NCBI RefSeq assembly: GCF_003023845.1
Contig: NZ_PYFT01000002.1
Location: forward strand, 1 to 64,000
Reading direction: 5' to 3'
DNA from: Adhaeribacter arboris
GTDB taxonomy: Bacteria; Bacteroidota; Bacteroidia; Cytophagales; Hymenobacteraceae
DNA: 64,000 bases
Below are positions 1-64,000 of the stretch, in pieces. The notes under the pieces were generated by a model. It saw only the letters and a program-made list of their open reading frames with translations, was not told the origin of the DNA and made no database searches. Position 1 is the stretch's first letter; each line of letters opens with the position of its first letter. The translations under genes were made by a program, and so were the position numbers.

Positions 1-123
1 AGTGATTTTGTAGGAGTAGTATACCAATCGTATGACAAAGCTGGCAAATGGAAAGCTAAATTAGTCCGAGAATTGAAAACAGCAGGTTTCAAAATTCCCA
101 CTAAATTTTCTGATAGAATTTAA
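1..123 (+). CDS. C-terminal end of a possible TIR-like nucleotide-binding protein (partial)
   Basis: An open frame enters from the left edge and stops at TAA 121-123, giving 40 residues. The stretch VVYQSYDKAGKWKAKLVREL followed by KTAGFKI resembles, from memory, the C-terminal end of predicted nucleotide-binding proteins with a TIR-like domain (Cap12 type), which often end in a 'GxWKxxLAxELKAAGF' segment. Such proteins are NAD-degrading effectors in some defence systems. The catalytic part lies outside the window, so this is a weak family guess. The defence-like setting (DUF3800, toxin-antitoxin, restriction remnants) fits but does not prove it. Confidence 0.4.
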   Translation, partial: SDFVGVVYQSYDKAGKWKAKLVRELKTAGFKIPTKFSDRI

Positions 124-331
124 ATACATATACCACTAGTTTAAGCTTCTAAGCACTGATAAGTATAAAGCTTTAAAGTATTTTACAAATCTACGACGTT
201 CGTTATTGGTAGGTGAAATTGTTCTTGTCCCATAATCGCGAATGAATAAACGAGCTTTACAGAGGCAGGAAATTCTATGGTTTCTTTCAGCTAATAGACT
301 GAGAGGCTTTAATATAAAGTAGTAGTAAAAC

Positions 332-362
332 TTGTATTTTTAATATACGTACACTACTTTTG
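332..362 (+). promoter_or_regulatory. Bacteroidetes-type promoter of a small RNA
   Basis: TTG at 332-334 and TACTTTTG (TAnnTTTG) at 355-362 are separated by exactly 20 bases, the usual Bacteroidetes sigma-ABfr arrangement. Transcription would start about 5-7 bases after 362, at the first base pairs of the hairpin that begins at 367. Confidence 0.65.
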
Positions 363-366
363 TAAT

Positions 367-434
367 GCTCTGGTACCCGAACACCTAAGTTCCACTTAGG
401 AAGCTGACGTAGGGATATCAGAGCTTATTTTTTT
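367..434 (+). ncRNA. short structured RNA ending in a U-tract, convergent with the DUF3800 gene
   Basis: The outer stem pairs GCTCTG at 367-372 with CAGAGC at 419-424. It continues with CCC at 376-378 against GGG at 412-414. An inner hairpin is CCTAAG 384-389, loop TTCCA, CTTAGG 395-400. A T-rich run follows at 425-434. A matched promoter lies directly upstream, so the whole unit is about 65 nt. It has no coding capacity. It sits just past the 3' end of a DUF3800 gene on the opposite strand. Several 'DUF3800' RNA motifs near such genes have been reported from comparative genomics (Weinberg et al. 2017). Membership in that group is inferred. Confidence 0.6.
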
Positions 435-1258
435 TATTCCCTTTAAACATAGTCTCATCTATTTCATAATCTCTACTTATAAATCTCCAATGCCTGTAGG
501 GACCATTCCAGGTATCACTATCAGAATCTCTTCCTGTTGAAATCCCAATATTAAATCTGGGTTTAATTTGGCAGATGCGATGTAGATGTGTTTATATAAT
601 TTTTCCTTTGCAATAGTTCTTTTTCCTCTTCTATGTTTCCCGGAGGTATCTCTTTATGTTTATCATTTAAACGAAAAACCATTGCGCCCAATAAAATGTC
701 CAGACATTGCATTATTACATTTCTTAGAATCAACTTCAGAGATATAATCTCTCTTAATTATGATATTTTTTTCTTTAAAAGAAGGCGTATCCTGAAGCTG
801 ATGTACATAATTCTTAAAAATATCACACTTCTCCTTAGTCTCTGGAAGAAGATCAAAATAAAGCCTTAAGTAGATTGGGCCATCTTTATCGTTGCAATAT
901 TGCAATCCAAAAGAATGTTTTATTAATTGATAATAGAGAATAAAGAATTCGTCTTCTTTGTGTTGATCTGTTAACCCAACTGGGAATAACCATTTTGGGT
1001 GAATAAGATCCGGATCTTGACTTTATTTTTTACAATAAGGTCAAAGAACTTATCCATTACGGCTAGGTATTTACTTAAATAATTTTCAGTGACTTTTTGC
1101 CATTTTAGCTCGTTGAAAAGATTATTCTCCTGGAACACCATCCTAAGAGTATGTTCAATATCTTCTTTATCTGGACCCTTAACTAAAGCAGCTCCATAAA
1201 AGTTTGAAAAATGCTTTCCTTTCTTATCTGATTCATCACAATAAATATGATACTCCAT
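418..1258 (-). pseudogene. DUF3800 domain protein, broken by frameshifts
   Basis: Starts at ATG 1258 with MEYHIYCDESDKKGKHF, the typical DUF3800 N-terminus (acidic YxDES motif, RNase H-like fold by family knowledge). The frame is lost near 975. It resumes at 905-710 (YCNDKDGPIYLRLYFDLLPE), shifts near 705 to CLDILLGAMVFRLNDKHKEI, and shifts again near 600 to FNIGISTGRDSDSDTWNGPY, ending with TGA at 418-420. The fragments are collinear and together make a full-length protein of about 280 residues. DUF3800 proteins are of unclear function and are often found in accessory regions. Whether the breaks are real decay or homopolymer sequence errors cannot be told from the sequence alone. Confidence 0.7.
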
Positions 1259-1337
1259 CTATAACTCTTGATTTCTACGCGCAGTTAAAACTATATAAAG
1301 ATACTATTTCTTATTTATAGGCCAGTTATCTTATATA

Positions 1338-2024
1338 TTAAAGCATGACTAATATTAAGATGGTTAAACTTTTTAAGCGTTCAAATATCCGTTGTACTTG
1401 AATTGCCTGAAATCTGCCACCACGACTAGCTCTGAAGCCAGCTTCATTAAGCTTTTCAGCAATAGCTACCCAATTTAGTCCCTGTGCCCGGTAGAGATTC
1501 ACCATGGCAGCGGCCCGCTTGTTGTTTTCGTTAGTCACTGCTTTTTGTCGCATCACCTGAGCACCGGCTACCCGGTTCTGGTAGGTTAGGTTTTCCGGCT
1601 TACCTAATTTTACACCCTGAGCAATCTTAACTTGGAGAGCTGCTTTGGTCCGGCTACTGATGAGCTCCCGTTCGTGTTGGCTAACACCAAATATTCCAAT
1701 AGTTAAAGTATTGGCATCCGGCATATCAGCACAGACAAAATCAACCCCGCTATCCTTCAAGGTAAAAATAAAAGAAGCGTTACGGCTAAGTCGATCCAGT
1801 TTGGCAATAACTAAAGTGTCTTTAATTTCCGGCCTGCTCAATGGCGGCGATCAGCTGAGGCCGGTTGTTCTTTTTCCCGCTCTCTACTTCGATGTATTCA
1901 CTGGTAATCTTCTCTCCTTTCAGGAAAGCAGCAACAGCATACTGCTGAGCTTCCAAGCCCAATCCACTTGCCCTTGCTTAGCAGTACTAACCCGGTAATA
2001 GGCTATATATTTTTTATTACCCAT
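1338..2024 (-). pseudogene. serine recombinase (resolvase family), frameshifted copy A
   Basis: Starts at ATG 2024 with MGNKKYIAYYRVSTAKQGQ, holding the catalytic serine context YRVST of the resolvase N-terminal domain. The frame breaks near 1975 and again near 1838 (GCC GGA AAT where GCC CGG AAA ATT is expected). From 1841 down it reads TLVIAKLDRLSRNASFIFTL and HERELISSRTKAAL, both hallmark resolvase segments, then a recombinase/HTH-type C-terminal part (NWVAIAEKLNEAGFRASRGG). The start overlaps the end of the small upstream gene. It is a paralogue of the copy on the other strand at 2336-3038. Confidence 0.8.
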
Positions 2025-2223
2025 AGTTTTCTGATTGCAAGTATTGAATTATCCCATCTAGCTTATAAAGCAGTTCCTGGGTAGTGATACTAATAACCCC
2101 TTGTTGCTTTTCTGCTTCCAACTTCCCGAGCAAACAATAATGAAGGTGTTTAATTTCTGCTAAATCCAGAGATGCATTAAATTTGATATCCTTGTCGCCT
2201 GGTTGGATGTAGTAGAAATTCAT
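2017..2223 (-). CDS. small hypothetical protein upstream of recombinase A
   Basis: A 68-residue protein, MNFYYIQPGDKDIKFNASLD and onward, mostly helical and charged, with no family recognised. Its stop overlaps the start of recombinase A (ATG 2024) by a few bases, so the two are probably translated from one message. The pattern 'hydrophobic-LHYCLLGKLEA' in the middle weakly recalls the small proteins at 12443 and 12680, but this is not enough to call a family. Its promoter region contains the 38-bp palindrome at 2268-2305. Confidence 0.5.
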   Translation of the reverse strand: MNFYYIQPGDKDIKFNASLDLAEIKHLHYCLLGKLEAEKQQGVISITTQELLYKLDGIIQYLQSENYG

Positions 2224-2267
2224 AAGATCCGGAATATATATAGGATAAAAGTACGCTATTTAACTCA

Positions 2268-2305
2268 TTTTACAAATCATAAACGCTCGTTTATGATTTG
2301 TAAAA
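2268..2305. repeat. 18-bp perfect inverted repeat with 2-base centre between divergent recombinase genes
   Basis: Left arm TTTTACAAATCATAAACG (2268-2285), centre CT, right arm 2288-2305 its exact reverse complement. It lies between the starts of two divergent units, so it is not a terminator. Serine recombinases cut at a central dinucleotide of dyad sites, so a crossover/operator site is a reasonable inference. A joint operator for both promoters is the simpler alternative. Confidence 0.65.
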
Positions 2306-2335
2306 CTAGTAATTTCTCCTTATTTTTAGTTCAAG

Positions 2336-3038
2336 ATGGAGAAAAAGTATGTTGCTTATTACCGGGTAAGTACTGCCAAGCAAGGAGCCTCGGATTAGGC
2401 CTGGAGGCGCAACAATACGCCGTGGCTAGTTTTTGAAAGGACAAAAAGATTACCAGTGAATACGTCGAAGTAGAAAGTGGTAAGAAAAACAACCGGCCGC
2501 AACTGATCGCGGCCATTGAACAGGCCCGAAAAATTAAAGCTACTTTAGTTATTGCCAAACTGGATCGGCTCAGCCGGAACGCTTCTTTCATTTTTACTTT
2601 GAAGGATAGCGGGGTTGATTTCGTTTGTGCCGATATGCCCGATGCGAATACTTTAACGATTGGCATCTTCGCGGTACTGGCCCAGCACGAACGGGAGTTG
2701 ATCAGCAGCCGAACCAAGGCCGCACTCCAAGCGAAGATTGCCCAGGGTGCCAAATTAGGGAAACCGGAAAACTTAACCTATCAGGATCGGGTTGCTGGCG
2801 CTCGGGCATTAAAAGAGAAAGCAAGTACGAACCATAATAATAAAAGAGCGGCCGCCATGATCGAGCTTTACCGTTCCAAAGGTTTGAGTTGGCTGGCCAT
2901 TGCTGGTAAATTAAATGAAGCTGGCTTCCGAGCTAGCCGGGGTGGGAGTTTCAGGCGGTCCAGGTGCAAAGAATTTATCAACGTATATTACCATCTAGCC
3001 GGTCAAATAGCCGGTTGGTATATAAACAAGGAATCTAA
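2336..3038 (+). pseudogene. serine recombinase (resolvase family), frameshifted copy B
   Basis: Starts at ATG 2336 with MEKKYVAYYRVSTAKQGASD. Frame breaks lie near 2394 (GG for GGG), 2436 (T5 for T6) and 2950 (TTT for TTTT). Restoring one base at each gives one continuous protein of about 230 residues: catalytic domain with YRVST, VIAKLDRLSRNASF and HERELISSRTKAAL, then a helical C-terminal DNA-binding part ending near IYQRILPSSR. It is closely similar to copy A and in inverted orientation. Its restored stop TAA 3036-3038 overlaps the ATG of the next gene (TAATG). Confidence 0.8.
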
Positions 3039-3479
3039 TGAAAAACCTAATTGTAATTATAAGTGCGCTTTTTATTGGCGCTACTACTTCTGGCCAAATA
3101 CTAAAGCCGGTACATGGTCTTATGCCGGAAAAAACGGCAAATAAGGAAGGTATTATTTATATGAAAGCCATCATTGAGCCGGGATGGCATATCTATTCCC
3201 AACAGGTGGCAAAAGGAGGGCCGGTAAAAACTGGTTTTACTTTCAATCCTTCCAAAGCATATAAGTTGGTGGGTAGTCCCCAAGAACCAAAACCAGTCAC
3301 TACGTTGAAAAAGTATTCAACATGCAAGTCAGCTATTTTTCTAACTCGGTTATATTCCAGCAAAAGGTTCAATTTACGAATTCTCCGGTAGTAGTTACAG
3401 GTAGTATCGAATACATGGCGTGCAACGACCAGAAATGTTTGACTCCGGAAGAGGTAGATTTAGTATCCCCCTTAAATAG
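3038..3479 (+). pseudogene. DsbD N-terminal-domain-like secreted protein, frameshifted
   Basis: Starts MKNLIVIISALFIGATTSGQ (signal peptide), then ILKPVHGLMPEKT, PGWHIYSQQVAKGGPVKTGF and EYMACNDQKCLTPEEVD. This is the pattern of stand-alone DsbD alpha (thiol:disulfide interchange N-domain) proteins in Bacteroidota, with the CNDQKC segment holding the expected cysteines. The frame slips near 3308 (TT for TTT) and again near 3460 (TTT for TTTT). With both bases restored the protein ends EEVDFSIPLK and stops at TAG 3477-3479, exactly as relatives do. It would act in the periplasm in thiol redox exchange. There is no DsbD membrane part beside it. Confidence 0.65.
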
Positions 3480-3539
3480 GCTATTCTTCAAATTTTCACA
3501 ACGCATGAAGTTATAAAGGATAAAGAATAGTGATATAAA

Positions 3540-3571
3540 GTTGTCAATTCGACAACTCGTTGTTATCTTTG
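3540..3571 (+). promoter_or_regulatory. higBA promoter with palindromic operator
   Basis: TTG 3541-3543 and TATCTTTG (TAnnTTTG) 3564-3571 are 20 bases apart. A dyad GTTGTC-AATTC-GACAAC at 3540-3556 overlaps the -33 box and spacer. This is where an autorepressing HigA-type antitoxin would bind. Repression is inferred from position. Confidence 0.6.
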
Positions 3572-3603
3572 TCGTATACGCCAGTAATACCATAGAAGCA
3601 TCA

Positions 3604-3897
3604 ATGAATGTTATTAGTTATCCAACCATTAAGGCCTACTTTGAACAACACGCTGCTGCTAAAGCTTATTTGTTAGATTGGTATTATACCACTAAAAAAG
3701 CCACTTGGAACAATGTAAATGAAATGCGGCAGATTTCCCTAGTGCAGAAATGGTGGTAGATAGCAAAGTTGTTTTCAATATAAAAGGCTAATGATTTTCG
3801 CCTAGTTGCTATTGTGTTTTTCCGAGTTAAAAGAGTTCAGGTAATATGGATTGGAACTCACGCGGAGTATGATAAAATAAAAATAAAAGACCTTTAA
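3604..3897 (+). pseudogene. higB: HigB-type toxin, frameshifted
   Basis: Starts at ATG 3604: MNVISYPTIKAYFEQHAAAK, then WNNVNEMR. One missing G near 3728 and one extra T near 3791 break the frame. The restored continuation reads DFPSAEMVVDSKVVFNIKGN, DFRLVAIVFF and VIWIGTHAEYDKI, ending DL with TAA 3895-3897. The FNIKGNDFRL and THAEYDKI motifs are diagnostic of HigB mRNA interferases (RelE-like fold, ribosome-dependent mRNA cleavage). Restored length is about 97 residues, normal for the family. The antitoxin follows 55 bases downstream. Confidence 0.75.
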
Positions 3898-3952
3898 AAA
3901 AGGTTTTTAGAGTACTAAATTGACTTTACAACATCTTAACGCCCTTTTAGAG

Positions 3953-4325
3953 ATGGAAACAAAATTAATTCACAACGAAGCGGAATATCAGGCAGCATTG
4001 AAAAGAATCCGGAACTGGAGAGCCGGAGAAAGGAAGCCCGGAAGATGAAGAAGCAGAAATTTTAACCATGCTGCTGGTTAAATTCGAAGAAGAAAATTAT
4101 CCGGCAGAAGAACTTGATCCTATTGAGTACCTGAAAACCAGAATGGAAGTTTTAGGGTTAGCGCAAAACGACTTAGTGCCCTACTTTGGAAACAAAGGAA
4201 ACGTTTCCAAGGTGTTAAACCGCAAACGCCCCTTAAGTCTGCAAAACATCAGAGCCTTAAAAAAAGGGCTAGGATTGTCTGCTGATGTTCTAATATCTGG
4301 TTCTGATTATGCGATGTCAGCCTAG
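3953..4325 (+). pseudogene. higA: HigA-type antitoxin (XRE helix-turn-helix), frameshifted in the N-terminal half
   Basis: Begins at ATG 3953, METKLIHNEAEYQAALKRIR. The frame slips near 4010 (CGG AAC for CGG GAA C) and again near 4035. From 4068 it is intact: MLLVKFEEENYPAEELDPIE, then the helix-turn-helix GLAQNDLVPYFGNKGNVSKV and RPLSLQNIRALKKGLGLSAD. This is the standard HigA layout, with an N-terminal helix that neutralises HigB and a C-terminal XRE domain that binds the operator. An internal start at ATG 4068 would still give an 85-residue DNA-binding protein. A terminator follows at 4346. Confidence 0.7.
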
Positions 4326-4345
4326 TGTGACCTAAATTGATCTCC

Positions 4346-4374
4346 AAGCCTCTTAGAAATAAGGGGCTTTTTAT
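4346..4374 (+). terminator. rho-independent terminator of the higBA unit
   Basis: The stem AAGCCTCTTA, loop GAAA, TAAGGGGCTT is followed by a T-rich run, 20 bases after the higA stop. Confidence 0.7.
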
Positions 4375-4410
4375 TATTTATCTTTTTTAGATAAAGCCCC
4401 ATTCTTCAAA

Positions 4411-4455
<45 letters not shown>

Positions 4456-4522
4456 TATGACACACAAATCCAACAAAAAAGACCTGGCAGAACCAAGCCT
4501 TTCTCTATATCATTTTTCCGTC

Positions 4523-6171
4523 GTGGCTGTTGCACAACTACCTGATTAATGGTAGCCGTTAAGAAGTTACCAATTAATCTTTGATGTTATGCAAGGCAGA
4601 AGGTATTTGCCGAGGAGAAGGGCTGCTCTTCTCCCTCTCGGCGCACGTGCCGGAACACACTTTACCGACGGTTGAAACAAGAGGTGGATCTGGATTTTCT
4701 CTACGAACTACCCAGCCCTATTTCGGGCGTTGTGGCCAACAGTCGATTGACCCGGTAGTTTCTTTAAGCTCTGCTTAGTGGTACCTGGAGAATATGTCTC
4801 GGACCGCCAGCTTATCGAACATTGCAGCCTGCGACTGGACCTGCTTTACTTTCTGGACTATCACTTAGACGAGCCCTTGCCCTGGCACTCCCCGGTGAGT
4901 CGTGCCCGTCAGCTCTATCCCGAGGCCCTGTTTGAATCGTTGTTTGATAAAGTTTTCGCTTGTGTGTCGAGAAAGGCATGGTAGTCGGTCGTAGGCAGGC
5001 CATCGACTCGCACCGGTCAAGGCTAATGCTTCCATGGACAGCCTGCTTCTAAAGCAACCGGCTGGGTCTGCGAAAATGTATGTGATCAGATAACATAGAG
5101 AATAGTTCAGCCGCCGAAGAGTCAAATAAAATAAAAACAGCAAACCAGAGCAATTTATTTCTGCTCCCGAGCATCAATTAAGAAAGCTGAAAAAGCACCA
5201 AGATCAGCTAAAAGAATCTCCTAAAGGTTTGGGAGGCAATTACGAGAAGGCCCGGCTGGTAAGTAATAAAACTCACTATAGTCCTACTGATGGGGATGCC
5301 GTATATCGGTCAAACAGGTAAGGCTAGAAAGCTCAATTATCATTGCAGTCTGGCGGTAGATACAGCCAAGGCGTCATCAGCCATGTGCAGGCCGACTTGG
5401 CGGATGGTAGAGATAGCCAGTATCTGCCCGCTATTACCTTAAATTGCACGGCGGTTATAGACAATGAGCTGCTTCTACAGGAGTTGTTGGCCGATAGTGG
5501 GTATTCTAATGGAAGCAACTACTCCTTTTTAGAGCAAAGAAGATAATCGGCTGGATACCCGTGTTTGGCCAGTACAAACCGGAAATTGAAGGCTTCCCTT
5601 ACAATCAACAGCAGGACCAGTTCACCTGTCCGGCCGGTAAAATACTCTCCTTTAAAACCGTTGACACCAATGCGGAGGGAGGATTACTAAAAATCTACCG
5701 GGCTACCTACCAGGACTGCAAACAGTGTCCTTTGAAATCCTCTTGTGTTCCTAAAAGCCCATGCCGACAAATTACCCGCACCGCTTACGACCCAGAGTAT
5801 CGGCGGGCACAGGCAAGGCAGCAAAGCAGAAAGGGAAGCGGATGAAGCGGCTTCGGCAAAGCACCGTGGAGCCCGTCTTCGGCAGCTTAATTCATTATTA
5901 TGGGCTACGGCAAATAGGGGTGCGAGGCAAAGCCGGGCGCACAAGGTGATGTTACTGGCCGCTACTGCCTTCAACCTGAAAAAATATATGAAGTTCAAGC
6001 CAGTGAAAGTAGTAAGCCAAGCCCTTGCACTGGTTAAAGAGCAGCAAAATGTCTTTGCTAGCTATTTTATCGCTTTTACTACCCTCTTTACAACCAGGAA
6101 AGTACTCCCGGGTGCAATAAGTTCAGACCGTGAAATCAGTCAGGCTTAAAACAAAGTTGTGCAACAGCCAC
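4523..6171 (+). mobile_element. IS1182-family insertion sequence, degraded copy 1
   Basis: Terminal inverted repeats GTGGCTGTTGCACAAC (4523-4538) and its complement (6156-6171) bound a 1649-bp element. A 4-bp target duplication CGTC flanks it at 4519-4522 and 6172-6175. The ends match those of the intact copy at 48080-49757. Transposase reading frames inside are broken in many places. Confidence 0.9.
4589..6149 (+). pseudogene. IS1182 transposase, multiply frameshifted
   Basis: Begins MQGRRY at ATG 4589, parallel to MQGRKVLEDEKALLF of the intact copy. Pieces of the DUF772 N-terminal domain (4621-4980: LLFSLSAHVPEH, GRCGQQSIDPVV, SDRQLIEHCSLRLDLLYFLD) and of the DDE domain (5561-5845: KPEIEGFPYNQQQDQFTCPA, LKSSCVPKSPCRQITRTAYD; then STVEPVFGSLIHYYG) follow in order but in different frames. 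Many breaks are missing homopolymer bases, but there is also a scrambled stretch around 5050-5130, so genuine decay is likely here. The product would be non-functional as read. Confidence 0.85.
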
Positions 6172-6298
6172 CGTCCTTTTACGAGACAAAGTTTGTCATG
6201 ACTCATCCTGAAAAACGTCGACCTATGACCAAGATAGTCTGGACATACCCAAATAAATTCTATAAACTTAATTATACTGGTAATTGGAATTTGGACAG

Positions 6299-6682
6299 TT
6301 ATCTGGGTACCTTTACCGCCGGCGGAGTGTTTATGGCAAAGGTACCATTCAATAGTTTTATCCGATCCTGAATAGTACGAAGCCCAATACCACTCTTTTT
6401 ACCAGGTTCTGGGTTTATTCCTTTGCCATTATCGCGTACTTTCAGGATTAATTCGCCCTCTTCCTGCATTAGCAGAATATCAACACTAGTCGCCTCGGCG
6501 TGTTTGGTTACGTTGGTTAGCAATTCCTGGCAGATGCGGTACATAGCCAGTTCCAGGTAAGATTCCAGCGGGTATTCCATTTCCTCCGCATCGCAATTTA
6601 CCTCGATTGAACTCTGTCTGTATTGTTTGCATAAATCCTCTACCGCTCTGGTCAAGCCGAAATCCTTTAGTACAATTGGCAC
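6299..6682 (-). pseudogene. histidine kinase ATPase domain (3' part of the broken CheB-CheR-PAS kinase)
   Basis: Codes the HATPase part of a NarL-class kinase: ELAMYRICQELLTNVTKHAE (N box), then LILKVRDNGKGI (G1 box) and GIGLRTIQDRI (G2). It continues the protein of 6682-7731 after a one-base loss near 6747 (A5 for A6): the bridging frame reads NYQKLLDEAIQETRRVSHEL. A further missing G near 6312 hides the expected ending GKGTQITVQIP, so the true stop is probably near 6268. It is the catalytic end of the long sensor gene that starts at 11048. Confidence 0.75.
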
Positions 6683-7731
6683 TAACTCGTGCGATACCCT
6701 CCTGGTTTCCTGAATAGCTTCATCCAGTAGTTTTTGGTAATTTTTATTATATCGGATGACACGTGCGGAGCCACCTGGTCCAGATTCAGTTTCGTGGCGT
6801 ACAACAGCTGACCTACCCCGTTGTGTAAAGATTCGGAAATCCGGCTACGCTCTTCTTCCTGAGCAGCCAGAATACCCAGCAACAAGGCTTTTTGCTGATT
6901 CAGCCGCATCTGCAGGTTTTCTTCTTCCAGGCGTTTTACTTCCGAAATATCCAGATCAATGCCTAATACTTTAAGGGGTTCTCCTTGTTCGTTGCGCAGC
7001 ACCACGGCTTTAATCCGGAAGGTAAGTACCTGGCCGCTTACCCGCAGGCGCAGCGTTTCCTCTAAGGGTTCATGTTTTTCCCGCAAATGATTTACCACCC
7101 GCTGCGCAATAGGTTGATCTTCTTCTATTACGTATTCCAGGTAGGTTTCCGGGTTTACCGGGCTGCCTACTGGCAGATTAAACAAGCGGTACATGCCTTC
7201 ACTCCAGCCAAAGGTGCCGGCCGCAACATCGTACTCCCAACTACCTATGCGCGCTACTTCTTCGGATTGCTGCAACAGCATTAAGCTTTGTAATCGTACC
7301 GCTTCGGCTTTCTTAAAGGGAGTAATATCCTTCGTAGTAAGGATGACCCCATTGTGATGCTTTACTAAGGTAAGATAAAACCAGTTATCCGGAAACGGCT
7401 CATAAGAATAGTATTGCTCCTGCTCATAAGCCACGCCGCTTTCCACCACTTGTACCATCCGGTCAAAAACACCGGATAAAACAATCCCGGGGCTTTGCTG
7501 GCGCACACTTTTGCCCACTACCTCGCCTAATTGCTCTATGGCCTGGCGATTGTTCATTCGCCAGGTAAAGTCTATGATGGTGCCGGTGACATCCCGAACA
7601 GCATCAAAGACCTGAATGACATCCAGCGAACTGTCCATGACGGATTGCAGGAATTGCCGGCCCTGAATTATCTCCAGCTCCGCTTTTCGTATCTGGGTAA
7701 TATCCCGGGCAATAGCCAATACTGTTTCCAC
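6682..7731 (-). pseudogene. PAS-PAS-HisKA_3 section of the same broken sensor kinase
   Basis: Carries two PAS domains: one from ELEIIQGRQFLQSVMDSSLD at about residues 18-140, one from EEVARIGSWEYDVAAGTFGW at about 160-265. A coiled linker and a HisKA_3 dimerisation/phosphoacceptor helix follow (SRISESLHNGVGQLLYATK, with the phosphorylated His in SLHNG). The apparent start METVLAIARDITQIRKAE is internal to an upstream PAS C-terminus, so this is not a separate gene. The frame is lost at both ends by single-base gaps in A-runs. The kinase class (HisKA_3 plus HATPase) normally pairs with NarL/FixJ regulators, and no such regulator lies nearby. Confidence 0.75.
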
Positions 7732-7960
7732 TTTACCAGCAGCATTTTTTCCGGCGAAATACGCGAATAAAAGTACCCCTCGCCGTCTGGGGTGGGTAAA
7801 GGATTAAAGTGTTCTACTGGTTTGCCGTCTTCAAATGCCTTCTGCAAGCTATCCATGTAAGGCAGGGCTATTTCCTCGGGCAGCCCCATGTCGCTAGGAG
7901 TTTTACCCAGTAAGTGCTCTATACTAAGGCCGGTTTTGCTCTCGTATTCGGGTTGGCAAA
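7668..7960 (-). pseudogene. PAS-domain fragment between the CheB-CheR part and the kinase part
   Basis: MGLPEEIALPYMDSLQKAFE and YFYSRISPEK are the second half of a PAS domain. Its first half (DVITRWDKDSKLVFANP, then EYESKTGLSIEHLLGKTPSD) can be read across 7990-7900 only by restoring single C residues in three C-runs. The frame is lost again near 7745 in an A-run. It joins the protein of 7992-11048 to that of 6682-7731. Confidence 0.6.
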
Positions 7961-7991
7961 TACCAGCTTGGAATCTTTATCCCATCGGTTA

Positions 7992-10900
7992 TCACATCCG
8001 GGTATTTTCAACTAAAGTAAAATATTGGTCCCGGCTGGTTTTTAACTCTGCCGTGCGCTGCTGCACCTCGTCTTCCAGTTGGGTCCGGTACTTTTCTTCC
8101 GCCATGCGCAAGGCCTCTTCCACTTGCTTCTGCTCCGTCAGGTCCCGCATAATCTTTACGAAGCCAATGGTGTTATCCTGTTCATCCCGCAACGGCCGGG
8201 TAATACCCGAAGCCCAGAACCGGGAACCATCTTGGCGCCGGTGCCAGCGCTCATCCTCCGCCCGTCCTTCTTTCTCCGCCGTCTGTGTTTCCCATTCCGG
8301 CGCTTTGTTTTCGCGGTCTTCCGGTACAAAAATAAGGTCGCCTGATTTTCCTATAATCTCCGCTTCGGTATAACCCAGCAGTATTTGGGCCCCACTACTC
8401 CAACTAACTACCCGTCTCTGCGTATCGAGAGAAAGGATAGCGTAGTCCTTCGCACTCTCTATTATCAACCGTAAGCGTTGTTCCGACTGCAACAACGCTT
8501 TCTCGGCCTGTTTGCGGAGGGTTACATCAAAAAAGGTGATCACAATGCCGTTAATCCGGTCCTCAGTGGTACGGTAGGGTAATATCCGCATCATGAAAGC
8601 CCGTTGGTCCGTGGTGGTTACTTCCCGTTCCAGAAGGGTGAGCTTCTCCAGGACGGTTTCCACGTCCGCTAGTAAATGGTCATAATCCAGGCGGTGGGTA
8701 ATATCCGAAATAGGTCGGCCGTAGTCCGAGGGGATTAAATTAAAAATTTGCCGCGCCGCTGGGGTGTATAACCTCGTGCAGAAAGCACGGTCCAGGAAAA
8801 TGGTAGCGACTTCGGTCGAATTAATCAAATTTTGTAAATTGTTACTGGTAATAACGGTTTCCTCAATTTTTACCTTGAGTTCCTGGTTTACCGTGCGCAG
8901 CTCTTCGTTAATCGATTGCAATTCTTCCTTACTGGTTTCCAGCTCTTCCGCGGCCGAGCGCAACTCTTCGTTTATGGCCTGCAATTCCTCGTTCGAGGCT
9001 TTTAACTCCTCGGCCTGGTATTCGTACTGTTCCGCTGAAAGTCTTAACTGAGCTTTTATCTGGATCAGCTCTTCTTCCAGTTGCCGGGCGATGGGCTCCT
9101 CGACAGTTGTAATTACTTTTTCATTGCTTGTTTCCTGCTCCGGTTCATTTGATTCAAAAATTACCAGGACGAACCCTTTCGCCGGATCGCCTTCTTTGGT
9201 AACCGGTTTTACCTGAATGTTTACCGACTGGCGTTCCCCATGCTGACCCCAGACTATATTGCGAACTTCCAGGACGGTTTGGCGTTGTATGGCTTGGTAA
9301 AGGATCGAGCGAAGTTCCATGCGTAACTCGGGCCGGATTAGCTGGAGCAGGTTCTTAGTGGGCTCGCCGCCGGATAATTCCAGAAACCGGCCTACTTTCT
9401 CGGACATATGCAGGATCTCGTAATCTTCATTTACCACCAACGAGGGCGGTGCGTATTGCTCGAGCAGTTTCTGATGCAACTCCCCGAAAGAAATGCGGCC
9501 GGTTGGAGAGCTTTCCGGCTCCTTCGCCTTGCGGATCATTAATGGCGGGGGTATTAAGTTAGGAACCGATTCGGGCACGGGGTATTTGCGCAAGGCCACT
9601 TGCCGGGACCGGAAGATCCGATTCTCCCGGCTTACCGTAGCGTACAGATCGCTGGCGCCATCCACGGATTCGGCCGAACCCAGGAACAGGTAACCACCCG
9701 GTTTTAAAGCAAAATGAAACGTTTCCATGACCCGTTCCTGGGCCGTGCTATTCAAGTAAATCAGTACGTTGCGGCAGGTTACCAAGTCCAGGCGCGAAAA
9801 AGACGGATCTTTTAAAAAATTGTGCTGGGCAAAAAGAATCATTTCCCGGATCTCGCGGATGACGCGGTAGTGATCCCCTTCTTTGGTAAAAAAGCGCTTC
9901 AGCCGTTCGGCGGAAACATCGGCAGCATCGTTGAGCGTGTAAATACCTTCACGAGCGGTGCCAATAGCGGCCGCATCTAGGTCCGTGGCAAATATTTGTA
10001 CTTTCGGCGCATCTACTACATCTAGGGTTCTTTCCGCCACCAGCATGGCCAACGAATAAGCTTCTTCCCCCGTGGCACAACCGGCTACCCATATTCTTAT
10101 CTCGTCTTCCGATCTTTTATCTTGAAAGATGACCGGTAAAATATCTTGTTCCAGGGCGGCAAAAGGCTTTTTATCCCGGAAGAAATTAGTAACTGAAATT
10201 AAAAGGTCTTTTAGTAAAGCCTGGCTTTCCTCGATATTCTGCTGCAAAAAAGCGGCGTAACTCGGCAGGTCGGGCAGGTCTCGCACGTTAATGCGGCGTT
10301 CAATCCGGCGCAGCAAGGTTGCCCGCTTGTAATTAGAAAAGTCATGACCGGTGCGCAAGCGCAATTGGGCAAATATTTCGCGCAAAGCCTGTTGGTGTTG
10401 CTCCGGCCGCTGCTCCGCGACTAGGGCAATTTCCACGGTGCCCAGACTATCCCGGTAGGCCACGATGCGAGCCGGGATTTCGGCCACCGGCAGCACGTCA
10501 TCAATCAGCTCAGTAGCAATGGCGTTGCGGGGCATTTCGTTAAATTCGGCCTCGCGGGGGTTTTGTACATAAGCCGCCCCGCCCCTTTCTTTTACCCGTT
10601 TTAAGCCCATGGAGCCGTTGGCTCCGGTGCCGGATAAAATAACACTCACCGCTCGGGGGCCGTGCGAATCAGCCAGGTTCCGGAAAAATATATCCACCGG
10701 CGCCCGCCTTTCTTCCAGGTGCAGGTTAACCGATGGCGCAATGAAGCCCTCTTCTATAATCAGGTGCTGATTGGGAGGCACCACGTAAATGTGATCCGGC
10801 TTAATTTCTACTTTTTCCCGAACCTGTGCCACCGGGATGGTGGTTACCGCCTGAAGTACCTCCGCCAGTTGGCTATCATGATCGGGGGAAAGGTGCAGAA

Positions 10901-11048
10901 TAACCACATACGCCATCCGGGAATCTTCGGGCACGTGCGCAAAGAACTCTCGTAACGCTTGAACACCGCCCGCCGAAGCGCCTAAACCCACAATTAGAAA
11001 GTCGTGCGGCTTTTCGGTGAGAAAATCATAAAATTTATTTGATCCCAT
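7992..11048 (-). CDS. CheB-CheR-PAS chimera, N-terminal 1018 residues of a giant sensor kinase
   Basis: Domain order: CheB methylesterase (about 15-200; GLGASAGGVQALREFFAHVP, SGTGANGSMGLKRV), CheR N-terminal helix bundle (about 215-270), CheR SAM-dependent methyltransferase (about 275-480; IWVAGCATGEEAYSLAML; LVTCRNVLIYL), PAS (about 520-640), a long coiled coil (about 650-735; repeated 'EELxxxNEEL'), and two more PAS domains (about 740-860 and 870-990). No receiver or membrane segment is present, so it is probably cytosolic. The reading stops at LVENTRM only because of a missing C. The protein then continues through the fragments down to 6299 for a total near 1600 residues. Such fusions link chemotaxis-style methylation domains to a kinase, often without other chemotaxis genes. 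Confidence 0.85.
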   Translation of the reverse strand: MGSNKFYDFLTEKPHDFLIVGLGASAGGVQALREFFAHVPEDSRMAYVVILHLSPDHDSQLAEVLQAVTTIPVAQVREKVEIKPDHIYVVPPNQHLIIEEGFIAPSVNLHLEERRAPVDIFFRNLADSHGPRAVSVILSGTGANGSMGLKRVKERGGAAYVQNPREAEFNEMPRNAIATELIDDVLPVAEIPARIVAYRDSLGTVEIALVAEQRPEQHQQALREIFAQLRLRTGHDFSNYKRATLLRRIERRINVRDLPDLPSYAAFLQQNIEESQALLKDLLISVTNFFRDKKPFAALEQDILPVIFQDKRSEDEIRIWVAGCATGEEAYSLAMLVAERTLDVVDAPKVQIFATDLDAAAIGTAREGIYTLNDAADVSAERLKRFFTKEGDHYRVIREIREMILFAQHNFLKDPSFSRLDLVTCRNVLIYLNSTAQERVMETFHFALKPGGYLFLGSAESVDGASDLYATVSRENRIFRSRQVALRKYPVPESVPNLIPPPLMIRKAKEPESSPTGRISFGELHQKLLEQYAPPSLVVNEDYEILHMSEKVGRFLELSGGEPTKNLLQLIRPELRMELRSILYQAIQRQTVLEVRNIVWGQHGERQSVNIQVKPVTKEGDPAKGFVLVIFESNEPEQETSNEKVITTVEEPIARQLEEELIQIKAQLRLSAEQYEYQAEELKASNEELQAINEELRSAAEELETSKEELQSINEELRTVNQELKVKIEETVITSNNLQNLINSTEVATIFLDRAFCTRLYTPAARQIFNLIPSDYGRPISDITHRLDYDHLLADVETVLEKLTLLEREVTTTDQRAFMMRILPYRTTEDRINGIVITFFDVTLRKQAEKALLQSEQRLRLIIESAKDYAILSLDTQRRVVSWSSGAQILLGYTEAEIIGKSGDLIFVPEDRENKAPEWETQTAEKEGRAEDERWHRRQDGSRFWASGITRPLRDEQDNTIGFVKIMRDLTEQKQVEEALRMAEEKYRTQLEDEVQQRTAELKTSRDQYFTLVENTRM

Positions 11049-11121
11049 GATACCCTTTTTTTACTCCCACCCGGAAGGGAGGACTTAATCTTTTAAAATT
11101 AAATCTCTTGTTCTCTCAATA

Positions 11122-12167
11122 TTATTCGCCACTCGTTTCTGCCGCTGCTTGTTGGCGGATACTATTGGTGGTTAATTGCTCGTGGTTAAAAACCGATTGC
11201 CGGACAATTTCGGCCCGGCTTTCGGCTTCTTTGGCTTTTTTAAAATACATGGCGGCCAGTTTTGGTTGGTTTTTTTCCGCATAGTGGTCGCCCAGGTTGT
11301 TGAGCAAAATGATACTTTCCTCTACTCCCCGGATAGCACTCCATAAAGTGTCTTCAATTTTTTCGGTAATAGTGGTTAAAAGGCTATCGGCCGAATACGC
11401 GTGCCCGGTGTGGCACCGATAGCGGGCTATATCCCCATCTTTAATGGTAAATAGTACTCCATGACATTCCGGACAGGCATAAGGCGAGGGCTGGCCTACA
11501 TCCAAAATACCCTTTTCCAGGGCATGGTCCTGAGAGGCGATGCGCACTTCCATCGCCGTCTTTTTTTGCTCTTCCATCCTAATTTCTTTATCTCCTTCGG
11601 TTGTTTGGGCGATTAGTTTCACCAGCAGGGCAGCCATTTCGGCAATGGGCAAACAATAATCTACTTCCACAGCCGCTAAAGCATGTTTGGGCATAGAGGA
11701 CACTTGTGCCTCGGCCGGTTCCTGCACGATAGCAATACCACCCCGGCTTTTTATCGTCCATAACCCAGCCGTACCATCATCTAAGGCGCCGGACAGAATA
11801 ATACCAATCACCCGAGACCCGTAGATATAGGCGGCTGAACGAAATAAAGGGTCTACCGCCGGCCGAAAACGGTTTTCTTTCGGCCCTCGCGTTATCCGGA
11901 CCACGCCCTTCTCCAGCAGCAGGTGCCGGTCGGGGGCGCTACATAAATCCGGTTATTAGCGATAGGTTCGTTATCAATGGCGTTGGTGGCCAACAACGTT
12001 TTTTGGCGGTTTATTACTTGTGGTAATATGCCCGTTACATCCGGCGACATATGCCAGACGATGAAGATAGCGGCCTCCAGATCGGCGGGCAACGCGGCCG
12101 TCAGTTGCTTAATGGCCTCAAAACCGCCCGCCGAGGCACCAATCACAATAATATTTCTTTTACCCAA
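11122..12167 (-). pseudogene. CheB-type methylesterase with C-terminal zinc-ribbon-like part, one frameshift
   Basis: N-terminal half (12167-11900): MGKRNIIVIGASAGGFEAIK, HMSPDVTG, ending VAPP. The other half (11904-11122) has RFRPAVDPLFRSAA, ILSGALDDGTAGLW and a C-terminal region with YACPECHGVLFTI and YRCHTGHAYS (two CxxC/CxxH-like pairs). The halves join if one C is restored in the C-run near 11940, giving APPDRHLLLEKG. The catalytic Ser (GASAGG), His (HMSPD) and Asp (GALDDG) are present. There is no receiver domain. Methylesterases of this type usually sit beside CheB-CheR-PAS kinases, as here (gap 73 bp, same strand). Confidence 0.8.
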
Positions 12168-12442
12168 AATCAGAATTTTATAACCAAGCGCTAAACAAAG
12201 TCATTATTTAGTTCTCCTTAGTTCTTGTTGGTAGTCCAGCAGATGGCCTATTAGTTTTACTAAGATAAATAAAAAAAGCTATTTAGGTCAAAAAGGACTA
12301 TTTAAAAGTGAAAAGGTAGCTAAGCTAAACATTTTCAGAACGATAAGAAATTAAAAATACTGGTTTATACGTTCACTTTTAGGTGTTTATCGGGATAAGA
12401 TTCAATGCAATTACTATTAAATTGCTAATAAAAATTTGGGTT

Positions 12443-12652
12443 ATGGCGAGACTATTAGATTTTAATGCGGATAACCTGGTGGTTGAAAAATTAGATAAGC
12501 AGCAAGCTCAAGAGGCCCTTTTCTATCTGGATGTTTTGTTGGAACAGAGCGGAGAGCCTGAAAGCTCGATGAAGCTTTTAAACTTACAAACAAATATCTT
12601 ACAGCGTCTCACAATTTTAGGCTCCGGGCAGGAAGACAGCAAACAGTTTTAA
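12443..12652 (+). CDS. small hypothetical protein
   Basis: 69 residues from ATG 12443 (MARLLDFNADNLVVEKLDKQ), chosen over an earlier ATG because the upstream stretch is low-complexity AT-rich. Predicted helical, no cysteine, no signal. The core QAQEALFYLDVLLEQ resembles QVEAALLYLDYHRAA of the convergent neighbour at 12680-12892, so the two may be distant paralogues. Function unknown. Confidence 0.5.
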   Translation: MARLLDFNADNLVVEKLDKQQAQEALFYLDVLLEQSGEPESSMKLLNLQTNILQRLTILGSGQEDSKQF

Positions 12653-12679
12653 GAAGTAATGTCAAATAGAATAATTGAT

Positions 12680-12892
12680 TTAACCCCGGGAGCTTTGACG
12701 GTCTATTTTATTTAAAGCCATTAACTTATTAATTAGATCTACTTTTAAGACGCAGTCTTGAATGACTTGATTAGTATCCGTTACGGCTGCCCGATGGTAG
12801 TCCAGGTAGAGTAGGGCGGCTTCTACCTGGATTCTGGTCATATTCTCGATGCTAATTCCTTGAAAATAACCTGGTTTGAATAGATCCATCAC
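12680..12892 (-). CDS. small hypothetical protein, possible paralogue of its convergent neighbour
   Basis: 70 residues from ATG 12892, MMDLFKPGYFQGISIENMTR, then QVEAALLYLDYHRAAVTDTN and a charged C-terminus. Helical, cytosolic by appearance. It converges on the 12443 gene with 27 bases between stops. No family recognised. Confidence 0.5.
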   Translation of the reverse strand: MMDLFKPGYFQGISIENMTRIQVEAALLYLDYHRAAVTDTNQVIQDCVLKVDLINKLMALNKIDRQSSRG

Positions 12893-13351
12893 TCTCTAGC
12901 GTTCCTGTCCGCGTCTACAAGAATTAAAGTTACCAAGTTCCGCTTTCTCGTATTTTACCGTATTACTCGCTTACATTTACGTATTTACCTCTTTACTATA
13001 GTATTAATTCAGGAAATATAAGGCCTTTTTCTAGCTGGCTAATAGAAATAAAATAAGGGCAACCTATTCGCTAACAATTGTTTGTAAAACCAGTACTTAT
13101 ATTTAACCAGAATAAATACCGAGGCAAAAATAATAAAGAAGGAGATTAGTCTGAGGCAAGTGGAATCAAAAAACGCGATGTGGGAGTACTTAAATCTTTT
13201 CCCATCTTTCCGTATTTACCGCAATCACTTGATAGATATCGGGTTAACACGTAAAAACACGCGAATAACACGGAAATAACCGCTGTCCAAGAACTCTGCT
13301 TTTCGTTTACTTGTATGGCAAGGGTATGACTCCTGCTGAAAGAATAATCGG
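12893..13351. other. 459-bp intergenic region with phased AACACG repeats
   Basis: No open frame of note. It is AT-rich. Near its right end AACACG occurs three times, at 13246, 13256 and 13267, with 10- and 11-base spacing (same helical face). Two inverted copies (CGTGTT at 13595 and 13602) lie just before the BLUF gene. This is operator-like, with no known owner. Confidence 0.4.
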
Positions 13352-13570
13352 ATGCTTTTTAAGCTAAACTTTGACCAGTACGTTCCGGTACAACACCAAC
13401 GGACCGAGGCCTATTTCGCTTTCCTAGTCACGGAAAATCAGGACTTTGATGCGGCCGGCGACACGGAAATGTACCGCTGTTATCCGGTATTTGAGGATGG
13501 AAGAATAAATACCCAGCTTAGCTATAACTATCCGAAGAATGAACTACAAACGATTCTTTTGGTGCTCTAA
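13352..13570 (+). CDS. small hypothetical protein upstream of the BLUF gene
   Basis: 72 residues, MLFKLNFDQYVPVQHQRTEA, rich in aromatic and acidic residues, no signal peptide or membrane segment. It ends 60 bases before the BLUF start and on the same strand, so it may share its transcript, although CGTGTT repeats lie between them. No family recognised. Confidence 0.45.
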   Translation: MLFKLNFDQYVPVQHQRTEAYFAFLVTENQDFDAAGDTEMYRCYPVFEDGRINTQLSYNYPKNELQTILLVL

Positions 13571-13630
13571 TAGCTTGCTGTTATCAGGTTTTATCGTGTT
13601 TCGTGTTTATTAATGCTAAGATCTCAGGTT

Positions 13631-14041
13631 ATGCACCATATCATGTACATCAGTACGGCCCTGGTAATCGTCCAGGAAGCAGAACTCCAAGAAATGTTAA
13701 TCCAATATCGCCGTAATAACCTAAGAGATGCCATCACGGGCCTGCTCTTGTACAGTGGGGAGCATTATGTCCAATTGATTGAAGGCGCCGAAGAAGATTT
13801 AAGAAGATTATTTGCCAAGATCAGTAAAGACTATCATCATACCAATCTCATCAAATTAGCCGACGGGGCTATTCGCCAGCGTTCGTTTGAGAACTGGAGT
13901 ATGGGTTTCAGGAGCGTTAACGAACAGGGGCTCGCCAGCCTGCCGGGCTATCTAAATCCTACCCGCACCACCTTGCCCCACCAGCCGGAAGAATCACCGG
14001 TCCATGTGCTTCAACAATTCTTGCAGCAGGATTTGGCTTAG
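13631..14041 (+). CDS. BLUF-domain blue-light photoreceptor
   Basis: 136 residues from ATG 13631 (AGG-rich stretch just upstream; an earlier ATG at 13613 is possible). BLUF fold binding FAD: Tyr6 (MYISTA), Asn30 (YRRNNLRDAITGLLLY), Gln48 (HYVQLIEG) and Trp89 (SFENWSMGF) fall at exactly the spacings of the Tyr21, Asn45, Gln63 and Trp104 of AppA. It is a short stand-alone BLUF protein with a 40-residue tail and no output domain, so it must signal through a partner. The neighbours are unknown small proteins and a membrane protein. Confidence 0.9.
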   Translation: MHHIMYISTALVIVQEAELQEMLIQYRRNNLRDAITGLLLYSGEHYVQLIEGAEEDLRRLFAKISKDYHHTNLIKLADGAIRQRSFENWSMGFRSVNEQGLASLPGYLNPTRTTLPHQPEESPVHVLQQFLQQDLA

Positions 14042-14162
14042 GGCCGCTATTAAGGGGACGGCCCGAGCCCATTTCCTACCATTTTAGAAAAGCTAACTTT
14101 GAGAGTAGCGGTTCCGGCGTTTAGTTCCCCGGGATGAGATAAAATAATAGATAGTCACTTAT

Positions 14163-14459
14163 ATGAAAGAAGTTCTGCAATATTATAACATCCGCTGGTA
14201 TTGGATCCCGCTTGTTTTTACCCTATTTCTCTTAAATAGGCTAGCTCTGGCGAACTGGCCTATTCTTTCCTTGTCCCCGGTAAGTAACCAGTATCTAAGT
14301 AAGGGCGAGCTCGTTCTGGAAATCCTGCTCAAAGGTTCTTTGATGGGATGGCTGCTCTTCTTGCTGCCCAACCACTCTCCTATCTTGGTAAAAGAAAAAT
14401 TAAGACGCGCTTGGCTGGCGGGTCTGGCCATTTGGTACATTTTGTTTGCGGATATTTAA
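14163..14459 (+). CDS. small integral membrane protein, unknown
   Basis: 98 residues with about three hydrophobic segments (WIPLVFTLFLLNRLAL; LEILLKGSLMGWLLFLLP; RAWLAGLAIWYILFADI). It ends 20 bases before the next start. No family recognised. It may be membrane-bound and co-transcribed with the 14480 gene. Confidence 0.5.
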   Translation: MKEVLQYYNIRWYWIPLVFTLFLLNRLALANWPILSLSPVSNQYLSKGELVLEILLKGSLMGWLLFLLPNHSPILVKEKLRRAWLAGLAIWYILFADI

Positions 14460-14479
14460 ACGAGGCTGATTCGGGGAAA

Positions 14480-14965
14480 ATGAAAAAATTACGCTTGATT
14501 TATAAGCTGTTGACCGGCTTAGAGCAAGAACTACTAGGGGCCGCTCAGCAGTACAACCGGGTTAATCACCGCCTTTTTGCCGAAGCCTGTCACTTGTTAA
14601 TATATCCCCGCTTTATATCCCAGGAAACAATTATCGCTAGTTACAAGGCCTCGTCTCCAGTAATACCCCAATTTACCATCCAGCTGACCGTTAATAGTTT
14701 AGAAGTAACCAGTTGTTTGATTGTGGATCCTTTATTGACGGCAGTTGTCCCGGCTATTATTGAAAGCTGGCCCCCCTTGGTCTTAACGCTGAATGTAACC
14801 CAAGATCTGGACGAGTACCAACAGCTCAATAGCCTTTACCAAAGAGTAAAGTATCATATCTGTCTCCATCACTTTACCAGGGAGACAGACCGCTTGGTAA
14901 TTTTAAGTTTATCTCAGTTTCAGATTTTTACCTTATTACTTCGTAATGCTTTATTTACTGCTTGA
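14480..14965 (+). CDS. hypothetical protein
   Basis: 162 residues from ATG 14480 (MKKLRLIYKLLTGLEQELLG), preferred over an earlier in-frame ATG that would overlap the upstream gene by over 100 bases. The N-terminus is helical, followed by a mixed region with FTIQLTVNSLEVTSCLIVDP and many hydrophobic strands. No signal peptide, no known motif. It lies close behind the membrane protein and may form a unit with it. Confidence 0.5.
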   Translation: MKKLRLIYKLLTGLEQELLGAAQQYNRVNHRLFAEACHLLIYPRFISQETIIASYKASSPVIPQFTIQLTVNSLEVTSCLIVDPLLTAVVPAIIESWPPLVLTLNVTQDLDEYQQLNSLYQRVKYHICLHHFTRETDRLVILSLSQFQIFTLLLRNALFTA

Positions 14966-15245
14966 TAAACCCAAGCTTAGGTTACTATTCCCTACCGAAT
15001 AGCTTTTACCAACCATCACCTTTTATCAGGCCGTCGTTTAGCAAGTTTGATAATCTATTTACCTGGTAGAGGTACCAGAACAAGGCGAAAATCAGCCAGC
15101 GGACCTGCTCCTGCGGCTAGTTCGTCCAAGTAAAACACTTACTATGTAGAAAGTGTTTGGGTACTTTTAAAGGAAAATCAAAATGACTGACACGGGTACC
15201 AGACCCTAGAATTCAACCAAGGGAACTAGCATTTTAATGGTCTTA

Positions 15246-15500
15246 TCAGTACCCTCTTTTAACTTGGGACTTTAAGGCTTTGAGCTCCGTTTTAGCGGCT
15301 TTTAGTCGTTGCATGGCGGCTTTTTCTCGCTGCCTAGTCTCTTTAAGTTCAGATTCCCGTAAATCTACTATTTCGGCCTGAGACGAAATCCGTGGATCAT
15401 TATATCCCTTCCCTCTAAAAAGGGATGAGCAGCTAATCATTAGCGGAAATATTAAAATAAATATCCCGGAGGTAAGTTTTACATAATTCAAATTTGTCAT
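15246..15500 (-). CDS. small lipoprotein with coiled coil
   Basis: 84 residues. A lipoprotein signal ends at the lipobox MISC (Cys24), then a short linker and a charged coiled coil (EIVDLRESELKETRQREKAA). The layout recalls small periplasmic-face lipoproteins of the outer membrane, but no family can be named. Confidence 0.6.
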   Translation of the reverse strand: MTNLNYVKLTSGIFILIFPLMISCSSLFRGKGYNDPRISSQAEIVDLRESELKETRQREKAAMQRLKAAKTELKALKSQVKRGY

Positions 15501-15815
15501 CTGTATTCTCAGTAAGGAGTAAAGTCACCAAACACCTAAATGCTTGGTTTCGGTATTACACTCAGTAAAGACTAGAAAAGTAAAGTATCTTTACTGATAT
15601 AAGTTTACTCCTTTAAGGATGATTGCGTTGCGAAAGCCTCTGCTACCTATTAGTACTTTTCTATATACTTAATCTGAACTCGCGCGCTTTTTACCTTAAT
15701 TATAACCCCTGTTATGATTTAGCGGACAATACCAGATAAAAACAAATTCCTTCTACCAGCATCCCTCCTATATTTACATCTAATCGGCCTATTCTGATAA
15801 GTTGTTTTATGATAA
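15501..15815. other. intergenic region with a 9-bp inverted repeat
   Basis: CAGTAAAGA at 15563-15571 faces TCTTTACTG at 15588-15596. It lies upstream of the minus-strand lipoprotein and could act on it. Nothing else is evident in this stretch. Confidence 0.3.
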
Positions 15816-16013
15816 ATGGCTTGGTACAATCTTAAAAAAACAGTCGTTTTTGAGGTACGTTGGTCAACGTATTGCCGGATTAGACAGGTCCCACCAGACG
15901 TTTTAACCAGTGATTCGCCCACCTATTTAATTCAGAACTTCACTAATCCCGAGCAAGCACTTACCTGGTTAACGGGGCAGCCCTTCCGTGCAGTAGGAAA
16001 ACCTCTTGACTAA
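15816..16013 (+). CDS. small hypothetical protein
   Basis: 65 residues, MAWYNLKKTVVFEVRWSTYC, then SPTYLIQNFTNPEQALTWLT. The composition looks coding (no low-complexity stretch). A shorter frame on the other strand overlaps it but looks less protein-like. No family or signal peptide recognised. Confidence 0.4.
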   Translation: MAWYNLKKTVVFEVRWSTYCRIRQVPPDVLTSDSPTYLIQNFTNPEQALTWLTGQPFRAVGKPLD

Positions 16014-16174
16014 AGCAGAGGGGAGAAGAATTAAAAGCACCCGTTTTCTGAAAACTCATGGTATTAAGTTACTATATTTTTGCAAGAAATACGGATTTTA
16101 GGAGAATATAGACAACCAAATACCAATAGGGAGTAAGTATATAACAAGCACTTCAAGCTAGAAGGTAAATAGTT

Positions 16175-16420
16175 ATGAGAACGCTCTTGCATTCGGTGGA
16201 ACCCTTAACCTGGAATTTATTCCAGCCGCTGGAAACCTTAACCCAAAAGGAGTGTATTCATAACATCTTATTCCTCAAGTACCTGCTCCACAAAGAACCT
16301 AATGCCCGGGTCCGGCAGCGAATCCACTACGATCTGGATCAATTAACGGATCACCTGTTACACTTACTCGATCAAGCCGAGATGCCATTCGAGGGAGAAA
16401 TCCGTCGGCCACTTTTTTGA
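16175..16420 (+). CDS. small helical hypothetical protein
   Basis: 81 residues, MRTLLHSVEPLTWNLFQPLE, then ILFLKYLLHKEPNARVRQRI and a Leu/His-rich helix (YDLDQLTDHLLHLLDQAE). All-helical by appearance. It ends 24 bases before the next gene on the same strand. No family recognised. Confidence 0.5.
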   Translation: MRTLLHSVEPLTWNLFQPLETLTQKECIHNILFLKYLLHKEPNARVRQRIHYDLDQLTDHLLHLLDQAEMPFEGEIRRPLF

Positions 16421-16444
16421 TTCTTTCCATTTGAACTGCTCGCC

Positions 16445-16711
16445 ATGAACTTGGTTACTTTCCATCAAAAAAACATAGAGCAACGAGCTGATTTGGTAAG
16501 TCAGAAAGGAATTTACTTAGCTTCCCGGCAGGATGCTCTTTATAGCTATCATTTATTTTATGTCCAAAAATTATTTGTGGAAGTAACTCAAGAAATTCCG
16601 GGCAATGACTTAGTCCTGATCCGGGGCTTTATTAATGTTTTTAGCTTATCAGCTTACCTGGACTCAATCGATATTAGCGCTCTGTACCAGGATGGAGACG
16701 GACTTTTTTAG
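16445..16711 (+). CDS. small hypothetical protein
   Basis: 88 residues, MNLVTFHQKNIEQRADLVSQ, then a mixed alpha/beta part with FVEVTQEIPGNDLVLIRGFI. Probably cytosolic. Its 3' end overlaps, tail to tail, a possible minus-strand membrane protein at 16674-16877. No family recognised. Confidence 0.45.
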   Translation: MNLVTFHQKNIEQRADLVSQKGIYLASRQDALYSYHLFYVQKLFVEVTQEIPGNDLVLIRGFINVFSLSAYLDSIDISALYQDGDGLF

Positions 16712-16877
16712 CGGCGCTTCGTTTCCGTAGGTGCGAGAAGGAAGGTCTTTTTAGAAATTTAATTTGCTTTCCAAAATGACTTCTTAATACTTGTTGAATG
16801 ATCACAAAAGAGGCCACTGTACTGAGCAAAACTACTAACACCACCACCGATAAAGGGACTACTTGAAACAAGACCAT
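16674..16877 (-). CDS. possible small single-span membrane protein
   Basis: 67 residues with one strong hydrophobic segment near the N-terminus (VVPLSVVVLVVLLSTVASFV) followed by a Lys/Arg-rich tail, as in small inner-membrane proteins. The tail overlaps the end of the 16445 gene, so one of the two may be spurious. Confidence 0.35.
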   Translation of the reverse strand: MVLFQVVPLSVVVLVVLLSTVASFVIIQQVLRSHFGKQIKFLKRPSFSHLRKRSAAKKVRLHPGTER

Positions 16878-17154
16878 ACTCTAGCGTACGGGGTCCTATT
16901 ATAAAAGTCACTGATAGTCAATAATTTATTTTTACGTTTTATTATCTAACGTGCCAAACCAAACACTATAAGATCAGGGAGAAAGAACAAGTATTGGCTT
17001 ATAAGTTAATTTATGTAAAATGACTTAAATACAATCTCAGAAAAATGGTCGTTTCGCGAGATGTATTTTCAATTTAACCTACCTCAAACAACGTTAACCG
17101 TATTGTGTCGTCCTGAAAAATTTGATCATTTAATTACATTACATAGAAGGCGAT

Positions 17155-17508
17155 CTACTTTTGCTTACCTGAATTTGCTGAGACTTTAAATATAGTTACT
17201 CCGTCTTTTTGCAGCGTAGAATTACCCTGCCAGTCGGTATAAGTGTACTGGTCATTGGTATATTTTATTCCCGAACCGGTGGGCTGTCCTACTAAGGTAA
17301 TGGTTTCCCCTTGGTAGAGAATGACCATGGTATTAACGGCATTGTTAAAGGTATAAGGTAGCTCCTCCCCAGTAGCAGATTTTAGTACTCCTTTTATAAC
17401 TTGCGATGGAGCGGCCTTCCCAGCTTGTTGTGGGGAAGGAGTCGTACAACCAGATAAATAGGTTAAAAATATAGCCAGGAAACTCACTTGACTTATTATC
17501 TTTTTCAT
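17155..17508 (-). CDS. MliC-like lysozyme-inhibitor lipoprotein
   Basis: 117 residues from ATG 17508 (MKKIISQVSFLAIFLTYLSG, lipobox LSGC). After a Pro/Ser/Ala linker comes a small beta domain with LPYTFNNAVNTMVILYQGET and SGIKYTNDQYTYTDWQGNST, then LQKDGVTIFK. This follows the MliC/PliC pattern in which a 'SGxxY' segment and a C-terminal 'G' strand insert into the lysozyme active site. It would be anchored in a membrane facing the periplasm or outside. The start was moved 13 codons inward from the longest frame because the lipoprotein signal begins there. Confidence 0.65.
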   Translation of the reverse strand: MKKIISQVSFLAIFLTYLSGCTTPSPQQAGKAAPSQVIKGVLKSATGEELPYTFNNAVNTMVILYQGETITLVGQPTGSGIKYTNDQYTYTDWQGNSTLQKDGVTIFKVSANSGKQK

Positions 17509-17617
17509 ATACAACTCATTTCCCAAACATCTAACAAAGTTAATCATATTTGCTTTTTTATTATTTCGGGTATAACTTATTCGCGCAATTATTAGTCTTA
17601 GAGTAAGCTATTAAGTT

Positions 17618-20600
17618 ATGCGTCCGGAATTAAAATGGTTGCTGCTTTTACTGGGGCTAAACTTATGGGGACTATCCACTTGGGCGCAGTTGAGTAGTCT
17701 ACCTCCGCCCGAATTAATTACCGACCGGCAAGGCTTACCCCAAGGCTTTGTGCCCGGCATCGTGCAAGACCCGCAAGGATTTATCTGGATGGCTACCCGC
17801 GATGGCCTGTGTCGCTATGATGGCAACCGGTTTAAAGTTTTCCGCCCAAAGTTGGACACAAGACCTTCCTCCTGGTTTTCTGATTTAAGATTCTTGCAAC
17901 TGGATCCGCAAGGAAACATTTGGATTATTTCGGAGCAAGGTGGTATTGCCTTCTTTGATCCCCGCACCGAAGCCTTTACTGATTACTCTCCGCAAATTTT
18001 TGGTCAGCAACCCTTCGATGAATTAATAGTGCAACATGCGTACCCAGACCGGCAGAACCGGTTATGGCTGGCCTTTTACGGAAAGGGGTTAATTTGCTTT
18101 CATATCCGTACTAGGCAAGTGCAATGGTTTCGGCATCAACCGGAAAACCCAAACTCCCTGGCAAGCAACTGGGTACGCAATATACTGCAAGATACGCAGG
18201 GCACTATCTGGATAGCCACCAGTGCAGGGTTAGACCAATTTCAGGAGCAATCCGGGCGTTTTATTCATTATAAGCCGGAATCAGCTACGCCGCTAACGCT
18301 TCCGGAAACTGATCTTTATACCCTCTATCAGCGACCAACGGGCGAAATCCTGATCGGTTCGGCAAGTTTTATAACCAAATTTAATCCCAGTAGTGGCCAG
18401 GTACGGTCCTACCGCTTGCCTGCTGCTGGGGAGACTCAGTTTGGAATGCGCTTTGCGACCGATAGCAAAAGCGTAATATATTTTAGTCAGCATGACCGGT
18501 TATTTCGCTTTACCGACGATGCTGGTCCCCAGTTATTGACCCGATTGACCTTACAAACTGGGAATTGCGCGAGCCTGTTGATTGACCGTTCCGATGTTTT
18601 ATGGCTAGGTACTGATGGATCGGGCGTACGAAAGTATGACCTGCGGGCAGATGGCTTCCAAACAGCCCGCTACCAGGTTAATTTTCAGACGGATTTATTG
18701 ACCCAGTGGTTGGGCGTTCCCAGCTCGCTGGTAGTACCGAACGTGCAACATAATAATCCCTATCAATTCCGGTACACCTATGATAAGATGGGATCTCTCT
18801 GGATAAACGTTGGCAGTTCTGATTTCTATCATATTAATCTAAACACCCGACAAACCGAAAAAATAAATTTTCCAGTTTCCTTTAAGGAAGCCATCAGTCC
18901 AATGGCCACCGATGGCAAAGGGGAGGTCTGGTTGCTACATGAGTACCAACTCTGGAACTATGATCCTGGACAGCAGCAGTGGGTTCTCTCACCCTATCGT
19001 CTAGATAAGAAGAGCACCTACGAGATTCTCCAGATGGTGGTGGATGAACAGGCCTTCTGGTTAGCCAGCAGATCCCGCGGGTTATTCCGGCTCGATCGCC
19101 AAACGGGACAATTGCATCAGTATGCCTACGAGCCGGATAACCTCACCAGCTTGAGTAATAATGCTTTGTTTTGTTTATCCCAAGATCCTACCGATGCTAA
19201 TCGCTTATGGATCGGCACCTTTGGCAGTGGCTTATGTGCTTTTGATAAACGCTCTGGTCAGTGCCGACGGATTACCGAGCAGGATGGCTTACCCAATAAC
19301 GTCATTTATTCGGCTTTGCCCGATGAGCAGGGATATCTATGGCTGGGAACCAATAAAGGGCTTTGCCGCCTGAACCGGAAAACTTTTCAAATGCAGGTCT
19401 ATACCACCGAAGATGGACTACTGACCAATGAATTTAACCGGTTTCACTACCTGCAGTTGCCTGCTACCGGCCAGATTATCATGGCCGGAGTAGAAGGATT
19501 CACGGTTTTCCAACCCTCCCAGTTGCAAGATGATAGCTTTAAACCCAAAGTAGAGCTAACCGAATTACAAATAAACAACCGGGTGGTGGAACCAAGAAAA
19601 GATTCCCTCCTGAATCGTCCTATTCATGCGTTGAAGGAGCTTATCTTACCCTATAATCAGAATTTTATCACGGCTAGTTTTGCGGCTTTGCAATATAACC
19701 GTCCCGGTAAAAACCAATATCGTTACCAACTAATAGGAATTGATAATGGGTGGGTGAAAAGCCGTGAGCCACAGGCCGTTTATACCGCTTTGCCACCGGG
19801 TGAATATTCATTACGGGTAAATGCTTCCAACACTTCCGGACATTGGAGCCCCTACGTACGCCAACTGGCTGTTATCATCAACCCGCCCTGGTGGCGCACC
19901 TGGTGGGCCTATCTCTTATACGGATTTTTGGTTAGTGGCATGATCTGGTACGGCTTTCGATTGTACATTAACCGCTTGCGCTTGCAGCAGGCCATTACCT
20001 TGCGGCAACAGGAAGCCCGGCAATTACGCGCCCTGGATGAGCTGAAGTCCCGCTTTTTCACCAATATCACCCACGATTTCCGGACCCCTTTAACGCTGAT
20101 TCTCTCGCCCATACCGGGCTTATTGCAGTACCTGGCCGGAACGCCGTACCAAAAAACACTGGCAACGATGGAGCGGAATGCCGGGCAGTTACTGGGGTTA
20201 ATCAACCAGGTGCTGGACTTTTCTAAACTGGATGCCCAAATGCTCACGGTGCAGGAGTCACGGGGTAACCTGACCGAATTTGTAGCGCAAACGGTGCAGA
20301 TATTCCAAGAAGAAGCCAACGCTAAATCTATTGGATTAATCTACCAAAGCGAGGCCACGGGAGATTACTGGTTTGATGCCGGCAAATTAGAGCGCATTCT
20401 CTCCAATTTAGTGGCCAATGCTTTAAAGTTTACTCCCACTGATGGACAAATAACGGTTTCCCTCCAAGTGACCGATAGGGTACTTTTAACGGTGGCGGAT
20501 ACGGGTAGGGGGATACCAGCAGAAAAGCTCCCGTCTATATTTGAGCGGTTTTTCCAGGTAAACGGCGATCAAGCGGATAATTCCTCTAAAGGCACGGGAA

Positions 20601-21550
20601 TTGGACTATCCTTAGTGAAAGAACTAGTGGAGCTCCAGCGCGGGCAGATTACCGTGGAAAGTGAGCCCGGAAAAGGAACGGAGTTCCGGGTTTGGCTGCC
20701 GCTCCAACCGGCAGCGGAATCAGTACCCGAAAAGGAGGGCGTACTCTTGCCCTCCGACAATGGGCTTACCGCTGTCGTCCAAGCTAGTAACGAGGAACCG
20801 CCGCTCATTTTACTGGTAGAAGACAATCCGGAGCTAGCCGATTTTATCCAAGACAGCCTGCCCCAACAGTACCGCATTAGTCGGACTACGAACGGAGCGG
20901 AAGGACTCGAGCAAGCCTTCGCCGAGTTACCCGATGTGGTAATCAGTGACGTGATGATGCCGGTGATGGATGGCTATACTTTCTGTCACCAACTCAAGAC
21001 CGATGAACGCACCAGTCATATTCCGGTTATTCTGCTGACGGCGAAAGCGGCTTTAGACAGCCGCCTGGAAGGACTAACCCATGGGGCCGACGATTACCTG
21101 ACCAAGCCCTTCCACGTGCCGGAGCTAAACTTACGCATTCATAACCTGCTCGAACGGCAGCGCCGCTACCGGCAATACCTGCAGCAAGAATTAATTCTTC
21201 CCACCAATACATCAGATAGCTCCCCTGCTCCTCTGGATCCTTTTCTGGCGAAACTCTACCGGGTAATAGAAGCCAGGCTGGACGATACTTCTTTGGGGGT
21301 AGAACAATTGGCCGAGCAACTCCACCTGAGTCGGTCACACCTACACCGCAAGCTCAAAGTGCTGGTGGGATTGCCCCCGGGGGATGTTATCCGCAACTAC
21401 CGCCTTCAGCGGGCTACCCATTATTTGCGGGAAGGACTGAACAGTTCCGAAACGGCTTATCGGGTAGGATTCGACAGCCCACCTTATTTTGCTAAATGCT
21501 TCCGGGAAGTTTACCAAATGAGCCCCGGTGAATTTGCCCGCCGAAGCTAA
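17618..21550 (+). CDS. hybrid two-component system sensor/regulator (HTCC), copy 1
   Basis: 1310 residues: signal peptide (to about 24), two-component propeller repeats in the periplasm (about 30-640; repeated 'GLPxGF', 'WIATxxGLxxF', 'LWIGTFGSGLCAFD'), Y_Y_Y domain (about 680-750), one membrane span (WWAYLLYGFLVSGMIWYGF), HisKA with FFTNITHDFRTPLTLILSP (phospho-His), HATPase (ILSNLVANALKFTP; DTGRGIP), receiver (ILLVEDN, with phospho-Asp in VISDVMMPVMDG, and Lys in LTKPF) and a C-terminal AraC HTH pair. All parts are complete. HTCCs sense an extracytoplasmic ligand and switch nearby genes. The T9SS gene starts 186 bp downstream behind a shared operator-like element. It is a close paralogue of the gene at 44008-47940. 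Confidence 0.93.
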   Translation: MRPELKWLLLLLGLNLWGLSTWAQLSSLPPPELITDRQGLPQGFVPGIVQDPQGFIWMATRDGLCRYDGNRFKVFRPKLDTRPSSWFSDLRFLQLDPQGNIWIISEQGGIAFFDPRTEAFTDYSPQIFGQQPFDELIVQHAYPDRQNRLWLAFYGKGLICFHIRTRQVQWFRHQPENPNSLASNWVRNILQDTQGTIWIATSAGLDQFQEQSGRFIHYKPESATPLTLPETDLYTLYQRPTGEILIGSASFITKFNPSSGQVRSYRLPAAGETQFGMRFATDSKSVIYFSQHDRLFRFTDDAGPQLLTRLTLQTGNCASLLIDRSDVLWLGTDGSGVRKYDLRADGFQTARYQVNFQTDLLTQWLGVPSSLVVPNVQHNNPYQFRYTYDKMGSLWINVGSSDFYHINLNTRQTEKINFPVSFKEAISPMATDGKGEVWLLHEYQLWNYDPGQQQWVLSPYRLDKKSTYEILQMVVDEQAFWLASRSRGLFRLDRQTGQLHQYAYEPDNLTSLSNNALFCLSQDPTDANRLWIGTFGSGLCAFDKRSGQCRRITEQDGLPNNVIYSALPDEQGYLWLGTNKGLCRLNRKTFQMQVYTTEDGLLTNEFNRFHYLQLPATGQIIMAGVEGFTVFQPSQLQDDSFKPKVELTELQINNRVVEPRKDSLLNRPIHALKELILPYNQNFITASFAALQYNRPGKNQYRYQLIGIDNGWVKSREPQAVYTALPPGEYSLRVNASNTSGHWSPYVRQLAVIINPPWWRTWWAYLLYGFLVSGMIWYGFRLYINRLRLQQAITLRQQEARQLRALDELKSRFFTNITHDFRTPLTLILSPIPGLLQYLAGTPYQKTLATMERNAGQLLGLINQVLDFSKLDAQMLTVQESRGNLTEFVAQTVQIFQEEANAKSIGLIYQSEATGDYWFDAGKLERILSNLVANALKFTPTDGQITVSLQVTDRVLLTVADTGRGIPAEKLPSIFERFFQVNGDQADNSSKGTGIGLSLVKELVELQRGQITVESEPGKGTEFRVWLPLQPAAESVPEKEGVLLPSDNGLTAVVQASNEEPPLILLVEDNPELADFIQDSLPQQYRISRTTNGAEGLEQAFAELPDVVISDVMMPVMDGYTFCHQLKTDERTSHIPVILLTAKAALDSRLEGLTHGADDYLTKPFHVPELNLRIHNLLERQRRYRQYLQQELILPTNTSDSSPAPLDPFLAKLYRVIEARLDDTSLGVEQLAEQLHLSRSHLHRKLKVLVGLPPGDVIRNYRLQRATHYLREGLNSSETAYRVGFDSPPYFAKCFREVYQMSPGEFARRS

Positions 21551-21586
21551 AAATCCACTCAAAAAAGCACTAAAATCTACTCCGTG

Positions 21587-21650
21587 CAACCTCCGTTACC
21601 ACATTGGTGACGTGGGTTACTGCCTTTTTATGCCCCAGCTGCAACCTTTG
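21587..21650 (+). promoter_or_regulatory. shared promoter/operator element, copy A
   Basis: Holds ACATTGGTGACGTGGGTTAC (21601-21620), then CCTTTTT, then GCAACCTTTG (21641-21650) at the position of a -7 box. The same order and spacing occur on the minus strand before both other T9SS genes (38235-38299, 43910-43975). It is the likely target of the HTCC AraC domains (inference). Confidence 0.65.
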
Positions 21651-21736
21651 TAGCGTTCCTTTTTTCATCTTTAAAACCAATTTGTATGTGCCTTTTTTTA
21701 CAACCGAATGCTTCCTGTGTAATAAAAGCGACAGGA

Positions 21737-24385
21737 ATGAAGCCTCAATCTTTCCGACAACCAATGCTTCCCTCCGGCCCTACTTGGCCGCGCCTGGCTC
21801 AGCCCAGGCTATTGTTGCTGCTCTTATTCCTCTGCCTACCGCTCACCAGTCTATGGGCCCAGCCCGCGATTGCCTGGGATAAAACCTTCGGCGGCAGTAG
21901 TAGTGATAATCTTCGATCCCTGCAGCATACCCGTGATGGGGGATATATTCTGGGTGGCAGGTCCAGGTCCGAAATGGGTGGCGATAAAACCGAAGCGGGC
22001 ATAGGCGACATGGATTACTGGGTGGTGAAGTTAAAGGCCGATGGCACTAAAGAATGGGATAAAACCATTGGCAGCAGTGGATTTGATGATCTTCGATCCC
22101 TGCAGCAGACGAGTGACGGCGGCTATATTCTGGGCGGTATTTCCTTTTCCGGGCCTAGCGGCGATAAAACCGAAGTTTCGAAAGGTAACTATGATTACTG
22201 GGTGGTGAAGCTAAAGGCCGATGGCACCATTGCCTGGGATAAAACCATTGGCGGCAGTGGATTTGATGATTTTCGATCCCTGCAACAGACGAGTGACGGC
22301 GGCTATATTCTGGGCGGCAGTTCCGATTCCGAGCCTAGCGGCGATAAAACCCAAGCTTCGAAAGGCTCCGCAGATTACTGGGTGGTGAAGTTAAAGGCCG
22401 ATGGCACTAAAGAATGGGATAAAACCATTGGCAGCAGTGGATTTGATGATTTTCGATCCCTGCAGCAGACGAGTGACGGCGGCTATATTCTGGGCGGTAT
22501 TTCCTTTTCCAGGCCTAGCGGCGATAAAACCGAAGTTTCGAAAGGTAACTATGATTACTGGGTGGTGAAGCTAAAGGCCGATGGCACCATTGCCTGGGAT
22601 AAAACCATCGGCGGCAGTGGATTTGATGGATTAGAATCTCTACAACAGACGAGTGATGGCGGCTATATTCTGGGCGGCAGGTCCTCTTCCGAGGCTAGTG
22701 GCGATAAAACCGAAGTTTCGAAAGGTAACTATGATTACTGGGTGGTGAAGCTAAAAGCCGATGGCACTAAAGAATGGGATAAAACCATTGGCAGCAGTGG
22801 ATTTGATGATTTTCGATCCCTGCAACAGACGAGTGACGGCGGCTATATTCTGGGCGGCAGTTCCGATTCCGAGCCTAGCGGCGATAAAACCCAAGCTTCG
22901 AAAGGTAACTATGATTACTGGGTAGTGAAGCTAAAAGCCGATGGCACCAAAGAATGGGATAAAACCATCGGCGGCAGTGATGAAGATATTTTATTTGACC
23001 TGCAGCAGACGAGTGACGGCGGCTATATTCTGGGCGGCAGTTCCTCTTCCGAGGCTAGTGGCGATAAAACCCAAGCTTCGAAAGGCAGCGAGGATTACTG
23101 GGTAGTAAAGCTGACGAGCAAAACTCCGGCCCTTACCAGCATCAGTGCGGTTTCTACCATTGGCGGCCAAGTCACGCTCACCGGCCAGAATCTGAGCGCT
23201 GTTACTGCTGTAAAGGTAGGTAACAGCACTTACTCCAATTTAGAAATTAATAGCGCCGGTACCCAAATCCGCTTTAACTTACCCACCGGCTGTGGCCAAA
23301 ACCTGAAAGTAGTGGCCCTGGCCGGCACCGTGGAAAGCAACGCGCTTTCTTTCTCGTACACCAACCAAACCCCAGAACTAAGTGCCATCATCGTCTCCGC
23401 CAATCCACTGGCCACCAACTCAACCCTCACGGCCAACACCACGGTAAAAGACGAGAATCTAAGCTCGGCCGTTTGGAACTGGGGCGATGGAAGTACTTCT
23501 CCGGCTACTCTTAAAAGTAGCACCATCAGCGGCAGCCATAAATATACCAAAGCCGGCACCTATTCGCCTGTTCTTACCGTCACCGATGCCTGTGGTCAAA
23601 TTACTTCGGCTACGTACGAGTACGTAGTGGTTTACGAGTCGGGGGCAATCACCGGTGCCGGGGGCTTTACCTCACCCAAACAGGCTTATAAAGCGGATAC
23701 TAAGCTCACCGGAGCCGCCGTATTTGGCTTGTTTGCCCGCTTTAAGAAAGGCACTAGTACGCCGGAAGGCAGTACCTTGTTTGCCTTTAAAGCCGGTAAA
23801 GTAAAACTAGCTTTTTGCAGTACTGTTTACGAAACCCTCACCATTTCGGGTACCAAAGCGCGCTACACGGGTAAAGGTAAAATCAATGGCCAAGGCAATT
23901 ACGGCTTCTTAGTTTCATTGATTGATGGCCGTCCGGATAAGTTCCGCATCAAAATCTGGAATAAAGACAAAAAGAACCAGGTAGTCTACGATAACAACCT
24001 GAGCAACACGGCGGATGCGGCGGACCCAGTTACAACCATTGTAGGCTTTATTATGATTCAAACCAGCAAAGCTGCCGTGGCCCGGATGAGCTTGCCCGGC
24101 GTAGAAGTAACCCCAGAAGAGAAAACCGCACCTACTTTCCGCAACTACCCCAATCCGTTCTCGGAGAAGACTACCCTGGAGTTTACGTTTGATGAAGATG
24201 AGGAATATACTTTAGCAATCTATGATCTAGCGGGCAAGTTGGTAAGCCAACTGCCAAATGGCAAGGCTGAGGCGGGTAAGTTAAACCAGGTAGAATGGCC
24301 AGCCGCTCAGCACCCCACCGGCGTGTACCTGGCCCGGCTGAGTACGGGTAAAGCGGTGCAACATCTGAAGTTAGTGATTCAGTAA
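21737..24385 (+). CDS. T9SS-secreted surface protein with seven 60-residue repeats
   Basis: 882 residues from ATG 21737 (MKPQSFRQPM, signal peptide ending SLWAQ). An earlier in-frame ATG at 21686 gives an unlikely leader. Seven tandem repeats (about 47-458), each with 'WDKTIGGSGFDD', 'SLQQTSDGGYILGG' and 'DYWVVKLKADGT', are probably blades of a propeller. Then come an IPT/TIG-like domain (about 465-545), a PKD domain (WNWGDGST; GSHKYTKAGTYSPVLTVTDA), a conserved unnamed module (TGAGGFTSPKQAYKADTKL) shared with the two other T9SS proteins here, and a T9SS type A C-terminal signal (NYPNPFSEKTTLEF; PTGVYLARL). It would be displayed at or released from the outer membrane, controlled by the adjacent HTCC. 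Confidence 0.85.
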   Translation: MKPQSFRQPMLPSGPTWPRLAQPRLLLLLLFLCLPLTSLWAQPAIAWDKTFGGSSSDNLRSLQHTRDGGYILGGRSRSEMGGDKTEAGIGDMDYWVVKLKADGTKEWDKTIGSSGFDDLRSLQQTSDGGYILGGISFSGPSGDKTEVSKGNYDYWVVKLKADGTIAWDKTIGGSGFDDFRSLQQTSDGGYILGGSSDSEPSGDKTQASKGSADYWVVKLKADGTKEWDKTIGSSGFDDFRSLQQTSDGGYILGGISFSRPSGDKTEVSKGNYDYWVVKLKADGTIAWDKTIGGSGFDGLESLQQTSDGGYILGGRSSSEASGDKTEVSKGNYDYWVVKLKADGTKEWDKTIGSSGFDDFRSLQQTSDGGYILGGSSDSEPSGDKTQASKGNYDYWVVKLKADGTKEWDKTIGGSDEDILFDLQQTSDGGYILGGSSSSEASGDKTQASKGSEDYWVVKLTSKTPALTSISAVSTIGGQVTLTGQNLSAVTAVKVGNSTYSNLEINSAGTQIRFNLPTGCGQNLKVVALAGTVESNALSFSYTNQTPELSAIIVSANPLATNSTLTANTTVKDENLSSAVWNWGDGSTSPATLKSSTISGSHKYTKAGTYSPVLTVTDACGQITSATYEYVVVYESGAITGAGGFTSPKQAYKADTKLTGAAVFGLFARFKKGTSTPEGSTLFAFKAGKVKLAFCSTVYETLTISGTKARYTGKGKINGQGNYGFLVSLIDGRPDKFRIKIWNKDKKNQVVYDNNLSNTADAADPVTTIVGFIMIQTSKAAVARMSLPGVEVTPEEKTAPTFRNYPNPFSEKTTLEFTFDEDEEYTLAIYDLAGKLVSQLPNGKAEAGKLNQVEWPAAQHPTGVYLARLSTGKAVQHLKLVIQ
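21875..23112 (+). repeat. seven tandem 180-bp coding repeats
   Basis: Units of exactly 180 bp, several nearly identical at the DNA level (compare 22081-22260 with 22441-22620). Units with 'GSSGFDD' and 'GGSGFDD' starts largely alternate, which suggests 360-bp double units arose by recombination. Copy number may vary between strains. Confidence 0.85.
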
Positions 24386-24392
24386 AGAATAC

Positions 24393-24432
24393 CAGGCCGT
24401 AGGCAAAACCGCGCTACGGCCCGCTTTATTTT
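24393..24432 (+). terminator. terminator after the T9SS repeat gene
   Basis: The stem GGCCGTAG ... CTACGGCC is followed by a T-rich run, directly after the stop at 24385. Confidence 0.75.
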
Positions 24433-24466
24433 TTCAGTTGCTATTTACCTCTCATAAACAGAATGG

Positions 24467-24495
24467 AAGGATGCTGTTCGGTACAGTATCCTTCT
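24467..24495 (+). promoter_or_regulatory. hairpin just upstream of the DUF418 gene
   Basis: AAGGATGCTGT, loop TCGGT, ACAGTATCCTT forms a strong stem with no T-run, 20 bases before the start codon. It is absent from the second DUF418 copy. It could affect translation or mRNA stability, but there is no direct evidence. Confidence 0.4.
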
Positions 24496-24513
24496 TCATA
24501 AATACTAAAAAGC

Positions 24514-25770
24514 ATGACACCCTCTATTTTGCAGACGACATCCCGTATCCAAGTACTGGATTTTATCCGCGGCTTTGCTCTCTTGGGAATTCTGGCCATC
24601 AATATTCAAACCTACTCCTTGTTTGCCTTTCTGCGGCCCGAACAGGTGTATGCATTTGGCTTAGACCAACCCGAAACCTATGCCCCCACCCAGTTTTTCA
24701 TTCACCTTTTTTTTAAAGGGCAATTCTATACCCTCTACAGTTTCTTGTTTGGCCTGGGGTTTTACCTGATGGGGCAAAAGAATCAGCAGGCGGGCCGGGA
24801 TGCCAACCGCTTATTTAAACGCCGCTTGTGGGGGCTGCTCTTACTGGGAGTGATACACGCTTTTATCTTTTGGTTTGGCGATATTCTGCATAAGTACGCT
24901 TTGCTGGGTTTTACCCTAATCTACTTTAACCAGAAATCGGTATTTACCCTTCTAAAATGGGTGATGGGACTAGCCCTTTTGGTTATTCTTTGCCAAACGG
25001 TAAATACATTGTTTTTTCCTGCTACTCCCCAGCAACTAGCCCGAAATCAACAAGAATTTGACGCCGTGATTAGCCAGGTAATTACAACTTGGCAACATGG
25101 TTCTCTGTTGCAAGTAATGAGCCTGCAAAAGTTAGGCGTACTGATGCTGCATTTAAAAGCCGTCCAGCAGGGCCTGGCCTCTTATGCCCACTACCTGATC
25201 ATGTTCTTGCTTGGGCTCATGGCGGGTAAACTACACCTGTTTCAGCACCTGGCTCGCTTTAAGCTTTCTTTACTGCGAATAGCTTTACTAGTGTTTCCTT
25301 TGGCCGTAGTGCTTAAAGCTCTTTCCGGCTTGCCTCTCTTCGGGATCCATTTACTCCCGTCCCACCAGCTCGCTGCTGAAAAGCTACTTTTCTCCCTGGC
25401 CGAATTTATTGGTACGCCTTTGCTGACCCTCGTCCTTTTAATGGAACTCACGCTTTGCTGGCCGCACCTACCTGCCCGGTTCGTGGGCTGGATAGCGAAT
25501 ACGGGGCGGATGGGACTGACCAATTACCTGCTGCAAACCCTGCTTTGTATGGTTCTTTTTTACGGGTACGCGGGGGGGCTTGCCGGGAAGGTAACGTTAC
25601 TTGAAACTTTAGGCATTGTGCTGCTGCTTTATGGGTTTCAGGTGGGGTATAGTAACGTGTGGTTGCGATACCATTCCATGGGACCAATGGAAAAGCTTTG
25701 GCGGCGCTGGACCTACGGTCAGCTACAAGCGACCAAAATCAAACGGGTTAAAGCTCCGGCGGCTAGATAG
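24514..25770 (+). CDS. DUF418 (YeiB-like) membrane protein, copy 1
   Basis: 418 residues with the N-terminal signature RIQVLDFIRGFALLGILAIN, a YSFLFGLGFYLM segment, about nine to ten hydrophobic spans, and a C-terminal DUF418 domain (ANTGRMGLTNYLLQTLLCMV). Basic tail LWRRWTYG. The role of this family is not firmly known; it has been linked to transport or acyl transfer. A near-copy lies inverted at 33547-34803. Each copy is followed by a 15-bp direct repeat pair and a cupin gene. A terminator separates it from the T9SS gene upstream. Confidence 0.85.
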   Translation: MTPSILQTTSRIQVLDFIRGFALLGILAINIQTYSLFAFLRPEQVYAFGLDQPETYAPTQFFIHLFFKGQFYTLYSFLFGLGFYLMGQKNQQAGRDANRLFKRRLWGLLLLGVIHAFIFWFGDILHKYALLGFTLIYFNQKSVFTLLKWVMGLALLVILCQTVNTLFFPATPQQLARNQQEFDAVISQVITTWQHGSLLQVMSLQKLGVLMLHLKAVQQGLASYAHYLIMFLLGLMAGKLHLFQHLARFKLSLLRIALLVFPLAVVLKALSGLPLFGIHLLPSHQLAAEKLLFSLAEFIGTPLLTLVLLMELTLCWPHLPARFVGWIANTGRMGLTNYLLQTLLCMVLFYGYAGGLAGKVTLLETLGIVLLLYGFQVGYSNVWLRYHSMGPMEKLWRRWTYGQLQATKIKRVKAPAAR

Positions 25771-25800
25771 TAGCATTCCGCAACACTTTTCAGTAATTTT

Positions 25801-25830
25801 ATTTTCCTATAATAAATTTTCCTATAATAA
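25801..25830 (+). repeat. tandem 15-bp repeat before the cupin gene
   Basis: ATTTTCCTATAATAA occurs twice back to back, ending one base before the cupin start codon. The same pair lies before the cupin copy on the other strand (around 33487-33516). It probably overlaps the cupin ribosome-binding region or promoter. Confidence 0.6.
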
Positions 25831-25831
25831 G

Positions 25832-26029
25832 ATGAGACGAATCATTGTCAACCCCTGCCTGAAAGAATCCATCATTTTTGTGCAAACCGCCGCGGAAACC
25901 AATGGGGCGGTTACGGAACTCATTATTACTTTACAACCGGGTGGCGGCAATCCTTTACATTATCATACCTCCTATACCGAGACCTTTACGGCTTTAGAAG
26001 GAGAGTTAGGGTTAGAGTTCAAAAACTAG
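25832..26029 (+). pseudogene. truncated cupin-domain protein, copy 1
   Basis: From ATG 25832 it matches the 180-residue cupin at 32943-33485 for 65 residues (MRRIIVNPCLKESIIFVQTA ... ALEGELGLEFKN, including the HYHTS metal-binding histidines), then stops. Directly after, codons for ARAKKKSIEQQ resemble the last residues of the full copy (WAKKKGVEQQLL). The middle of about 95 codons, with the second cupin motif, is therefore deleted. The fragment is unlikely to fold as a complete cupin. Confidence 0.8.
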
Positions 26030-26139
26030 TGGCGGCCCGGGCTAAAAAGAAAAGCATAGAACAACAATTTAATTACCCAATATTGCTCCTAATACATAAA
26101 GCTTCTTTTAACCCGGTAGTTAAATCAAAGTCAGATTTC

Positions 26140-26607
26140 ATGATAGATAATAATCAACCCATACTAGTAAACGCCGGAGAAGGGAAGGAAATAAGAGTAG
26201 GTCGTTCTAAACTCTTTCTTAAGTTATTTAGTCAGGATACGGCTAATAAATTCTCTATAACCGAGTATGAATTACCCTCTGGCTTTCCGGGTCCGCCAGC
26301 GCATAAGCACCGAGTATTTGAACATGCCTGGTACGTATTAGAAGGAGAGTTAACCGTTCAGGTAGGGGATAAATTATTGGTTTTAACCACCGGCAGCTTT
26401 ATTTTTATTCCTAAGAGACTCGTGCATGCTTTTGCCAATTCCAGTGAGGCACTGGTAAAAATATTGGTGATTGATACGCCAGGAGGCTTTGAAAACTATT
26501 ACGATGATTTGCAAGCCGCTTTTGGGCAGGGACAAGCCATGGATCACGAAAAGATGAGAAAAATTCAGCTTCAGTATGATACCTATCCGCCGGATTATGT
26601 ATTTTAA
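26140..26607 (+). CDS. cupin-domain protein
   Basis: 155 residues from ATG 26140 (MIDNNQPILVNAGEGKEIRV). A longer frame running back to 26029 includes the decayed cupin tail and is not credible. Single cupin barrel: motif 1 GPPAHKHRVFEHAWYVLEGE with His and Glu metal ligands, motif 2 GSFIFIPKRLVHAFAN. It belongs to the small stand-alone metal-binding cupins, with function unknown (binding, isomerase or dioxygenase-like). It is followed by a membrane protein 25 bases on, so a shared transcript is likely. Confidence 0.8.
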   Translation: MIDNNQPILVNAGEGKEIRVGRSKLFLKLFSQDTANKFSITEYELPSGFPGPPAHKHRVFEHAWYVLEGELTVQVGDKLLVLTTGSFIFIPKRLVHAFANSSEALVKILVIDTPGGFENYYDDLQAAFGQGQAMDHEKMRKIQLQYDTYPPDYVF

Positions 26608-26632
26608 AGAAAGAATGATTAATGAAGCTGTT

Positions 26633-27493
26633 ATGAGCAATGTAATAAGTAAACCCCACCTGCCCTCCGCTAATCAGCAACCGTTAACTAAGCTCAGCAT
26701 AGTGACTTTGCGTTGGTCGGCCTTCTTGCTGGTGACTACGGTCTGGATCAGTGCCGCTCTGTTTGGTTTATATATTCTGGCTTTTTACGCGGCGGCGCTC
26801 TACGAAGGCGACACCAACCGGTGGAACGAAGTTTTGCCGGGCTTGTATGAGCAAGGTTCCGTCACCACAACTTCCGGGATTGGCCTGCATTTCGCTACCG
26901 GAGGTATTATTCTCTTGCTGGGCAGTATTCAGCTAGTAGACAATATCCGGCTTCGTTTTCCCACCTGGCACCGGTGGATTGGCCGGATATATGTCATTTC
27001 TTCTTTGCTGGCTGCCCTAGGTGGGTTGCTATTTATTCTCCTGAAAGGCACTATTGGTGGCTTGGTAATGGACCTGGGCTTTGGCTTGTACGGCGTATTG
27101 ATGTTGGTAGCAGCCATAGAAACCTACCGGCATGCCGTAGCCCTACGCTTCGAAAAACATCGGGCCTGGGCTTTACGCTTGTATGCGCTGGCGATTGGTT
27201 CGTGGTTATACCGCATGGACTATGGTTTCTGGCTACTGTTGACCGACGGCTTGGGGCATACCCAGCAGTTCACCGGCGTCTTTGACCAGATCATGTTCTT
27301 CTTTTTCTACTTGCCCAATCTCCTGGTGGTGGAAGCTTTTATCCGCGCCCGTGATTACCAAGCTTCTTCGACGGTGAAGTTGGCGGCTTCTTTTGTTTTG
27401 CTGTTGGCCACTACTTTTCTACTAGTGGGTACCTATTATTTTACCTTGTATTATTGGGGTCCAGCAATCGTAAAGTGGCTACCCCTCTCTTAA
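26633..27493 (+). CDS. DUF2306-type membrane protein
   Basis: 286 residues from ATG 26633 (MSNVISKPHLPS); ATG 26615 is an alternative start. Seven or so hydrophobic spans, with the family pattern FATGGIILLLGSIQLVDNIR and RFPTWHRWIGRIYVISSLLA, where conserved His and Arg sit at membrane edges, then EKHRAWALRLYAL. Predicted inner-membrane protein, haem- or quinone-linked roles have been suggested for related families but none is established. It follows the cupin on the same strand. Confidence 0.7.
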   Translation: MSNVISKPHLPSANQQPLTKLSIVTLRWSAFLLVTTVWISAALFGLYILAFYAAALYEGDTNRWNEVLPGLYEQGSVTTTSGIGLHFATGGIILLLGSIQLVDNIRLRFPTWHRWIGRIYVISSLLAALGGLLFILLKGTIGGLVMDLGFGLYGVLMLVAAIETYRHAVALRFEKHRAWALRLYALAIGSWLYRMDYGFWLLLTDGLGHTQQFTGVFDQIMFFFFYLPNLLVVEAFIRARDYQASSTVKLAASFVLLLATTFLLVGTYYFTLYYWGPAIVKWLPLS

Positions 27494-27540
27494 TAGAAAG
27501 CATGTCCCATTTACCAAAAAGATCCCGCACCTTCTTAGCG

Positions 27541-27557
27541 TATTTTCCTGGAAAATA
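27541..27557. promoter_or_regulatory. 8-bp perfect palindrome upstream of the SnoaL-like gene
   Basis: TATTTTCC-T-GGAAAATA, ending 18 bases before the next start codon. It may be an operator. Confidence 0.35.
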
Positions 27558-27575
27558 AATCATCTACCTTCTCTT

Positions 27576-28091
27576 ATGAAAGTAAATTACGTTCTAATTG
27601 CTCTGATTTTGGCCCTAACGCTGCCCGCCGCCATCACCGAAGCCCAAGTTAATTCTTCAGATAAGGATACTATTCAAAGTATTATCCAGCAAGAAACAGA
27701 AGACTGGAACAAGGGCGATGCGAAAGGCTATTCCCGGTGTTTTGCCTCGGATGGCACTTTTACCAATATTCTGGGCATGTTCTTTACCGGGAAAGAAGAA
27801 TTTGAGAAAAGGCACCAGCAAATATTTGCCGGTATCTTTCGGGGAACAGCGATGAAACAAAATATTATTTCGCTCAAGTTTGTTCGTCCGGATGTAGCCC
27901 TAGTAGAAACGCTTACCTGGACTTCCGGATTCTCCAAAGCTGGTCTTCCACCCGGCATGCATCCGGATACAAAAGGACGTCTACGGACTCGTTTATTACA
28001 GGTGATGGTAAAAGAGAAAGGCCGGTGGAAAGTTGTTAGCTATCACAATGTGGAGGTAAACCCGGAAGTACTTCTACCAGAGCCGCAATGA
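27576..28091 (+). CDS. secreted SnoaL/DUF4440-like protein
   Basis: 171 residues with a signal peptide (to about AITEAQ), then a cystatin-like alpha+beta barrel: DTIQSIIQQETEDWNKGDAK, GYSRCFASDGTFTNILGMFF, FEKRHQQIFAGIFRGT, and ending GRWKVVSYHNVEVNPE. This matches the SgcJ/EcaC-type family within SnoaL-like proteins, which bind or modify small molecules and lack a universal catalytic residue set. Periplasmic by its signal. It stands alone, between the DUF2306 gene and IS3 copy 1. Confidence 0.75.
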   Translation: MKVNYVLIALILALTLPAAITEAQVNSSDKDTIQSIIQQETEDWNKGDAKGYSRCFASDGTFTNILGMFFTGKEEFEKRHQQIFAGIFRGTAMKQNIISLKFVRPDVALVETLTWTSGFSKAGLPPGMHPDTKGRLRTRLLQVMVKEKGRWKVVSYHNVEVNPEVLLPEPQ

Positions 28092-28177
28092 ATCGGATAA
28101 AATCTTTAGAAAGTAGCTGTTTCAGTTTAGCCTTTATACCAATTAGAGCAGGTCGGTTCCTGAAATAGCTTTACAGG

Positions 28178-29090
28178 TTAGATGGTTAAAGTTCTATTTA
28201 CATTATTGCTTAACTGGTTTGTATTGATAAGGTTTCTCCTTTCCTGTTTTCGCCAACGTTTTTTAAGTGGACCTTCCTGCTGGTGTGCCTGAGCAGGAGT
28301 TAAGTAATCACAGGAAGCAGGAGGGCGCAGCTGGTTATAAGCCAGGATAGACTTAGTGATTGCTGCCTTGGCTAAGTCAAAGGAGATAAAAGCCCGGCAG
28401 TTAAATTCATCTTTAAGGATGCCGTTTATTCTTTCGGCTATAGCATTTTCCCCGGGGTCTCCTTGATTGGTCATACTGATGCGGATCTCCTTGGAACAAA
28501 GTAACTCAATATATTCTTGGCAGCAGTACTGGATACCCCGGTCCGAATGATGAATCAAGCTTTCTTTTCCCTTGGGTAAAGTCTTAACTGCCATTTGTAG
28601 AGCCGCCAATGGTCCTTTCGTCTGTAAGGTGGTATCCAGGGCCCAACCCATGATTTTATGAGAATAAGCATCCGTGATCAAACTTAAATAGCTAAAATCA
28701 CGCCCCGTTCTGATGTAGGTGATATCACTTACCCATAGCTGATTAGGTTGGGTCGCCGTGAATTCTTTCACTAGGTTCACATACTTGTAAAATGGATGCT
28801 GCGAGTTAGTTGTTTTTGCCCGTTTGCGTCGCTTAGAACGCAGTAAATGATGCTCCCGCAGCAAGTCATACAGCTTGTCCCGCCCCAGTTTTATTTGATG
28901 CTCGGCCAAGAAGTCACTTAGCAAATGATGCAGTTTTCCCGTGCCTACGCCGGGTAATTGCTCCCGCATCTTTATTACTTCTTTGACAATAGCCAGCTGA
29001 TTTATTTCCACTTTTTCTTGCTGCCACCGCTGCTCATAGTAGGCTTGCCGGGATTTTCTCTCGCAGTCCGCACAGTTTCCCTAAACCTAT
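28178..29090 (-). pseudogene. IS3 OrfB transposase, frameshifted near its start
   Basis: Intact from 29011 down (MEINQLAIVKEVIKMREQLP). It carries the full DDE catalytic core: WVSDITYI (Asp), IHHSDRGIQY (Asp) and ENAIAERIN (Glu). The upstream part, ELNTQHPLIGLGKLCG, then ESRQAYYEQRWQQE, is broken by an extra A near 29055. The integrase core is almost identical to that of the copy at 31744. An A AAA AAG slippery site is still present near 29137. Confidence 0.8.
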
Positions 29091-29258
29091 TAAGGGATGC
29101 TGGGTGTTTAACTCCTGGACCGCTTGGAACCATACTTTTTTCTAATGTCTATCTTTAGCTGCTTTTCAGCCACCGAAATCATACTCTGTAAGGCGGTATT
29201 CTGCAGCTTTAATTGCGTTACTTGAGCTTCGGCTTCTTGTAATTGTCGCTTTAACTGT

Positions 29259-29495
29259 TCAACGGTTGTTTGGGATGGTGCCATCAGAAATGCTGATTTT
29301 GGTCGATAATACTCCGGGCAGCCGCGTTTTAAAGTACCAGCGATTCCATTTTTGTAAAACGGAACCTGAAACCTGATGCTTTTGAATGGATTGTCGAAGG
29401 GAAAGCATGCCCGAACGAATTTCTTCGACCATGATTCTTTTCTCTTTAGACGAGTAAGCTTCTTTTACGTTTCCTTTTAATTCACTTTTATTCAT
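29259..29495 (-). pseudogene. IS3 OrfA, frameshifted
   Basis: Begins MNKSELKGNVKEAYSSKEKR, with the helix-turn-helix region LRQSIQKHQVSGSVLQKWNR. It departs from the intact OrfA of copy 3 after WYFKTRLP because of an extra G near 29313. Restoring the frame gives YYRPKSAFLMAPS as in copy 3. Confidence 0.75.
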
Positions 29496-29610
29496 AGCTT
29501 TATACTCTTGGTGTAAAGCTATTTCAGGAGTTTACCGCAAGGCCTCATAACCAAGAATATGTAAAATAGAAATTTTGGTTTAGGTTATTTTCAGTTTTAA
29601 ATTTAAAAAA

Positions 29611-30723
29611 TTAATTATTGTTATCTTTGCTATTAAGTCTTCTTTCCAACTCTTCTTCTATCTCCTCAATAGTAGGTAGTTCACCTTTTAATTCCTCTGG
29701 AACAGCATGAGTCAGCTGATATTCCGCAACTCCTAGTGGCGCTGTTATATTCTTTAATGAGTATTCTACGACCACCTTATTAGGAGTTTTGCAGAGTAAT
29801 ATACCTATACTTGGATTATCGCTTGGATGCCTCATTTGCGCATCCACAGCGTTTAAATAGAAATTCAGTTTTCCGGCAAATTCCGGCTGAAAGTCTTTCA
29901 TTTTTAATTCTACCACTACATGGCAACGTAGCTTAGTATGGTAGAGCAGGATGTCTAAATAATATGTATCCCCATTGACATGGACCTGGTACTGCCTGCC
30001 CATGTACGCAAAGCCTTGGCCTAACTCTAGCAGAAAGTTGGTAACTTGGTCAGCCAGCGCGTTTTCCAGATCCCTTTCCCTTGCCTGTGGTCCTAAAGTA
30101 AGAAAATCAAAATTATATGGATTTTTTAGCGTTTCTATAGCAAGGTCAGCTTGAGGCTTCGGAAGCGTTAAAGCAAAATTATTTTGCGCTTTACCCTGTC
30201 GTTGATAGAGCTTACTATCCATTTGGTGCAACAGTACGACACGGGACCAATTATAGCGAATTGTCTCACTCACGTAAAAAAGCGCTTCTTTCACATCGGC
30301 GCACTTTGTAATAATCTCGCGGTTATGTCCCCATGGAATTAGTCCCACAAGCTGTGGCACTAATTCTTGCTCATCGTCCAAATTTACAACAGAAGGTAAT
30401 TGTCCCACAAGCTGTGGGACTAATTCTTGCTCTTGACTATAAAACAGGTACCACTTGCGGATATAAAATAAGTTAGTTCTAGAAAAGCCCTTCATTTTGG
30501 GAAACGCTATACTCAAGTCTTTGGATAACTGCTCAATTAAGTTATCGCCCCAATTAGCCTCCTGTTGCTTCTCTACTATCTCCTTTCCCAATTGCCAATA
30601 TACTAGGATTAGCTCTGTATTTACTCTAACTGCTGCTTTCAGTTGAGAAACTTGTATTCGTTTCTCCAGTTGTGCTATCCAAGAGTGGTAAGCTTCTCTT
30701 TGGTTTAACTCAATTTCGTTCAT
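29611..30723 (-). CDS. PDDEXK nuclease of the DUF1016/YhcG family
   Basis: 370 residues. An N-terminal helical DUF1016 domain (REAYHSWIAQLEKRIQVSQL; NTELILVYWQLGKEIVEKQQ) is followed by a C-terminal PD-(D/E)xK nuclease with Asp257 (YYLDILLYH) and Glu272-Leu-Lys274 (VVVELKMKDF). Complete compared with the family. These proteins are often embedded in type I restriction loci, and an HsdR-like fragment lies 560 bp upstream. A 10-residue segment, EQELVPQLVG, is duplicated at 98-107 and 118-127, an in-frame expansion of the linker. Confidence 0.85.
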   Translation of the reverse strand: MNEIELNQREAYHSWIAQLEKRIQVSQLKAAVRVNTELILVYWQLGKEIVEKQQEANWGDNLIEQLSKDLSIAFPKMKGFSRTNLFYIRKWYLFYSQEQELVPQLVGQLPSVVNLDDEQELVPQLVGLIPWGHNREIITKCADVKEALFYVSETIRYNWSRVVLLHQMDSKLYQRQGKAQNNFALTLPKPQADLAIETLKNPYNFDFLTLGPQARERDLENALADQVTNFLLELGQGFAYMGRQYQVHVNGDTYYLDILLYHTKLRCHVVVELKMKDFQPEFAGKLNFYLNAVDAQMRHPSDNPSIGILLCKTPNKVVVEYSLKNITAPLGVAEYQLTHAVPEELKGELPTIEEIEEELERRLNSKDNNN

Positions 30724-30828
30724 GCCTAATATTACATCATTACTCTTGAAATTTACCGGAAGAAATCTTTTTACTAAAACTTTACTCTCTATTTATTTAA
30801 AAATTTAAGATTTTCAGATTGTCAAGCT

Positions 30829-31188
30829 TTATAAACGCAGGCCATAAAGATGGATGATCTTCTCTTCCAGTTCGGCCGTGACAATGAGCTGGCGCTTAGG
30901 CAGAACTACTGGTTCAAAACTGCCTGAGCGGCCCCGGCTGCTCTCCAACTCAAACTCGCCCGACAAGCTTTTGACCTTCTTGCTGGTTTTGCCATTTTTG
31001 CGGTTGGACTTGCCGGCGGCTTTTTCCTCCTGCAGGTGGGCTTCCAACTCGCCGGCCATAGCAGCCTCTAAAAAATGCTTAAGCAACGGAGCAAAGATAC
31101 CCTGGTCTCCATTCAGCGGCTTACCCGCATATAATCCTTGGATGGCTTCCTGTTTGAAGCGCTCAAAGTCAAATTCTTCTTGTTCCAT
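30829..31188 (-). pseudogene. IS256-family transposase, N-terminal fragment
   Basis: 119 residues, MEQEEFDFERFKQEAIQGLY, then HFLEAAMAGELEAHLQEEKA, NRKNGKTSKKVKSLSGEFEL and KIIHLYGL. These match the first third of IS256 transposases (normally about 400 residues). The DDE core is absent; the frame ends three codons after the point of truncation. One candidate end sequence (ACTTGACACAGTTCG) lies upstream near 31235. The other end of the IS is missing, so the element is a remnant. Confidence 0.8.
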
Positions 31189-31281
31189 TGTAGACTGTGA
31201 AGTTAAAGTAGTTATTTTTTCCCCTTTTCTTTAACTTGACACAGTTCGTTTTACAGTCTCTTCCAGTCTGATTCAGCTTTT

Positions 31282-31735
31282 TTAGAAAGGAGTATTATTC
31301 AAGCTCTTTTCAAAATCATCACATAATTGGTTAACAATGTCTTGAGTTTCTCTTATGAAAAACTCACCTAAATCTTTATTTCTTCGGATAAATTTTCGGT
31401 AAATTTTTGCGAAATCTTCGAATATTTCATCATCATCAAAGGCTGAACCATCATCCTGCATTTTAGCTATTACCCTAATACCGGCTTCATCGGTTTTAAC
31501 ATAGGCAAAGAACTTTTTAATTTTAGCCTCAAAATCCTTAATAAGTTCTTCAATAGCTTCTTCTTCCTGATTTCGCTTTTCGATTACTTTAAGAATATCA
31601 AACTTATATTTTTTATCTCCTAAACCATTTGAGCCAGCATTTACGCCTGGTTTACTTTTTACTTTTTCTTTGTATTCGGTTGGAGCAATAATACCTATTT
31701 TATTATCGGTTATTAATAGCTTTCTACTCTTGGTG
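31282..31735 (-). pseudogene. C-terminal fragment of a type I restriction R subunit (HsdR-like)
   Basis: An open frame with no start reads from the junction with IS3 DNA near 31735 to TAA 31282-31284: VKSKPGVNAGSNGLGDKKYK, FDILKVIEKRNQEEEAIEEL, DFEAKIKKFFAYVKTDEAG. The helical 'FDILKVIEKRN' end resembles HsdR C-terminal regions; this is from memory and could instead be another large helicase. It is cut at its 5' side by the IS3 copy 2 junction. With the DUF1016 nuclease downstream it suggests a lost type I restriction locus. Confidence 0.45.
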
Positions 31736-32712
31736 TAAAGCTATTGCAGGAGTTAAACACGCAGCATCCCTTACTAGGTTTAGGGAAACTGTGCGGATTG
31801 TTTGGCAAATCCCGGCAAGCCTACTATGAGCAGCTTTGGCAGCAAGATAAAAAGCAGGTAAAGCAAATGGCTCTTGTGAAAGAAGTAATAAAGTTGCGGG
31901 CGCAATTACCCGGTGTGGGTACCGAGAAACTACATCATCTATTGACTAACTTCTTAGCTGAGCATGAGATAAAACTGGGGCGAGATAAGCTGTATGACCT
32001 GCTGCGAGAGCATCATTTACTGCGTTCTAAACGGCGCAAACGAGCCAAGACCACGAACTCCCAGCACTCTTTTTATAAATACGTCAATCTGGTGAAAGAA
32101 TTCACGGCGACCCAACCGAATCAGGTATGGGTAAGTGATATCACCTACATTAGAACAGGTCGTGATTTTAGTTATTTAAGTTTAATCACGGATGCTTATT
32201 CGCATAAAATCATGGGTTGGGCCTTGGATACCACCTTACAGACGAAAGGACCATTGGCGGCTCTACAAATGGCGATTAAGACTTTACCTAAGGGAAAAGA
32301 AAGCTTGATTCATCATTCGGACCGGGGTATCCAGTACTGCTGCAAAGAATATATTGAGTTACTTTGTTCCAAGGAGATCCGCATCAGTATGACCAATCAA
32401 GGAGACCCCGGGGAAAATGCTATAGCCGAAAGAATAAACGGCATCCTTAAAGATGAATTTAACTGCCGGGCTTTTATCTCCTTTGACTTAGCCAAGGCAG
32501 CAATCACTAAGTCCATCCTGGCTTATAACCAACTGCGTCCTCCTGCTTCTTGTGATTACTTAACCCCTAACCAAGCCCACCGAAAGGAAGGAACACTGAA
32601 AAAGCGCTGGCGAAAATACAAAAGAAAAAATCCCATTAACCAGGAGTTGCTAATCGAGAAATTAAATAGAATTTTTACCGTTTAACCTGTAAAGCTATTT
32701 CAGAAATCTACC
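31714..32712 (+). mobile_element. IS3-family element, copy 2, rearranged at its left end
   Basis: The right end TGTAAAGCTATTTCAGAAATC (ending near 32712) is normal. On the left, instead of the usual end and orfA, there is an inverted IS left end (31714-31755, matching the reversed orfA-side end of copy 1) fused directly to the orfB coding start at GAGTTAAAC. This points to an IS-mediated deletion or inversion. Confidence 0.75.
31744..32685 (+). CDS. IS3 OrfB transposase, copy 2
   Basis: About 313 residues from the junction, with ELNTQHPLLGLGKLCGLFGK, then an intact integrase core: WVSDITYI, IHHSDRGIQY and ENAIAERIN supply the D, D and E residues. The OrfA half and the frameshift site are missing, so it would need an external start. 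The first codon read here is not a strong start. It may be silent or supply only the catalytic domain. Confidence 0.75.
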   Translation: MQELNTQHPLLGLGKLCGLFGKSRQAYYEQLWQQDKKQVKQMALVKEVIKLRAQLPGVGTEKLHHLLTNFLAEHEIKLGRDKLYDLLREHHLLRSKRRKRAKTTNSQHSFYKYVNLVKEFTATQPNQVWVSDITYIRTGRDFSYLSLITDAYSHKIMGWALDTTLQTKGPLAALQMAIKTLPKGKESLIHHSDRGIQYCCKEYIELLCSKEIRISMTNQGDPGENAIAERINGILKDEFNCRAFISFDLAKAAITKSILAYNQLRPPASCDYLTPNQAHRKEGTLKKRWRKYKRKNPINQELLIEKLNRIFTV

Positions 32713-32942
32713 TTCGACGAAGTGGTTTTTTATAGCTTTACTCATTAGGCTTGCTCCAATGGGTACAATGGCTAGACGAAAGTAACAGCCTTTTCCCTCC
32801 AGAGTTTATCTGCTTCATTGAAGTACGGGTACAGGTAATCCCGAATTTATCTCCACCTTATGCTAGGGAATAAATTCCACTCACCAGTTTGTTTTACCAG
32901 CACCAGTAATAAACGGGTTCTCAAACGTTCTTAGGCCTTGCC

Positions 32943-33485
32943 TTAGGAGCAATACTTGTCTAGTAGTTGTTGTTCTACTCCTTTCTTCTTCGCCCAAACC
33001 GCGATCAGCTTTAAAAGAGGAGTAGTGAAGGACATTATACCCGGTAGCCGCATATCGCTCAGGATACCGCAAATAGCTAAATGGGTAAAATTTTTAGGAA
33101 CATTTCTGGTAGAGTACAAGCCATCTGAAGCTAGTCCGGCTAAAATTCTCAAGGTATTTTCAAAGCCGGTATGGCCGGGATACACTTCGTTGCGGAAACG
33201 GATTTCGGTGTTACCCGGATTAAAGAACCGATGCACTTGCCCAATTTTAACTACATAAGCTTCCCCGGGTTTTAAGATGAAGCGTTGGTGATTTTTGAAC
33301 TCTAAGCCTAGCTCTCCTTCTAAAGCCGTAAAGGTCTCGGTATAGGAAGTATGATAATGTAAAGGATTGCCGCCACCCGGCTGTAAAGTAATAATGAGTT
33401 CCGTAACTGCCCCATTGGTTTCCGCGGCGGTTTGCACAAAAATGATGGATTCTTTCAGGCAGGGGTTGACAATGATTCGTCTCAT
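32943..33485 (-). CDS. cupin-domain protein, copy 2 (complete)
   Basis: 180 residues from ATG 33485. Cupin motif 1 is PLHYHTSYTETFTALEGELG, motif 2 is LKPGEAYVVKIGQVHRFFNP. A helical C-terminal part of about 70 residues follows (ENTLRILAGLASDGLYSTRN). This extra helical tail is unlike the short cupin at 26140. The truncated copy at 25832 is nearly identical over its first 65 residues. It lies 61 bases from the end of DUF418 copy 2, same strand and downstream, mirroring the left arm. Confidence 0.85.
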   Translation of the reverse strand: MRRIIVNPCLKESIIFVQTAAETNGAVTELIITLQPGGGNPLHYHTSYTETFTALEGELGLEFKNHQRFILKPGEAYVVKIGQVHRFFNPGNTEIRFRNEVYPGHTGFENTLRILAGLASDGLYSTRNVPKNFTHLAICGILSDMRLPGIMSFTTPLLKLIAVWAKKKGVEQQLLDKYCS

Positions 33486-33546
33486 CTTATTATAGGAAAA
33501 TTTATTATAGGAAAATAAAATTACTTATAAGTGTTGCGAAATGCTA

Positions 33547-34803
33547 CTATCTAGCCGCCGGAGCTTTAACCCGTTTGATTTTGGCCGCTTCTTCCTGACC
33601 GTAGGTCCAGCGCCGCCAAAGCTTTTCCATTGGTCCCATGGAATGGTATCGCAACCACACGTTGCTATACACTACCTGAAGCCCATAAATCAGCAGCACG
33701 AGGCCCAAAGCTTCTAGCAGCGTTACCTTCCCGGCAAGTCCCCCCGCGTACCCGTAGAAAAGAGCCATGCAAAGCAGGGTTTGCAGCAGGTAATTGGTCA
33801 GCCCCATCCGCCCCGTACTCGCTATCCAGCCCACGAACCGGGCAGGTAGGTGCGGCCAGCAAAGCGTGAGTTCCATTAAAAGGACGAGGGTCAGCAGGGG
33901 AGTACCAATAAATTCGGCCAGGGAGAAAAGCAGCTTTTCAGCAGCGAGCTGGTGGGGCGGGAGCAAATGGATCCCGAAGAGCGGTAAGCCGGAAAGAGCT
34001 TTAAGCACTACGGCCAAAGGAAACACTAGTAAGGCGATGCGCAAGAAAGAAAGCTTAAAGCGATCTATATGTTGAAACAGGTGCAATTTACCCGCTATAA
34101 GCCCGAGCAGAAACATAATCAAATAATGAGCATAAGAGGCCAAGCCCTGCTGGACGGCTTTTAAATGCAGCATCACCACGCCTAAGGCTTGCATACTCAT
34201 CACTTGCAGCAATGAACCCTGCTGCCAGATCTGCAACACTTGTCTAATCACGGCGTCAAACTCTTGTTGATTTTGGGCTAGTTGCTGGGGAGTAGCAGGA
34301 AAGAATACTGTATTTACCGTTTGGCAAAGAATAACCAAAAGGACTAGACCAATGATCCATCTTAGAAGGGTTGCTACCGATTGGCGGTTAAAGTAGATTA
34401 AAGTAAAGCCCAGCAAGGCGTACTTATGCAGCACATCGCCAAACCAGAAAATAAAAGCGTGGATGAGCCCTAGCAAAAGCAGTCCCCACAAGCGGCGTTT
34501 AAACAGCCGGTTGGCATCCCATCCCGCCTGCTGATTCTTTTGCTCCATGAGGTAAAATCCCAAGCCGAAGAGAAAACTGTAAAGGGTGTAGAATTGCCCT
34601 TTAAAGAAAAGATGCAGGAAAAACTGCGTGGGAGCATAGGTGGTGGGTTGGTCTAAACTAAGCGCATACACCTGCTCGGGCCGCAGAAAGGCAAACAAGG
34701 CATAGGTTTGGATATTAATAACTAGAATGCCAAAAAGCGCAAAGCCGCGGATAAAATCCAGTACTTGGATACGGGTGGTTGTCGGCAAGATAGAAGAGGC
34801 CAT
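33547..34803 (-). CDS. DUF418 (YeiB-like) membrane protein, copy 2
   Basis: 418 residues from ATG 34803 (MASSILPTTTRIQVLDFIRG). A longer frame back to 35037 covers the T9SS gene's 3' end and is not used. Same length and layout as copy 1 (24514-25770), with most residues identical, including VGWIASTGRMGLTNYLLQTL and the tail LWRRWTYG. It lies in inverted orientation to copy 1, downstream of a T9SS gene and upstream of a cupin gene, as on the left arm. The duplication is recent enough that intergenic DNA is also alike. Confidence 0.85.
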   Translation of the reverse strand: MASSILPTTTRIQVLDFIRGFALFGILVINIQTYALFAFLRPEQVYALSLDQPTTYAPTQFFLHLFFKGQFYTLYSFLFGLGFYLMEQKNQQAGWDANRLFKRRLWGLLLLGLIHAFIFWFGDVLHKYALLGFTLIYFNRQSVATLLRWIIGLVLLVILCQTVNTVFFPATPQQLAQNQQEFDAVIRQVLQIWQQGSLLQVMSMQALGVVMLHLKAVQQGLASYAHYLIMFLLGLIAGKLHLFQHIDRFKLSFLRIALLVFPLAVVLKALSGLPLFGIHLLPPHQLAAEKLLFSLAEFIGTPLLTLVLLMELTLCWPHLPARFVGWIASTGRMGLTNYLLQTLLCMALFYGYAGGLAGKVTLLEALGLVLLIYGLQVVYSNVWLRYHSMGPMEKLWRRWTYGQEEAAKIKRVKAPAAR

Positions 34804-34946
34804 GAGTTTAGTTTTTTTAAAGAAGGTTACAGACCGGCATTCCAGAAAAGTCCGCTGATCGGTCCGGTAACCTCCCCTATGGTAGATAAATGGTAACGAC
34901 AAAGGATAAAGTTGGCCGGAGGCAACTTGCCTTCGGCCAAGCTTCC

Positions 34947-37900
34947 TTACTGGATAACCAGCTTGAGATAACGGATACCTTGGCGCGAACTTAATCGAGC
35001 CAGGTAGACGCCCGTGGGGTATGGACCAGCTTTCCATTCAACCTGCACTGGTTCACCGGCTTTAGCTTTGCCACCAGGTAACTGGCTCACCAATTTTCCG
35101 GCTAGATCGTAGATGGCTACAGTATATTCTTCATCTTGCTCAAAAGTAAACTCTAAGGTAGTCTGGTTAGAAAAAGGATTGGGATAATTGCGGAAAGCAG
35201 GAGAGAATTCCTTTTCAAGCGCTGCTTCTACGCCCGGTAAACTCATCCGGGCGACAGCGGCCTTACTGGTTTGAACCAGAATAAAACCGGTAATAACGGT
35301 AGTAGGGTCCGCGGCATCGGCGGTACTATTTAGATTGTTATCGTACACCACGGTATTGCTTTTCTCCTTGTTCCAGATCTTGATGCGGAACTTATCGGGT
35401 CGGCCATCCAGGAGGGAAACTAAGAAGCCGTAGTTCCCCTGACCGTTTATCTTACCTTTACCCGTGTAGCGGGCTTTGCCCGAGGAAATGGTTAAGCTTT
35501 CGTAAAGAGTGCTGGCGAAAGCCATTTTCACTTTCCCGGCTTTAAAGGCGAACAAGGTGCTGCCTTCCGGCGTGTTAGTCCCTTTTTTGTAGCGGGCGTA
35601 CAAGCCAAATACGGCAGGGCCCATCAACTTAGAATCAGCTTTATAAGCCTGTTTGGGCGAAGTAAAGCCCCCAGCCCCGGTGATACAACCCGTACTGGCT
35701 TCATAAACTACCACGTATTCGTACGTTGCTTGGGTGGTTTGCCCACAAGCATCGGTAACGGTGAGTACGGGCGAATAGGTACCGGGCTTGGTATACTTAT
35801 GGCTGCCTTGCAGGGTATTACCGCTGGTAGTAGCTGGCGAAGTAGAGCCGTCGCCCCAGTTCCAGGTGGCGCTATTAACGGTGCTGCCCGAGAAAGGAAC
35901 ACTTAAGCTAAAACTGGTATTCAAGGGGACCGGAGCCGTAGGGGCCGAAAACGTACCTAAAACTAAAGCCGGTTTCACCGTTAGATTGGTTTTCTGAGAA
36001 GTAACCGAGCCACACGTATTAGTTACCTTTACCAAATAGTCTGCGGCATCTGTGGTGCTAACCGAAGCTATAGTATAGGTGGCCGAAGTAGCATCCGGAA
36101 TATTAGTACCGTTCTTCTGCCACTGGTAACTTAACTGGTCGCCGGTGGCTTCTACGGTAAAGCTAACAAATTCCCCGGAGCAGGTAAGCGCGGCTACCGG
36201 TTGGGTGGTAATAATAGGCCTAACACTAACGGTTAAGCTTACCACCTCAGAAGTTACCTGGCCACATTCCCCCGTTATCGCCACGCGGTAGTTACCCGCC
36301 TGCGCCGCGCTAACCGAGCTAAGGTGGTAGCTGGCCTGGGTGGCGTCAGCAATATCTTCCCCGTTCTTTTGCCATTGGTACCGCAGGTTACTGCCAGTAG
36401 CCGTAACACTAAAACTAGCCGCATCCTCTGTACATTTGGTTACGGGCACGGGTTGAGAAGTAATGATAAGAGCAGGAGTAACGGTGAGCGTAGCTACATT
36501 CGAGGTAACAGGGTTACATTCATTCAGAACCAACGCTCTAAACTGATAATTGCCACTCATGGCTACTGTAGTGTTAGAAATGGATACACTACTAGCCCCA
36601 CTCTTAACCTCTCTCCAGGAAGCTCCCCGGTCGGTACTCATCTGCCACTTTATATTGGATTCCGACGTACCGGTTACAACTACGGAAAAAATGGCCGTGG
36701 TACCGGCGCAAACTGTGGCACTGACTGGTTGATCGATAATAACCGGAACCGCGTTAATCATTAATGTAGCCGCCTCGGAACTAGTAGTACCACAATCGCC
36801 GGTGATTTTTACGCGATAGCTGCCCGCCTGCGCCGCACTGACGGAGCTAAGCTGATAACTAGCATTGGTAGCATTGGGAATGTCAGCCTCGTCTTTTTGC
36901 CACTGGTACCGTAGGTTGCTACCCGTAGCCGTAACGCTGAACACAGCCGCTTGGCCAACGCATTTTGTTATAGCGACAGGTTGCGCCGAAATAGCGGGAA
37001 CGGTATTCACCGTTAAATTAGCGGCAGTAGAAGAAACGGAGGAGGTGCCTCGGGTGACTACTACCGAATAAGTACCGGCATGGGCTGGGCTTACCGCCTC
37101 TAGGGAGTAAGTATTACTGGTAGCGTTGGGAATGGGAGTTTCCCCTTTTTTCCATTGATAAGAAAGGCCAGTGCCGCTAGCCTCCACCCGGAAAGTAGCC
37201 TTTTCTCCGGTACAAACAGCTACGTCTTTGGGCTGAGTTGTAATGGTAACCGGCGCGCAGGCCGCCTCTATCTCGGCTTTGCTGTTGCAGTTCGTGGCGT
37301 TGCGCTGGATAACCGTCTTTCCTTTCGTCGCCCGAATAATGGATAAAAGCTGGCAGCATTGCGTAAGTTTGCTATTGTCTTCGATGAAGGTACTTTGGCC
37401 GATAGAGGTAAGATTTTTTAGTGCTTCTACGCTGCTTAACTCTTCGTTGCTACCGATAACCACGCCTGTTTTAACGGAGGTAAGGTTTTCCAGGCCCGTT
37501 AAACTGCTCAGGGCCGAGTTGTAGGTAATGGAGAGATCCTCTCCTACGGAAGTAAGACTCTTCAAACCAGCCAGACTACTTAAAACAGGGTTAAATTGAA
37601 TCTGGAGTTGACCGCCGATGGAAGCCAGGTTTTCCAAGCCCGCCAGATTGCGCAAGTTCGAGTTGCTTTTAACGTAGAGATTACCCACGGCGGTGAGTTT
37701 TTCCAGATTCGTTAAACTGCTCAATTCCGCGTTGTCTTCAATGTGTAGATGTCCCGCGCGGGTAAGATTTTCCAGACCAGCCAAGCTTCTTAACTTAGGA
37801 TTGTTGCTAATATAGAACGGCCCGCCCACCGAGGTAAGTTTTTCCAAACCCACTAAACTGCTTAAATTATCGTTGTAGGAAAGATAGAAACCTCCTCCTA

Positions 37901-38195
37901 CCTTCGTTAATTTAGCTAACGGCTTAAGGTCCGTTATATCGGATGTAACGTAAATGTAAAGAGAACCAGTTACTTCGGTATAGTTAAAATTATTTAGATC
38001 TGCCTGATTTTGAATCCAAAGCTCATCGCCCTGATAAACCTGGGCCTGGCTTAGTCTGGAACTAAGCAGCAATAGGATAATCAGCGGCCAAGAGTAGAAA
38101 CAATAGCGCAACTTCTGCGCTGTTACCGGTTGCCAACGCGGTGTTGTAACAGCATTTTTCCCTTGCGGGAAGTTGAATAGTAAAGACATTTTCAT
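34947..38195 (-). CDS. T9SS-secreted protein with L-domain-like repeats and Ig-like domains
   Basis: 1082 residues from ATG 38195. Signal peptide (to about SRLSQAQ). Leucine-rich, receptor-L-domain-like repeats follow (about 55-310; 'LTSVGGxFYISNNPKLRSLAGLENL' type). Next come four or five Ig-like domains (about 320-750; 'TTQPxxxxVCxG', 'LSYQWxKxxTxIPxA', 'AGxYxVxVT'). The end holds PKD (NWGDGSTSPAT), the shared unnamed module (TGAGGFTSPKQAYKADSKL) and a T9SS type A signal (NYPNPFSNQTTLEF; PTGVYLARL). The C-terminal 300 residues are almost the same as in the other two T9SS proteins, while the N-terminal parts differ. Probably cell-surface or secreted, with binding-type domains. Its promoter carries element B. 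Confidence 0.85.
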   Translation of the reverse strand: MKMSLLFNFPQGKNAVTTPRWQPVTAQKLRYCFYSWPLIILLLLSSRLSQAQVYQGDELWIQNQADLNNFNYTEVTGSLYIYVTSDITDLKPLAKLTKVGGGFYLSYNDNLSSLVGLEKLTSVGGPFYISNNPKLRSLAGLENLTRAGHLHIEDNAELSSLTNLEKLTAVGNLYVKSNSNLRNLAGLENLASIGGQLQIQFNPVLSSLAGLKSLTSVGEDLSITYNSALSSLTGLENLTSVKTGVVIGSNEELSSVEALKNLTSIGQSTFIEDNSKLTQCCQLLSIIRATKGKTVIQRNATNCNSKAEIEAACAPVTITTQPKDVAVCTGEKATFRVEASGTGLSYQWKKGETPIPNATSNTYSLEAVSPAHAGTYSVVVTRGTSSVSSTAANLTVNTVPAISAQPVAITKCVGQAAVFSVTATGSNLRYQWQKDEADIPNATNASYQLSSVSAAQAGSYRVKITGDCGTTSSEAATLMINAVPVIIDQPVSATVCAGTTAIFSVVVTGTSESNIKWQMSTDRGASWREVKSGASSVSISNTTVAMSGNYQFRALVLNECNPVTSNVATLTVTPALIITSQPVPVTKCTEDAASFSVTATGSNLRYQWQKNGEDIADATQASYHLSSVSAAQAGNYRVAITGECGQVTSEVVSLTVSVRPIITTQPVAALTCSGEFVSFTVEATGDQLSYQWQKNGTNIPDATSATYTIASVSTTDAADYLVKVTNTCGSVTSQKTNLTVKPALVLGTFSAPTAPVPLNTSFSLSVPFSGSTVNSATWNWGDGSTSPATTSGNTLQGSHKYTKPGTYSPVLTVTDACGQTTQATYEYVVVYEASTGCITGAGGFTSPKQAYKADSKLMGPAVFGLYARYKKGTNTPEGSTLFAFKAGKVKMAFASTLYESLTISSGKARYTGKGKINGQGNYGFLVSLLDGRPDKFRIKIWNKEKSNTVVYDNNLNSTADAADPTTVITGFILVQTSKAAVARMSLPGVEAALEKEFSPAFRNYPNPFSNQTTLEFTFEQDEEYTVAIYDLAGKLVSQLPGGKAKAGEPVQVEWKAGPYPTGVYLARLSSRQGIRYLKLVIQ

Positions 38196-38234
38196 CAGAT
38201 TATTTTAAGGTTAAGGATGGAAGAAGGATTGTCG

Positions 38235-38299
38235 CAAAGGTTGCAGTAAAGGCAGAAAAAGGTTGTAACTCACGTTACCAATGTGATAAATGAGGTTAC
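38235..38299 (-). promoter_or_regulatory. shared promoter/operator element, copy B
   Basis: On the minus strand it reads GTAACCTC, then ACATTGGTAACGTGAGTTAC, CCTTTTT and finally GCAACCTTTG. It lies 40-104 bases upstream of the T9SS start at 38195 and matches copies A and C. Confidence 0.65.
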
Positions 38300-38322
38300 T
38301 TGGGGTTAGTTTTTAGACCTTT

Positions 38323-38372
38323 CTTAGGGAATTATTTGCTTTGGCGGGCAAAATTCCCCGGCTCACCTGGTA
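38323..38372 (-). pseudogene. relic of an HTCC gene 3' end
   Basis: The minus strand reads GTCTACCAGGTGAGCCGGGG, then AATTTTGCCCGCCAAAGC, matching the last 15 codons of both intact HTCC genes (VYQxSPGEFxRxS) with one base lost. It sits where the HTCC end would lie relative to element B, so a third HTCC once preceded this T9SS gene. Confidence 0.6.
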
Positions 38373-38396
38373 GACTTGCCCATTAGCAATCAAATG

Positions 38397-38450
38397 ATTA
38401 AGGTATTTTCAACACCAGTATGGACGGGTATGCCACGTTGCGGAATGGCT
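38397..38450 (-). pseudogene. relic of a cupin gene
   Basis: AAGGTATTTTCAACACCAGT and onward (38400-38440) closely follows the segment of the cupin gene around 33150-33200 (AAGGTATTTTCAAAGCCGGT, then TATGGCCGGGA, GTTGCGGAA). About 50 bases of a further cupin copy remain. Confidence 0.55.
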
Positions 38451-38473
38451 GGCTTCTACTTAGTCTCGCGGCT

Positions 38474-39364
38474 TTACTTTAAAGTTCGCAAGTACAAGTA
38501 AATGGCCTCTAATTCTGGCTCCTGGTAGGAAGTAGCGTAGGCTTTCCAGGGCATAAAATCCGAGAGTTGCCGGCCCTCCGGGGTTTGGCCGGTCCGTATG
38601 GTTTGCCGAAACTCGCCCCAGGACCAATGCTTTAGGTTCCCGGTCCGGGTGAGGTCGGCAATAACCGGTTCGCCTTTTTGGCGTCCTGGTCCCCCTTTAA
38701 AATCAGTTCCATGACAGCCCGAACAGGTGATGGCCAGATAAGCCCCGTAAGTAGCACTCACCTGAGGTTTAACCTCTTCCGCGTAGGTGGCTTGATGATC
38801 CACCAGTTCGGCGGGAAACATGGGAAATTTGCCCAAAAAGGTTAAAACCCGGCCCAGCGGTTTGAATGCTTTGGTCGGATGCACTTTATCGACCGGGGGC
38901 AGTTGCTGCAAATAGCTGATCAAGGCAGCTAATTCTTGGTTGGAAAGGGGCGTGCTCACGTGCTGTACCGGCATAAACCACAGCGATTTACCGTCCTGAC
39001 CGACACCGTGCCGCAATGCCCGGACCCAATCCTGGTCGGTATACTGCAAGCCGCCTTTTCCTGGGGTTAAGTTAGAGGCATACAAACGCCCCAGGGGGTT
39101 ATCCTTGCCGCCAAAAACCTGGCCACTAAAATCATTACCGTGGCAGTCTTTACAATCCCGAATGTCAGCCACATGCCGGCCGAGTTCATAAGAAGCCGCA
39201 TCCTCGGGGATGCGTAAAGTTTGGGGAGCTAGCGCGTAGACTTGGTTCGCTCTTCGTTGGGTCTGGTAGTACGCGAAGGCGTAGAAAAAAAGCAGCAGCA
39301 CCAGCAAACTGCCCAGAATACCTGCTGTCCGGAATACTAGTTTTTTCAATCGGCTATTTGGCAT
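38474..39364 (-). CDS. membrane-anchored dihaem cytochrome c
   Basis: 296 residues with an N-terminal membrane anchor (about 10-32). Two CxxCH haem sites are at Cys71-Cys74-His75 (CKDCHGND) and Cys214-Cys217-His218 (CSGCHGTD), with candidate Met ligands in LWFMPVQHVS and LSDFMPWKAY. Typical of electron-shuttling dihaem proteins facing the periplasm, near gold/alcohol-dehydrogenase type subunits. No partner dehydrogenase is beside it. It lies between T9SS genes but 200 bases from the next gene, so co-transcription is uncertain. Confidence 0.88.
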   Translation of the reverse strand: MPNSRLKKLVFRTAGILGSLLVLLLFFYAFAYYQTQRRANQVYALAPQTLRIPEDAASYELGRHVADIRDCKDCHGNDFSGQVFGGKDNPLGRLYASNLTPGKGGLQYTDQDWVRALRHGVGQDGKSLWFMPVQHVSTPLSNQELAALISYLQQLPPVDKVHPTKAFKPLGRVLTFLGKFPMFPAELVDHQATYAEEVKPQVSATYGAYLAITCSGCHGTDFKGGPGRQKGEPVIADLTRTGNLKHWSWGEFRQTIRTGQTPEGRQLSDFMPWKAYATSYQEPELEAIYLYLRTLK

Positions 39365-39569
39365 AAATTTCTAAGATTAGTGAGGCAGGGAAGTTTACCG
39401 GTCGGACTTCTAATTAAACTAAGTAATGGAAGGAAAACGGTTCGGGCTCAACTCGACGGTTGAAGGTTGCTAGATATGGTGAGGGTGAAATCAGGTAGAG
39501 AAGACCAAGGGAATGGCAGCAAAATTCCGGTTTCATTCCCTTAGTCTTTAACTAAGTCCCCTTATGCTT

Positions 39570-40451
39570 TTAGTGAATATTAGCGGAGTACGGCAGAAGA
39601 AACTCTTTTTTCTGCCGTACATTGTCAATTAGCCGGTAGATTAACTTTTGATAATCCACCAGTTCCAAGGGGGAGACGAGTTGCGCCGCTTGGGTCAGCG
39701 CCTCGATGGCTTCGTCCATGAGGGTTACGGCCAGTTCGGAGGCATAGAGCATTTTATGTAAATCCTCATAGCTGTAGTCCTGCACCTGGATGTCCATTGG
39801 CAAAAGATATTCTTGCAATCGCCAGTACGCATAGTTATTTATTTGTAAGTGGAGATCCTCGGTTAAGCCCATTACTTCATTGGGCAGGTTATACCCCTTA
39901 CAAAACCATTGCAGGGAATCCAAGATGGTACGATAGGCTGAGGGATGCTTTTTCCCAGTTAGCGAGAATAAGGCATTCACCGGACAATACAGCATGGCAT
40001 ACTTATGCGCCAGCAATTCCTGGTAAGCTTGCTCGGTTAGCGGCTCATCAATGTTCTTACTAAGGGTAAGCTCCTGAAAATGTTTGGTGAGTAGGCCGTA
40101 ATACTCCCGCCAAAAGTCATCCTGGAAGGGGAATAACTGACTCAGCATTCGCTGGCTTTCCAGGAGAAAGAGTTGCCCCTGATAGGCCTGGTTCGTCCGC
40201 TTCTCACCGGCTACTTGCAGATCCCATACATTGTCTAAATGATAAATTCCTTTGGCTCCCAGGTAAACGGCGGCATTCAGTAGTAATTCCTGGGCGGGAG
40301 AAAGCCCCGGAAAAGCGGGCGTAAAAACGGAGGCGAAACCCAGAAACAGATCCTGGTTAGAAGCAAAGGAATCCAGACTAAAGAAGTGGGCCCGCAAGGT
40401 TTCCGGAAAGGGAACTTCCTGCAGGAAAGCGAGTAAGGCGGCCTGTTTCAT
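39570..40451 (-). CDS. possible class I isoprenoid-synthase-like enzyme
   Basis: 293 residues, all-helical. The segment NAAVYLGAKGIYHLDNVWDL places an acidic DNVWD pair where class I terpene/prenyl synthases keep their first Asp-rich motif, and LHLQINNYAYWRLQEY with nearby acidic residues may form the second site. The strict DDxxD is not present. Assignment to the class I isoprenoid fold is a judgement from pattern, not from a clear motif. A short Cys-rich peptide is encoded 40 bases upstream in the same direction. Confidence 0.4.
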   Translation of the reverse strand: MKQAALLAFLQEVPFPETLRAHFFSLDSFASNQDLFLGFASVFTPAFPGLSPAQELLLNAAVYLGAKGIYHLDNVWDLQVAGEKRTNQAYQGQLFLLESQRMLSQLFPFQDDFWREYYGLLTKHFQELTLSKNIDEPLTEQAYQELLAHKYAMLYCPVNALFSLTGKKHPSAYRTILDSLQWFCKGYNLPNEVMGLTEDLHLQINNYAYWRLQEYLLPMDIQVQDYSYEDLHKMLYASELAVTLMDEAIEALTQAAQLVSPLELVDYQKLIYRLIDNVRQKKEFLLPYSANIH

Positions 40452-40490
40452 AGGTAGCTTTTTTCTTTCAGGCGTGGATTTTGATTCTGG

Positions 40491-40666
40491 TTAAACGCAA
40501 CACCCCCAGCAGACTTGTAAAGAGGGTTGCATGGCGAGATACCTTTTAAGGGCAAGGCCTTCCTCAATGTGGTTTAAGGAAAGATGGGCGGCGGCCGTCA
40601 GCAAGGCGGCGGCCGTGAGCAAGTTGTCTTTTTGGTGGCTGGAGTTTTTTCGGGTGACATTTTCAT
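40491..40666 (-). pseudogene. possible small peptide gene with Cys-rich C-terminus (one base short)
   Basis: Two frames combine here. ATG 40666 opens MKMSPEKTPATKK; one extra A in the A5 run near 40631 would lead into DNLLTAAALLTAAAHLSLNH, then IEEGLALKRYLA and PSLQVCWGCCV, stop TAA 40491-40493. The result is a 58-residue peptide with an Ala/Leu-rich helix and a C-terminal CWGCC, which looks like a leader-core peptide. As read, the first frame ends after 22 residues. It lies directly before the isoprenoid-synthase-like gene. Confidence 0.35.
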
Positions 40667-40833
40667 TTTGTTTAACTTATTTTATTTGATCTTGCCTACT
40701 CTAGTAAAGGTTTTCGGCTTCCCCTTTTATTCTTTTCTATTTTTAGTAGGATCCTGACGGTTGCGGCAGAAGCTTGCCGCAAATGGTAGCCAGTACCAGG
40801 AAATAAACTTTAAATTAGTAAGAATAAGCCCGC

Positions 40834-43800
40834 TTACTTTACTACCAGCTTGAGATGCTGCACGGCTTTACCCGCGCTCAACCGGGCCAGGTACACGCCG
40901 GTAGGGTAAGGAGCGGCTTGCCATTCTACCTGCACTTTTTCTCCCGCTTGGGCTTTACCGCCCGGTAACTGGCTAACTAGTCTGCCGGACAAATCATAAA
41001 TGGCTAAAGTATATTCCTGCTCTTCATGGAAGCTAAATTCCAAAGTGGTTCTATCCGCGAAAGGATTGGGGTAGTTGCGGAAAGTAGGAGAGAGTTGCTC
41101 TGCTGGAGCTACTTCTACGCCGGGCAAGCTCATCCGGGCTACTGCCGCTTTGCTGGTCTGAATCAGAATAAACCCCGTAATAGCGGTAGTAGGATCGGCT
41201 GTTTCGGCGGTACTCGTTAGGTTATTATCGTAAACCACCTGGTTGTTTTTGTCCTTGTTCCAGATCTTAATGCGGAACTTGTCGGGCCGGCCATCCAAGA
41301 GCGATACCAGGAAACCGTAATTGCCCGTGCCATTAATCTTGCCTTTCCCGGTGTAGCGCGCTTTGGTGCCCGAAATGGTGAGGGTTTCGTAACTAGTACT
41401 GGTGAACGCCATCTTTGCTTTGCCGGCTTTAAAGGCGAATAAAGTACTGCCTTCGGGCAGGCTGGTGCCAGTCTTGTAGCGGGCATACAAACCAAATACG
41501 GCGGTGCCGGTGAGCTTGGTATCGGCTTTATAGGCTTGTTTGGGCGAGGTAAAACCACCCGCACCGGTAATAGCGCCTGACTCGTAAACCACCACGTATT
41601 CATACGTAGCCGCAGTAATTTGACCACAAGCATCAGTGACGGTAAGGGTAGGAGAATAGGTGCCGGCTTTAGTATACTTATGGCTACCGCTGATGTTGCT
41701 ATTGTTAAAAGTAGCCGCAGAAGTAGTGCCATCGCCCCAATTCCAGACGGCGCTGCTCACCATGCTGCCGGAGTAGCTGATACTTAGGCTGACACTGGTA
41801 TTTATGGCAACCGGAGCAGTAGGTGCCGCAAACGCGCCTAAAACTAAGGCGGGTTTCACCGTTAAAGTAGCCGCCTCGGAGGTAACCGCCGTATACCGGC
41901 CAGTTACTACTACCGAGTATTCACCGGCATCTTCCGGCTTTACCGCTTCCAGGGAGTAATTCGGAATAGTGGCCCCCGCAATAGCGGTGCCGTTCTTTTG
42001 CCATTGGTAAGTAAGGTCGGCACCCATCGCCTCTACCCTAAAAACAGCTTTTACTCCGGGGCACACCGTAGTCGCTTGGGGTGGAGTAGTAATAATGATT
42101 CGGTCGCAGGTAGCTTTTATTTCGGCTTCGCTGCTGCAGTTGGTGGCATTGTCGCGGATAGAGACATATTGAGCCACTTTAATTGCCGGCAGCAACAGGC
42201 AACATTGGGAGAGTTGCGGGTTACTAAAAATAGAAAGATCCCTCAAGGAGGTCAGTTGTTCCAGGCTGGCTAGGCTAATTAAACTCTTATTACTAAAAAT
42301 AGAAAGCGTTCCTCCCACGGTAGTAAGTTTTTCTAATCCGGCCAAGTGGCTCAAATTCCCATTATTATAAATTCTGAATTCTCGGCCCACGGAGGTCAGG
42401 TTTTCGAGCCCTGTTAGGTTGGATAATTGAGAATTACTAGTGATGTAGAGATCTACTTCCACAGAAGTGAGATCCTCGAGCCCCACTAAGCTGGTTAAAG
42501 ACTTGTTATTATTAATAGTGAGCTTTTTTAAAGAAGTTAGTTTCCCCAGCCCCGTTAAGCTGGTGATGGTACAATTACTAATCTCCAGTTCTCCTACCGA
42601 GGTTAAGCTCTCCTGCCCCGCTAGAGTAGTCACACGGGGATTAAACTCTAAGTCAAACTTCCCTCCCACAGAAATAAGATTCTTCAGCCCTTTTAGGTCC
42701 TGCAACACATAGTTGGAATTGATGGTGAGATTTTTCTCTACCGAGGTAAGATTCTCCAGCCCCGCCAGGCTGCTTAAGGCATGATTATACCCGATATAGA
42801 GAGAACCCACCTTACTTAGCCTAGTCAGCGGTTGCAGGTTAATAATATCTGACTGCCCAATAATATTGAGGGTACCCGTTACTTCGGTATACTTAAAGGC
42901 ATCTACTTCGGCCTGGGTAGATAACGTAATATCACCCTGGTAGACCTTTGGGCAGGCGGCTTCTATTTCGGCTGCGCTGTTGCAGGTGGGGGCATTGTTG
43001 GCAATAATAACATCGCCCGCGGCGCCCTCGATCAAGGCCGGCAGGATGCAACATTGAGAAAGCCGGGGATTATTCTGGATATCAATATCCCATTTTACGG
43101 TGAGTTTTTCTAATCCGGCCAAGCTAACCAATTCTGTATTTCTTTCGATTTGGAGATACCGCACTGCGGTAAGATTTTCCAGGCCTTTCAGACTAGTAAA
43201 ACGGGAATTACTAATTTTAAGAAGATGCCTTACTGTTTTAAGATTATTCAGGCTCGACAAGTTGTTTAAATTAGTATTTCCATTGATGGTGAGATACGCC
43301 GCCTCGGTAAGATTTTCCAATCCCGCCAGACTGACTAACCCGGAATTACCCTGGATACTAAGATCAGATTCTGCCGTGGTTAGATTGTCCAGTCCTTTCA
43401 AATTAGTCAACCGAGGGTTGTTTTCAATCTTAACCGTCCCTAGCGGAGTAAGCTTTTCCAGGCCTACTAAGCTGGTTAAGCTGGAATTATTCACAATGGC
43501 GAGCATCGACCCTAAGGAGCTAAGGTTCTCCAAACCCGCCAGGCTGCTCAACTGAGCGCAATTTTGAATGTTAAGATAGCCGCCTACCTTGGTTAGGCTG
43601 GCCAGAGGCTGGAGATTCGTAATGTCGGAACCCGTGATGTAGATACCGCCAGTCACTTCCGTATACTGGAAAGCATCCACGTCTGCCTGGGTATACAAAT
43701 TGAGATTACCGGAGTAGATTTGGGCTTGTAACAGCCCGGGGCTAAGCAGCAGGCTCGCCAGCAGCCAAATAGATAAGCAATGAGCTAGCTTTTGTCTTAA

Positions 43801-43875
43801 GGTAGGTAATAACTTTGTTTGCATAGCCGCTATAATTTCCCTAGGCTCGGTGGGTAATGGTAAAAACATTTTCAT
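40834..43875 (-). CDS. T9SS-secreted protein with two L-domain-like blocks
   Basis: 1013 residues from ATG 43875. Signal peptide ends near GLLQAQ. Two blocks of receptor-L-domain-like repeats (about 55-310 and 315-600; 'LTSLVGLEKLTxLGT', 'IQNNPRLSQCC' as block end), one Ig-like domain (about 610-690), PKD (WNWGDGTTSAAT), the shared unnamed module (TGAGGFTSPKQAYKADTKL) and a T9SS type A signal (NYPNPFADRTTLEF; PTGVYLARL). It lies upstream of the cytochrome c and isoprenoid-like genes, and 132 bases from the HTCC at 44008, from which it is read in the same direction. Its promoter holds element C. Confidence 0.85.
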   Translation of the reverse strand: MKMFLPLPTEPREIIAAMQTKLLPTLRQKLAHCLSIWLLASLLLSPGLLQAQIYSGNLNLYTQADVDAFQYTEVTGGIYITGSDITNLQPLASLTKVGGYLNIQNCAQLSSLAGLENLSSLGSMLAIVNNSSLTSLVGLEKLTPLGTVKIENNPRLTNLKGLDNLTTAESDLSIQGNSGLVSLAGLENLTEAAYLTINGNTNLNNLSSLNNLKTVRHLLKISNSRFTSLKGLENLTAVRYLQIERNTELVSLAGLEKLTVKWDIDIQNNPRLSQCCILPALIEGAAGDVIIANNAPTCNSAAEIEAACPKVYQGDITLSTQAEVDAFKYTEVTGTLNIIGQSDIINLQPLTRLSKVGSLYIGYNHALSSLAGLENLTSVEKNLTINSNYVLQDLKGLKNLISVGGKFDLEFNPRVTTLAGQESLTSVGELEISNCTITSLTGLGKLTSLKKLTINNNKSLTSLVGLEDLTSVEVDLYITSNSQLSNLTGLENLTSVGREFRIYNNGNLSHLAGLEKLTTVGGTLSIFSNKSLISLASLEQLTSLRDLSIFSNPQLSQCCLLLPAIKVAQYVSIRDNATNCSSEAEIKATCDRIIITTPPQATTVCPGVKAVFRVEAMGADLTYQWQKNGTAIAGATIPNYSLEAVKPEDAGEYSVVVTGRYTAVTSEAATLTVKPALVLGAFAAPTAPVAINTSVSLSISYSGSMVSSAVWNWGDGTTSAATFNNSNISGSHKYTKAGTYSPTLTVTDACGQITAATYEYVVVYESGAITGAGGFTSPKQAYKADTKLTGTAVFGLYARYKTGTSLPEGSTLFAFKAGKAKMAFTSTSYETLTISGTKARYTGKGKINGTGNYGFLVSLLDGRPDKFRIKIWNKDKNNQVVYDNNLTSTAETADPTTAITGFILIQTSKAAVARMSLPGVEVAPAEQLSPTFRNYPNPFADRTTLEFSFHEEQEYTLAIYDLSGRLVSQLPGGKAQAGEKVQVEWQAAPYPTGVYLARLSAGKAVQHLKLVVK

Positions 43876-43909
43876 GAGGGTTAGTTTTAGTGAGGAAAAA
43901 GAACCTCAC

Positions 43910-43975
43910 AAAGGTTGCCGGAGAGGCATAAAAAGGCTATAACTCACGTTACCAATGTTATAACGGAAGTTACCT
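43910..43975 (-). promoter_or_regulatory. shared promoter/operator element, copy C
   Basis: On the minus strand it reads GTAACTTCCGTTATA, ACATTGGTAACGTGAGTTAT, CCTTTTT, then GGCAACCTTTG. It matches copies A and B in order and spacing. Confidence 0.65.
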
Positions 43976-44007
43976 GCGGAGTTTTTTAGTCCTTTTTTAG
44001 AGAATTT

Positions 44008-47000
44008 TTAACTTTGACGGGTAAATTCCCCGGGGCTCACCTGGTACACTTCCCGGAAACATTTGCCAAAGTAAGCTGGGCTGTCGAAGCCCACCCGGTA
44101 AGCGGTTTCGGAACTATTCAGACCTTCTCGCAAGTATTGCGTGGCCCGCTGGAGGCGGTAATTGCGGATGACGTCGCTGGCCGGCAGGCCCACCAGCGCT
44201 TTGAGTTTGCGGTGCAGGTGCACCCGGCTTACATTCAGTTCCTCGGCTAGTTGTTCTACCCCCAAAGTGGTATCGTCCAGTCTGGCTTCTACCACCCGGT
44301 AGAGTTTATCCAGAAATGGATCTAGGGGAGTGGGTGCCGCGGTAGCAGGGGGCGTACTAGCGGGACGAACTAACTCTTGCTGCAAATATTCCCGGTAGCG
44401 GCGTTGCCGCTCGAGTAAATTATGCAGGCGTAAATTTAATTCCTGAACGTGGAAGGGTTTGGTCAGGTAATCGTCGGCTCCCCGGGTAAGTCCTTCCAGG
44501 CGGCTGTCTAAAGCGGCTCTTGCCGTTAACAGAATAACCGGAATGTGGCTGGTGCGTTCATCGGTTTTGAGTTGGTGGCAGAAAGTATAGCCATCCATCA
44601 CCGGCATCATCACGTCACTAATCACCGCGTCCGGTAACTCGGCCAAGGCTTGCTCTAGTCCTTCGGCTCCGTTGGTAGCCCGGCAAACGCGGTAGTGGGG
44701 GGGCAGGCTGTCGGCAATGAAATCGGCCAGCTCCGGATTGTCTTCTACCAGCAAAATGAGCGGCAGTTCCTCGCTATTGGCTTGGGCAGCAGGAAGCTCG
44801 TTGTTGGCTGGCAAGGGTCCGCTCCAGTTTTCGGATATTGTTTCCGCCAGTTGGAGCGGCAGCCACACTCGAAATAGGGTTCCCTTTCCAAGCTCACTTT
44901 CCACGGTGATTTGTCCGCCTTGAAGTTCCACTAATTCTTTTACCAGCGCCAGACCAATGCCCGTACCGCCGAAAGCGCTATTTACTTGATCGCCGTTAAC
45001 TTGAAAAAACCGGTCAAAAATATAAGGGAGCTTTTCCTTCGGAATACCCGTCCCTGTATCTGCAACCGTTACTAATATTCCTTCAGTAACGTCTAACAAA
45101 ACCGTTATTTGGCCACCCGCGGGCGTAAACTTTACCGCATTGGCCACTAAATTGGAGAGGATCCGTTCTAATTTGCCGGCATCAAACCAATATTCTCCCG
45201 TTACCTCGCTTTGGTAGATTAGCTCGATCGATTTCGCGGCGGCTTCTTGTTGGAATAACTGCACGGTTTGGCCGACTTTGTCGGCCAGATTGCCTCGGGT
45301 CTCCTGTACGGTGAGCATTTGGGCATCCAATTTAGAAAAGTCCAGCACCTGGTTGATTAATCCCAGTAACTGCACGGCATTTCGCTGAATCAAAGTTAGT
45401 TTTTGCCGGAAAGGTGTACCGGCCGGATCCTGTAGTAAGCCTTCCAGGGGCGAGAGGATCAGGGTTAAAGGCGTGCGGAAATCGTGGGTGATGTTGGTAA
45501 AAAAGCGGGACTTCAGCTCGTCGAGGGCACGTAATTGCCGGGCTTCCTGTTGTCTTAACACTACCGCTTGTTGCAAGCGCAAGCGGTTGACGTACAACCG
45601 GAAACCGTACCAAATCATGCCACTCAACAGAAAGCCGTATAAAAGATAAGCCCACCAAGTACGCCACCAGGGCGGAGTGATAATAATGGTTAGTTGGCGT
45701 ACGTACGGGCTCCAATGCCCGGAAGTGTTGGAGGCATTTACTCGTAGCGTATAGTCGCCGGGAGGTAAAGCGGTATAAACCGCCTGGGGTTGCTGGCTTT
45801 CCACCCATCCCTCGTCAATACCCACCAGTTGGTAGCGATACTGGTTTTTACCCGGACGGTTATATTGCAAGGCCGCAAAACTAACCGTCACAAAGTTCCG
45901 GTTATAGGGTAAGACCAGTTTCTGTACCGCGTGAATAGGTTGAGCCAGCAGCAAATCCTTTCTTGGGTCCACTACCCGGTTATTGATTTGCAATTCGGTG
46001 AGCTCTACTTGGGGTTGAAACAAATCATCCTGGAGCCGAGCGGGTTGAAAAACAGTAAATCCTTCTACCCCCGCCATGATCATCTGCCCGGTGGTAGGCA
46101 GCTGCAGGTAGTGAAACCGGTTAAATTCATTGGCGAGCAGTCCGTCTTCGGTCGTATAGACTTGCGTTTGGAAGGTTTTCCGGTTCAGCCGACAAAGCCC
46201 TTTATTGGTGCCCAGCCATAAGTATCCTTGCTCATCCGGTAAGGCGGAATAAATGACGTTATTGGGTAGTCCCTCCTGTTCGGTGATGCGCCGGCATTGA
46301 CCAGTTCTTTTATCGAAGGCACACAAGCCGCTACCAAAGGTACCAATCCATAAACGATTCGCATCAACCGGATCTTGGGACAAGCAGAACAGAGCATTGT
46401 TACTCAAGCTAGTGAACTGCCCGGGTTGATGCGTATATTGCCGTAATTGTCTAGTTCGCCGGTCGAGCCGGATTAACCCTCGAGCCCGGGTTGCTAACCA
46501 AAAAGCCTGCTCATCGACTACCATCTGGAGAATCTCGAAGCTACTTTCCGGATCGAGTTGATAAGCAGAAAGCATCCATTGCTGCTGGGCTGCATCAAAC
46601 CGCCAGAACTGGTAAGCGTGCAGTACCCAAACCTGACCTTTTTCATCCGTGGCGAGAGGGCTAATGCTTTTCTCGAAGGAAATCGGAAAATTAACCTTTC
46701 TAACCGCTTGGCTAACCGGATTAATATGATAGAAGGTGGAACTGCCGACGTTGATCCAGAGGGTCCCTCGTCCATCGTACGTATACCGAAAATGGTAGGG
46801 GTTATTTGTTTGCACGTACGGCAAGACCAGGGAGGCGGGAACTCCTAGCCGCTGAGTTAGTAAATCCGTCTGAAAATTTTCCTGGTAAGGAGTAGTTTGG
46901 AAGCCATCTGCCCGCAGATCGTACTTGCGTACCCCTGAGCCGTCGGTGCCCAGCCACAAGACATCGGAGCGATCAATAAAAAGGCTGGCGCAACGCCCGG

Positions 47001-47940
47001 TTTTAGGAGTCAGTTGGGCGAGTAATACCGGACCTAATTCATTTTGGAAGCGAAATAATCGTTCTCGTTGGGCAAAGTACACGACTCCCCGGCTATCCTG
47101 AGTGAAGTTCATCCCGTACCAAGACTGCCGATCAGCGGGTAAGCGGTAGGCCCGCACCTGGCCCGTACGCGGATGGAGTTGGGTAACAAACCGGGCCGAA
47201 CCAACTAGGATTTCGCCCGTTGGTGATTGAAACAAGGTATACAGATCGTTTTCCGGCAGGCCAGGCGAAGCTGGAGAACCGGAACCATAATGGATAAAAT
47301 GTCCGGTAGGCTCCTCAAGCCGGTCTAATCCAGTAGCGGTGGCCACCCAAATAGTGCCTTCCGTATCTTGCAAAACCTGACGGACTTGATTACTAGCCAG
47401 CGAGTGGACTTGATTCGGTTGATGCAGAAACCTTTGGATACTCCCGGTTCGAATGTTAAAACAAATTAATCCCTGGCCATTAAATGCCAGCCATAACCGA
47501 TTCTGCCGATCCGGGTAGGCCTGTTGAAACTGTAATTCATCGAGGGGTTGCTGGCCAAAGATTTTTTGGGAATAGCCTGTAAAGACTTCGGTCTGGGGAT
47601 TAAACAAGGCAATATCGCCTTGCTCGGAAATGATCCAGATCCGTCCCTGGTGATCGAGCTGCAAGCTTCTCAGATCAGAAAACGACAAAGCCGGTTTTTG
47701 GTCCAGTTCGGGGCGAAAGACTTTAAAGCGATTACCATCGTAACGGCACAAACCATCGCGGGTAGCCAGCCAAATGAAGCCTTGTTGATCTTGCACGATG
47801 CCTGGCACAAAGCCTTGGGGTAAACCTTGGCGATCGGTAATTAATTCCGGTGTCGGTAGATTGCTCCATTGTGCCCGGGTAGAGAACCCGAATAGGTTTA
47901 ACATTAACCAAAGCAGCAACCATTTTAACTTCGGGCGCAT
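44008..47940 (-). CDS. hybrid two-component system sensor/regulator (HTCC), copy 2
   Basis: 1310 residues, the same length as copy 1 and closely similar throughout. It has a signal peptide ending FSTRAQ, periplasmic propeller (about 30-640), Y_Y_Y, one membrane span (WWAYLLYGFLLSGMIWYGF), HisKA (FFTNITHDFRTPLTLILSP), HATPase (ILSNLVANAVKFTP; DTGTGIP), receiver with VISDVMMPVMDG and a C-terminal AraC pair (VEQLAEELNVSRVHLHRKLK). The HTH part differs from copy 1 at few positions, so both may bind the same element. The propeller differs more, which suggests different ligands. It is read toward the T9SS gene at 43875. Confidence 0.93.
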   Translation of the reverse strand: MRPKLKWLLLWLMLNLFGFSTRAQWSNLPTPELITDRQGLPQGFVPGIVQDQQGFIWLATRDGLCRYDGNRFKVFRPELDQKPALSFSDLRSLQLDHQGRIWIISEQGDIALFNPQTEVFTGYSQKIFGQQPLDELQFQQAYPDRQNRLWLAFNGQGLICFNIRTGSIQRFLHQPNQVHSLASNQVRQVLQDTEGTIWVATATGLDRLEEPTGHFIHYGSGSPASPGLPENDLYTLFQSPTGEILVGSARFVTQLHPRTGQVRAYRLPADRQSWYGMNFTQDSRGVVYFAQRERLFRFQNELGPVLLAQLTPKTGRCASLFIDRSDVLWLGTDGSGVRKYDLRADGFQTTPYQENFQTDLLTQRLGVPASLVLPYVQTNNPYHFRYTYDGRGTLWINVGSSTFYHINPVSQAVRKVNFPISFEKSISPLATDEKGQVWVLHAYQFWRFDAAQQQWMLSAYQLDPESSFEILQMVVDEQAFWLATRARGLIRLDRRTRQLRQYTHQPGQFTSLSNNALFCLSQDPVDANRLWIGTFGSGLCAFDKRTGQCRRITEQEGLPNNVIYSALPDEQGYLWLGTNKGLCRLNRKTFQTQVYTTEDGLLANEFNRFHYLQLPTTGQMIMAGVEGFTVFQPARLQDDLFQPQVELTELQINNRVVDPRKDLLLAQPIHAVQKLVLPYNRNFVTVSFAALQYNRPGKNQYRYQLVGIDEGWVESQQPQAVYTALPPGDYTLRVNASNTSGHWSPYVRQLTIIITPPWWRTWWAYLLYGFLLSGMIWYGFRLYVNRLRLQQAVVLRQQEARQLRALDELKSRFFTNITHDFRTPLTLILSPLEGLLQDPAGTPFRQKLTLIQRNAVQLLGLINQVLDFSKLDAQMLTVQETRGNLADKVGQTVQLFQQEAAAKSIELIYQSEVTGEYWFDAGKLERILSNLVANAVKFTPAGGQITVLLDVTEGILVTVADTGTGIPKEKLPYIFDRFFQVNGDQVNSAFGGTGIGLALVKELVELQGGQITVESELGKGTLFRVWLPLQLAETISENWSGPLPANNELPAAQANSEELPLILLVEDNPELADFIADSLPPHYRVCRATNGAEGLEQALAELPDAVISDVMMPVMDGYTFCHQLKTDERTSHIPVILLTARAALDSRLEGLTRGADDYLTKPFHVQELNLRLHNLLERQRRYREYLQQELVRPASTPPATAAPTPLDPFLDKLYRVVEARLDDTTLGVEQLAEELNVSRVHLHRKLKALVGLPASDVIRNYRLQRATQYLREGLNSSETAYRVGFDSPAYFGKCFREVYQVSPGEFTRQS

Positions 47941-48079
47941 ATAGGAGCAGCTTACTTAGTACTAGAAGTTTGCTTATAAGTTATAGCCGAAATAACGAAA
48001 AAGCAAATGAGTTAAAGGAGCGGATATTATAGCGTCATGTCCTAACATAGATTGACAGAATTCATCTCACGAAACGACC

Positions 48080-49757
48080 GTGGCTGTTGCACAACTCCCT
48101 TTTGAGCCGCGTCCTATTTCCCTATCTGAACTCAATGCTGCTCCTAATAGTGCTCTCTTAGTGGAAAAACAGCTTAGTAAAAGCAAAAGAATAGCTGCTA
48201 AAAGCAGATTCTTGATTCTTTTGAAGTGCCAAAGCTTGGCTGATCGCTTTCACCGGTTTAAACTTCAGATATTTCTTCAAGTTAAAAGCAGTGGTGGCCA
48301 GCAGCATCACCTTGTGAGCCCCGGCTTTACCCCGCACTCCTATTTTCCGGAGACCATAGTAATGAATTAAGCTGCCGAAGACCGGCTCTACCGTGCTTTG
48401 TCGAACTCGCTTCATCCGTTTACCTTTTCTACTTTGCTGTCTTTCTAATGCTCGTCGATATTCCGAATCGTATGCAGTACGGGTGATTTGGCGGCATTGG
48501 CTTTTGGGAACGCAAGAAGATTTGAGCGGGCAATGTTTACAGTCCTGGTAGGTAGCCCGGTAGATTTTTAGCAAACCTCCCTCCGCATTGGTGTCATAGG
48601 TCTTAAAGGCGAGTATCTTCCCGGTCGGACAGGTGAAATAGTCAGCTTGTTGGTCATAAGGAAAACCTTCTATCTCGGACTTGTACTGGCCAAATACGGG
48701 TATCCAGCCCGTTATCTTTCTTTGCTCTAAAAAGGCGTAGTTGCTACCGTTAGAATAGCCACCATCCGCTAGCAGTTCCTTTAGACGTAGTTCATTATCT
48801 AGTAGCCGTCGCTGCAATCTCAGCGTGATAGCCGGCAAATATTGGCTGTCCCGCCCATCAGCCAAATCCGCTTGAACATGGCTGATAACGCCTTTGGCTG
48901 TATCCACCGCCAGGCTGCAATAATAGTTAAGTTGTCTGGCTTTGCCCGGTTTGACCGATATGCGGGCATCCGGATCGGTGGAACTGTAGTGCGTTTTATT
49001 GCTGACCAGGCGGGCCTTCTCGTGCTTACCGCCTAAGCCTTTGGGAGATGCTTTCAGCTGATCTTGGTGCTTTTCCAGTTTTCTTAACTGGTACTCCGGA
49101 GCCGAGAGGAACTGTTCTGGCTTTCCCTCTTTATTCTGGTTGGACTTCTTTACTACCGCTTCATTCTCGAGGATAACCTTCGTTAAGTGCTTTTTCACCG
49201 ACTCGGGTGATTGTTTTAAAAGCAGGCTATCCATCGAAGCATTGGCCTTAATGGGGGCGGAGTCAATCGCCTGCCGATGACCGGCTACCATGCCTTTCTC
49301 GACACATAAGCGAAAGACTCTATCAAACAGTAGCTCAAACAACTTCTCCGGGTAAAGCTGCCGAGTACGAGAAACCGTGGAGTGCCAGGGCAAGGGCTCA
49401 TCTATTTGGTAGTCTAAAAAGTAAAGCAGATCTAGTCGGAGGCTACAGTGCTCGATCAGTTGGCGGTCGGAAACAATATTCTCCAGGTAACCCACCAAGC
49501 AGAGCTTAAAGAAGACTACCGGATCGATCGACTGCTGACCACATCGTCCGTAGTAAGGTTGGGTAAGCTCGTAGAGAAAATCCAAATTCAACTGCTGTTT
49601 CAAGCGGCGATAGAAGTTGTGTTCTGGTACATGTGCCGAGAGCGAAAAAAGCAACGCCTTTTCATCTTCCAAAACCTTTCTGCCTTGCATAACCTTAAAA
49701 AATAGTCCTATCCTTCTTCAACGATTAACTTCAATCAAGGGGTTGTGCAACAGCCAC
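48080..49757 (-). mobile_element. IS1182-family insertion sequence, intact copy 2
   Basis: Terminal inverted repeats GTGGCTGTTGCACAAC (48080-48095) and complement (49742-49757), 1678 bp, with 4-bp target duplication GACC at 48076-48079 and 49758-49761. The pre-insertion site GAAAC-GACC-GTTTTC is itself a near-palindrome, a known preference of several IS families. Confidence 0.92.
48158..49690 (-). CDS. IS1182-family transposase
   Basis: 510 residues. N-terminal DUF772 domain (SAHVPEHNFYRRLKQQLNLD, GRCGQQSIDPVVFFKLCLVG), a central variable part with HRQAIDSAPIKANAS, and the DDE domain (YYCSLAVDTAKGVISHVQAD; ELLADGGYSNGSN; STVEPVFGSLIHYYGLRKIG supplying the final Glu). A Cys cluster (CKHCPLKSSCVPKSQC) is typical. 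Appears complete and probably active, in contrast to copy 1. Confidence 0.92.
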   Translation of the reverse strand: MQGRKVLEDEKALLFSLSAHVPEHNFYRRLKQQLNLDFLYELTQPYYGRCGQQSIDPVVFFKLCLVGYLENIVSDRQLIEHCSLRLDLLYFLDYQIDEPLPWHSTVSRTRQLYPEKLFELLFDRVFRLCVEKGMVAGHRQAIDSAPIKANASMDSLLLKQSPESVKKHLTKVILENEAVVKKSNQNKEGKPEQFLSAPEYQLRKLEKHQDQLKASPKGLGGKHEKARLVSNKTHYSSTDPDARISVKPGKARQLNYYCSLAVDTAKGVISHVQADLADGRDSQYLPAITLRLQRRLLDNELRLKELLADGGYSNGSNYAFLEQRKITGWIPVFGQYKSEIEGFPYDQQADYFTCPTGKILAFKTYDTNAEGGLLKIYRATYQDCKHCPLKSSCVPKSQCRQITRTAYDSEYRRALERQQSRKGKRMKRVRQSTVEPVFGSLIHYYGLRKIGVRGKAGAHKVMLLATTAFNLKKYLKFKPVKAISQALALQKNQESAFSSYSFAFTKLFFH

Positions 49758-49781
49758 GACCGTTTTCTGAGATAAAAATAG

Positions 49782-49804
49782 AGCCTCCGAAATGAGGCTT
49801 TTTT
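49782..49804 (+). terminator. terminator-like hairpin before the resolvase
   Basis: AGCCTC, loop CGAAAT, GAGGCT and a T-run. It may end transcription coming out of the IS or from deleted DNA. Confidence 0.6.
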
Positions 49805-49814
49805 CAGCTAAAAA

Positions 49815-49880
49815 CCATCTCAAATGACCATCTCACCAATCAAAATGAATTTGGTATATTTGAGATGGCATTCGTGAGAC
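49815..49880 (+). promoter_or_regulatory. resolvase promoter with inverted-repeat (res-like) site
   Basis: CCATCTCAAAT (49815-49825), CCATCTCA again (49828-49835) and the inverted ATTTGAGATGG (49858-49868) overlap a -7 box TATATTTG at 49855-49862. Resolvases commonly bind and cut dyad sites just upstream of their own gene and repress themselves. No good TTG -33 box is seen. Confidence 0.5.
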
Positions 49881-49884
49881 AAAT

Positions 49885-50451
49885 ATGAAAATAGGTTACG
49901 CCCGGGTCAGCACCCAGGACCAAAAATTAGAATTGCAGTTAGACGCTCTGACTAAGCAAGGCTGTGAGTTGGTCTTTCAGGAAAAGAAGTCTGGCAAGAA
50001 CAAAGAACGGCCGGAGCTGGAGAAGCTGCTGGGTCAACTCCGATCCGGAGATACTGTAATGGTGTGGAAGCTGGATCGACTGGGTAGATCCTTACGGGAC
50101 TTGATTGACTTGGTAGCGGAGTTCCAGAGAAGGGGAGTAGACTTTGTGAGTTTACAAGATGGCATCAACACCGCTACTTCCACTGGTCGTTTTACTTTTA
50201 ATATTTTTGCTTCTCTAGCTGAGTTTGAACGCGAGATTATCAAGGAAAGAACCAAGGCCGGCTTAATAGCTGCTAGAGCTCGCGGCCGGGCAGGAGGGAG
50301 GCCTAAAGGCCTATCTCCGGAAGCCATGGAAAAAGCCAAGTCGGCCAAAGTTCTTTTTGAATCGGGTAAAAGAGCGGAGGAAATAGCCAAGATTCTCGGT
50401 ATTTCTCGAGCTACTTGCTACCGTTATTTAGAAGCGGCTAACTCCAAATAG
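49885..50451 (+). CDS. serine recombinase (resolvase/invertase type)
   Basis: 188 residues, intact. Resolvase N-terminal domain MKIGYARVSTQDQKLELQLD (catalytic Ser in ARVST), WKLDRLGRSLRDLIDLVAEF, FASLAEFEREIIKERTKAGL. A C-terminal HTH (RAEEIAKILGISRATCYRYL) follows. This is a full-length Tn3/Hin-like resolvase and is a different subgroup from the two broken copies near 2 kb. It marks the left border of the defence-like island and could have driven its integration or resolution. Confidence 0.9.
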   Translation: MKIGYARVSTQDQKLELQLDALTKQGCELVFQEKKSGKNKERPELEKLLGQLRSGDTVMVWKLDRLGRSLRDLIDLVAEFQRRGVDFVSLQDGINTATSTGRFTFNIFASLAEFEREIIKERTKAGLIAARARGRAGGRPKGLSPEAMEKAKSAKVLFESGKRAEEIAKILGISRATCYRYLEAANSK

Positions 50452-50575
50452 AGGAAGTCTTTTACTTTATATTATGGAATTAATCACATGAGGGCATCTT
50501 TACAACAAGTAAGAGCCTTTATTTAAAAAGGATAACGGTTAAGCTAACTGCAGCGCTTTTTAATCAACGATATCA

Positions 50576-50959
50576 ATGAAGCTTTTAAAATATGTTCTTC
50601 TTCTTTTAACCATACTTTTTCATAACGGATTAAAGGCGCAACAAAACGATTTAGCTGATTTTCTGACACGATTTCAGGTTTTTTCGGCAGCTCATTCCCC
50701 CCAAATTAAATGGTCCATGCCTTCCGTCAATACAGGAAGTAACTTAGCTCCCATGCCTAATGCCATTGATGTGCGGGAAAGTTACATGATAGACCCTGGT
50801 ACAGGATTCCGGTTCTTTCCTCATCAAGGTAAAATCTACGATCCCAAAACAGGTTACCAGATGAGCTATGATCCGGAAGCAAAGTATGAGGTGGATCTTA
50901 GAAAAGGTAAAATATACTCTAGTAAAGCCGAAATAAAGGTGGAAAAACTAAGAAACTAG
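50576..50959 (+). CDS. secreted hypothetical protein
   Basis: 127 residues with a clear signal peptide (MKLLKYVLLLLTILFHNGLK, AQ). The rest is soluble, with 'GFRFFPHQGKIYDPKTGYQM' and repeated K-x-Y turns. No membrane span after the signal, no cysteines. No family recognised. Low GC for its surroundings, so it may be part of the imported island. Confidence 0.6.
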   Translation: MKLLKYVLLLLTILFHNGLKAQQNDLADFLTRFQVFSAAHSPQIKWSMPSVNTGSNLAPMPNAIDVRESYMIDPGTGFRFFPHQGKIYDPKTGYQMSYDPEAKYEVDLRKGKIYSSKAEIKVEKLRN

Positions 50960-51042
50960 AAAGCTTCTCTTTTAAATTGTGGTTAAAAACATTTGTGGAG
51001 TATCTAGGTCGAAATTATAGCTATAGTTTGGCTATTAGACTT

Positions 51043-52440
51043 CTACGATAGTATTTTAACCCAAGGGACTAGTTCGTCACCTTCTCCATACCATTTGGAC
51101 CCAGAACATCTATTATAATATTTATTATCAAATTTAAGAATATATAAAAGAGAGAGTTCGATATACCATAATCCTAATTGTAAGGCTTCACTTTTTACGG
51201 TACCAGGCATCTTTGCTAGCATTTCCCTTTTATTCTCCTGAGAATGAATAATAGCATTTCGGGTTTGAACAAATAAATCTGGAGCATCCACAATCTTCCC
51301 TTTAGAAGTTAATATTGTTGTATTTGATTGATGAAAGGCTTTTGGTATTTCATAACCTATATGCAAGTCTGATATTAAAAGTCGAATTTTATTGGCCGCA
51401 GACAGGTTTTCGCTATCCTTACCAATAATTAACTTTCGCTTTTCTATAATATACCAATTATACATTAGCTCTAAGGTAGCTTGTGCCATAACTAGTGAGC
51501 CAGCAAAGAACGAGTTGTTTGAATTTGCTTCCGTGTACCAATGAATAGCATTTTTAATAAAATCCTTGTCTACTTCATTTATCCAAATCTTCCATAAGTT
51601 TTGCCATAATTCATTAAACCCTTGCGTGGAATGGATATGCTGCGGCCAACTGATTACAGTTTTATATTGAGCAACGGAATAAGGGGTATAATCTGTCCAG
51701 ATGATCTCATCTTCATAAGTACCCTGTAAAAAAAGAGTAGAGCATTTTCGACCATTTATAAAGCTTAATAAATTTGAAAAGCACCGGAAAACATTTCCGA
51801 TTTCATCAAAATGGATAGCAGCTCCTTTTTTCTTGATTAACTCCCCAGAATACAGGATAAGATACCCACCTTGAGCTTTAAGAGAATCACATAATTTTTT
51901 GTAATCAGGATGTTGGTCAATTATTATTATATATTCATCGTTTTCGAACAGTGTTCGGCTATTATTTGATTTTCGCTCAGTTCTAGTACTTTTTTTTGTT
52001 GGTTGCCCATTTAGCTCTCTTAGATTAGGTATTGCAAATCTTACCTTAGTAACCGGAATGCATTTGTCTCCTAAAATGGGTTGAGTAGCCATCACCCCTT
52101 CTACCGTTAAGGAACTAGAACGAAGAGTTCTGCTTATAAAACATTCCCCGAATATTAGGCCATCAATGATAAGCTCCCATGGCCCTTCCGTGGAAATTAA
52201 TATTTCGATTGCTTCAGAGGATATATAAGGTATGTTGCCTTGAAACTTCACCCCAGAATGGGGGAACCAACCAAACCAGATTTTACCATCTACACAAATT
52301 TCATATCTGATCTCATTTACTTCTTGAACTATCTGAAAGCTTCCTTCGAAAATAGGAATGAGGGCATTAGGCTCATCCATTGTAACAGGACTAGACGTTA
52401 TTTCAGGTAAATTGTCAAAAAAATCTTCGAACAGGTTCAT
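51043..52440 (-). CDS. large protein with C-terminal HEPN-type RX4H motif
   Basis: 465 residues, cytosolic. The N-terminal half is beta-rich (about 25-140; GKIWFGWFPHSGVKFQGN) and the C-terminal third helical (about 280-450). Arg394-Asn-Ala-Ile-Ile-His399 (RNAIIH) fits the RX4-6H active site of HEPN ribonucleases and is placed within a helical region as in ApeA-like abortive-infection proteins. I do not recognise the N-terminal domain. It may be an RNase effector that senses something through its N-terminal half; this is inference. Neighbours on the same strand are unknown small genes and the MBL/membrane pair. Confidence 0.6.
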   Translation of the reverse strand: MNLFEDFFDNLPEITSSPVTMDEPNALIPIFEGSFQIVQEVNEIRYEICVDGKIWFGWFPHSGVKFQGNIPYISSEAIEILISTEGPWELIIDGLIFGECFISRTLRSSSLTVEGVMATQPILGDKCIPVTKVRFAIPNLRELNGQPTKKSTRTERKSNNSRTLFENDEYIIIIDQHPDYKKLCDSLKAQGGYLILYSGELIKKKGAAIHFDEIGNVFRCFSNLLSFINGRKCSTLFLQGTYEDEIIWTDYTPYSVAQYKTVISWPQHIHSTQGFNELWQNLWKIWINEVDKDFIKNAIHWYTEANSNNSFFAGSLVMAQATLELMYNWYIIEKRKLIIGKDSENLSAANKIRLLISDLHIGYEIPKAFHQSNTTILTSKGKIVDAPDLFVQTRNAIIHSQENKREMLAKMPGTVKSEALQLGLWYIELSLLYILKFDNKYYNRCSGSKWYGEGDELVPWVKILS

Positions 52441-52674
52441 GTATTTGGCGGTGACAAAGTATTGTTAGGGTGATAAATCTTATTGCCTTAAGGCGCAAAA
52501 ACGTTCCTTCCAGCTTTTTCATAAACCGGAAAAGGCAGATCAAATATTAAAAATTTAGAGGACTAAAATTTCTTTTTATCGATAGAACAGGTACTTAAGA
52601 AGCCGCAATCATTTGGGCCGGTGCAATGGGTAAGTCTTGGTTCTCTGCCCGCTGCAAAAATTGAATCTGCTGTT

Positions 52675-53016
52675 TTATCTTTCTAGTACCTGGTGGATGT
52701 CTACCCCCGTAATCTGCTGCACCCCTTGCATGAGGGGACCCAAGTCTACCTTTTGGCGAATAAAATCCCGCACTCGGTAGAGTTCGAGTTGGCCTAAGTC
52801 GGTGCTTTCCGGATGCTTGATAAAGAGCTCTAAATCGAATTGATGGAGTACGTACCCTGGCTGCCGGCGAACAATGGGCAAAACAACACAAACAGTGTTA
52901 TAAAGAATATACGGTTCCTGGAACTGCTGCTGGAGGTAGGTAGCCTCGTGGATGATGGGCCAGATTTCTGTATCATCATAAAACTGCTCGATATAAGGCG
53001 TAATTTGTTCGGGCAT
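52675..53016 (-). CDS. hypothetical protein
   Basis: 113 residues, MPEQITPYIEQFYDDTEIWP, then QFQEPYILYNTVCVVLPIVR and a helical end (LMQGVQQITGVDIHQVLER). Alpha/beta, soluble. No known family. Its GC is higher than in the genes to its right, so it may be older host DNA. Confidence 0.45.
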   Translation of the reverse strand: MPEQITPYIEQFYDDTEIWPIIHEATYLQQQFQEPYILYNTVCVVLPIVRRQPGYVLHQFDLELFIKHPESTDLGQLELYRVRDFIRQKVDLGPLMQGVQQITGVDIHQVLER

Positions 53017-53121
53017 GGAATCGTAAATTTTGGCGTAAGTAAAGATAGCAGTTTATTTACTTACCCGACCTCCTTTAACTAATGTAAATAGTGGTATAAT
53101 CGAATATTTAAAAATATTGAT

Positions 53122-53334
53122 TTAATTGCAAATTGAAACAATATCATGTAGTACTGTATACATGTTACATATTTCACATTTGCCTTGAAATGGATTTTTA
53201 ATTAAATCTTCCTTTATTGCAGGCCATCCTTTTTCAGTATAATCATTTCTTTTAGCAAACAACCACAAACGAATAGTATTACACCTTCTACACCTACTTT
53301 CATACCAAAGCCATTCATCTTTATCAATATCCAT
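53122..53334 (-). CDS. small zinc-ribbon-like protein
   Basis: 70 residues with two Cys pairs: CRRC near residue 15 and CEIC near 54. These four could bind one zinc ion. The remainder is charged with Trp residues (DEWLWYESRC). No family recognised. It lies 92 bases downstream of the 4-TM membrane protein on the same strand. Confidence 0.55.
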   Translation of the reverse strand: MDIDKDEWLWYESRCRRCNTIRLWLFAKRNDYTEKGWPAIKEDLIKNPFQGKCEICNMYTVLHDIVSICN

Positions 53335-53425
53335 ACGTTATTTGTTCAAATATCAACCTTATAAAAATCAGTTTTTAGCTCATGGAAAATGCAATACCAT
53401 GGAAAATAAGAAACGTTATGAAGAG

Positions 53426-54115
53426 TTATTGACTCATATATTCCTCGTAAAGTCTATATGCATACAATTTCCCTAGATAGCTAATCACCCATTTACTAGA
53501 TAAAAGAATTAAACTGTAAATAGCGCACATAATAATTGAAAGTATCCAGGGAAGATTGTTTGGTTCTATATAATAAAATACAAATAAATTAATTAAAGAT
53601 AAAATTAACCCAATTACAGAGCCACCTACTAGGTTTCTCCAAAAGCCATATTGAATATTATGCTTTAAAAGGAGGTAGCCATGTTTTACTTTATTTCTTA
53701 TGTAACTAACTGCTTCAATAATTCTTCTCCTAGCCTCTATTTCATCTAACTGTTCTTCGTTCTCCGAAGATAGTACAACAGAAAATTCTTTTTTTAATTT
53801 ACTTCTTATAGCAGCTTTGTATTTAGACGAAAAATTTCTGGTAGAATAAAGTAGAAAATTGGTGGTCGGCATATGTAAGGAGTCCTTAAAGTAAAGATTC
53901 TCAAACATAGCTTTAGCAATAAGCCTTGCAACGCTCACAACAAAATACATGAAAACCAATGGTAATGAAATCAGAGTTATGGCTCGTACAGATCCAACAA
54001 AATCCAACCAACCAGTTACTTCTTTATTTAAGTAAAAAACCTGAAGAACAAAAAAGGGAAAAAGAATTAATATTGCAGGATAGATTTTGGCTTTCCTTTC
54101 GTATTCATCAAACAT
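53426..54115 (-). CDS. four-span membrane protein paired with the MBL-fold gene
   Basis: 229 residues: two spans near the N-terminus (IYPAILILFPFFVLQVFYL; VRAITLISLPLVFMYFVVSV), a central cytosolic charged region of about 90 residues (ENEEQLDEIEARRRIIEAVS), and two spans near the C-terminus (GGSVIGLILSLINLFVFYYI; WILSIIMCAIYSLILL). The hairpin-loop-hairpin layout resembles membrane effectors of defence systems, but no named family is assigned. It starts 28 bases after the MBL-fold gene and is clearly its partner by spacing. Confidence 0.6.
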   Translation of the reverse strand: MFDEYERKAKIYPAILILFPFFVLQVFYLNKEVTGWLDFVGSVRAITLISLPLVFMYFVVSVARLIAKAMFENLYFKDSLHMPTTNFLLYSTRNFSSKYKAAIRSKLKKEFSVVLSSENEEQLDEIEARRRIIEAVSYIRNKVKHGYLLLKHNIQYGFWRNLVGGSVIGLILSLINLFVFYYIEPNNLPWILSIIMCAIYSLILLSSKWVISYLGKLYAYRLYEEYMSQ

Positions 54116-54143
54116 ATTAAAAGATTTAATTAAAAGTATACTG

Positions 54144-55256
54144 CTATTCTTCGTAGCTAGTCATGAAAGATGCTTGATCAGCAGGACCCCATCCATTCCT
54201 AGCGGAAACATTATGCCTAAAACAAATGGAGTTCCCTTGTGTAACACACACTTTGGTATTACGCCTAATTAATGCATTTATTACACGTTGTGATGGGTGT
54301 TTAGGTGCTCCATCTTTAGCAGCTGAGATAAATGCAACATCAGATTTTACAAGATTCAAGATATTCGAATTTACATTTTTTTTACTGCCATGATGAGGAA
54401 TCTGTATGAAATTAAGATTGTTTAGATGAACTCCAATCAAGGAGGCATAACTATTAGCTTTCTCTAATGCAGGCACCCCAGCATCACCTGTAAATAAGAA
54501 CTTTTGATTATCCAATTGTAATAACAAAATTGCACTTGAATTATTTTCAGCACTGGTGTCATCTCCAGGTAACTTTTCATCAGATAAGTCAAAGGCTTCT
54601 GTAATAGTCTGAATCGCCTTCTTAAAAAAATTTAGTGTTTTACTAGCAACAGAATCAGGAGTACTTCTAAAATCAGGAATTAAAGATTGATAATACTCTT
54701 TATTTGGTCCAAGCACTGTTATAATGCCATCTTCAGACTTCAAACCAGCAAAAGGCTCAATAATTACAATCCCTTTCTCAAGAGCTAATTCTTCTACCTG
54801 ATGAGCAGCATCAAGAGCAACTCGAATTTGTCTCTCAAGACTATTATTAGTCATTCTTCCGTCTGAAAAGTGCCTTCTAATGTCAGCTGAGTGGTTCCAA
54901 GGCTGATGCATCCATAATTGCCGGACGGTTAAGCTTTCTAAAATCTCCGTTAATCCGGAACAATGATCCATATCTGGATGTGTCATTATCACTAAATCAA
55001 CAACATTAGTATGATAGAATTTCTTAATATGTTCAATTAGGGCTAATCCACTTTCTTTTGTGCCTCCATCTATAATTATTACCTTTTGCTGAGATCTATC
55101 TCCGCTTACAATATCGCCATATCTTATTGCTATCGTATCAGCTGAACGGCTACCTTCCCCTACTGGAAGAAAATCAATTTCTATTCCTAAACTCGTGGTA
55201 TTTATCATTTTATTCAAAATATATAATGCCTTATATTCTTCTGTTGCATGACTCAC
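54144..55256 (-). CDS. ComEC/Rec2-like metallo-beta-lactamase-fold hydrolase
   Basis: 370 residues. Metal site: His93-Pro-Asp-Met-Asp97-His98 (THPDMDHCSG), Asp in LLFTGDAGVP type (FLFTGDAGVP) and His in IPHHGSKKN, matching the MBL domain of ComEC and related secreted or cytosolic nucleases/phosphodiesterases. No signal peptide or membrane segment, so cytosolic. The substrate may be nucleic acid or a nucleotide. It is followed by the four-span membrane protein, which suggests a two-gene unit. Low GC, in the accessory island. Confidence 0.8.
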   Translation of the reverse strand: MSHATEEYKALYILNKMINTTSLGIEIDFLPVGEGSRSADTIAIRYGDIVSGDRSQQKVIIIDGGTKESGLALIEHIKKFYHTNVVDLVIMTHPDMDHCSGLTEILESLTVRQLWMHQPWNHSADIRRHFSDGRMTNNSLERQIRVALDAAHQVEELALEKGIVIIEPFAGLKSEDGIITVLGPNKEYYQSLIPDFRSTPDSVASKTLNFFKKAIQTITEAFDLSDEKLPGDDTSAENNSSAILLLQLDNQKFLFTGDAGVPALEKANSYASLIGVHLNNLNFIQIPHHGSKKNVNSNILNLVKSDVAFISAAKDGAPKHPSQRVINALIRRNTKVCVTQGNSICFRHNVSARNGWGPADQASFMTSYEE

Positions 55257-55298
55257 TAACCTAAATAAATATAAATTAAGTAGGGTGAGTCAACAGTA

Positions 55299-55511
55299 TC
55301 AGCGAATACGTCGGTAACGATAACGGTCTTTTATAAAGTAACTGAAGTATTGTCCATGTGATCCCGCATTCATTAATGCTTGGTAAACGGATAAGGGTAC
55401 ATTAAAATACTGGTAGATGCTGCCATTACGGAATTGAATCTCCAAAATGGATATACCATCATTATAACCTACTGTATACAAATTAGATGATGAAACAAAA
55501 ATTCTTTCCAT
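55299..55511 (-). CDS. KTSC-domain protein
   Basis: 70 residues: MERIFVSSSNLYTVGYNDGI, then LEIQFRNGSIYQYFNVP, ALMNAGSHGQYFSYFIKDRY. This follows the KTSC fold pattern (S-S-N, 'L-E-V-x-F-x-x-G', 'Y-x-Y', 'S-x-G-x-Y-F'). Such short proteins are common beside phage and defence genes, with unknown activity (possibly nucleic-acid binding). It is 43 bases upstream of the MBL-fold gene on the same strand. Confidence 0.8.
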   Translation of the reverse strand: MERIFVSSSNLYTVGYNDGISILEIQFRNGSIYQYFNVPLSVYQALMNAGSHGQYFSYFIKDRYRYRRIR

Positions 55512-55585
55512 AGAACATCTTTGTTAGTAATTATTAAAGAGGTCAAATAGCACTTACTTATGAGTTCTTACACTTTGTTCTAACC

Positions 55586-56692
55586 TTACTCAAATGAAAT
55601 TTTTCGAAAAAGCCCGTGGGTCCAACCTTCACTATGATGTAAGAGACCTTGGTTAGCTAAACGTCCTATAATTAAGGCTGGAAGTGTCGTATACTTGCGA
55701 GCAAACGCTTTAATCTTTTCTACAGTAAGAGGGAATTCAGCCATAATCTCCTGTTCTTGTTTAGGAGTTAATGTCCATTTTTTAGAAAATTCATCAGCTT
55801 CTTTTTCTTTCTCTAGTCCTTCATCTGTGTACTCCAGTCCTTCAATGAATACATCTTTTTTACCATGCAGCAATATGTGGCCAGCTTCATGAAAAAAGGT
55901 AAACCAAAAAATATCATTGCGCTTATAACGATTAGAAAGTTGTACTAATGGAGAATCATTTATCCAGCGGGTAGAACCGCAAGCAGGCGAATTGGGTAAG
56001 CAGGGTGTATGAACCACTTTAACACCAGCCTTAAGGCAAATATTTTGTAATTGGTTAAAGAAGGTATCTTGTTCATTAGCCATTAATTCTTTTATTGTCT
56101 CCAAAGCATTTCTAAAGCTTTTGGTGTCGTAACAAGGTGCTTTTATTTCAGCTGCTTGTAATTCACCTTGCCGCAACCAAGCAGCAACAGCATAAGGATT
56201 CTTTTTTTTAGCAGCCGATAAGCGGAAAGCAGTTGCATAAGTGCTTTGGTGATAATAATTATCAAAAGCCTTTTTATCCGATACTGAAAAAAAAGTAAGA
56301 ATACTGTTTACTTTATCTACCACGCCATCAGTAAAACTAATCCAACCTAATTCTTTCATCTCTTTCAATGGAAACTGAAGCACCCAATCCTTCACCTCTA
56401 ACATCTCACGAGCCTCTCTAATTTCGGCTAGTTCAAGTTGATAATTCCTTTCTCGCTCTAGCCAAAAAGCTGCTGGTACACCTAATACACGTTCAAGTTG
56501 CAAGGCTGTTTCTGGAGTTATGCTAGCTTTACCCTTTAATATTTCATTAATTGTTTTAAGAGGTCTTCCCATCCGTAAAGCTAATTCTGGTTGATTGATA
56601 CCTTTAGCCTCCATCGTTTCACTTAATGTTTCTCCAGGAGGAGAAATTAGAAATTCAGCTGCTTCGATATCTTCTATGGTCTTATATCTCAT
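55586..56692 (-). CDS. HigA-type antitoxin fused to ImmA/IrrE metallopeptidase
   Basis: 368 residues. N-terminal XRE HTH (about 20-75; GINQPELALRMGRPLKTINE). Then comes a C-terminal ImmA/IrrE zinc peptidase with His268-Glu269-Ala-Gly-His272 (FHEAGHILLHG) and the downstream Glu ligand in KEKEADEFSKKW. Such fusions act as regulated antitoxins or as stress-triggered proteases. The HigB-type toxin lies directly upstream with 16 bases between, so the two form one toxin-antitoxin operon, toxin first. Confidence 0.85.
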   Translation of the reverse strand: MRYKTIEDIEAAEFLISPPGETLSETMEAKGINQPELALRMGRPLKTINEILKGKASITPETALQLERVLGVPAAFWLERERNYQLELAEIREAREMLEVKDWVLQFPLKEMKELGWISFTDGVVDKVNSILTFFSVSDKKAFDNYYHQSTYATAFRLSAAKKKNPYAVAAWLRQGELQAAEIKAPCYDTKSFRNALETIKELMANEQDTFFNQLQNICLKAGVKVVHTPCLPNSPACGSTRWINDSPLVQLSNRYKRNDIFWFTFFHEAGHILLHGKKDVFIEGLEYTDEGLEKEKEADEFSKKWTLTPKQEQEIMAEFPLTVEKIKAFARKYTTLPALIIGRLANQGLLHHSEGWTHGLFRKISFE

Positions 56693-56708
56693 TTTATTTA
56701 TGCTGTTT

Positions 56709-57044
56709 TTAATGATAATCTTCGCCTATTGCAAGAATGGTAATATCTGTGATTTCTGCCCAATTTATTCCGCCATCTTCTTTTTGGGGTACAGGATTAT
56801 GATTAGGTTCAAAAATGATTCGATGGTTAGCTGAAATATCTACTGCAAATTCACCTTTTCTATTTCCGCTAAGTTCATGGCAGTTAGCTCTAGGTAACGT
56901 TCGCATTACTTCTAGTGTACTAGCTGCTTTTAGTTCCTCAATTCTTTGATTTACAAGTTTAGCCCTAGTTCCATAATTCTTCAATATGTCTTTAGGGGAG
57001 GTTACCGTTTTAGAAAGCTTATTATTCTTATAACTGATGTTCAT
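56709..57044 (-). CDS. HigB/RelE-type killer toxin
   Basis: 111 residues. RelE/HigB fold: LVNQRIEELKAASTLEVMRT, LPRANCHELSGNRKGEFAVD, SANHRIIFEP; the C-terminal part (INWAEITDITILAIGEDYH) ends in the usual His. Ribosome-dependent mRNA cleavage is expected from the family. It precedes the HTH-ImmA antitoxin. An operator-like dyad lies at 57073-57091. Confidence 0.8.
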   Translation of the reverse strand: MNISYKNNKLSKTVTSPKDILKNYGTRAKLVNQRIEELKAASTLEVMRTLPRANCHELSGNRKGEFAVDISANHRIIFEPNHNPVPQKEDGGINWAEITDITILAIGEDYH

Positions 57045-57072
57045 GCAAATAACGAAAATAAAAATAAAAAAG

Positions 57073-57091
57073 TTTAACCTTTTGGGTTAAA
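57073..57091. promoter_or_regulatory. dyad before the higB-higA/immA operon
   Basis: TTTAACC-TTTTG-GGTTAAA, 29 bases upstream of the toxin start, in the divergent promoter region shared with the 57162 gene. A likely site for the HTH antitoxin. Confidence 0.5.
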
Positions 57092-57161
57092 TATTTTATA
57101 CGGATATTAGCCAAAAATAAAGTATATTTTTTAAATATTTTTAAATTATGCTGAATACTAC

Positions 57162-58136
57162 ATGCAAACTCGAAAGAAGATAAAAATAGTAGTGACCTCT
57201 TTAGCTGTTGTTCTTGCGGCTACTCATATACTATTTCCAAAAATTAGCATTGATCTAATCACGGTATTCCTTTTAGCATTAGCAATTGTTCCCTGGCTGG
57301 AGTCACTTTTTAAATCGGTAGAACTGCCTGGAGGGTTAAAGCTTGAGTTTCAAGATTTGCAAAAAATTGAAACAGATGCAAAAAAGATTGGATTACTTAA
57401 AGAAGATGTCGGGAATCAAGATATTGACGTTGAGGTTCATGATAGAAAGTTATTTGTTGAGATTGCTGAACAAAACCAAGATTTAGCCTTACTAAGCCTT
57501 AGAATTGAAATTGAAAAGAGCTTAAGAGGAATTGCTGAAAAATATGGAATTGCGACCAGTAGGTTTTCTATAATTAACTTACTTAAAGAGCTAGCCAGCC
57601 GTGGAATAATTACCCAAGATGAAAATAGTGTACTTAAAAATATGGTTAAGACGCTAAACCAAGCAGCTCATGGAGTAGAATACGACCAGAGGAATGCAAA
57701 ATGGGTTATAGAAGTTGGACCGAAAATTATTGAAGCCCTTCAAAGTAAAGTTGAATTCAGAGGTGGAAATTTTTCGCACACTAATCCTGAAGCTAAAGAG
57801 CACTGGATAGATAAATCTTTTCGGGAATGTGATTGGACGACGAATTTCGAGTGGGGCGAGTGTATAAAGAAGCACCGAGGGCTCTGGAAAAAAGAGGTTG
57901 ATAATGTTTATAATGCTTTGATGCGTAATTTGGATGCTGAGAAGCAGGAAAAACTCACAGAATCACAGATATCTTGGGAAAAACAGCTTAAAATTGATTC
58001 TGACCTTGTTTTTTCTTTCGAAGACATGCAGTTAAAAGTGGGACGTGAAGGTTTATTCATTGCTGCAATGTCCTTCATGAATAGAGTTAGACAACGTGCA
58101 TTAGAATTAGAGGAGATTCTGACACTCTTGGACTGA
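57162..58136 (+). CDS. membrane-anchored protein with HEPN/DUF4145-like middle and LprI-like C-terminus
   Basis: 324 residues. Two N-terminal hydrophobic spans (IVVTSLAVVLAATHILFP; ISIDLITVFLLALAIVPWLE). Middle helices (about 95-190; LRIEIEKSLRGIAEKYGIAT; NMVKTLNQAAHGVEYD, HG pair as in DUF4145-like HEPN domains). The end (about 215-320) has CDWTTNFEWGECIKKHRGLW and a helix bundle that resembles LprI lysozyme-inhibitor domains. No published role for this fusion is known to me. It lies back to back with the toxin-antitoxin operon and ahead of the Mrr-like nuclease. Confidence 0.55.
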   Translation: MQTRKKIKIVVTSLAVVLAATHILFPKISIDLITVFLLALAIVPWLESLFKSVELPGGLKLEFQDLQKIETDAKKIGLLKEDVGNQDIDVEVHDRKLFVEIAEQNQDLALLSLRIEIEKSLRGIAEKYGIATSRFSIINLLKELASRGIITQDENSVLKNMVKTLNQAAHGVEYDQRNAKWVIEVGPKIIEALQSKVEFRGGNFSHTNPEAKEHWIDKSFRECDWTTNFEWGECIKKHRGLWKKEVDNVYNALMRNLDAEKQEKLTESQISWEKQLKIDSDLVFSFEDMQLKVGREGLFIAAMSFMNRVRQRALELEEILTLLD

Positions 58137-58258
58137 TCTACAGCGTTCAACTTGGGCTTTTGCGCTAATCCGGTATACTTAGTTTATATATTTATTTTCA
58201 TATTAAATCGGTTAGAGCAGAGCTTAGATCATATTCGTGACAATAAAAAAAATAAGAA

Positions 58259-59032
58259 ATGATAACTGTTAATACCCCAAATAACTGGAAAGATTTACAA
58301 ATTAAAGTTGCTGAAATTCTTAAGGACTGTGGATTTACTACTGAGATTGAGAAAATAGTAATTACAGCTCGTGGGCAGGTTGAGCTTGATGTATACGCCC
58401 AAGAGCAGATAAATGGGAGAAAATATTCTATAATTTGTGAATGTAAATTCTGGAATTCATCCATTCCTCAAGCAGTAGTACACGGATTTAGAACAATTGT
58501 TAGCGATATAGGAAGCAATATTGGATATATTATAACAACAAGTAATTTTCAAAAAGGCGCAATAAATACAACTGAGTTTACGAATGTCGAGCTTTTAACT
58601 TGGGATGAATTCCAAAATAAATTTTTTGAAAGCTGGTTTGAGAAGTTTTTTATCTTCAAAATAACCAAGGAGCTTGATCCATTGATGACTTATACTGAAC
58701 CAATACTTCCAATGTGGTTTCCTCTTATGTCTTTAGAAGACAAACAAAATTACTACAGCTTAAAAGAAAAATATGATGTTATTGGATATATTATTATGGT
58801 ACATTTTTCAACATACTCTAGAATGTTGGTCAAGAAAGATATTCCAAAACTACCATTAATTGAACTTATAAAAGAAGATACGGAAGAAATCGAGAAAAGA
58901 ATTCCAAAAGATATTTTAACAGAGGTCGGATATAGAGAGTTTTTGGATAAAATAATTGCATTTGGAAAGGTTGGAATTACTTCATTTAGAGAATTAAGAG
59001 ATAAGTATAGTAAGTCTGAAGATCCAGAATGA
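58259..59032 (+). CDS. Mrr-type restriction endonuclease-like protein
   Basis: 257 residues. N-terminal PD-(D/E)xK domain: an Asp in QVELDVYAQE (Asp44) and Glu61-Cys-Lys63 (IICECKFWNS), with NWKDLQIKVAEILKDCGFTT ahead, as in Mrr_cat nucleases. The C-terminal half (about 125-257) is helical and unknown. Probably cleaves DNA under specific signals such as modification. It follows the LprI-fusion gene by 122 bases and is the last gene of the island before the IS3 element. Confidence 0.75.
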   Translation: MITVNTPNNWKDLQIKVAEILKDCGFTTEIEKIVITARGQVELDVYAQEQINGRKYSIICECKFWNSSIPQAVVHGFRTIVSDIGSNIGYIITTSNFQKGAINTTEFTNVELLTWDEFQNKFFESWFEKFFIFKITKELDPLMTYTEPILPMWFPLMSLEDKQNYYSLKEKYDVIGYIIMVHFSTYSRMLVKKDIPKLPLIELIKEDTEEIEKRIPKDILTEVGYREFLDKIIAFGKVGITSFRELRDKYSKSEDPE

Positions 59033-59128
59033 ATTAAAACTAGTCGCATCTATTCTATTTATCATAAAATTAGTTATGAGGACAATTGGTAAACTCCTGA
59101 AATAGCTTTACACTACAAGTATAAAGTT

Positions 59129-59515
59129 ATGAATAAAAGAGAGTTCAAAAGTAACAGAAAACAAACTTTTTCGTCTAAAGAGAAGAGAATCATGGTCGAA
59201 GAAATTCGTTCCGGTCTGCTTTCTCTTCGACAATCCATCCAACAGCATCAGGTTCCGGGTTCCGTTTTACAAAAATGGAATCGCTGGTACTTTAAAATGC
59301 GACTGTTAAAGTATTATCGACCAAAATCAGCATTTCTGATGGCGCCATCTCAGCCAACCGTTGAACAGTTAAAGCAACAATTAGCCGAAGCGCAAGCCCA
59401 GCTAGCCCAAGTAAAGCTCCAGAATACCGCTTTAGAGACGATGATTAAAGTAGCGGAGAAACAGTTAAACATAGACATCCGAAAAAAGTCTGGTTCCAAA
59501 CAGTTCAAGAGTTAA
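59129..59515 (+). CDS. IS3 OrfA
   Basis: 128 residues: MNKREFKSNRKQTFSSKEKR, a helix-turn-helix (LRQSIQQHQVPGSVLQKWNR) and a leucine-heptad coiled coil (VEQLKQQLAEAQAQLAQVKL). Binds the IS ends. A slippery A AAA AAG at 59482-59488 in its last codons feeds the OrfAB fusion. Confidence 0.9.
   Translation: MNKREFKSNRKQTFSSKEKRIMVEEIRSGLLSLRQSIQQHQVPGSVLQKWNRWYFKMRLLKYYRPKSAFLMAPSQPTVEQLKQQLAEAQAQLAQVKLQNTALETMIKVAEKQLNIDIRKKSGSKQFKS
59482..59488 (+). promoter_or_regulatory. programmed -1 frameshift site (A AAA AAG)
   Basis: In the OrfA frame the codons are CGA AAA AAG. A -1 shift leads directly into VWFQTVQELNTQHPLIGLGK, in frame with OrfB. This heptamer is the standard IS3 type. Confidence 0.8.
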
Positions 59516-60444
59516 ACACGCAGCATCCCTTAATAGGTTTAGGGAAGTTGTGCGGACTGTTTGGAAAATCCCGGCAAGCCTACTATGAGCAGTTGTGGCA
59601 GCAAGATAAAAAGCAGGTAAATCAAATGGCTCTTGTGCAGCAAGTAGTGAAGATCAGAGAGCAATTACCCGGTGTGGGTACGGGAAAACTGCATCATTTA
59701 TTAACTAACTTTTTGGCAGAGTATCACATAAAGCTGGGGCGGGATAAGCTGTATGTCCTGCTGCGGGAGCATCATTTATTACGCACTAAGCGGCGCAATA
59801 GGGCCAAAACCACCAACTCGCAACATCCTTTTTACAAATATGTGAACTTAGTGAAAGAGCTGCCGGTTAGCCGTCCTAATCAGGTATGGGTAAGTGATAT
59901 TACCTACATCAGAACGGGTCGTGATTTTAGTTATTTGAGTTTAATCACGGATACTTATTCCCACAAAATCATGGGGTGGGCACTAGACACCACCTTACAG
60001 ACGAAAGGACCACTGGCAGCATTGCAGAAAGCCGTTAAGAGTTTACCCAAGGGAAAAGAAAGCTTGATTCATCATTCTGATCGGGGTATTCAGTATTGCT
60101 CGAAAGAATACATTCAGTTACTCTGCTCCCGTGGCATCCGCATCAGTATGACCAGTCAAGGAGATCCAGGAGAAAATGCTTTGGCCGAAAGAATAAACAG
60201 AACCATTAAAGAAGAATTTAACTGCCGAGCTTTTATCTCCTTTGACTTGGCAAAGGTAGCTATCATCAAGTCTATTCAGGCCTATAATCAGCTCCGCCCT
60301 CATGCTTCTTGTGATTATCTAACTCCTAACCAAGCACACCTAAAGAAAGGTCCACTTAAAAAGCGCTGGCGAAAATACAAAAGAAAAAATCCTGTCAGCC
60401 AGGAGTTGTTAATCAAGAAATTAAATAGAATTTTTACCGTTTAA
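59489..60444 (+). CDS. IS3 OrfB (transposase catalytic part, made as OrfAB)
   Basis: Integrase core with D in WVSDITYI, D in IHHSDRGIQY and E in ENALAERIN. HTH_21-type region KLHHLLTNFLAEYHIKLGRD and a C-terminal rve_3 segment. OrfB has no good own start near its first codons (the nearest ATG is 59548), in keeping with frameshift expression. It is the only complete copy of this IS in the window. Confidence 0.88.
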
Positions 60445-60617
60445 CCTGTAAAGCTATTTCAGGAATCTACCATTCTTGCTTAACGTTTTGAGAAGAACTT
60501 CTTTATAAACTTTCTCCGGTATTTTCACGATTCTATAAAAAAGTATTTCTATCCGAAAAAGTATACTTGACTTACTAATACAGTTTCACAATTTGGATCA
60601 GGAATAACCAAAATGCA

Positions 60618-61823
60618 TCACTTCAGCACGGTTTCTATTACCTCATTTTGCAGTTGTTCAGCCGCTTTGGCGAGCGGCCCACCCATAATAACACCCATAT
60701 TTACAGCTACAAAAATGGTGATATCTTCATCCGGGAAATACGCGACAAAGCAACTCGAACCCAATCCGCTCCCACCGTGGCCGTAAGCATTGCCATAATC
60801 CGTTTCGAAATAGTGGAGACCCAGCCCATATTGTAATTTTTCCGGTTCTTTTTGAGTAGCGATAAACTGGCGCATTTGCTGCTTTGAGGCTACCGTTAAT
60901 AAATTGCCTTTTAGTATCGCATCAGTAAATGAAACCACATCGTAAGGCGAGGCAATAATGCCATCATCGCCATGCATAGAGGCCACTTGCTGGTTCTGAA
61001 TTTTAGAAATATCTTCTAAATAACCGTTGCCCCGACGGTCGTAGTAGGAACTTACCAACCCGGTTGGTTGTGGGTAAGCGGGTTCATTCAGGTAATAAGT
61101 ATCGTGCAGGTTTAAGGGTTTAAAAATATGATCAGTAATGTATTTGGCGTGCGAAGCCCCGGTCACCTGGTCGATTAATATTGTTAGTAATAAGTAATTG
61201 GTATTAGAGTAACTGTAATCGGTTCCGGGTGCAAACTTTAATCTTTTACCGGCTACGTACCCTAAATATTTGTCGGATGTAAATGGGTAAAGGGGATTGT
61301 TTAGGAAATCGGTAATATAGGTGGCATCAGAAGCATAATCAGGAATGCCCGAAGAATGATTGAGCAATTGTCTTACTGTTATCTGATGGCTTTGGGTAAT
61401 TTTAGCGGTTATCGTTGCCGGCAAATAGTGGTTAATAGAGTTATCTAAAGCAACAACATTTTGCTCGGCTAATAACAGGACAGCCGTGGCTACATACATT
61501 TTGCTAATGCTTTGAATGTATTGCAAATGACAGCCTTCCATTGTTGTTTTTGAAGCGATATCAGCTTTACCTGCCGCACCTAACCAATACCCATTTTCGG
61601 GACTGCGTACCAGCATTGCCACGCCGGGTAAACCTTGAGCAATGTATTTATTTAATACTTGTTGGTATAGCACTGCTTTCGGGTGATTGGGATAAACCGG
61701 AGGAGCGGACTGGCAAGCCGTTTGGGTAGAAGGCAGAGTATAATCTTCTTTACAACTAATAGTGGTTAAGGCCAATAAAGCAACTACCAACAAACGGGTT
61801 GCCGTATAAAATAAACGTTTCAT
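60618..61823 (-). CDS. beta-lactamase-family serine hydrolase lipoprotein
   Basis: 401 residues. Lipobox TISC (Cys24). Class C/DD-peptidase fold: Ser105-Ile-Ser-Lys108 (IQSISKMY), Tyr205-Ser-Asn207 (YSYSNTNY) and the HGG triad (GHGGSGLG) near the end. Could be a D-aminopeptidase, esterase or carboxypeptidase-like enzyme. Resistance is not implied. It is bound to the membrane, facing the periplasm. It overlaps in expression with the outer-membrane gene 11 bases upstream on the same strand. Confidence 0.88.
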   Translation of the reverse strand: MKRLFYTATRLLVVALLALTTISCKEDYTLPSTQTACQSAPPVYPNHPKAVLYQQVLNKYIAQGLPGVAMLVRSPENGYWLGAAGKADIASKTTMEGCHLQYIQSISKMYVATAVLLLAEQNVVALDNSINHYLPATITAKITQSHQITVRQLLNHSSGIPDYASDATYITDFLNNPLYPFTSDKYLGYVAGKRLKFAPGTDYSYSNTNYLLLTILIDQVTGASHAKYITDHIFKPLNLHDTYYLNEPAYPQPTGLVSSYYDRRGNGYLEDISKIQNQQVASMHGDDGIIASPYDVVSFTDAILKGNLLTVASKQQMRQFIATQKEPEKLQYGLGLHYFETDYGNAYGHGGSGLGSSCFVAYFPDEDITIFVAVNMGVIMGGPLAKAAEQLQNEVIETVLK

Positions 61824-61834
61824 AAGTAAGGTAA

Positions 61835-62470
61835 TTATTGATTATTAAAATGGGAATTAATTTTTACCCCAACGTGCAGGTAAGATTGTGGAATAACGGG
61901 CAATCCGGGATTGTAGAAGAATTGGACTGCTGGTTGGTATTTTATAAATGGACTTACTTTAATAAATCGGTTTTCCTTTTCAAAACCTAAGCTAATAGAA
62001 GCAGTAACTAAAGCCGAGCCATTACCGCCGTTTTTTGCCGGTTCGTACTCACCCAAGTTGTTCAATTTATAACTGTTACCGGGTAAAAAACAATGCAGAT
62101 AATTCAGACCAATCTGGTATTCGGTGTACAAACCGGTTTTTGCGAGCGTAATTTTATAACCAACATCGGTGCCCAGAAAAATGCCATTACCGTTGTTCTT
62201 ATTTAAAAATAAACCGGTTTGACCGGTCTGGTAGAGTTGGGTTTTTCGGCCTTGCCGATACGTATACTGGGTCCCCACCGAAAAGCCAGGGTTAAGCGGC
62301 CGAGTTCCGGTAATCGCCACCATTCGGTCGAAGGGCAGACTAATATTTTGTTTAAGAACAGAGATAACGACCGGCCATTTTTGAGTTTGGCGGGGGAGCG
62401 TTTTCAGCGTTTGGGCGAAAAGCGGACCTTGTAAAAGGAAGGAAAAGATAAGGGCAAAAAGCTTTTTCAT
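61835..62470 (-). CDS. outer-membrane beta-barrel-like protein
   Basis: 211 residues. Signal peptide (to LFAQ), then alternating hydrophobic beta strands with aromatic girdle residues (FSVGTQYTYRQGRKTQLYQT; FLGTDVGYKITLAKTGLYTE; FIKVSPFIKYQPAVQFFYNP). Likely a small eight- to ten-strand barrel of unknown role. It is the first gene of a two-gene unit with the serine hydrolase. Confidence 0.65.
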   Translation of the reverse strand: MKKLFALIFSFLLQGPLFAQTLKTLPRQTQKWPVVISVLKQNISLPFDRMVAITGTRPLNPGFSVGTQYTYRQGRKTQLYQTGQTGLFLNKNNGNGIFLGTDVGYKITLAKTGLYTEYQIGLNYLHCFLPGNSYKLNNLGEYEPAKNGGNGSALVTASISLGFEKENRFIKVSPFIKYQPAVQFFYNPGLPVIPQSYLHVGVKINSHFNNQ

Positions 62471-62601
62471 GGTATAGGGCTACAAAAACTAACCCGTCAG
62501 GCAGCTGGTTAACGCTGCAATAATGAAATAGCAAATGCTGTTTTGGTAACATCAAAGCCCCATAAATACCTGAAGTGTAGTAAATTTCAACTTGAAATGT
62601 A

Positions 62602-63486
62602 CTAAATCAGCTCCCGGCGCAGCCATTTTTTAAAACTGGCAGCCTTCGTACGGCTGATAATTACGGGCGAAGGCATATCCAATTTTTCCTGGAGGGTAAC
62701 CAATAATTTGCCGTTTACATCTTTCTCAATGGCCTTCACAGTATCATTACGCAAAATGCACTGCCGGTTCGCCCGGAAAAACTGATCCGGATCTAAATAT
62801 TGCTCACACTTATCCAACGACATATCCAGCACGAGCTTGCGCTTTTCGTGGGTATAGAGCAAATTAATATCATCGACTACGTAAATAGCTAATATCTCGG
62901 GCGTAGGTACCAGCAGTTCTTTGTTGCCTAGTTGTACCCGGAAAGTGGGAGGTTGCTTGGTCGGTGTTTCGGCTGCAGACCCCAATTGAGGTGGAATAGT
63001 CCCGTTAGTTGGCAATTGCCACTGCATTTGTTTCTGCTTTTCGATGGCCTGGCGGTAAAGTTTAAAATAATATAAGCCAATATATACCCCATTCATCACC
63101 AAAACCCAGATCGCGAAAATAAACAAGTTATAGGTATAAAAACTGCGCTTCACTGGCTGATCCGAAACAATGAAATTTACTAATTCCGTAAGAGCTACAA
63201 TAACACCGAGGCAAATCAGCATGGTAGTCACCAGTTGTAAAACAAGGCGTCTTATTAACCCTAGTTCCCATGGAAATTTCTGGTCAAGGGTGAGTATAAT
63301 ATACCGGGCGGAAAACCAAGCGGCATACCCTTCTAAGGTATCAATGACATAAGTGGTCAGTAAATAGGAGTTAAAATGAATGGACGAGTAGGTTAAATAA
63401 TAATTAACTATATTAATGAGTGGAATAACCAGAAGAATAAAAATTTTATCCTGGTAGTTGAATGGATTGGTCGTACTTAACTCCAT
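62602..63486 (-). CDS. membrane LytTR-family transcriptional regulator
   Basis: 294 residues. Four or more N-terminal membrane spans (about 15-155), a Pro/Gln-rich linker, then a C-terminal LytTR DNA-binding domain (about 190-290; IYVVDDINLLYTHEKRKLVL, DQFFRANRQCILR, LLVTLQEKLDMPSPVIISRT). No receiver domain: it is a membrane-anchored regulator that may sense a membrane signal directly. It is 131 bases upstream of the outer-membrane/serine hydrolase pair and on the same strand, so it is a candidate regulator of them. Confidence 0.85.
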   Translation of the reverse strand: MELSTTNPFNYQDKIFILLVIPLINIVNYYLTYSSIHFNSYLLTTYVIDTLEGYAAWFSARYIILTLDQKFPWELGLIRRLVLQLVTTMLICLGVIVALTELVNFIVSDQPVKRSFYTYNLFIFAIWVLVMNGVYIGLYYFKLYRQAIEKQKQMQWQLPTNGTIPPQLGSAAETPTKQPPTFRVQLGNKELLVPTPEILAIYVVDDINLLYTHEKRKLVLDMSLDKCEQYLDPDQFFRANRQCILRNDTVKAIEKDVNGKLLVTLQEKLDMPSPVIISRTKAASFKKWLRRELI

Positions 63487-63887
63487 AAAAGCTATTTGAA
63501 ATATCCGGCTCGTGGTATTTCAAAAATAAAATTTAATTTGTTCTTTTCTAACATTTTACTTAACAGAATTTAGATTATAAAATATCTCACAACAAGGTAC
63601 ACCGGTAGTGGAAACTGGTAAAAGTGACTTTTTCGCAGTTGACTACTTCGTAACAGGACTGCACCGGATAGTATTCAAAGGAAATAGATATGCTGGTGTA
63701 AGATTTCAGTTCCTTATCACAACCTTATTTGCAGTAGAATGGAATAGCAGGGCCGTAGTTAATTACAAAAGATAAGTGCAGATTTTATCATTTATAAAGG
63801 AGTAATTTTAGAAGTAGCTTTTTTTTATTCAAAAAAACTAGCTTTCCGCTTTTAAAACCATTAAAAAATAAAGAAGAAAGATTTCCT
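63487..63887. other. 401-bp divergent intergenic region
   Basis: Lies between the starts of the LytTR gene (-) and the Crp/Fnr gene (+), so it must hold both promoters. I see no strong hairpin or clear TAnnTTTG box with correct spacing, and no small coding frame. Confidence 0.4.
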
Positions 63888-64000
63888 ATGTCAGAACTCG
63901 AAAAATATATTCGTACCTATTTCGGGGTAAGTAATGAAGACTTAAGTAAAATAAGTTCGTTCTTTAAACTAAGTTCTTTAAAAAAGGGAGAATTTTTCCT
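63888..64000 (+). CDS. Crp/Fnr-family transcriptional regulator (partial)
   Basis: Starts MSELEKYIRTYFGVSNEDLS at ATG 63888, then KISSFFKLSSLKKGEFFL at the window edge. The 'F-x-L-x-x-L-x-K-G-E-F-L' pattern is the first strand region of a cyclic-nucleotide-binding domain. Bacteroidota have many such regulators. The HTH lies outside the window. Confidence 0.75.
   Translation, partial: MSELEKYIRTYFGVSNEDLSKISSFFKLSSLKKGEFF

What the first reader, a model, noticed from the sequence alone, without database searches (positions are those of the whole stretch)
332..434. Complete small-RNA unit convergent with a DUF3800 gene
A TTG-N20-TAnnTTTG promoter, an RNA of about 65 nt whose first bases pair with its last, an inner 6-bp hairpin and a U-tract end lie together in about 100 bp. 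They are just past the end of a DUF3800 gene on the opposite strand. Families of structured RNAs near DUF3800 genes have been reported without known function; this may be a new or variant member, perhaps working with the DUF3800 protein.
Basis: partly seen in the sequence, partly recalled or inferred. Interest (0 to 1): 0.7.

Follow-up and report, generated by a model that had tools for sequence, protein, structure and literature searches.

The report
Small RNA partner of DUF3800 nuclease
A short folded RNA of an already catalogued but unexplained family sits beside the gene of a predicted RNA-cutting enzyme on a bacterial replicon; the close relatives of that gene that were examined have this RNA beside them, while many phages carry the RNA alone, which suggests an RNA-controlled defence that phages may counter with decoy RNAs.

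Summary
Window 364-427(+) is a 64-nt RNA with a consensus promoter and a U-tract, convergent with and overlapping the end of a DUF3800 gene. It belongs to Rfam RF03075 (DUF3800-VIII): 36.3 bits here, under the cut-off of 40.2; 42.9 at the other place in this genome. Both places are one locus: window 1-28787 equals the contig's last 28.7 kb (0 mismatches, 176 gap openings), so the broken DUF3800 frame is probably a read error; the twin encodes an intact 281-aa protein. Covariation supports the structure. A protein search for the subfamily gave 22 viral loci; all have the RNA beside the gene (21 clear, 1 cut by a contig end); 15 of the 22 were new. Of 30 other DUF3800 loci one has the RNA, 756 bp away. 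The subfamily has its own C-terminal extension and a predicted fold nearest RNase HII. The reverse does not hold: the RNA also occurs alone, above all in phages, SPbeta of Bacillus subtilis included. Best reading: a defence nuclease held in check by its RNA, with phage copies as decoys. Activity, inhibition, defence and decoy action are inferred, not shown.

The parts
332..362 (+). Bacteroidota-type promoter: TTG (332-334), 20-bp spacer, TACTTTTG (355-362)
Evidence: Over 28 distinct DUF3800-paired RNAs, 8 have an upstream promoter score with p<0.05 against shuffles; mean score 0.78 v 0.64.
364..427 (+). DUF3800-VIII RNA (RF03075): outer stem 367-372/419-424, inner stem 376-378/412-414, hairpin 384-390/394-400
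   Evidence: 36.3 bits, E 3.9e-5 in 401 nt; twin copy 42.9 bits, over the cut-off; own model R1 53.4 bits, but the twin is a row of R1's alignment; fold z -3.42; covariation of the family.
428..435 (+). U-tract after the outer stem, intrinsic-terminator-like 3' end
   Evidence: Eight T. Paired RNAs have median 8 T in the last 2 plus next 10 bases, orphans median 4, p=0.0025.
418..1258 (-). DUF3800 gene (predicted RNase HII-like), convergent with and overlapping the RNA; frame broken in this reading, intact 281 aa at the contig's other end (G000:C2:181231-182076)
   Evidence: Fragments 971-1258, 663-1022, 563-757 and 418-591 match the subfamily profile. Intact copy L008:5232-6077, Pfam PF12686 E 1.1e-6.
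1..123 (+). Neighbour, not part of the unit: tail of a CAP12/Pycsar-type TIR gene
   Evidence: Full gene L008:4151-4936, PF10137 E 1.2e-33; PADLOC PDC-S35 E 3e-52.

Best explanation
It is an RF03075 (DUF3800-VIII) small RNA, with its own promoter and its own stem plus U-tract end, and it is the dedicated partner of one DUF3800 subfamily. The protein is predicted to be an RNase HII-like nuclease with an extra C-terminal part that holds many invariant basic and aromatic residues. Most likely the two form an RNA-protein complex in which the folded RNA keeps the nuclease inactive, as an RNA antitoxin does. Phage infection that upsets RNA supply or the complex would free the nuclease and stop the infection. 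Phages that carry the RNA without the gene would supply a decoy. Shown: identity, structure by covariation, the link to the gene, and RNAs without the gene in phages. Inferred from fold, context and the one-way pattern of occurrence: nuclease activity, binding, inhibition, defence and decoy action.
For: Rfam. Covariation over 24 distinct sequences: score 0.639 v 0.258 shuffled (0 of 500 reach it) and at most 0.145 with slid partners; 90.8% of cells paired. Protein-first test: 22 viral loci, RNA beside the gene in 21 clearly, the 22nd cut by a contig end; 15 of the 22 contigs were new, 14 of these clear and 1 cut. Riemerella phages: 2 of 14 records fetched, both with the RNA 10 bp past the gene, 28.1 bits. 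One more paired locus, G744, came from an RNA search. Control: 30 loci of other DUF3800 genes, none with the subfamily's C-terminal motifs, 1 RNA match, 756 bp from its gene. Order varies (convergent, or upstream or downstream on the same strand) while presence does not. Fold: best PDB matches are RNase HII (E 5.8e-4, TM 0.46-0.55; pLDDT 79.6); D8, E9, E50, D136, D188 invariant in 14 sequences. PADLOC candidate defence family PDC-M04A, E 1.9e-17. TIR neighbour. RNAs over the Rfam cut-off with no gene in the stretch held: 4 of 13 genome loci (a fifth cannot be judged), 14 viral loci and 4 named phage stretches. The SPBc2 RNA is 56 of 66 identical to the RNA beside a DUF3800 gene in another viral contig.
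Against: No experiment. The same one-way pattern would arise if the RNA were a needed cofactor and lone RNAs had other uses. The order is unlike type III toxin-antitoxin operons, and there are no repeats. Lone RNAs also stand near Schlafen-like, type IIG and weakly STAND-like genes in cells, where decoy action is not obvious. Some RNA-alone loci have little flank on one side (L043 80 bp, L045 142 bp, L084 41 bp). In G180 the RNA lies 756 bp from a short DUF3800 that has a protein partner. Two plasmid DUF3800 proteins (25-26% identity over 84-96% of the query, with a diverged C-terminal part) have no RNA by R1, so more distant relatives do without it. The count of pairs changed on both sides (17 of 23) is reached by 28 of 500 shuffles. 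The fold matches are weak and there is no PDB sequence match. A DUF3800 gene, subfamily unknown, was listed as essential in Legionella (passage), which is not what one expects of a toxin.
Confidence: 0.42

Rival explanations
1. The RNA is an essential active cofactor of the DUF3800 nuclease (scaffold, or a positioning RNA in an effector complex), not an inhibitor.
For: RNA beside every subfamily gene examined; DUF3800 proteins occur as accessories of Cas12a2 and VI-F loci, where a role with RNA was suggested (passages read).
Against: Most of the RNA is paired or strongly conserved; the only variable unpaired stretch is about 7 nt (columns 43-49; about 15 nt in L010-L012), short for a guide. 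RNA-alone copies in phages are then harder to explain.
Confidence: 0.27
2. It is mainly a bidirectional transcription terminator between convergent genes.
For: It lies at the 3' end of the gene, ends in a U-tract, and both strands fold.
Against: Unpaired GAA and GUA-type bases are conserved across phyla. It lies upstream of the gene in L031 and L104/L133, and in phages away from DUF3800 genes. It has its own promoter here. Other DUF3800 genes examined lack it next to the gene.
Confidence: 0.06
3. The RNA acts in trans on other targets, or regulates the DUF3800 mRNA as an antisense RNA to its 3' end.
For: It overlaps the gene end by up to about 31 bp in several loci.
Against: The overlap varies and is absent in other paired loci; the core is conserved where there is no gene to regulate.
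Confidence: 0.1
4. Two real copies in the genome, one decayed (pseudogene with its RNA).
For: Two places in contig C2.
Against: About 28.8 kb of end-to-end alignment with 0 mismatches and 176 gap openings between the first and last bases of one contig: an unresolved circle with a poor second reading.
Confidence: 0.03

Closest known systems
Rfam RF03075, DUF3800-VIII RNA
   Same: Sequence core, structure, length and DUF3800 neighbourhood.
   Different: Nothing essential; the window copy is one base shorter, probably a read error.
Type III toxin-antitoxin (ToxIN, AbiQ)
   Same: If the inhibitor reading is right: a protein with a structured RNA partner on mobile DNA. RNA mimics in phages are known there (pseudo-ToxI in phage PhiTE, abstract read).
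   Different: Single RNA, no tandem repeats, own promoter, mostly convergent, RNase HII-like prediction instead of ToxN.
PADLOC candidate PDC-M04 (M04A DUF3800 plus M04B)
   Same: The protein matches the M04A profile.
   Different: C-terminal extension and an RNA partner; no M04B match in the two neighbours scanned.
TPR-DUF3800 accessories of Cas12a2 / VI-F CRISPR loci
   Same: DUF3800 with predicted RNase H fold near RNA-guided systems (passages).
   Different: No effector protein or guide region recognised here; Cas genes were not searched for.

Membership tests
RF03075 DUF3800-VIII | Covariance-model score at or above the gathering score (40.2) | tested here: met
   Twin copy 42.9 bits. The window copy itself 36.3, below the cut-off; it differs by one base.
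RF03075 DUF3800-VIII | Conserved stems with covariation and the GAA / GUUCCAC / GUA core | tested here: met
   Alignment A1 of 25 hits, the twin included; pair counts.
RF03075 DUF3800-VIII | Location next to DUF3800 genes | tested here: met
   Overlaps the gene end here; 21 of 22 plus 1 cut in the protein-first set.
Type III toxin-antitoxin | Antitoxin RNA made of tandem repeats | tested here: not met
   One unit; no array here in the tandem-repeat scan with minimum score 100. Definition from passages of PMC5086642.
Type III toxin-antitoxin | One operon, antitoxin upstream, terminator between | tested here: not met
   Convergent here and in most relatives; the RNA is upstream on the same strand in L031 and in one contig seen twice, L104/L133.
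Type III toxin-antitoxin | ToxN-type endoribonuclease fold | tested here: not met
   Best fold matches of the predicted model are RNase HII.
Type III toxin-antitoxin | RNA binds and inhibits the toxin | not testable with these tools
   Needs bench work.
PDC-M04 | M04A protein | tested here: met
   PDLC04353 E 1.9e-17.
PDC-M04 | M04B partner protein | tested here: inconclusive
   Two neighbours on the RNA side scanned, neither M04B; the resolvase side was not scanned with PADLOC.

The most novel reading that the evidence does not exclude
A previously unrecognised RNA-antitoxin-type immune module: an RNase HII-like DUF3800 nuclease held inactive by a single compact RNA, with phages, including SPbeta of Bacillus subtilis, carrying the RNA alone as a molecular decoy against it.
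Probability: 0.33. Interest if true: 0.85.

Novelty: new member of a known kind. Interest (0 to 1): 0.55.

Why it matters
RF03075 has a name, but the passages I read in 6 of the 11 papers of the library that hold the word DUF3800 give no function for it. The one-way pattern (the subfamily gene not seen without the RNA, the RNA often without the gene), the RNase HII-like prediction, the candidate-defence label and the lone copies in well-studied phages turn an orphan RNA family into a sharp, cheap test in laboratory strains: does the RNA silence the protein, and does a phage that lost its RNA become sensitive?

Tried and rejected
A real second gene copy: rejected. Type III toxin-antitoxin membership: defining features not met. 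Guide-RNA role: only a short variable unpaired stretch. A conserved third gene: in the 12 largest clusters of ORFs near 34 DUF3800 loci (some loci share a contig), three of the four largest are ORFs antisense to the DUF3800 gene, the other is an integrase in 5 loci (4 checked by Pfam, all integrases), and no further one is shared by more than 3 loci. RNA in close relatives: 1 of 59 genomes, the own one; class scan 3 of 375 and phylum scan 7 of 296, the own genome counted in each: it is sporadic. These scans score few candidates per genome and may miss weak matches. Searching viral contigs with the single protein found nothing; the alignment did. PDB sequence search: no match. blastn of a Hymenobacter RNA against phages: no match. 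Paper searches for SPbeta yonK/yonN and for PDC-M04 found nothing on point. The founding paper of these RNA families is not held; that it exists is recalled.

Rows dropped: identical RNAs were counted once; L028 (gene 756 bp away), the window copy (same locus as L008), L124 (cut), L043 (too little flank), L042, L097, L110, L111, L145-L159 and the near-identical contigs L087, L089, L095, L100 were left out of both groups; 28 paired and 26 lone RNAs remained. In one search the loci given were 19 of 30 and left out L073, the one with the R1 match. The subfamily profile was built in repeated rounds in a script; 4 seed loci were left out because their longest ORF was not the match. A first profile made of other DUF3800 genes gave only 8 hits and missed the window's own protein.

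The check changed these points: 2 of the 22 protein-first RNAs are identical in letters to rows of the model's alignment; L111 is a paired locus; the two plasmid relatives have a diverged C-terminal part; none of the 30 control loci has the C-terminal motifs.

Full report
What is there. Window 332-435 holds a promoter of Bacteroidota type (TTG 332-334, 20 bp, TACTTTTG 355-362), a 64-nt RNA (364-427) and eight T (428-435). The fold is better than shuffled sequence (z -3.42, 1 of 200 shuffles as good); the opposite strand folds as well (z -3.85).

What it is. cmscan of 200-600 gives RF03075, DUF3800-VIII, over the whole model, 36.3 bits, E 3.9e-5, below the curated 40.2; at gathering level the whole window shows only a DUF805b RNA elsewhere. 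The same genome holds a second place, C2:181176-181240, at 42.9 bits.

One locus read twice. Window 1-28787 aligns with the last 28,714 bases of contig C2 (209,526 bp) with 0 mismatches and 176 gap openings. The most likely cause is a circular replicon of about 180.8 kb whose ends were not trimmed, the first 28.7 kb being an uncorrected reading. The DUF3800 frame, broken in the window, is intact (281 aa) at the other end, and the RNA there is one base longer.

Structure of the family. I aligned 25 RF03075 hits, 24 distinct, the twin among them. The named structure has 23 pairs: 90.8% of cells paired, covariation score 0.639 against 0.258 for shuffles (0 of 500 reach it) and 0.145 at most for slid partners; 17 pairs have changes on both sides, a number that 28 of 500 shuffles reach. 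The unpaired GAA and the GUA-type bases are invariant or nearly so. A model of this alignment (R1) gives the window 53.4 bits and the twin 60.0, the twin being a row of it.

Link to DUF3800, RNA first. A pattern scan of the genome collection gave 22 stretches; 13 of 22 reach the RF03075 cut-off (12 of 20, 1 of 2). Of the 13, 8 have a DUF3800 ORF beside the RNA (7 convergent, L031 on the same strand), 4 have none in the stretch held, and L043 cannot be judged with 80 bp of flank. Paenibacillus, Clostridia, Natronincola, Synergistaceae and Hymenobacter are among the 13. In the window's class an RNA search found two further genomes: in G744 the RNA is convergent with a subfamily gene 2 bp away, in G579 none was found in 3 kb.

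Link to DUF3800, protein first. The RNA-linked proteins share a C-terminal extension (RGK[KR]TxAKE, PxFNxGxSTG, HWxF). It lies outside the stretch matched by Pfam DUF3800, which ends at residue 195 of 281, and none of 30 loci of other DUF3800 genes has these motifs. Searching viral contigs with an alignment of 14 RNA-linked proteins gave 22 loci. R1 finds an RNA beside the gene in all 22: 21 with E at or below 3.3e-5, within about 115 bp of the gene, and L124 with 14.9 bits (E 0.22) where the contig ends inside the RNA. Eighteen of the 21 are convergent; L128 and L137 have the RNA downstream and L133 upstream on the same strand. How independent is this? Seven of the 22 contigs had already come up in RNA-first scans and 6 of these gave rows of the query alignment; 15 are new, 14 of them clear and 1 cut. 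No contig of the 22 is in the RNA model's alignment, but two RNAs (L120, L126) are identical in letters to rows of it. In 395 genomes of the window's phylum (unnamed; Bacteroidota inferred) the subfamily (E at most 1e-20) occurs in 3, all with the RNA; these 3 proteins were in the query alignment. In the phage collection 14 records carry a relative at about 50% identity; both that I fetched have the RNA 10 bp past the gene, at 28.1 bits. Control: of 30 loci of other DUF3800 genes, R1 (E up to 0.1) matches one (L073), 756 bp from the gene; Rfam at E up to 0.01 finds no DUF3800-type RNA in the 19 of the 30 it was given, L073 not among them. Two plasmid relatives at 25-26% identity, aligned over 84-96% of the query and with a diverged C-terminal part, show no RNA by R1.

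The protein. AlphaFold2 on 10 aligned sequences gives pLDDT 79.6, pTM 0.81, with the C-terminal part weak. Foldseek's best solved structures are type 2 RNases H (E 5.8e-4 at best, TM 0.46-0.55, 11% identity); in the viral library the best is a phage DUF3800 protein (E 2.7e-6). D8, E9, E50, D136 and D188 are invariant; that D8, E9, D136 and D188 would correspond to the DEDD set of RNase HII is recalled, not superposed. An RNase H fold for DUF3800 was reported for Cas12a2-linked proteins (PMC10910872, passages) and restated in PMC12669027 (passage). The protein matches the PADLOC candidate PDC-M04A at 1.9e-17.

Context. On the window's replicon the neighbours are a CAP12/Pycsar-type TIR gene and resolvase genes. 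Other RNA loci lie near ThsB (L028), a weak STAND match below its cut-off (L029), a Schlafen/AlbA gene (L026, and its near-identical relative L027) and a type IIG enzyme (L046). Integrase genes lie in the flanks of 5 of 34 paired loci; 4 were checked by Pfam.

RNA without the gene. RF03075 hits over the cut-off with no DUF3800 gene in the stretch held: 14 viral loci (L016-L019 and L021; L084, L086, L090-L093, L096, L098, L099; gene search). Some have short flanks. Named phages too: the SPbeta-like Goe14, whose record annotates it beside a skipping-rope RNA, SPbetaL6 and Brevibacillus phage Jimmer2, and SPBc2 between yonK and yonN, NC_001884 59409-59474, 47.5 bits; 4 of the 12 records were fetched. 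SPbetaL2 is a weak match (R1 18.4 bits, E 0.023; not over the Rfam cut-off). A further scan with an SPbeta-like pattern gave 15 contigs, all R1 matches; 14 have no DUF3800 in the stretch held and one does. That one, the contig of L128 and L151, has an RNA 56 of 66 identical to SPBc2's. Paired RNAs end in more T than lone ones (median 8 v 4 of 12, 28 v 26 distinct RNAs, p=0.0025), so lone RNAs may sit in longer transcripts.

How it may work. A gene not seen without its RNA and an RNA often seen without the gene is what an RNA that restrains a harmful protein would give. Phage-borne mimics of an RNA antitoxin are known (pseudo-ToxI, PMC3475682, abstract). I therefore favour an inhibitor RNA with decoys in phages (0.42) over an active cofactor (0.27). 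Against it: distant DUF3800 relatives do without the RNA, lone RNAs also occur in cells, and a Legionella DUF3800 gene of unknown subfamily was listed as essential (PMC7811196, passage). That the protein cuts nucleic acid, binds this RNA or defends against phage is inference.

Novelty. The RNA is a member of a described family. What I did not find in print, by the full-text searches (listings, with passages or an abstract of 8 papers read), is the pairing with this DUF3800 subfamily, the RNase HII likeness of that subfamily and the decoy idea. The library lacks most subscription papers and the founding paper, so this is weak evidence of absence.

Noticed in passing
window 1-28787: Same DNA as the last 28.7 kb of contig C2, 0 mismatches and 176 gap openings: untrimmed circular contig; frameshifts in this part of the window are probably read errors.
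   Followed up: yes
L140:2681-2790 and 3987-4052; L021:1104-1198 and 1301-1366: Skipping-rope and DUF3800-VIII RNAs lie in one gene-poor gap in two phage contigs; in SPBc2 the yonK-yonN gap of 1.7 kb has no annotated gene and may be a long non-coding RNA island.
   Followed up: partly
window 40693-40727 (-): DUF805b RNA (RF02914), 47.7 bits.
   Followed up: no
window 21869-23112: Tandem array of a 180-bp (or 360-bp) unit, about 7 copies.
   Followed up: no
G000:C2:124631-125179 (outside the window): Another DUF3800 gene of a different kind, 407-aa frame without the C-terminal motifs, on the same replicon; no R1 match in the 13 kb around it.
   Followed up: partly
L028:6099-8585: PDC-M04A and M04B genes, an RF03075 RNA and ThsB lie together.
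   Followed up: partly
L008:1903-3930: 676-aa protein beside the TIR gene with no Pfam or PADLOC match.
   Followed up: no
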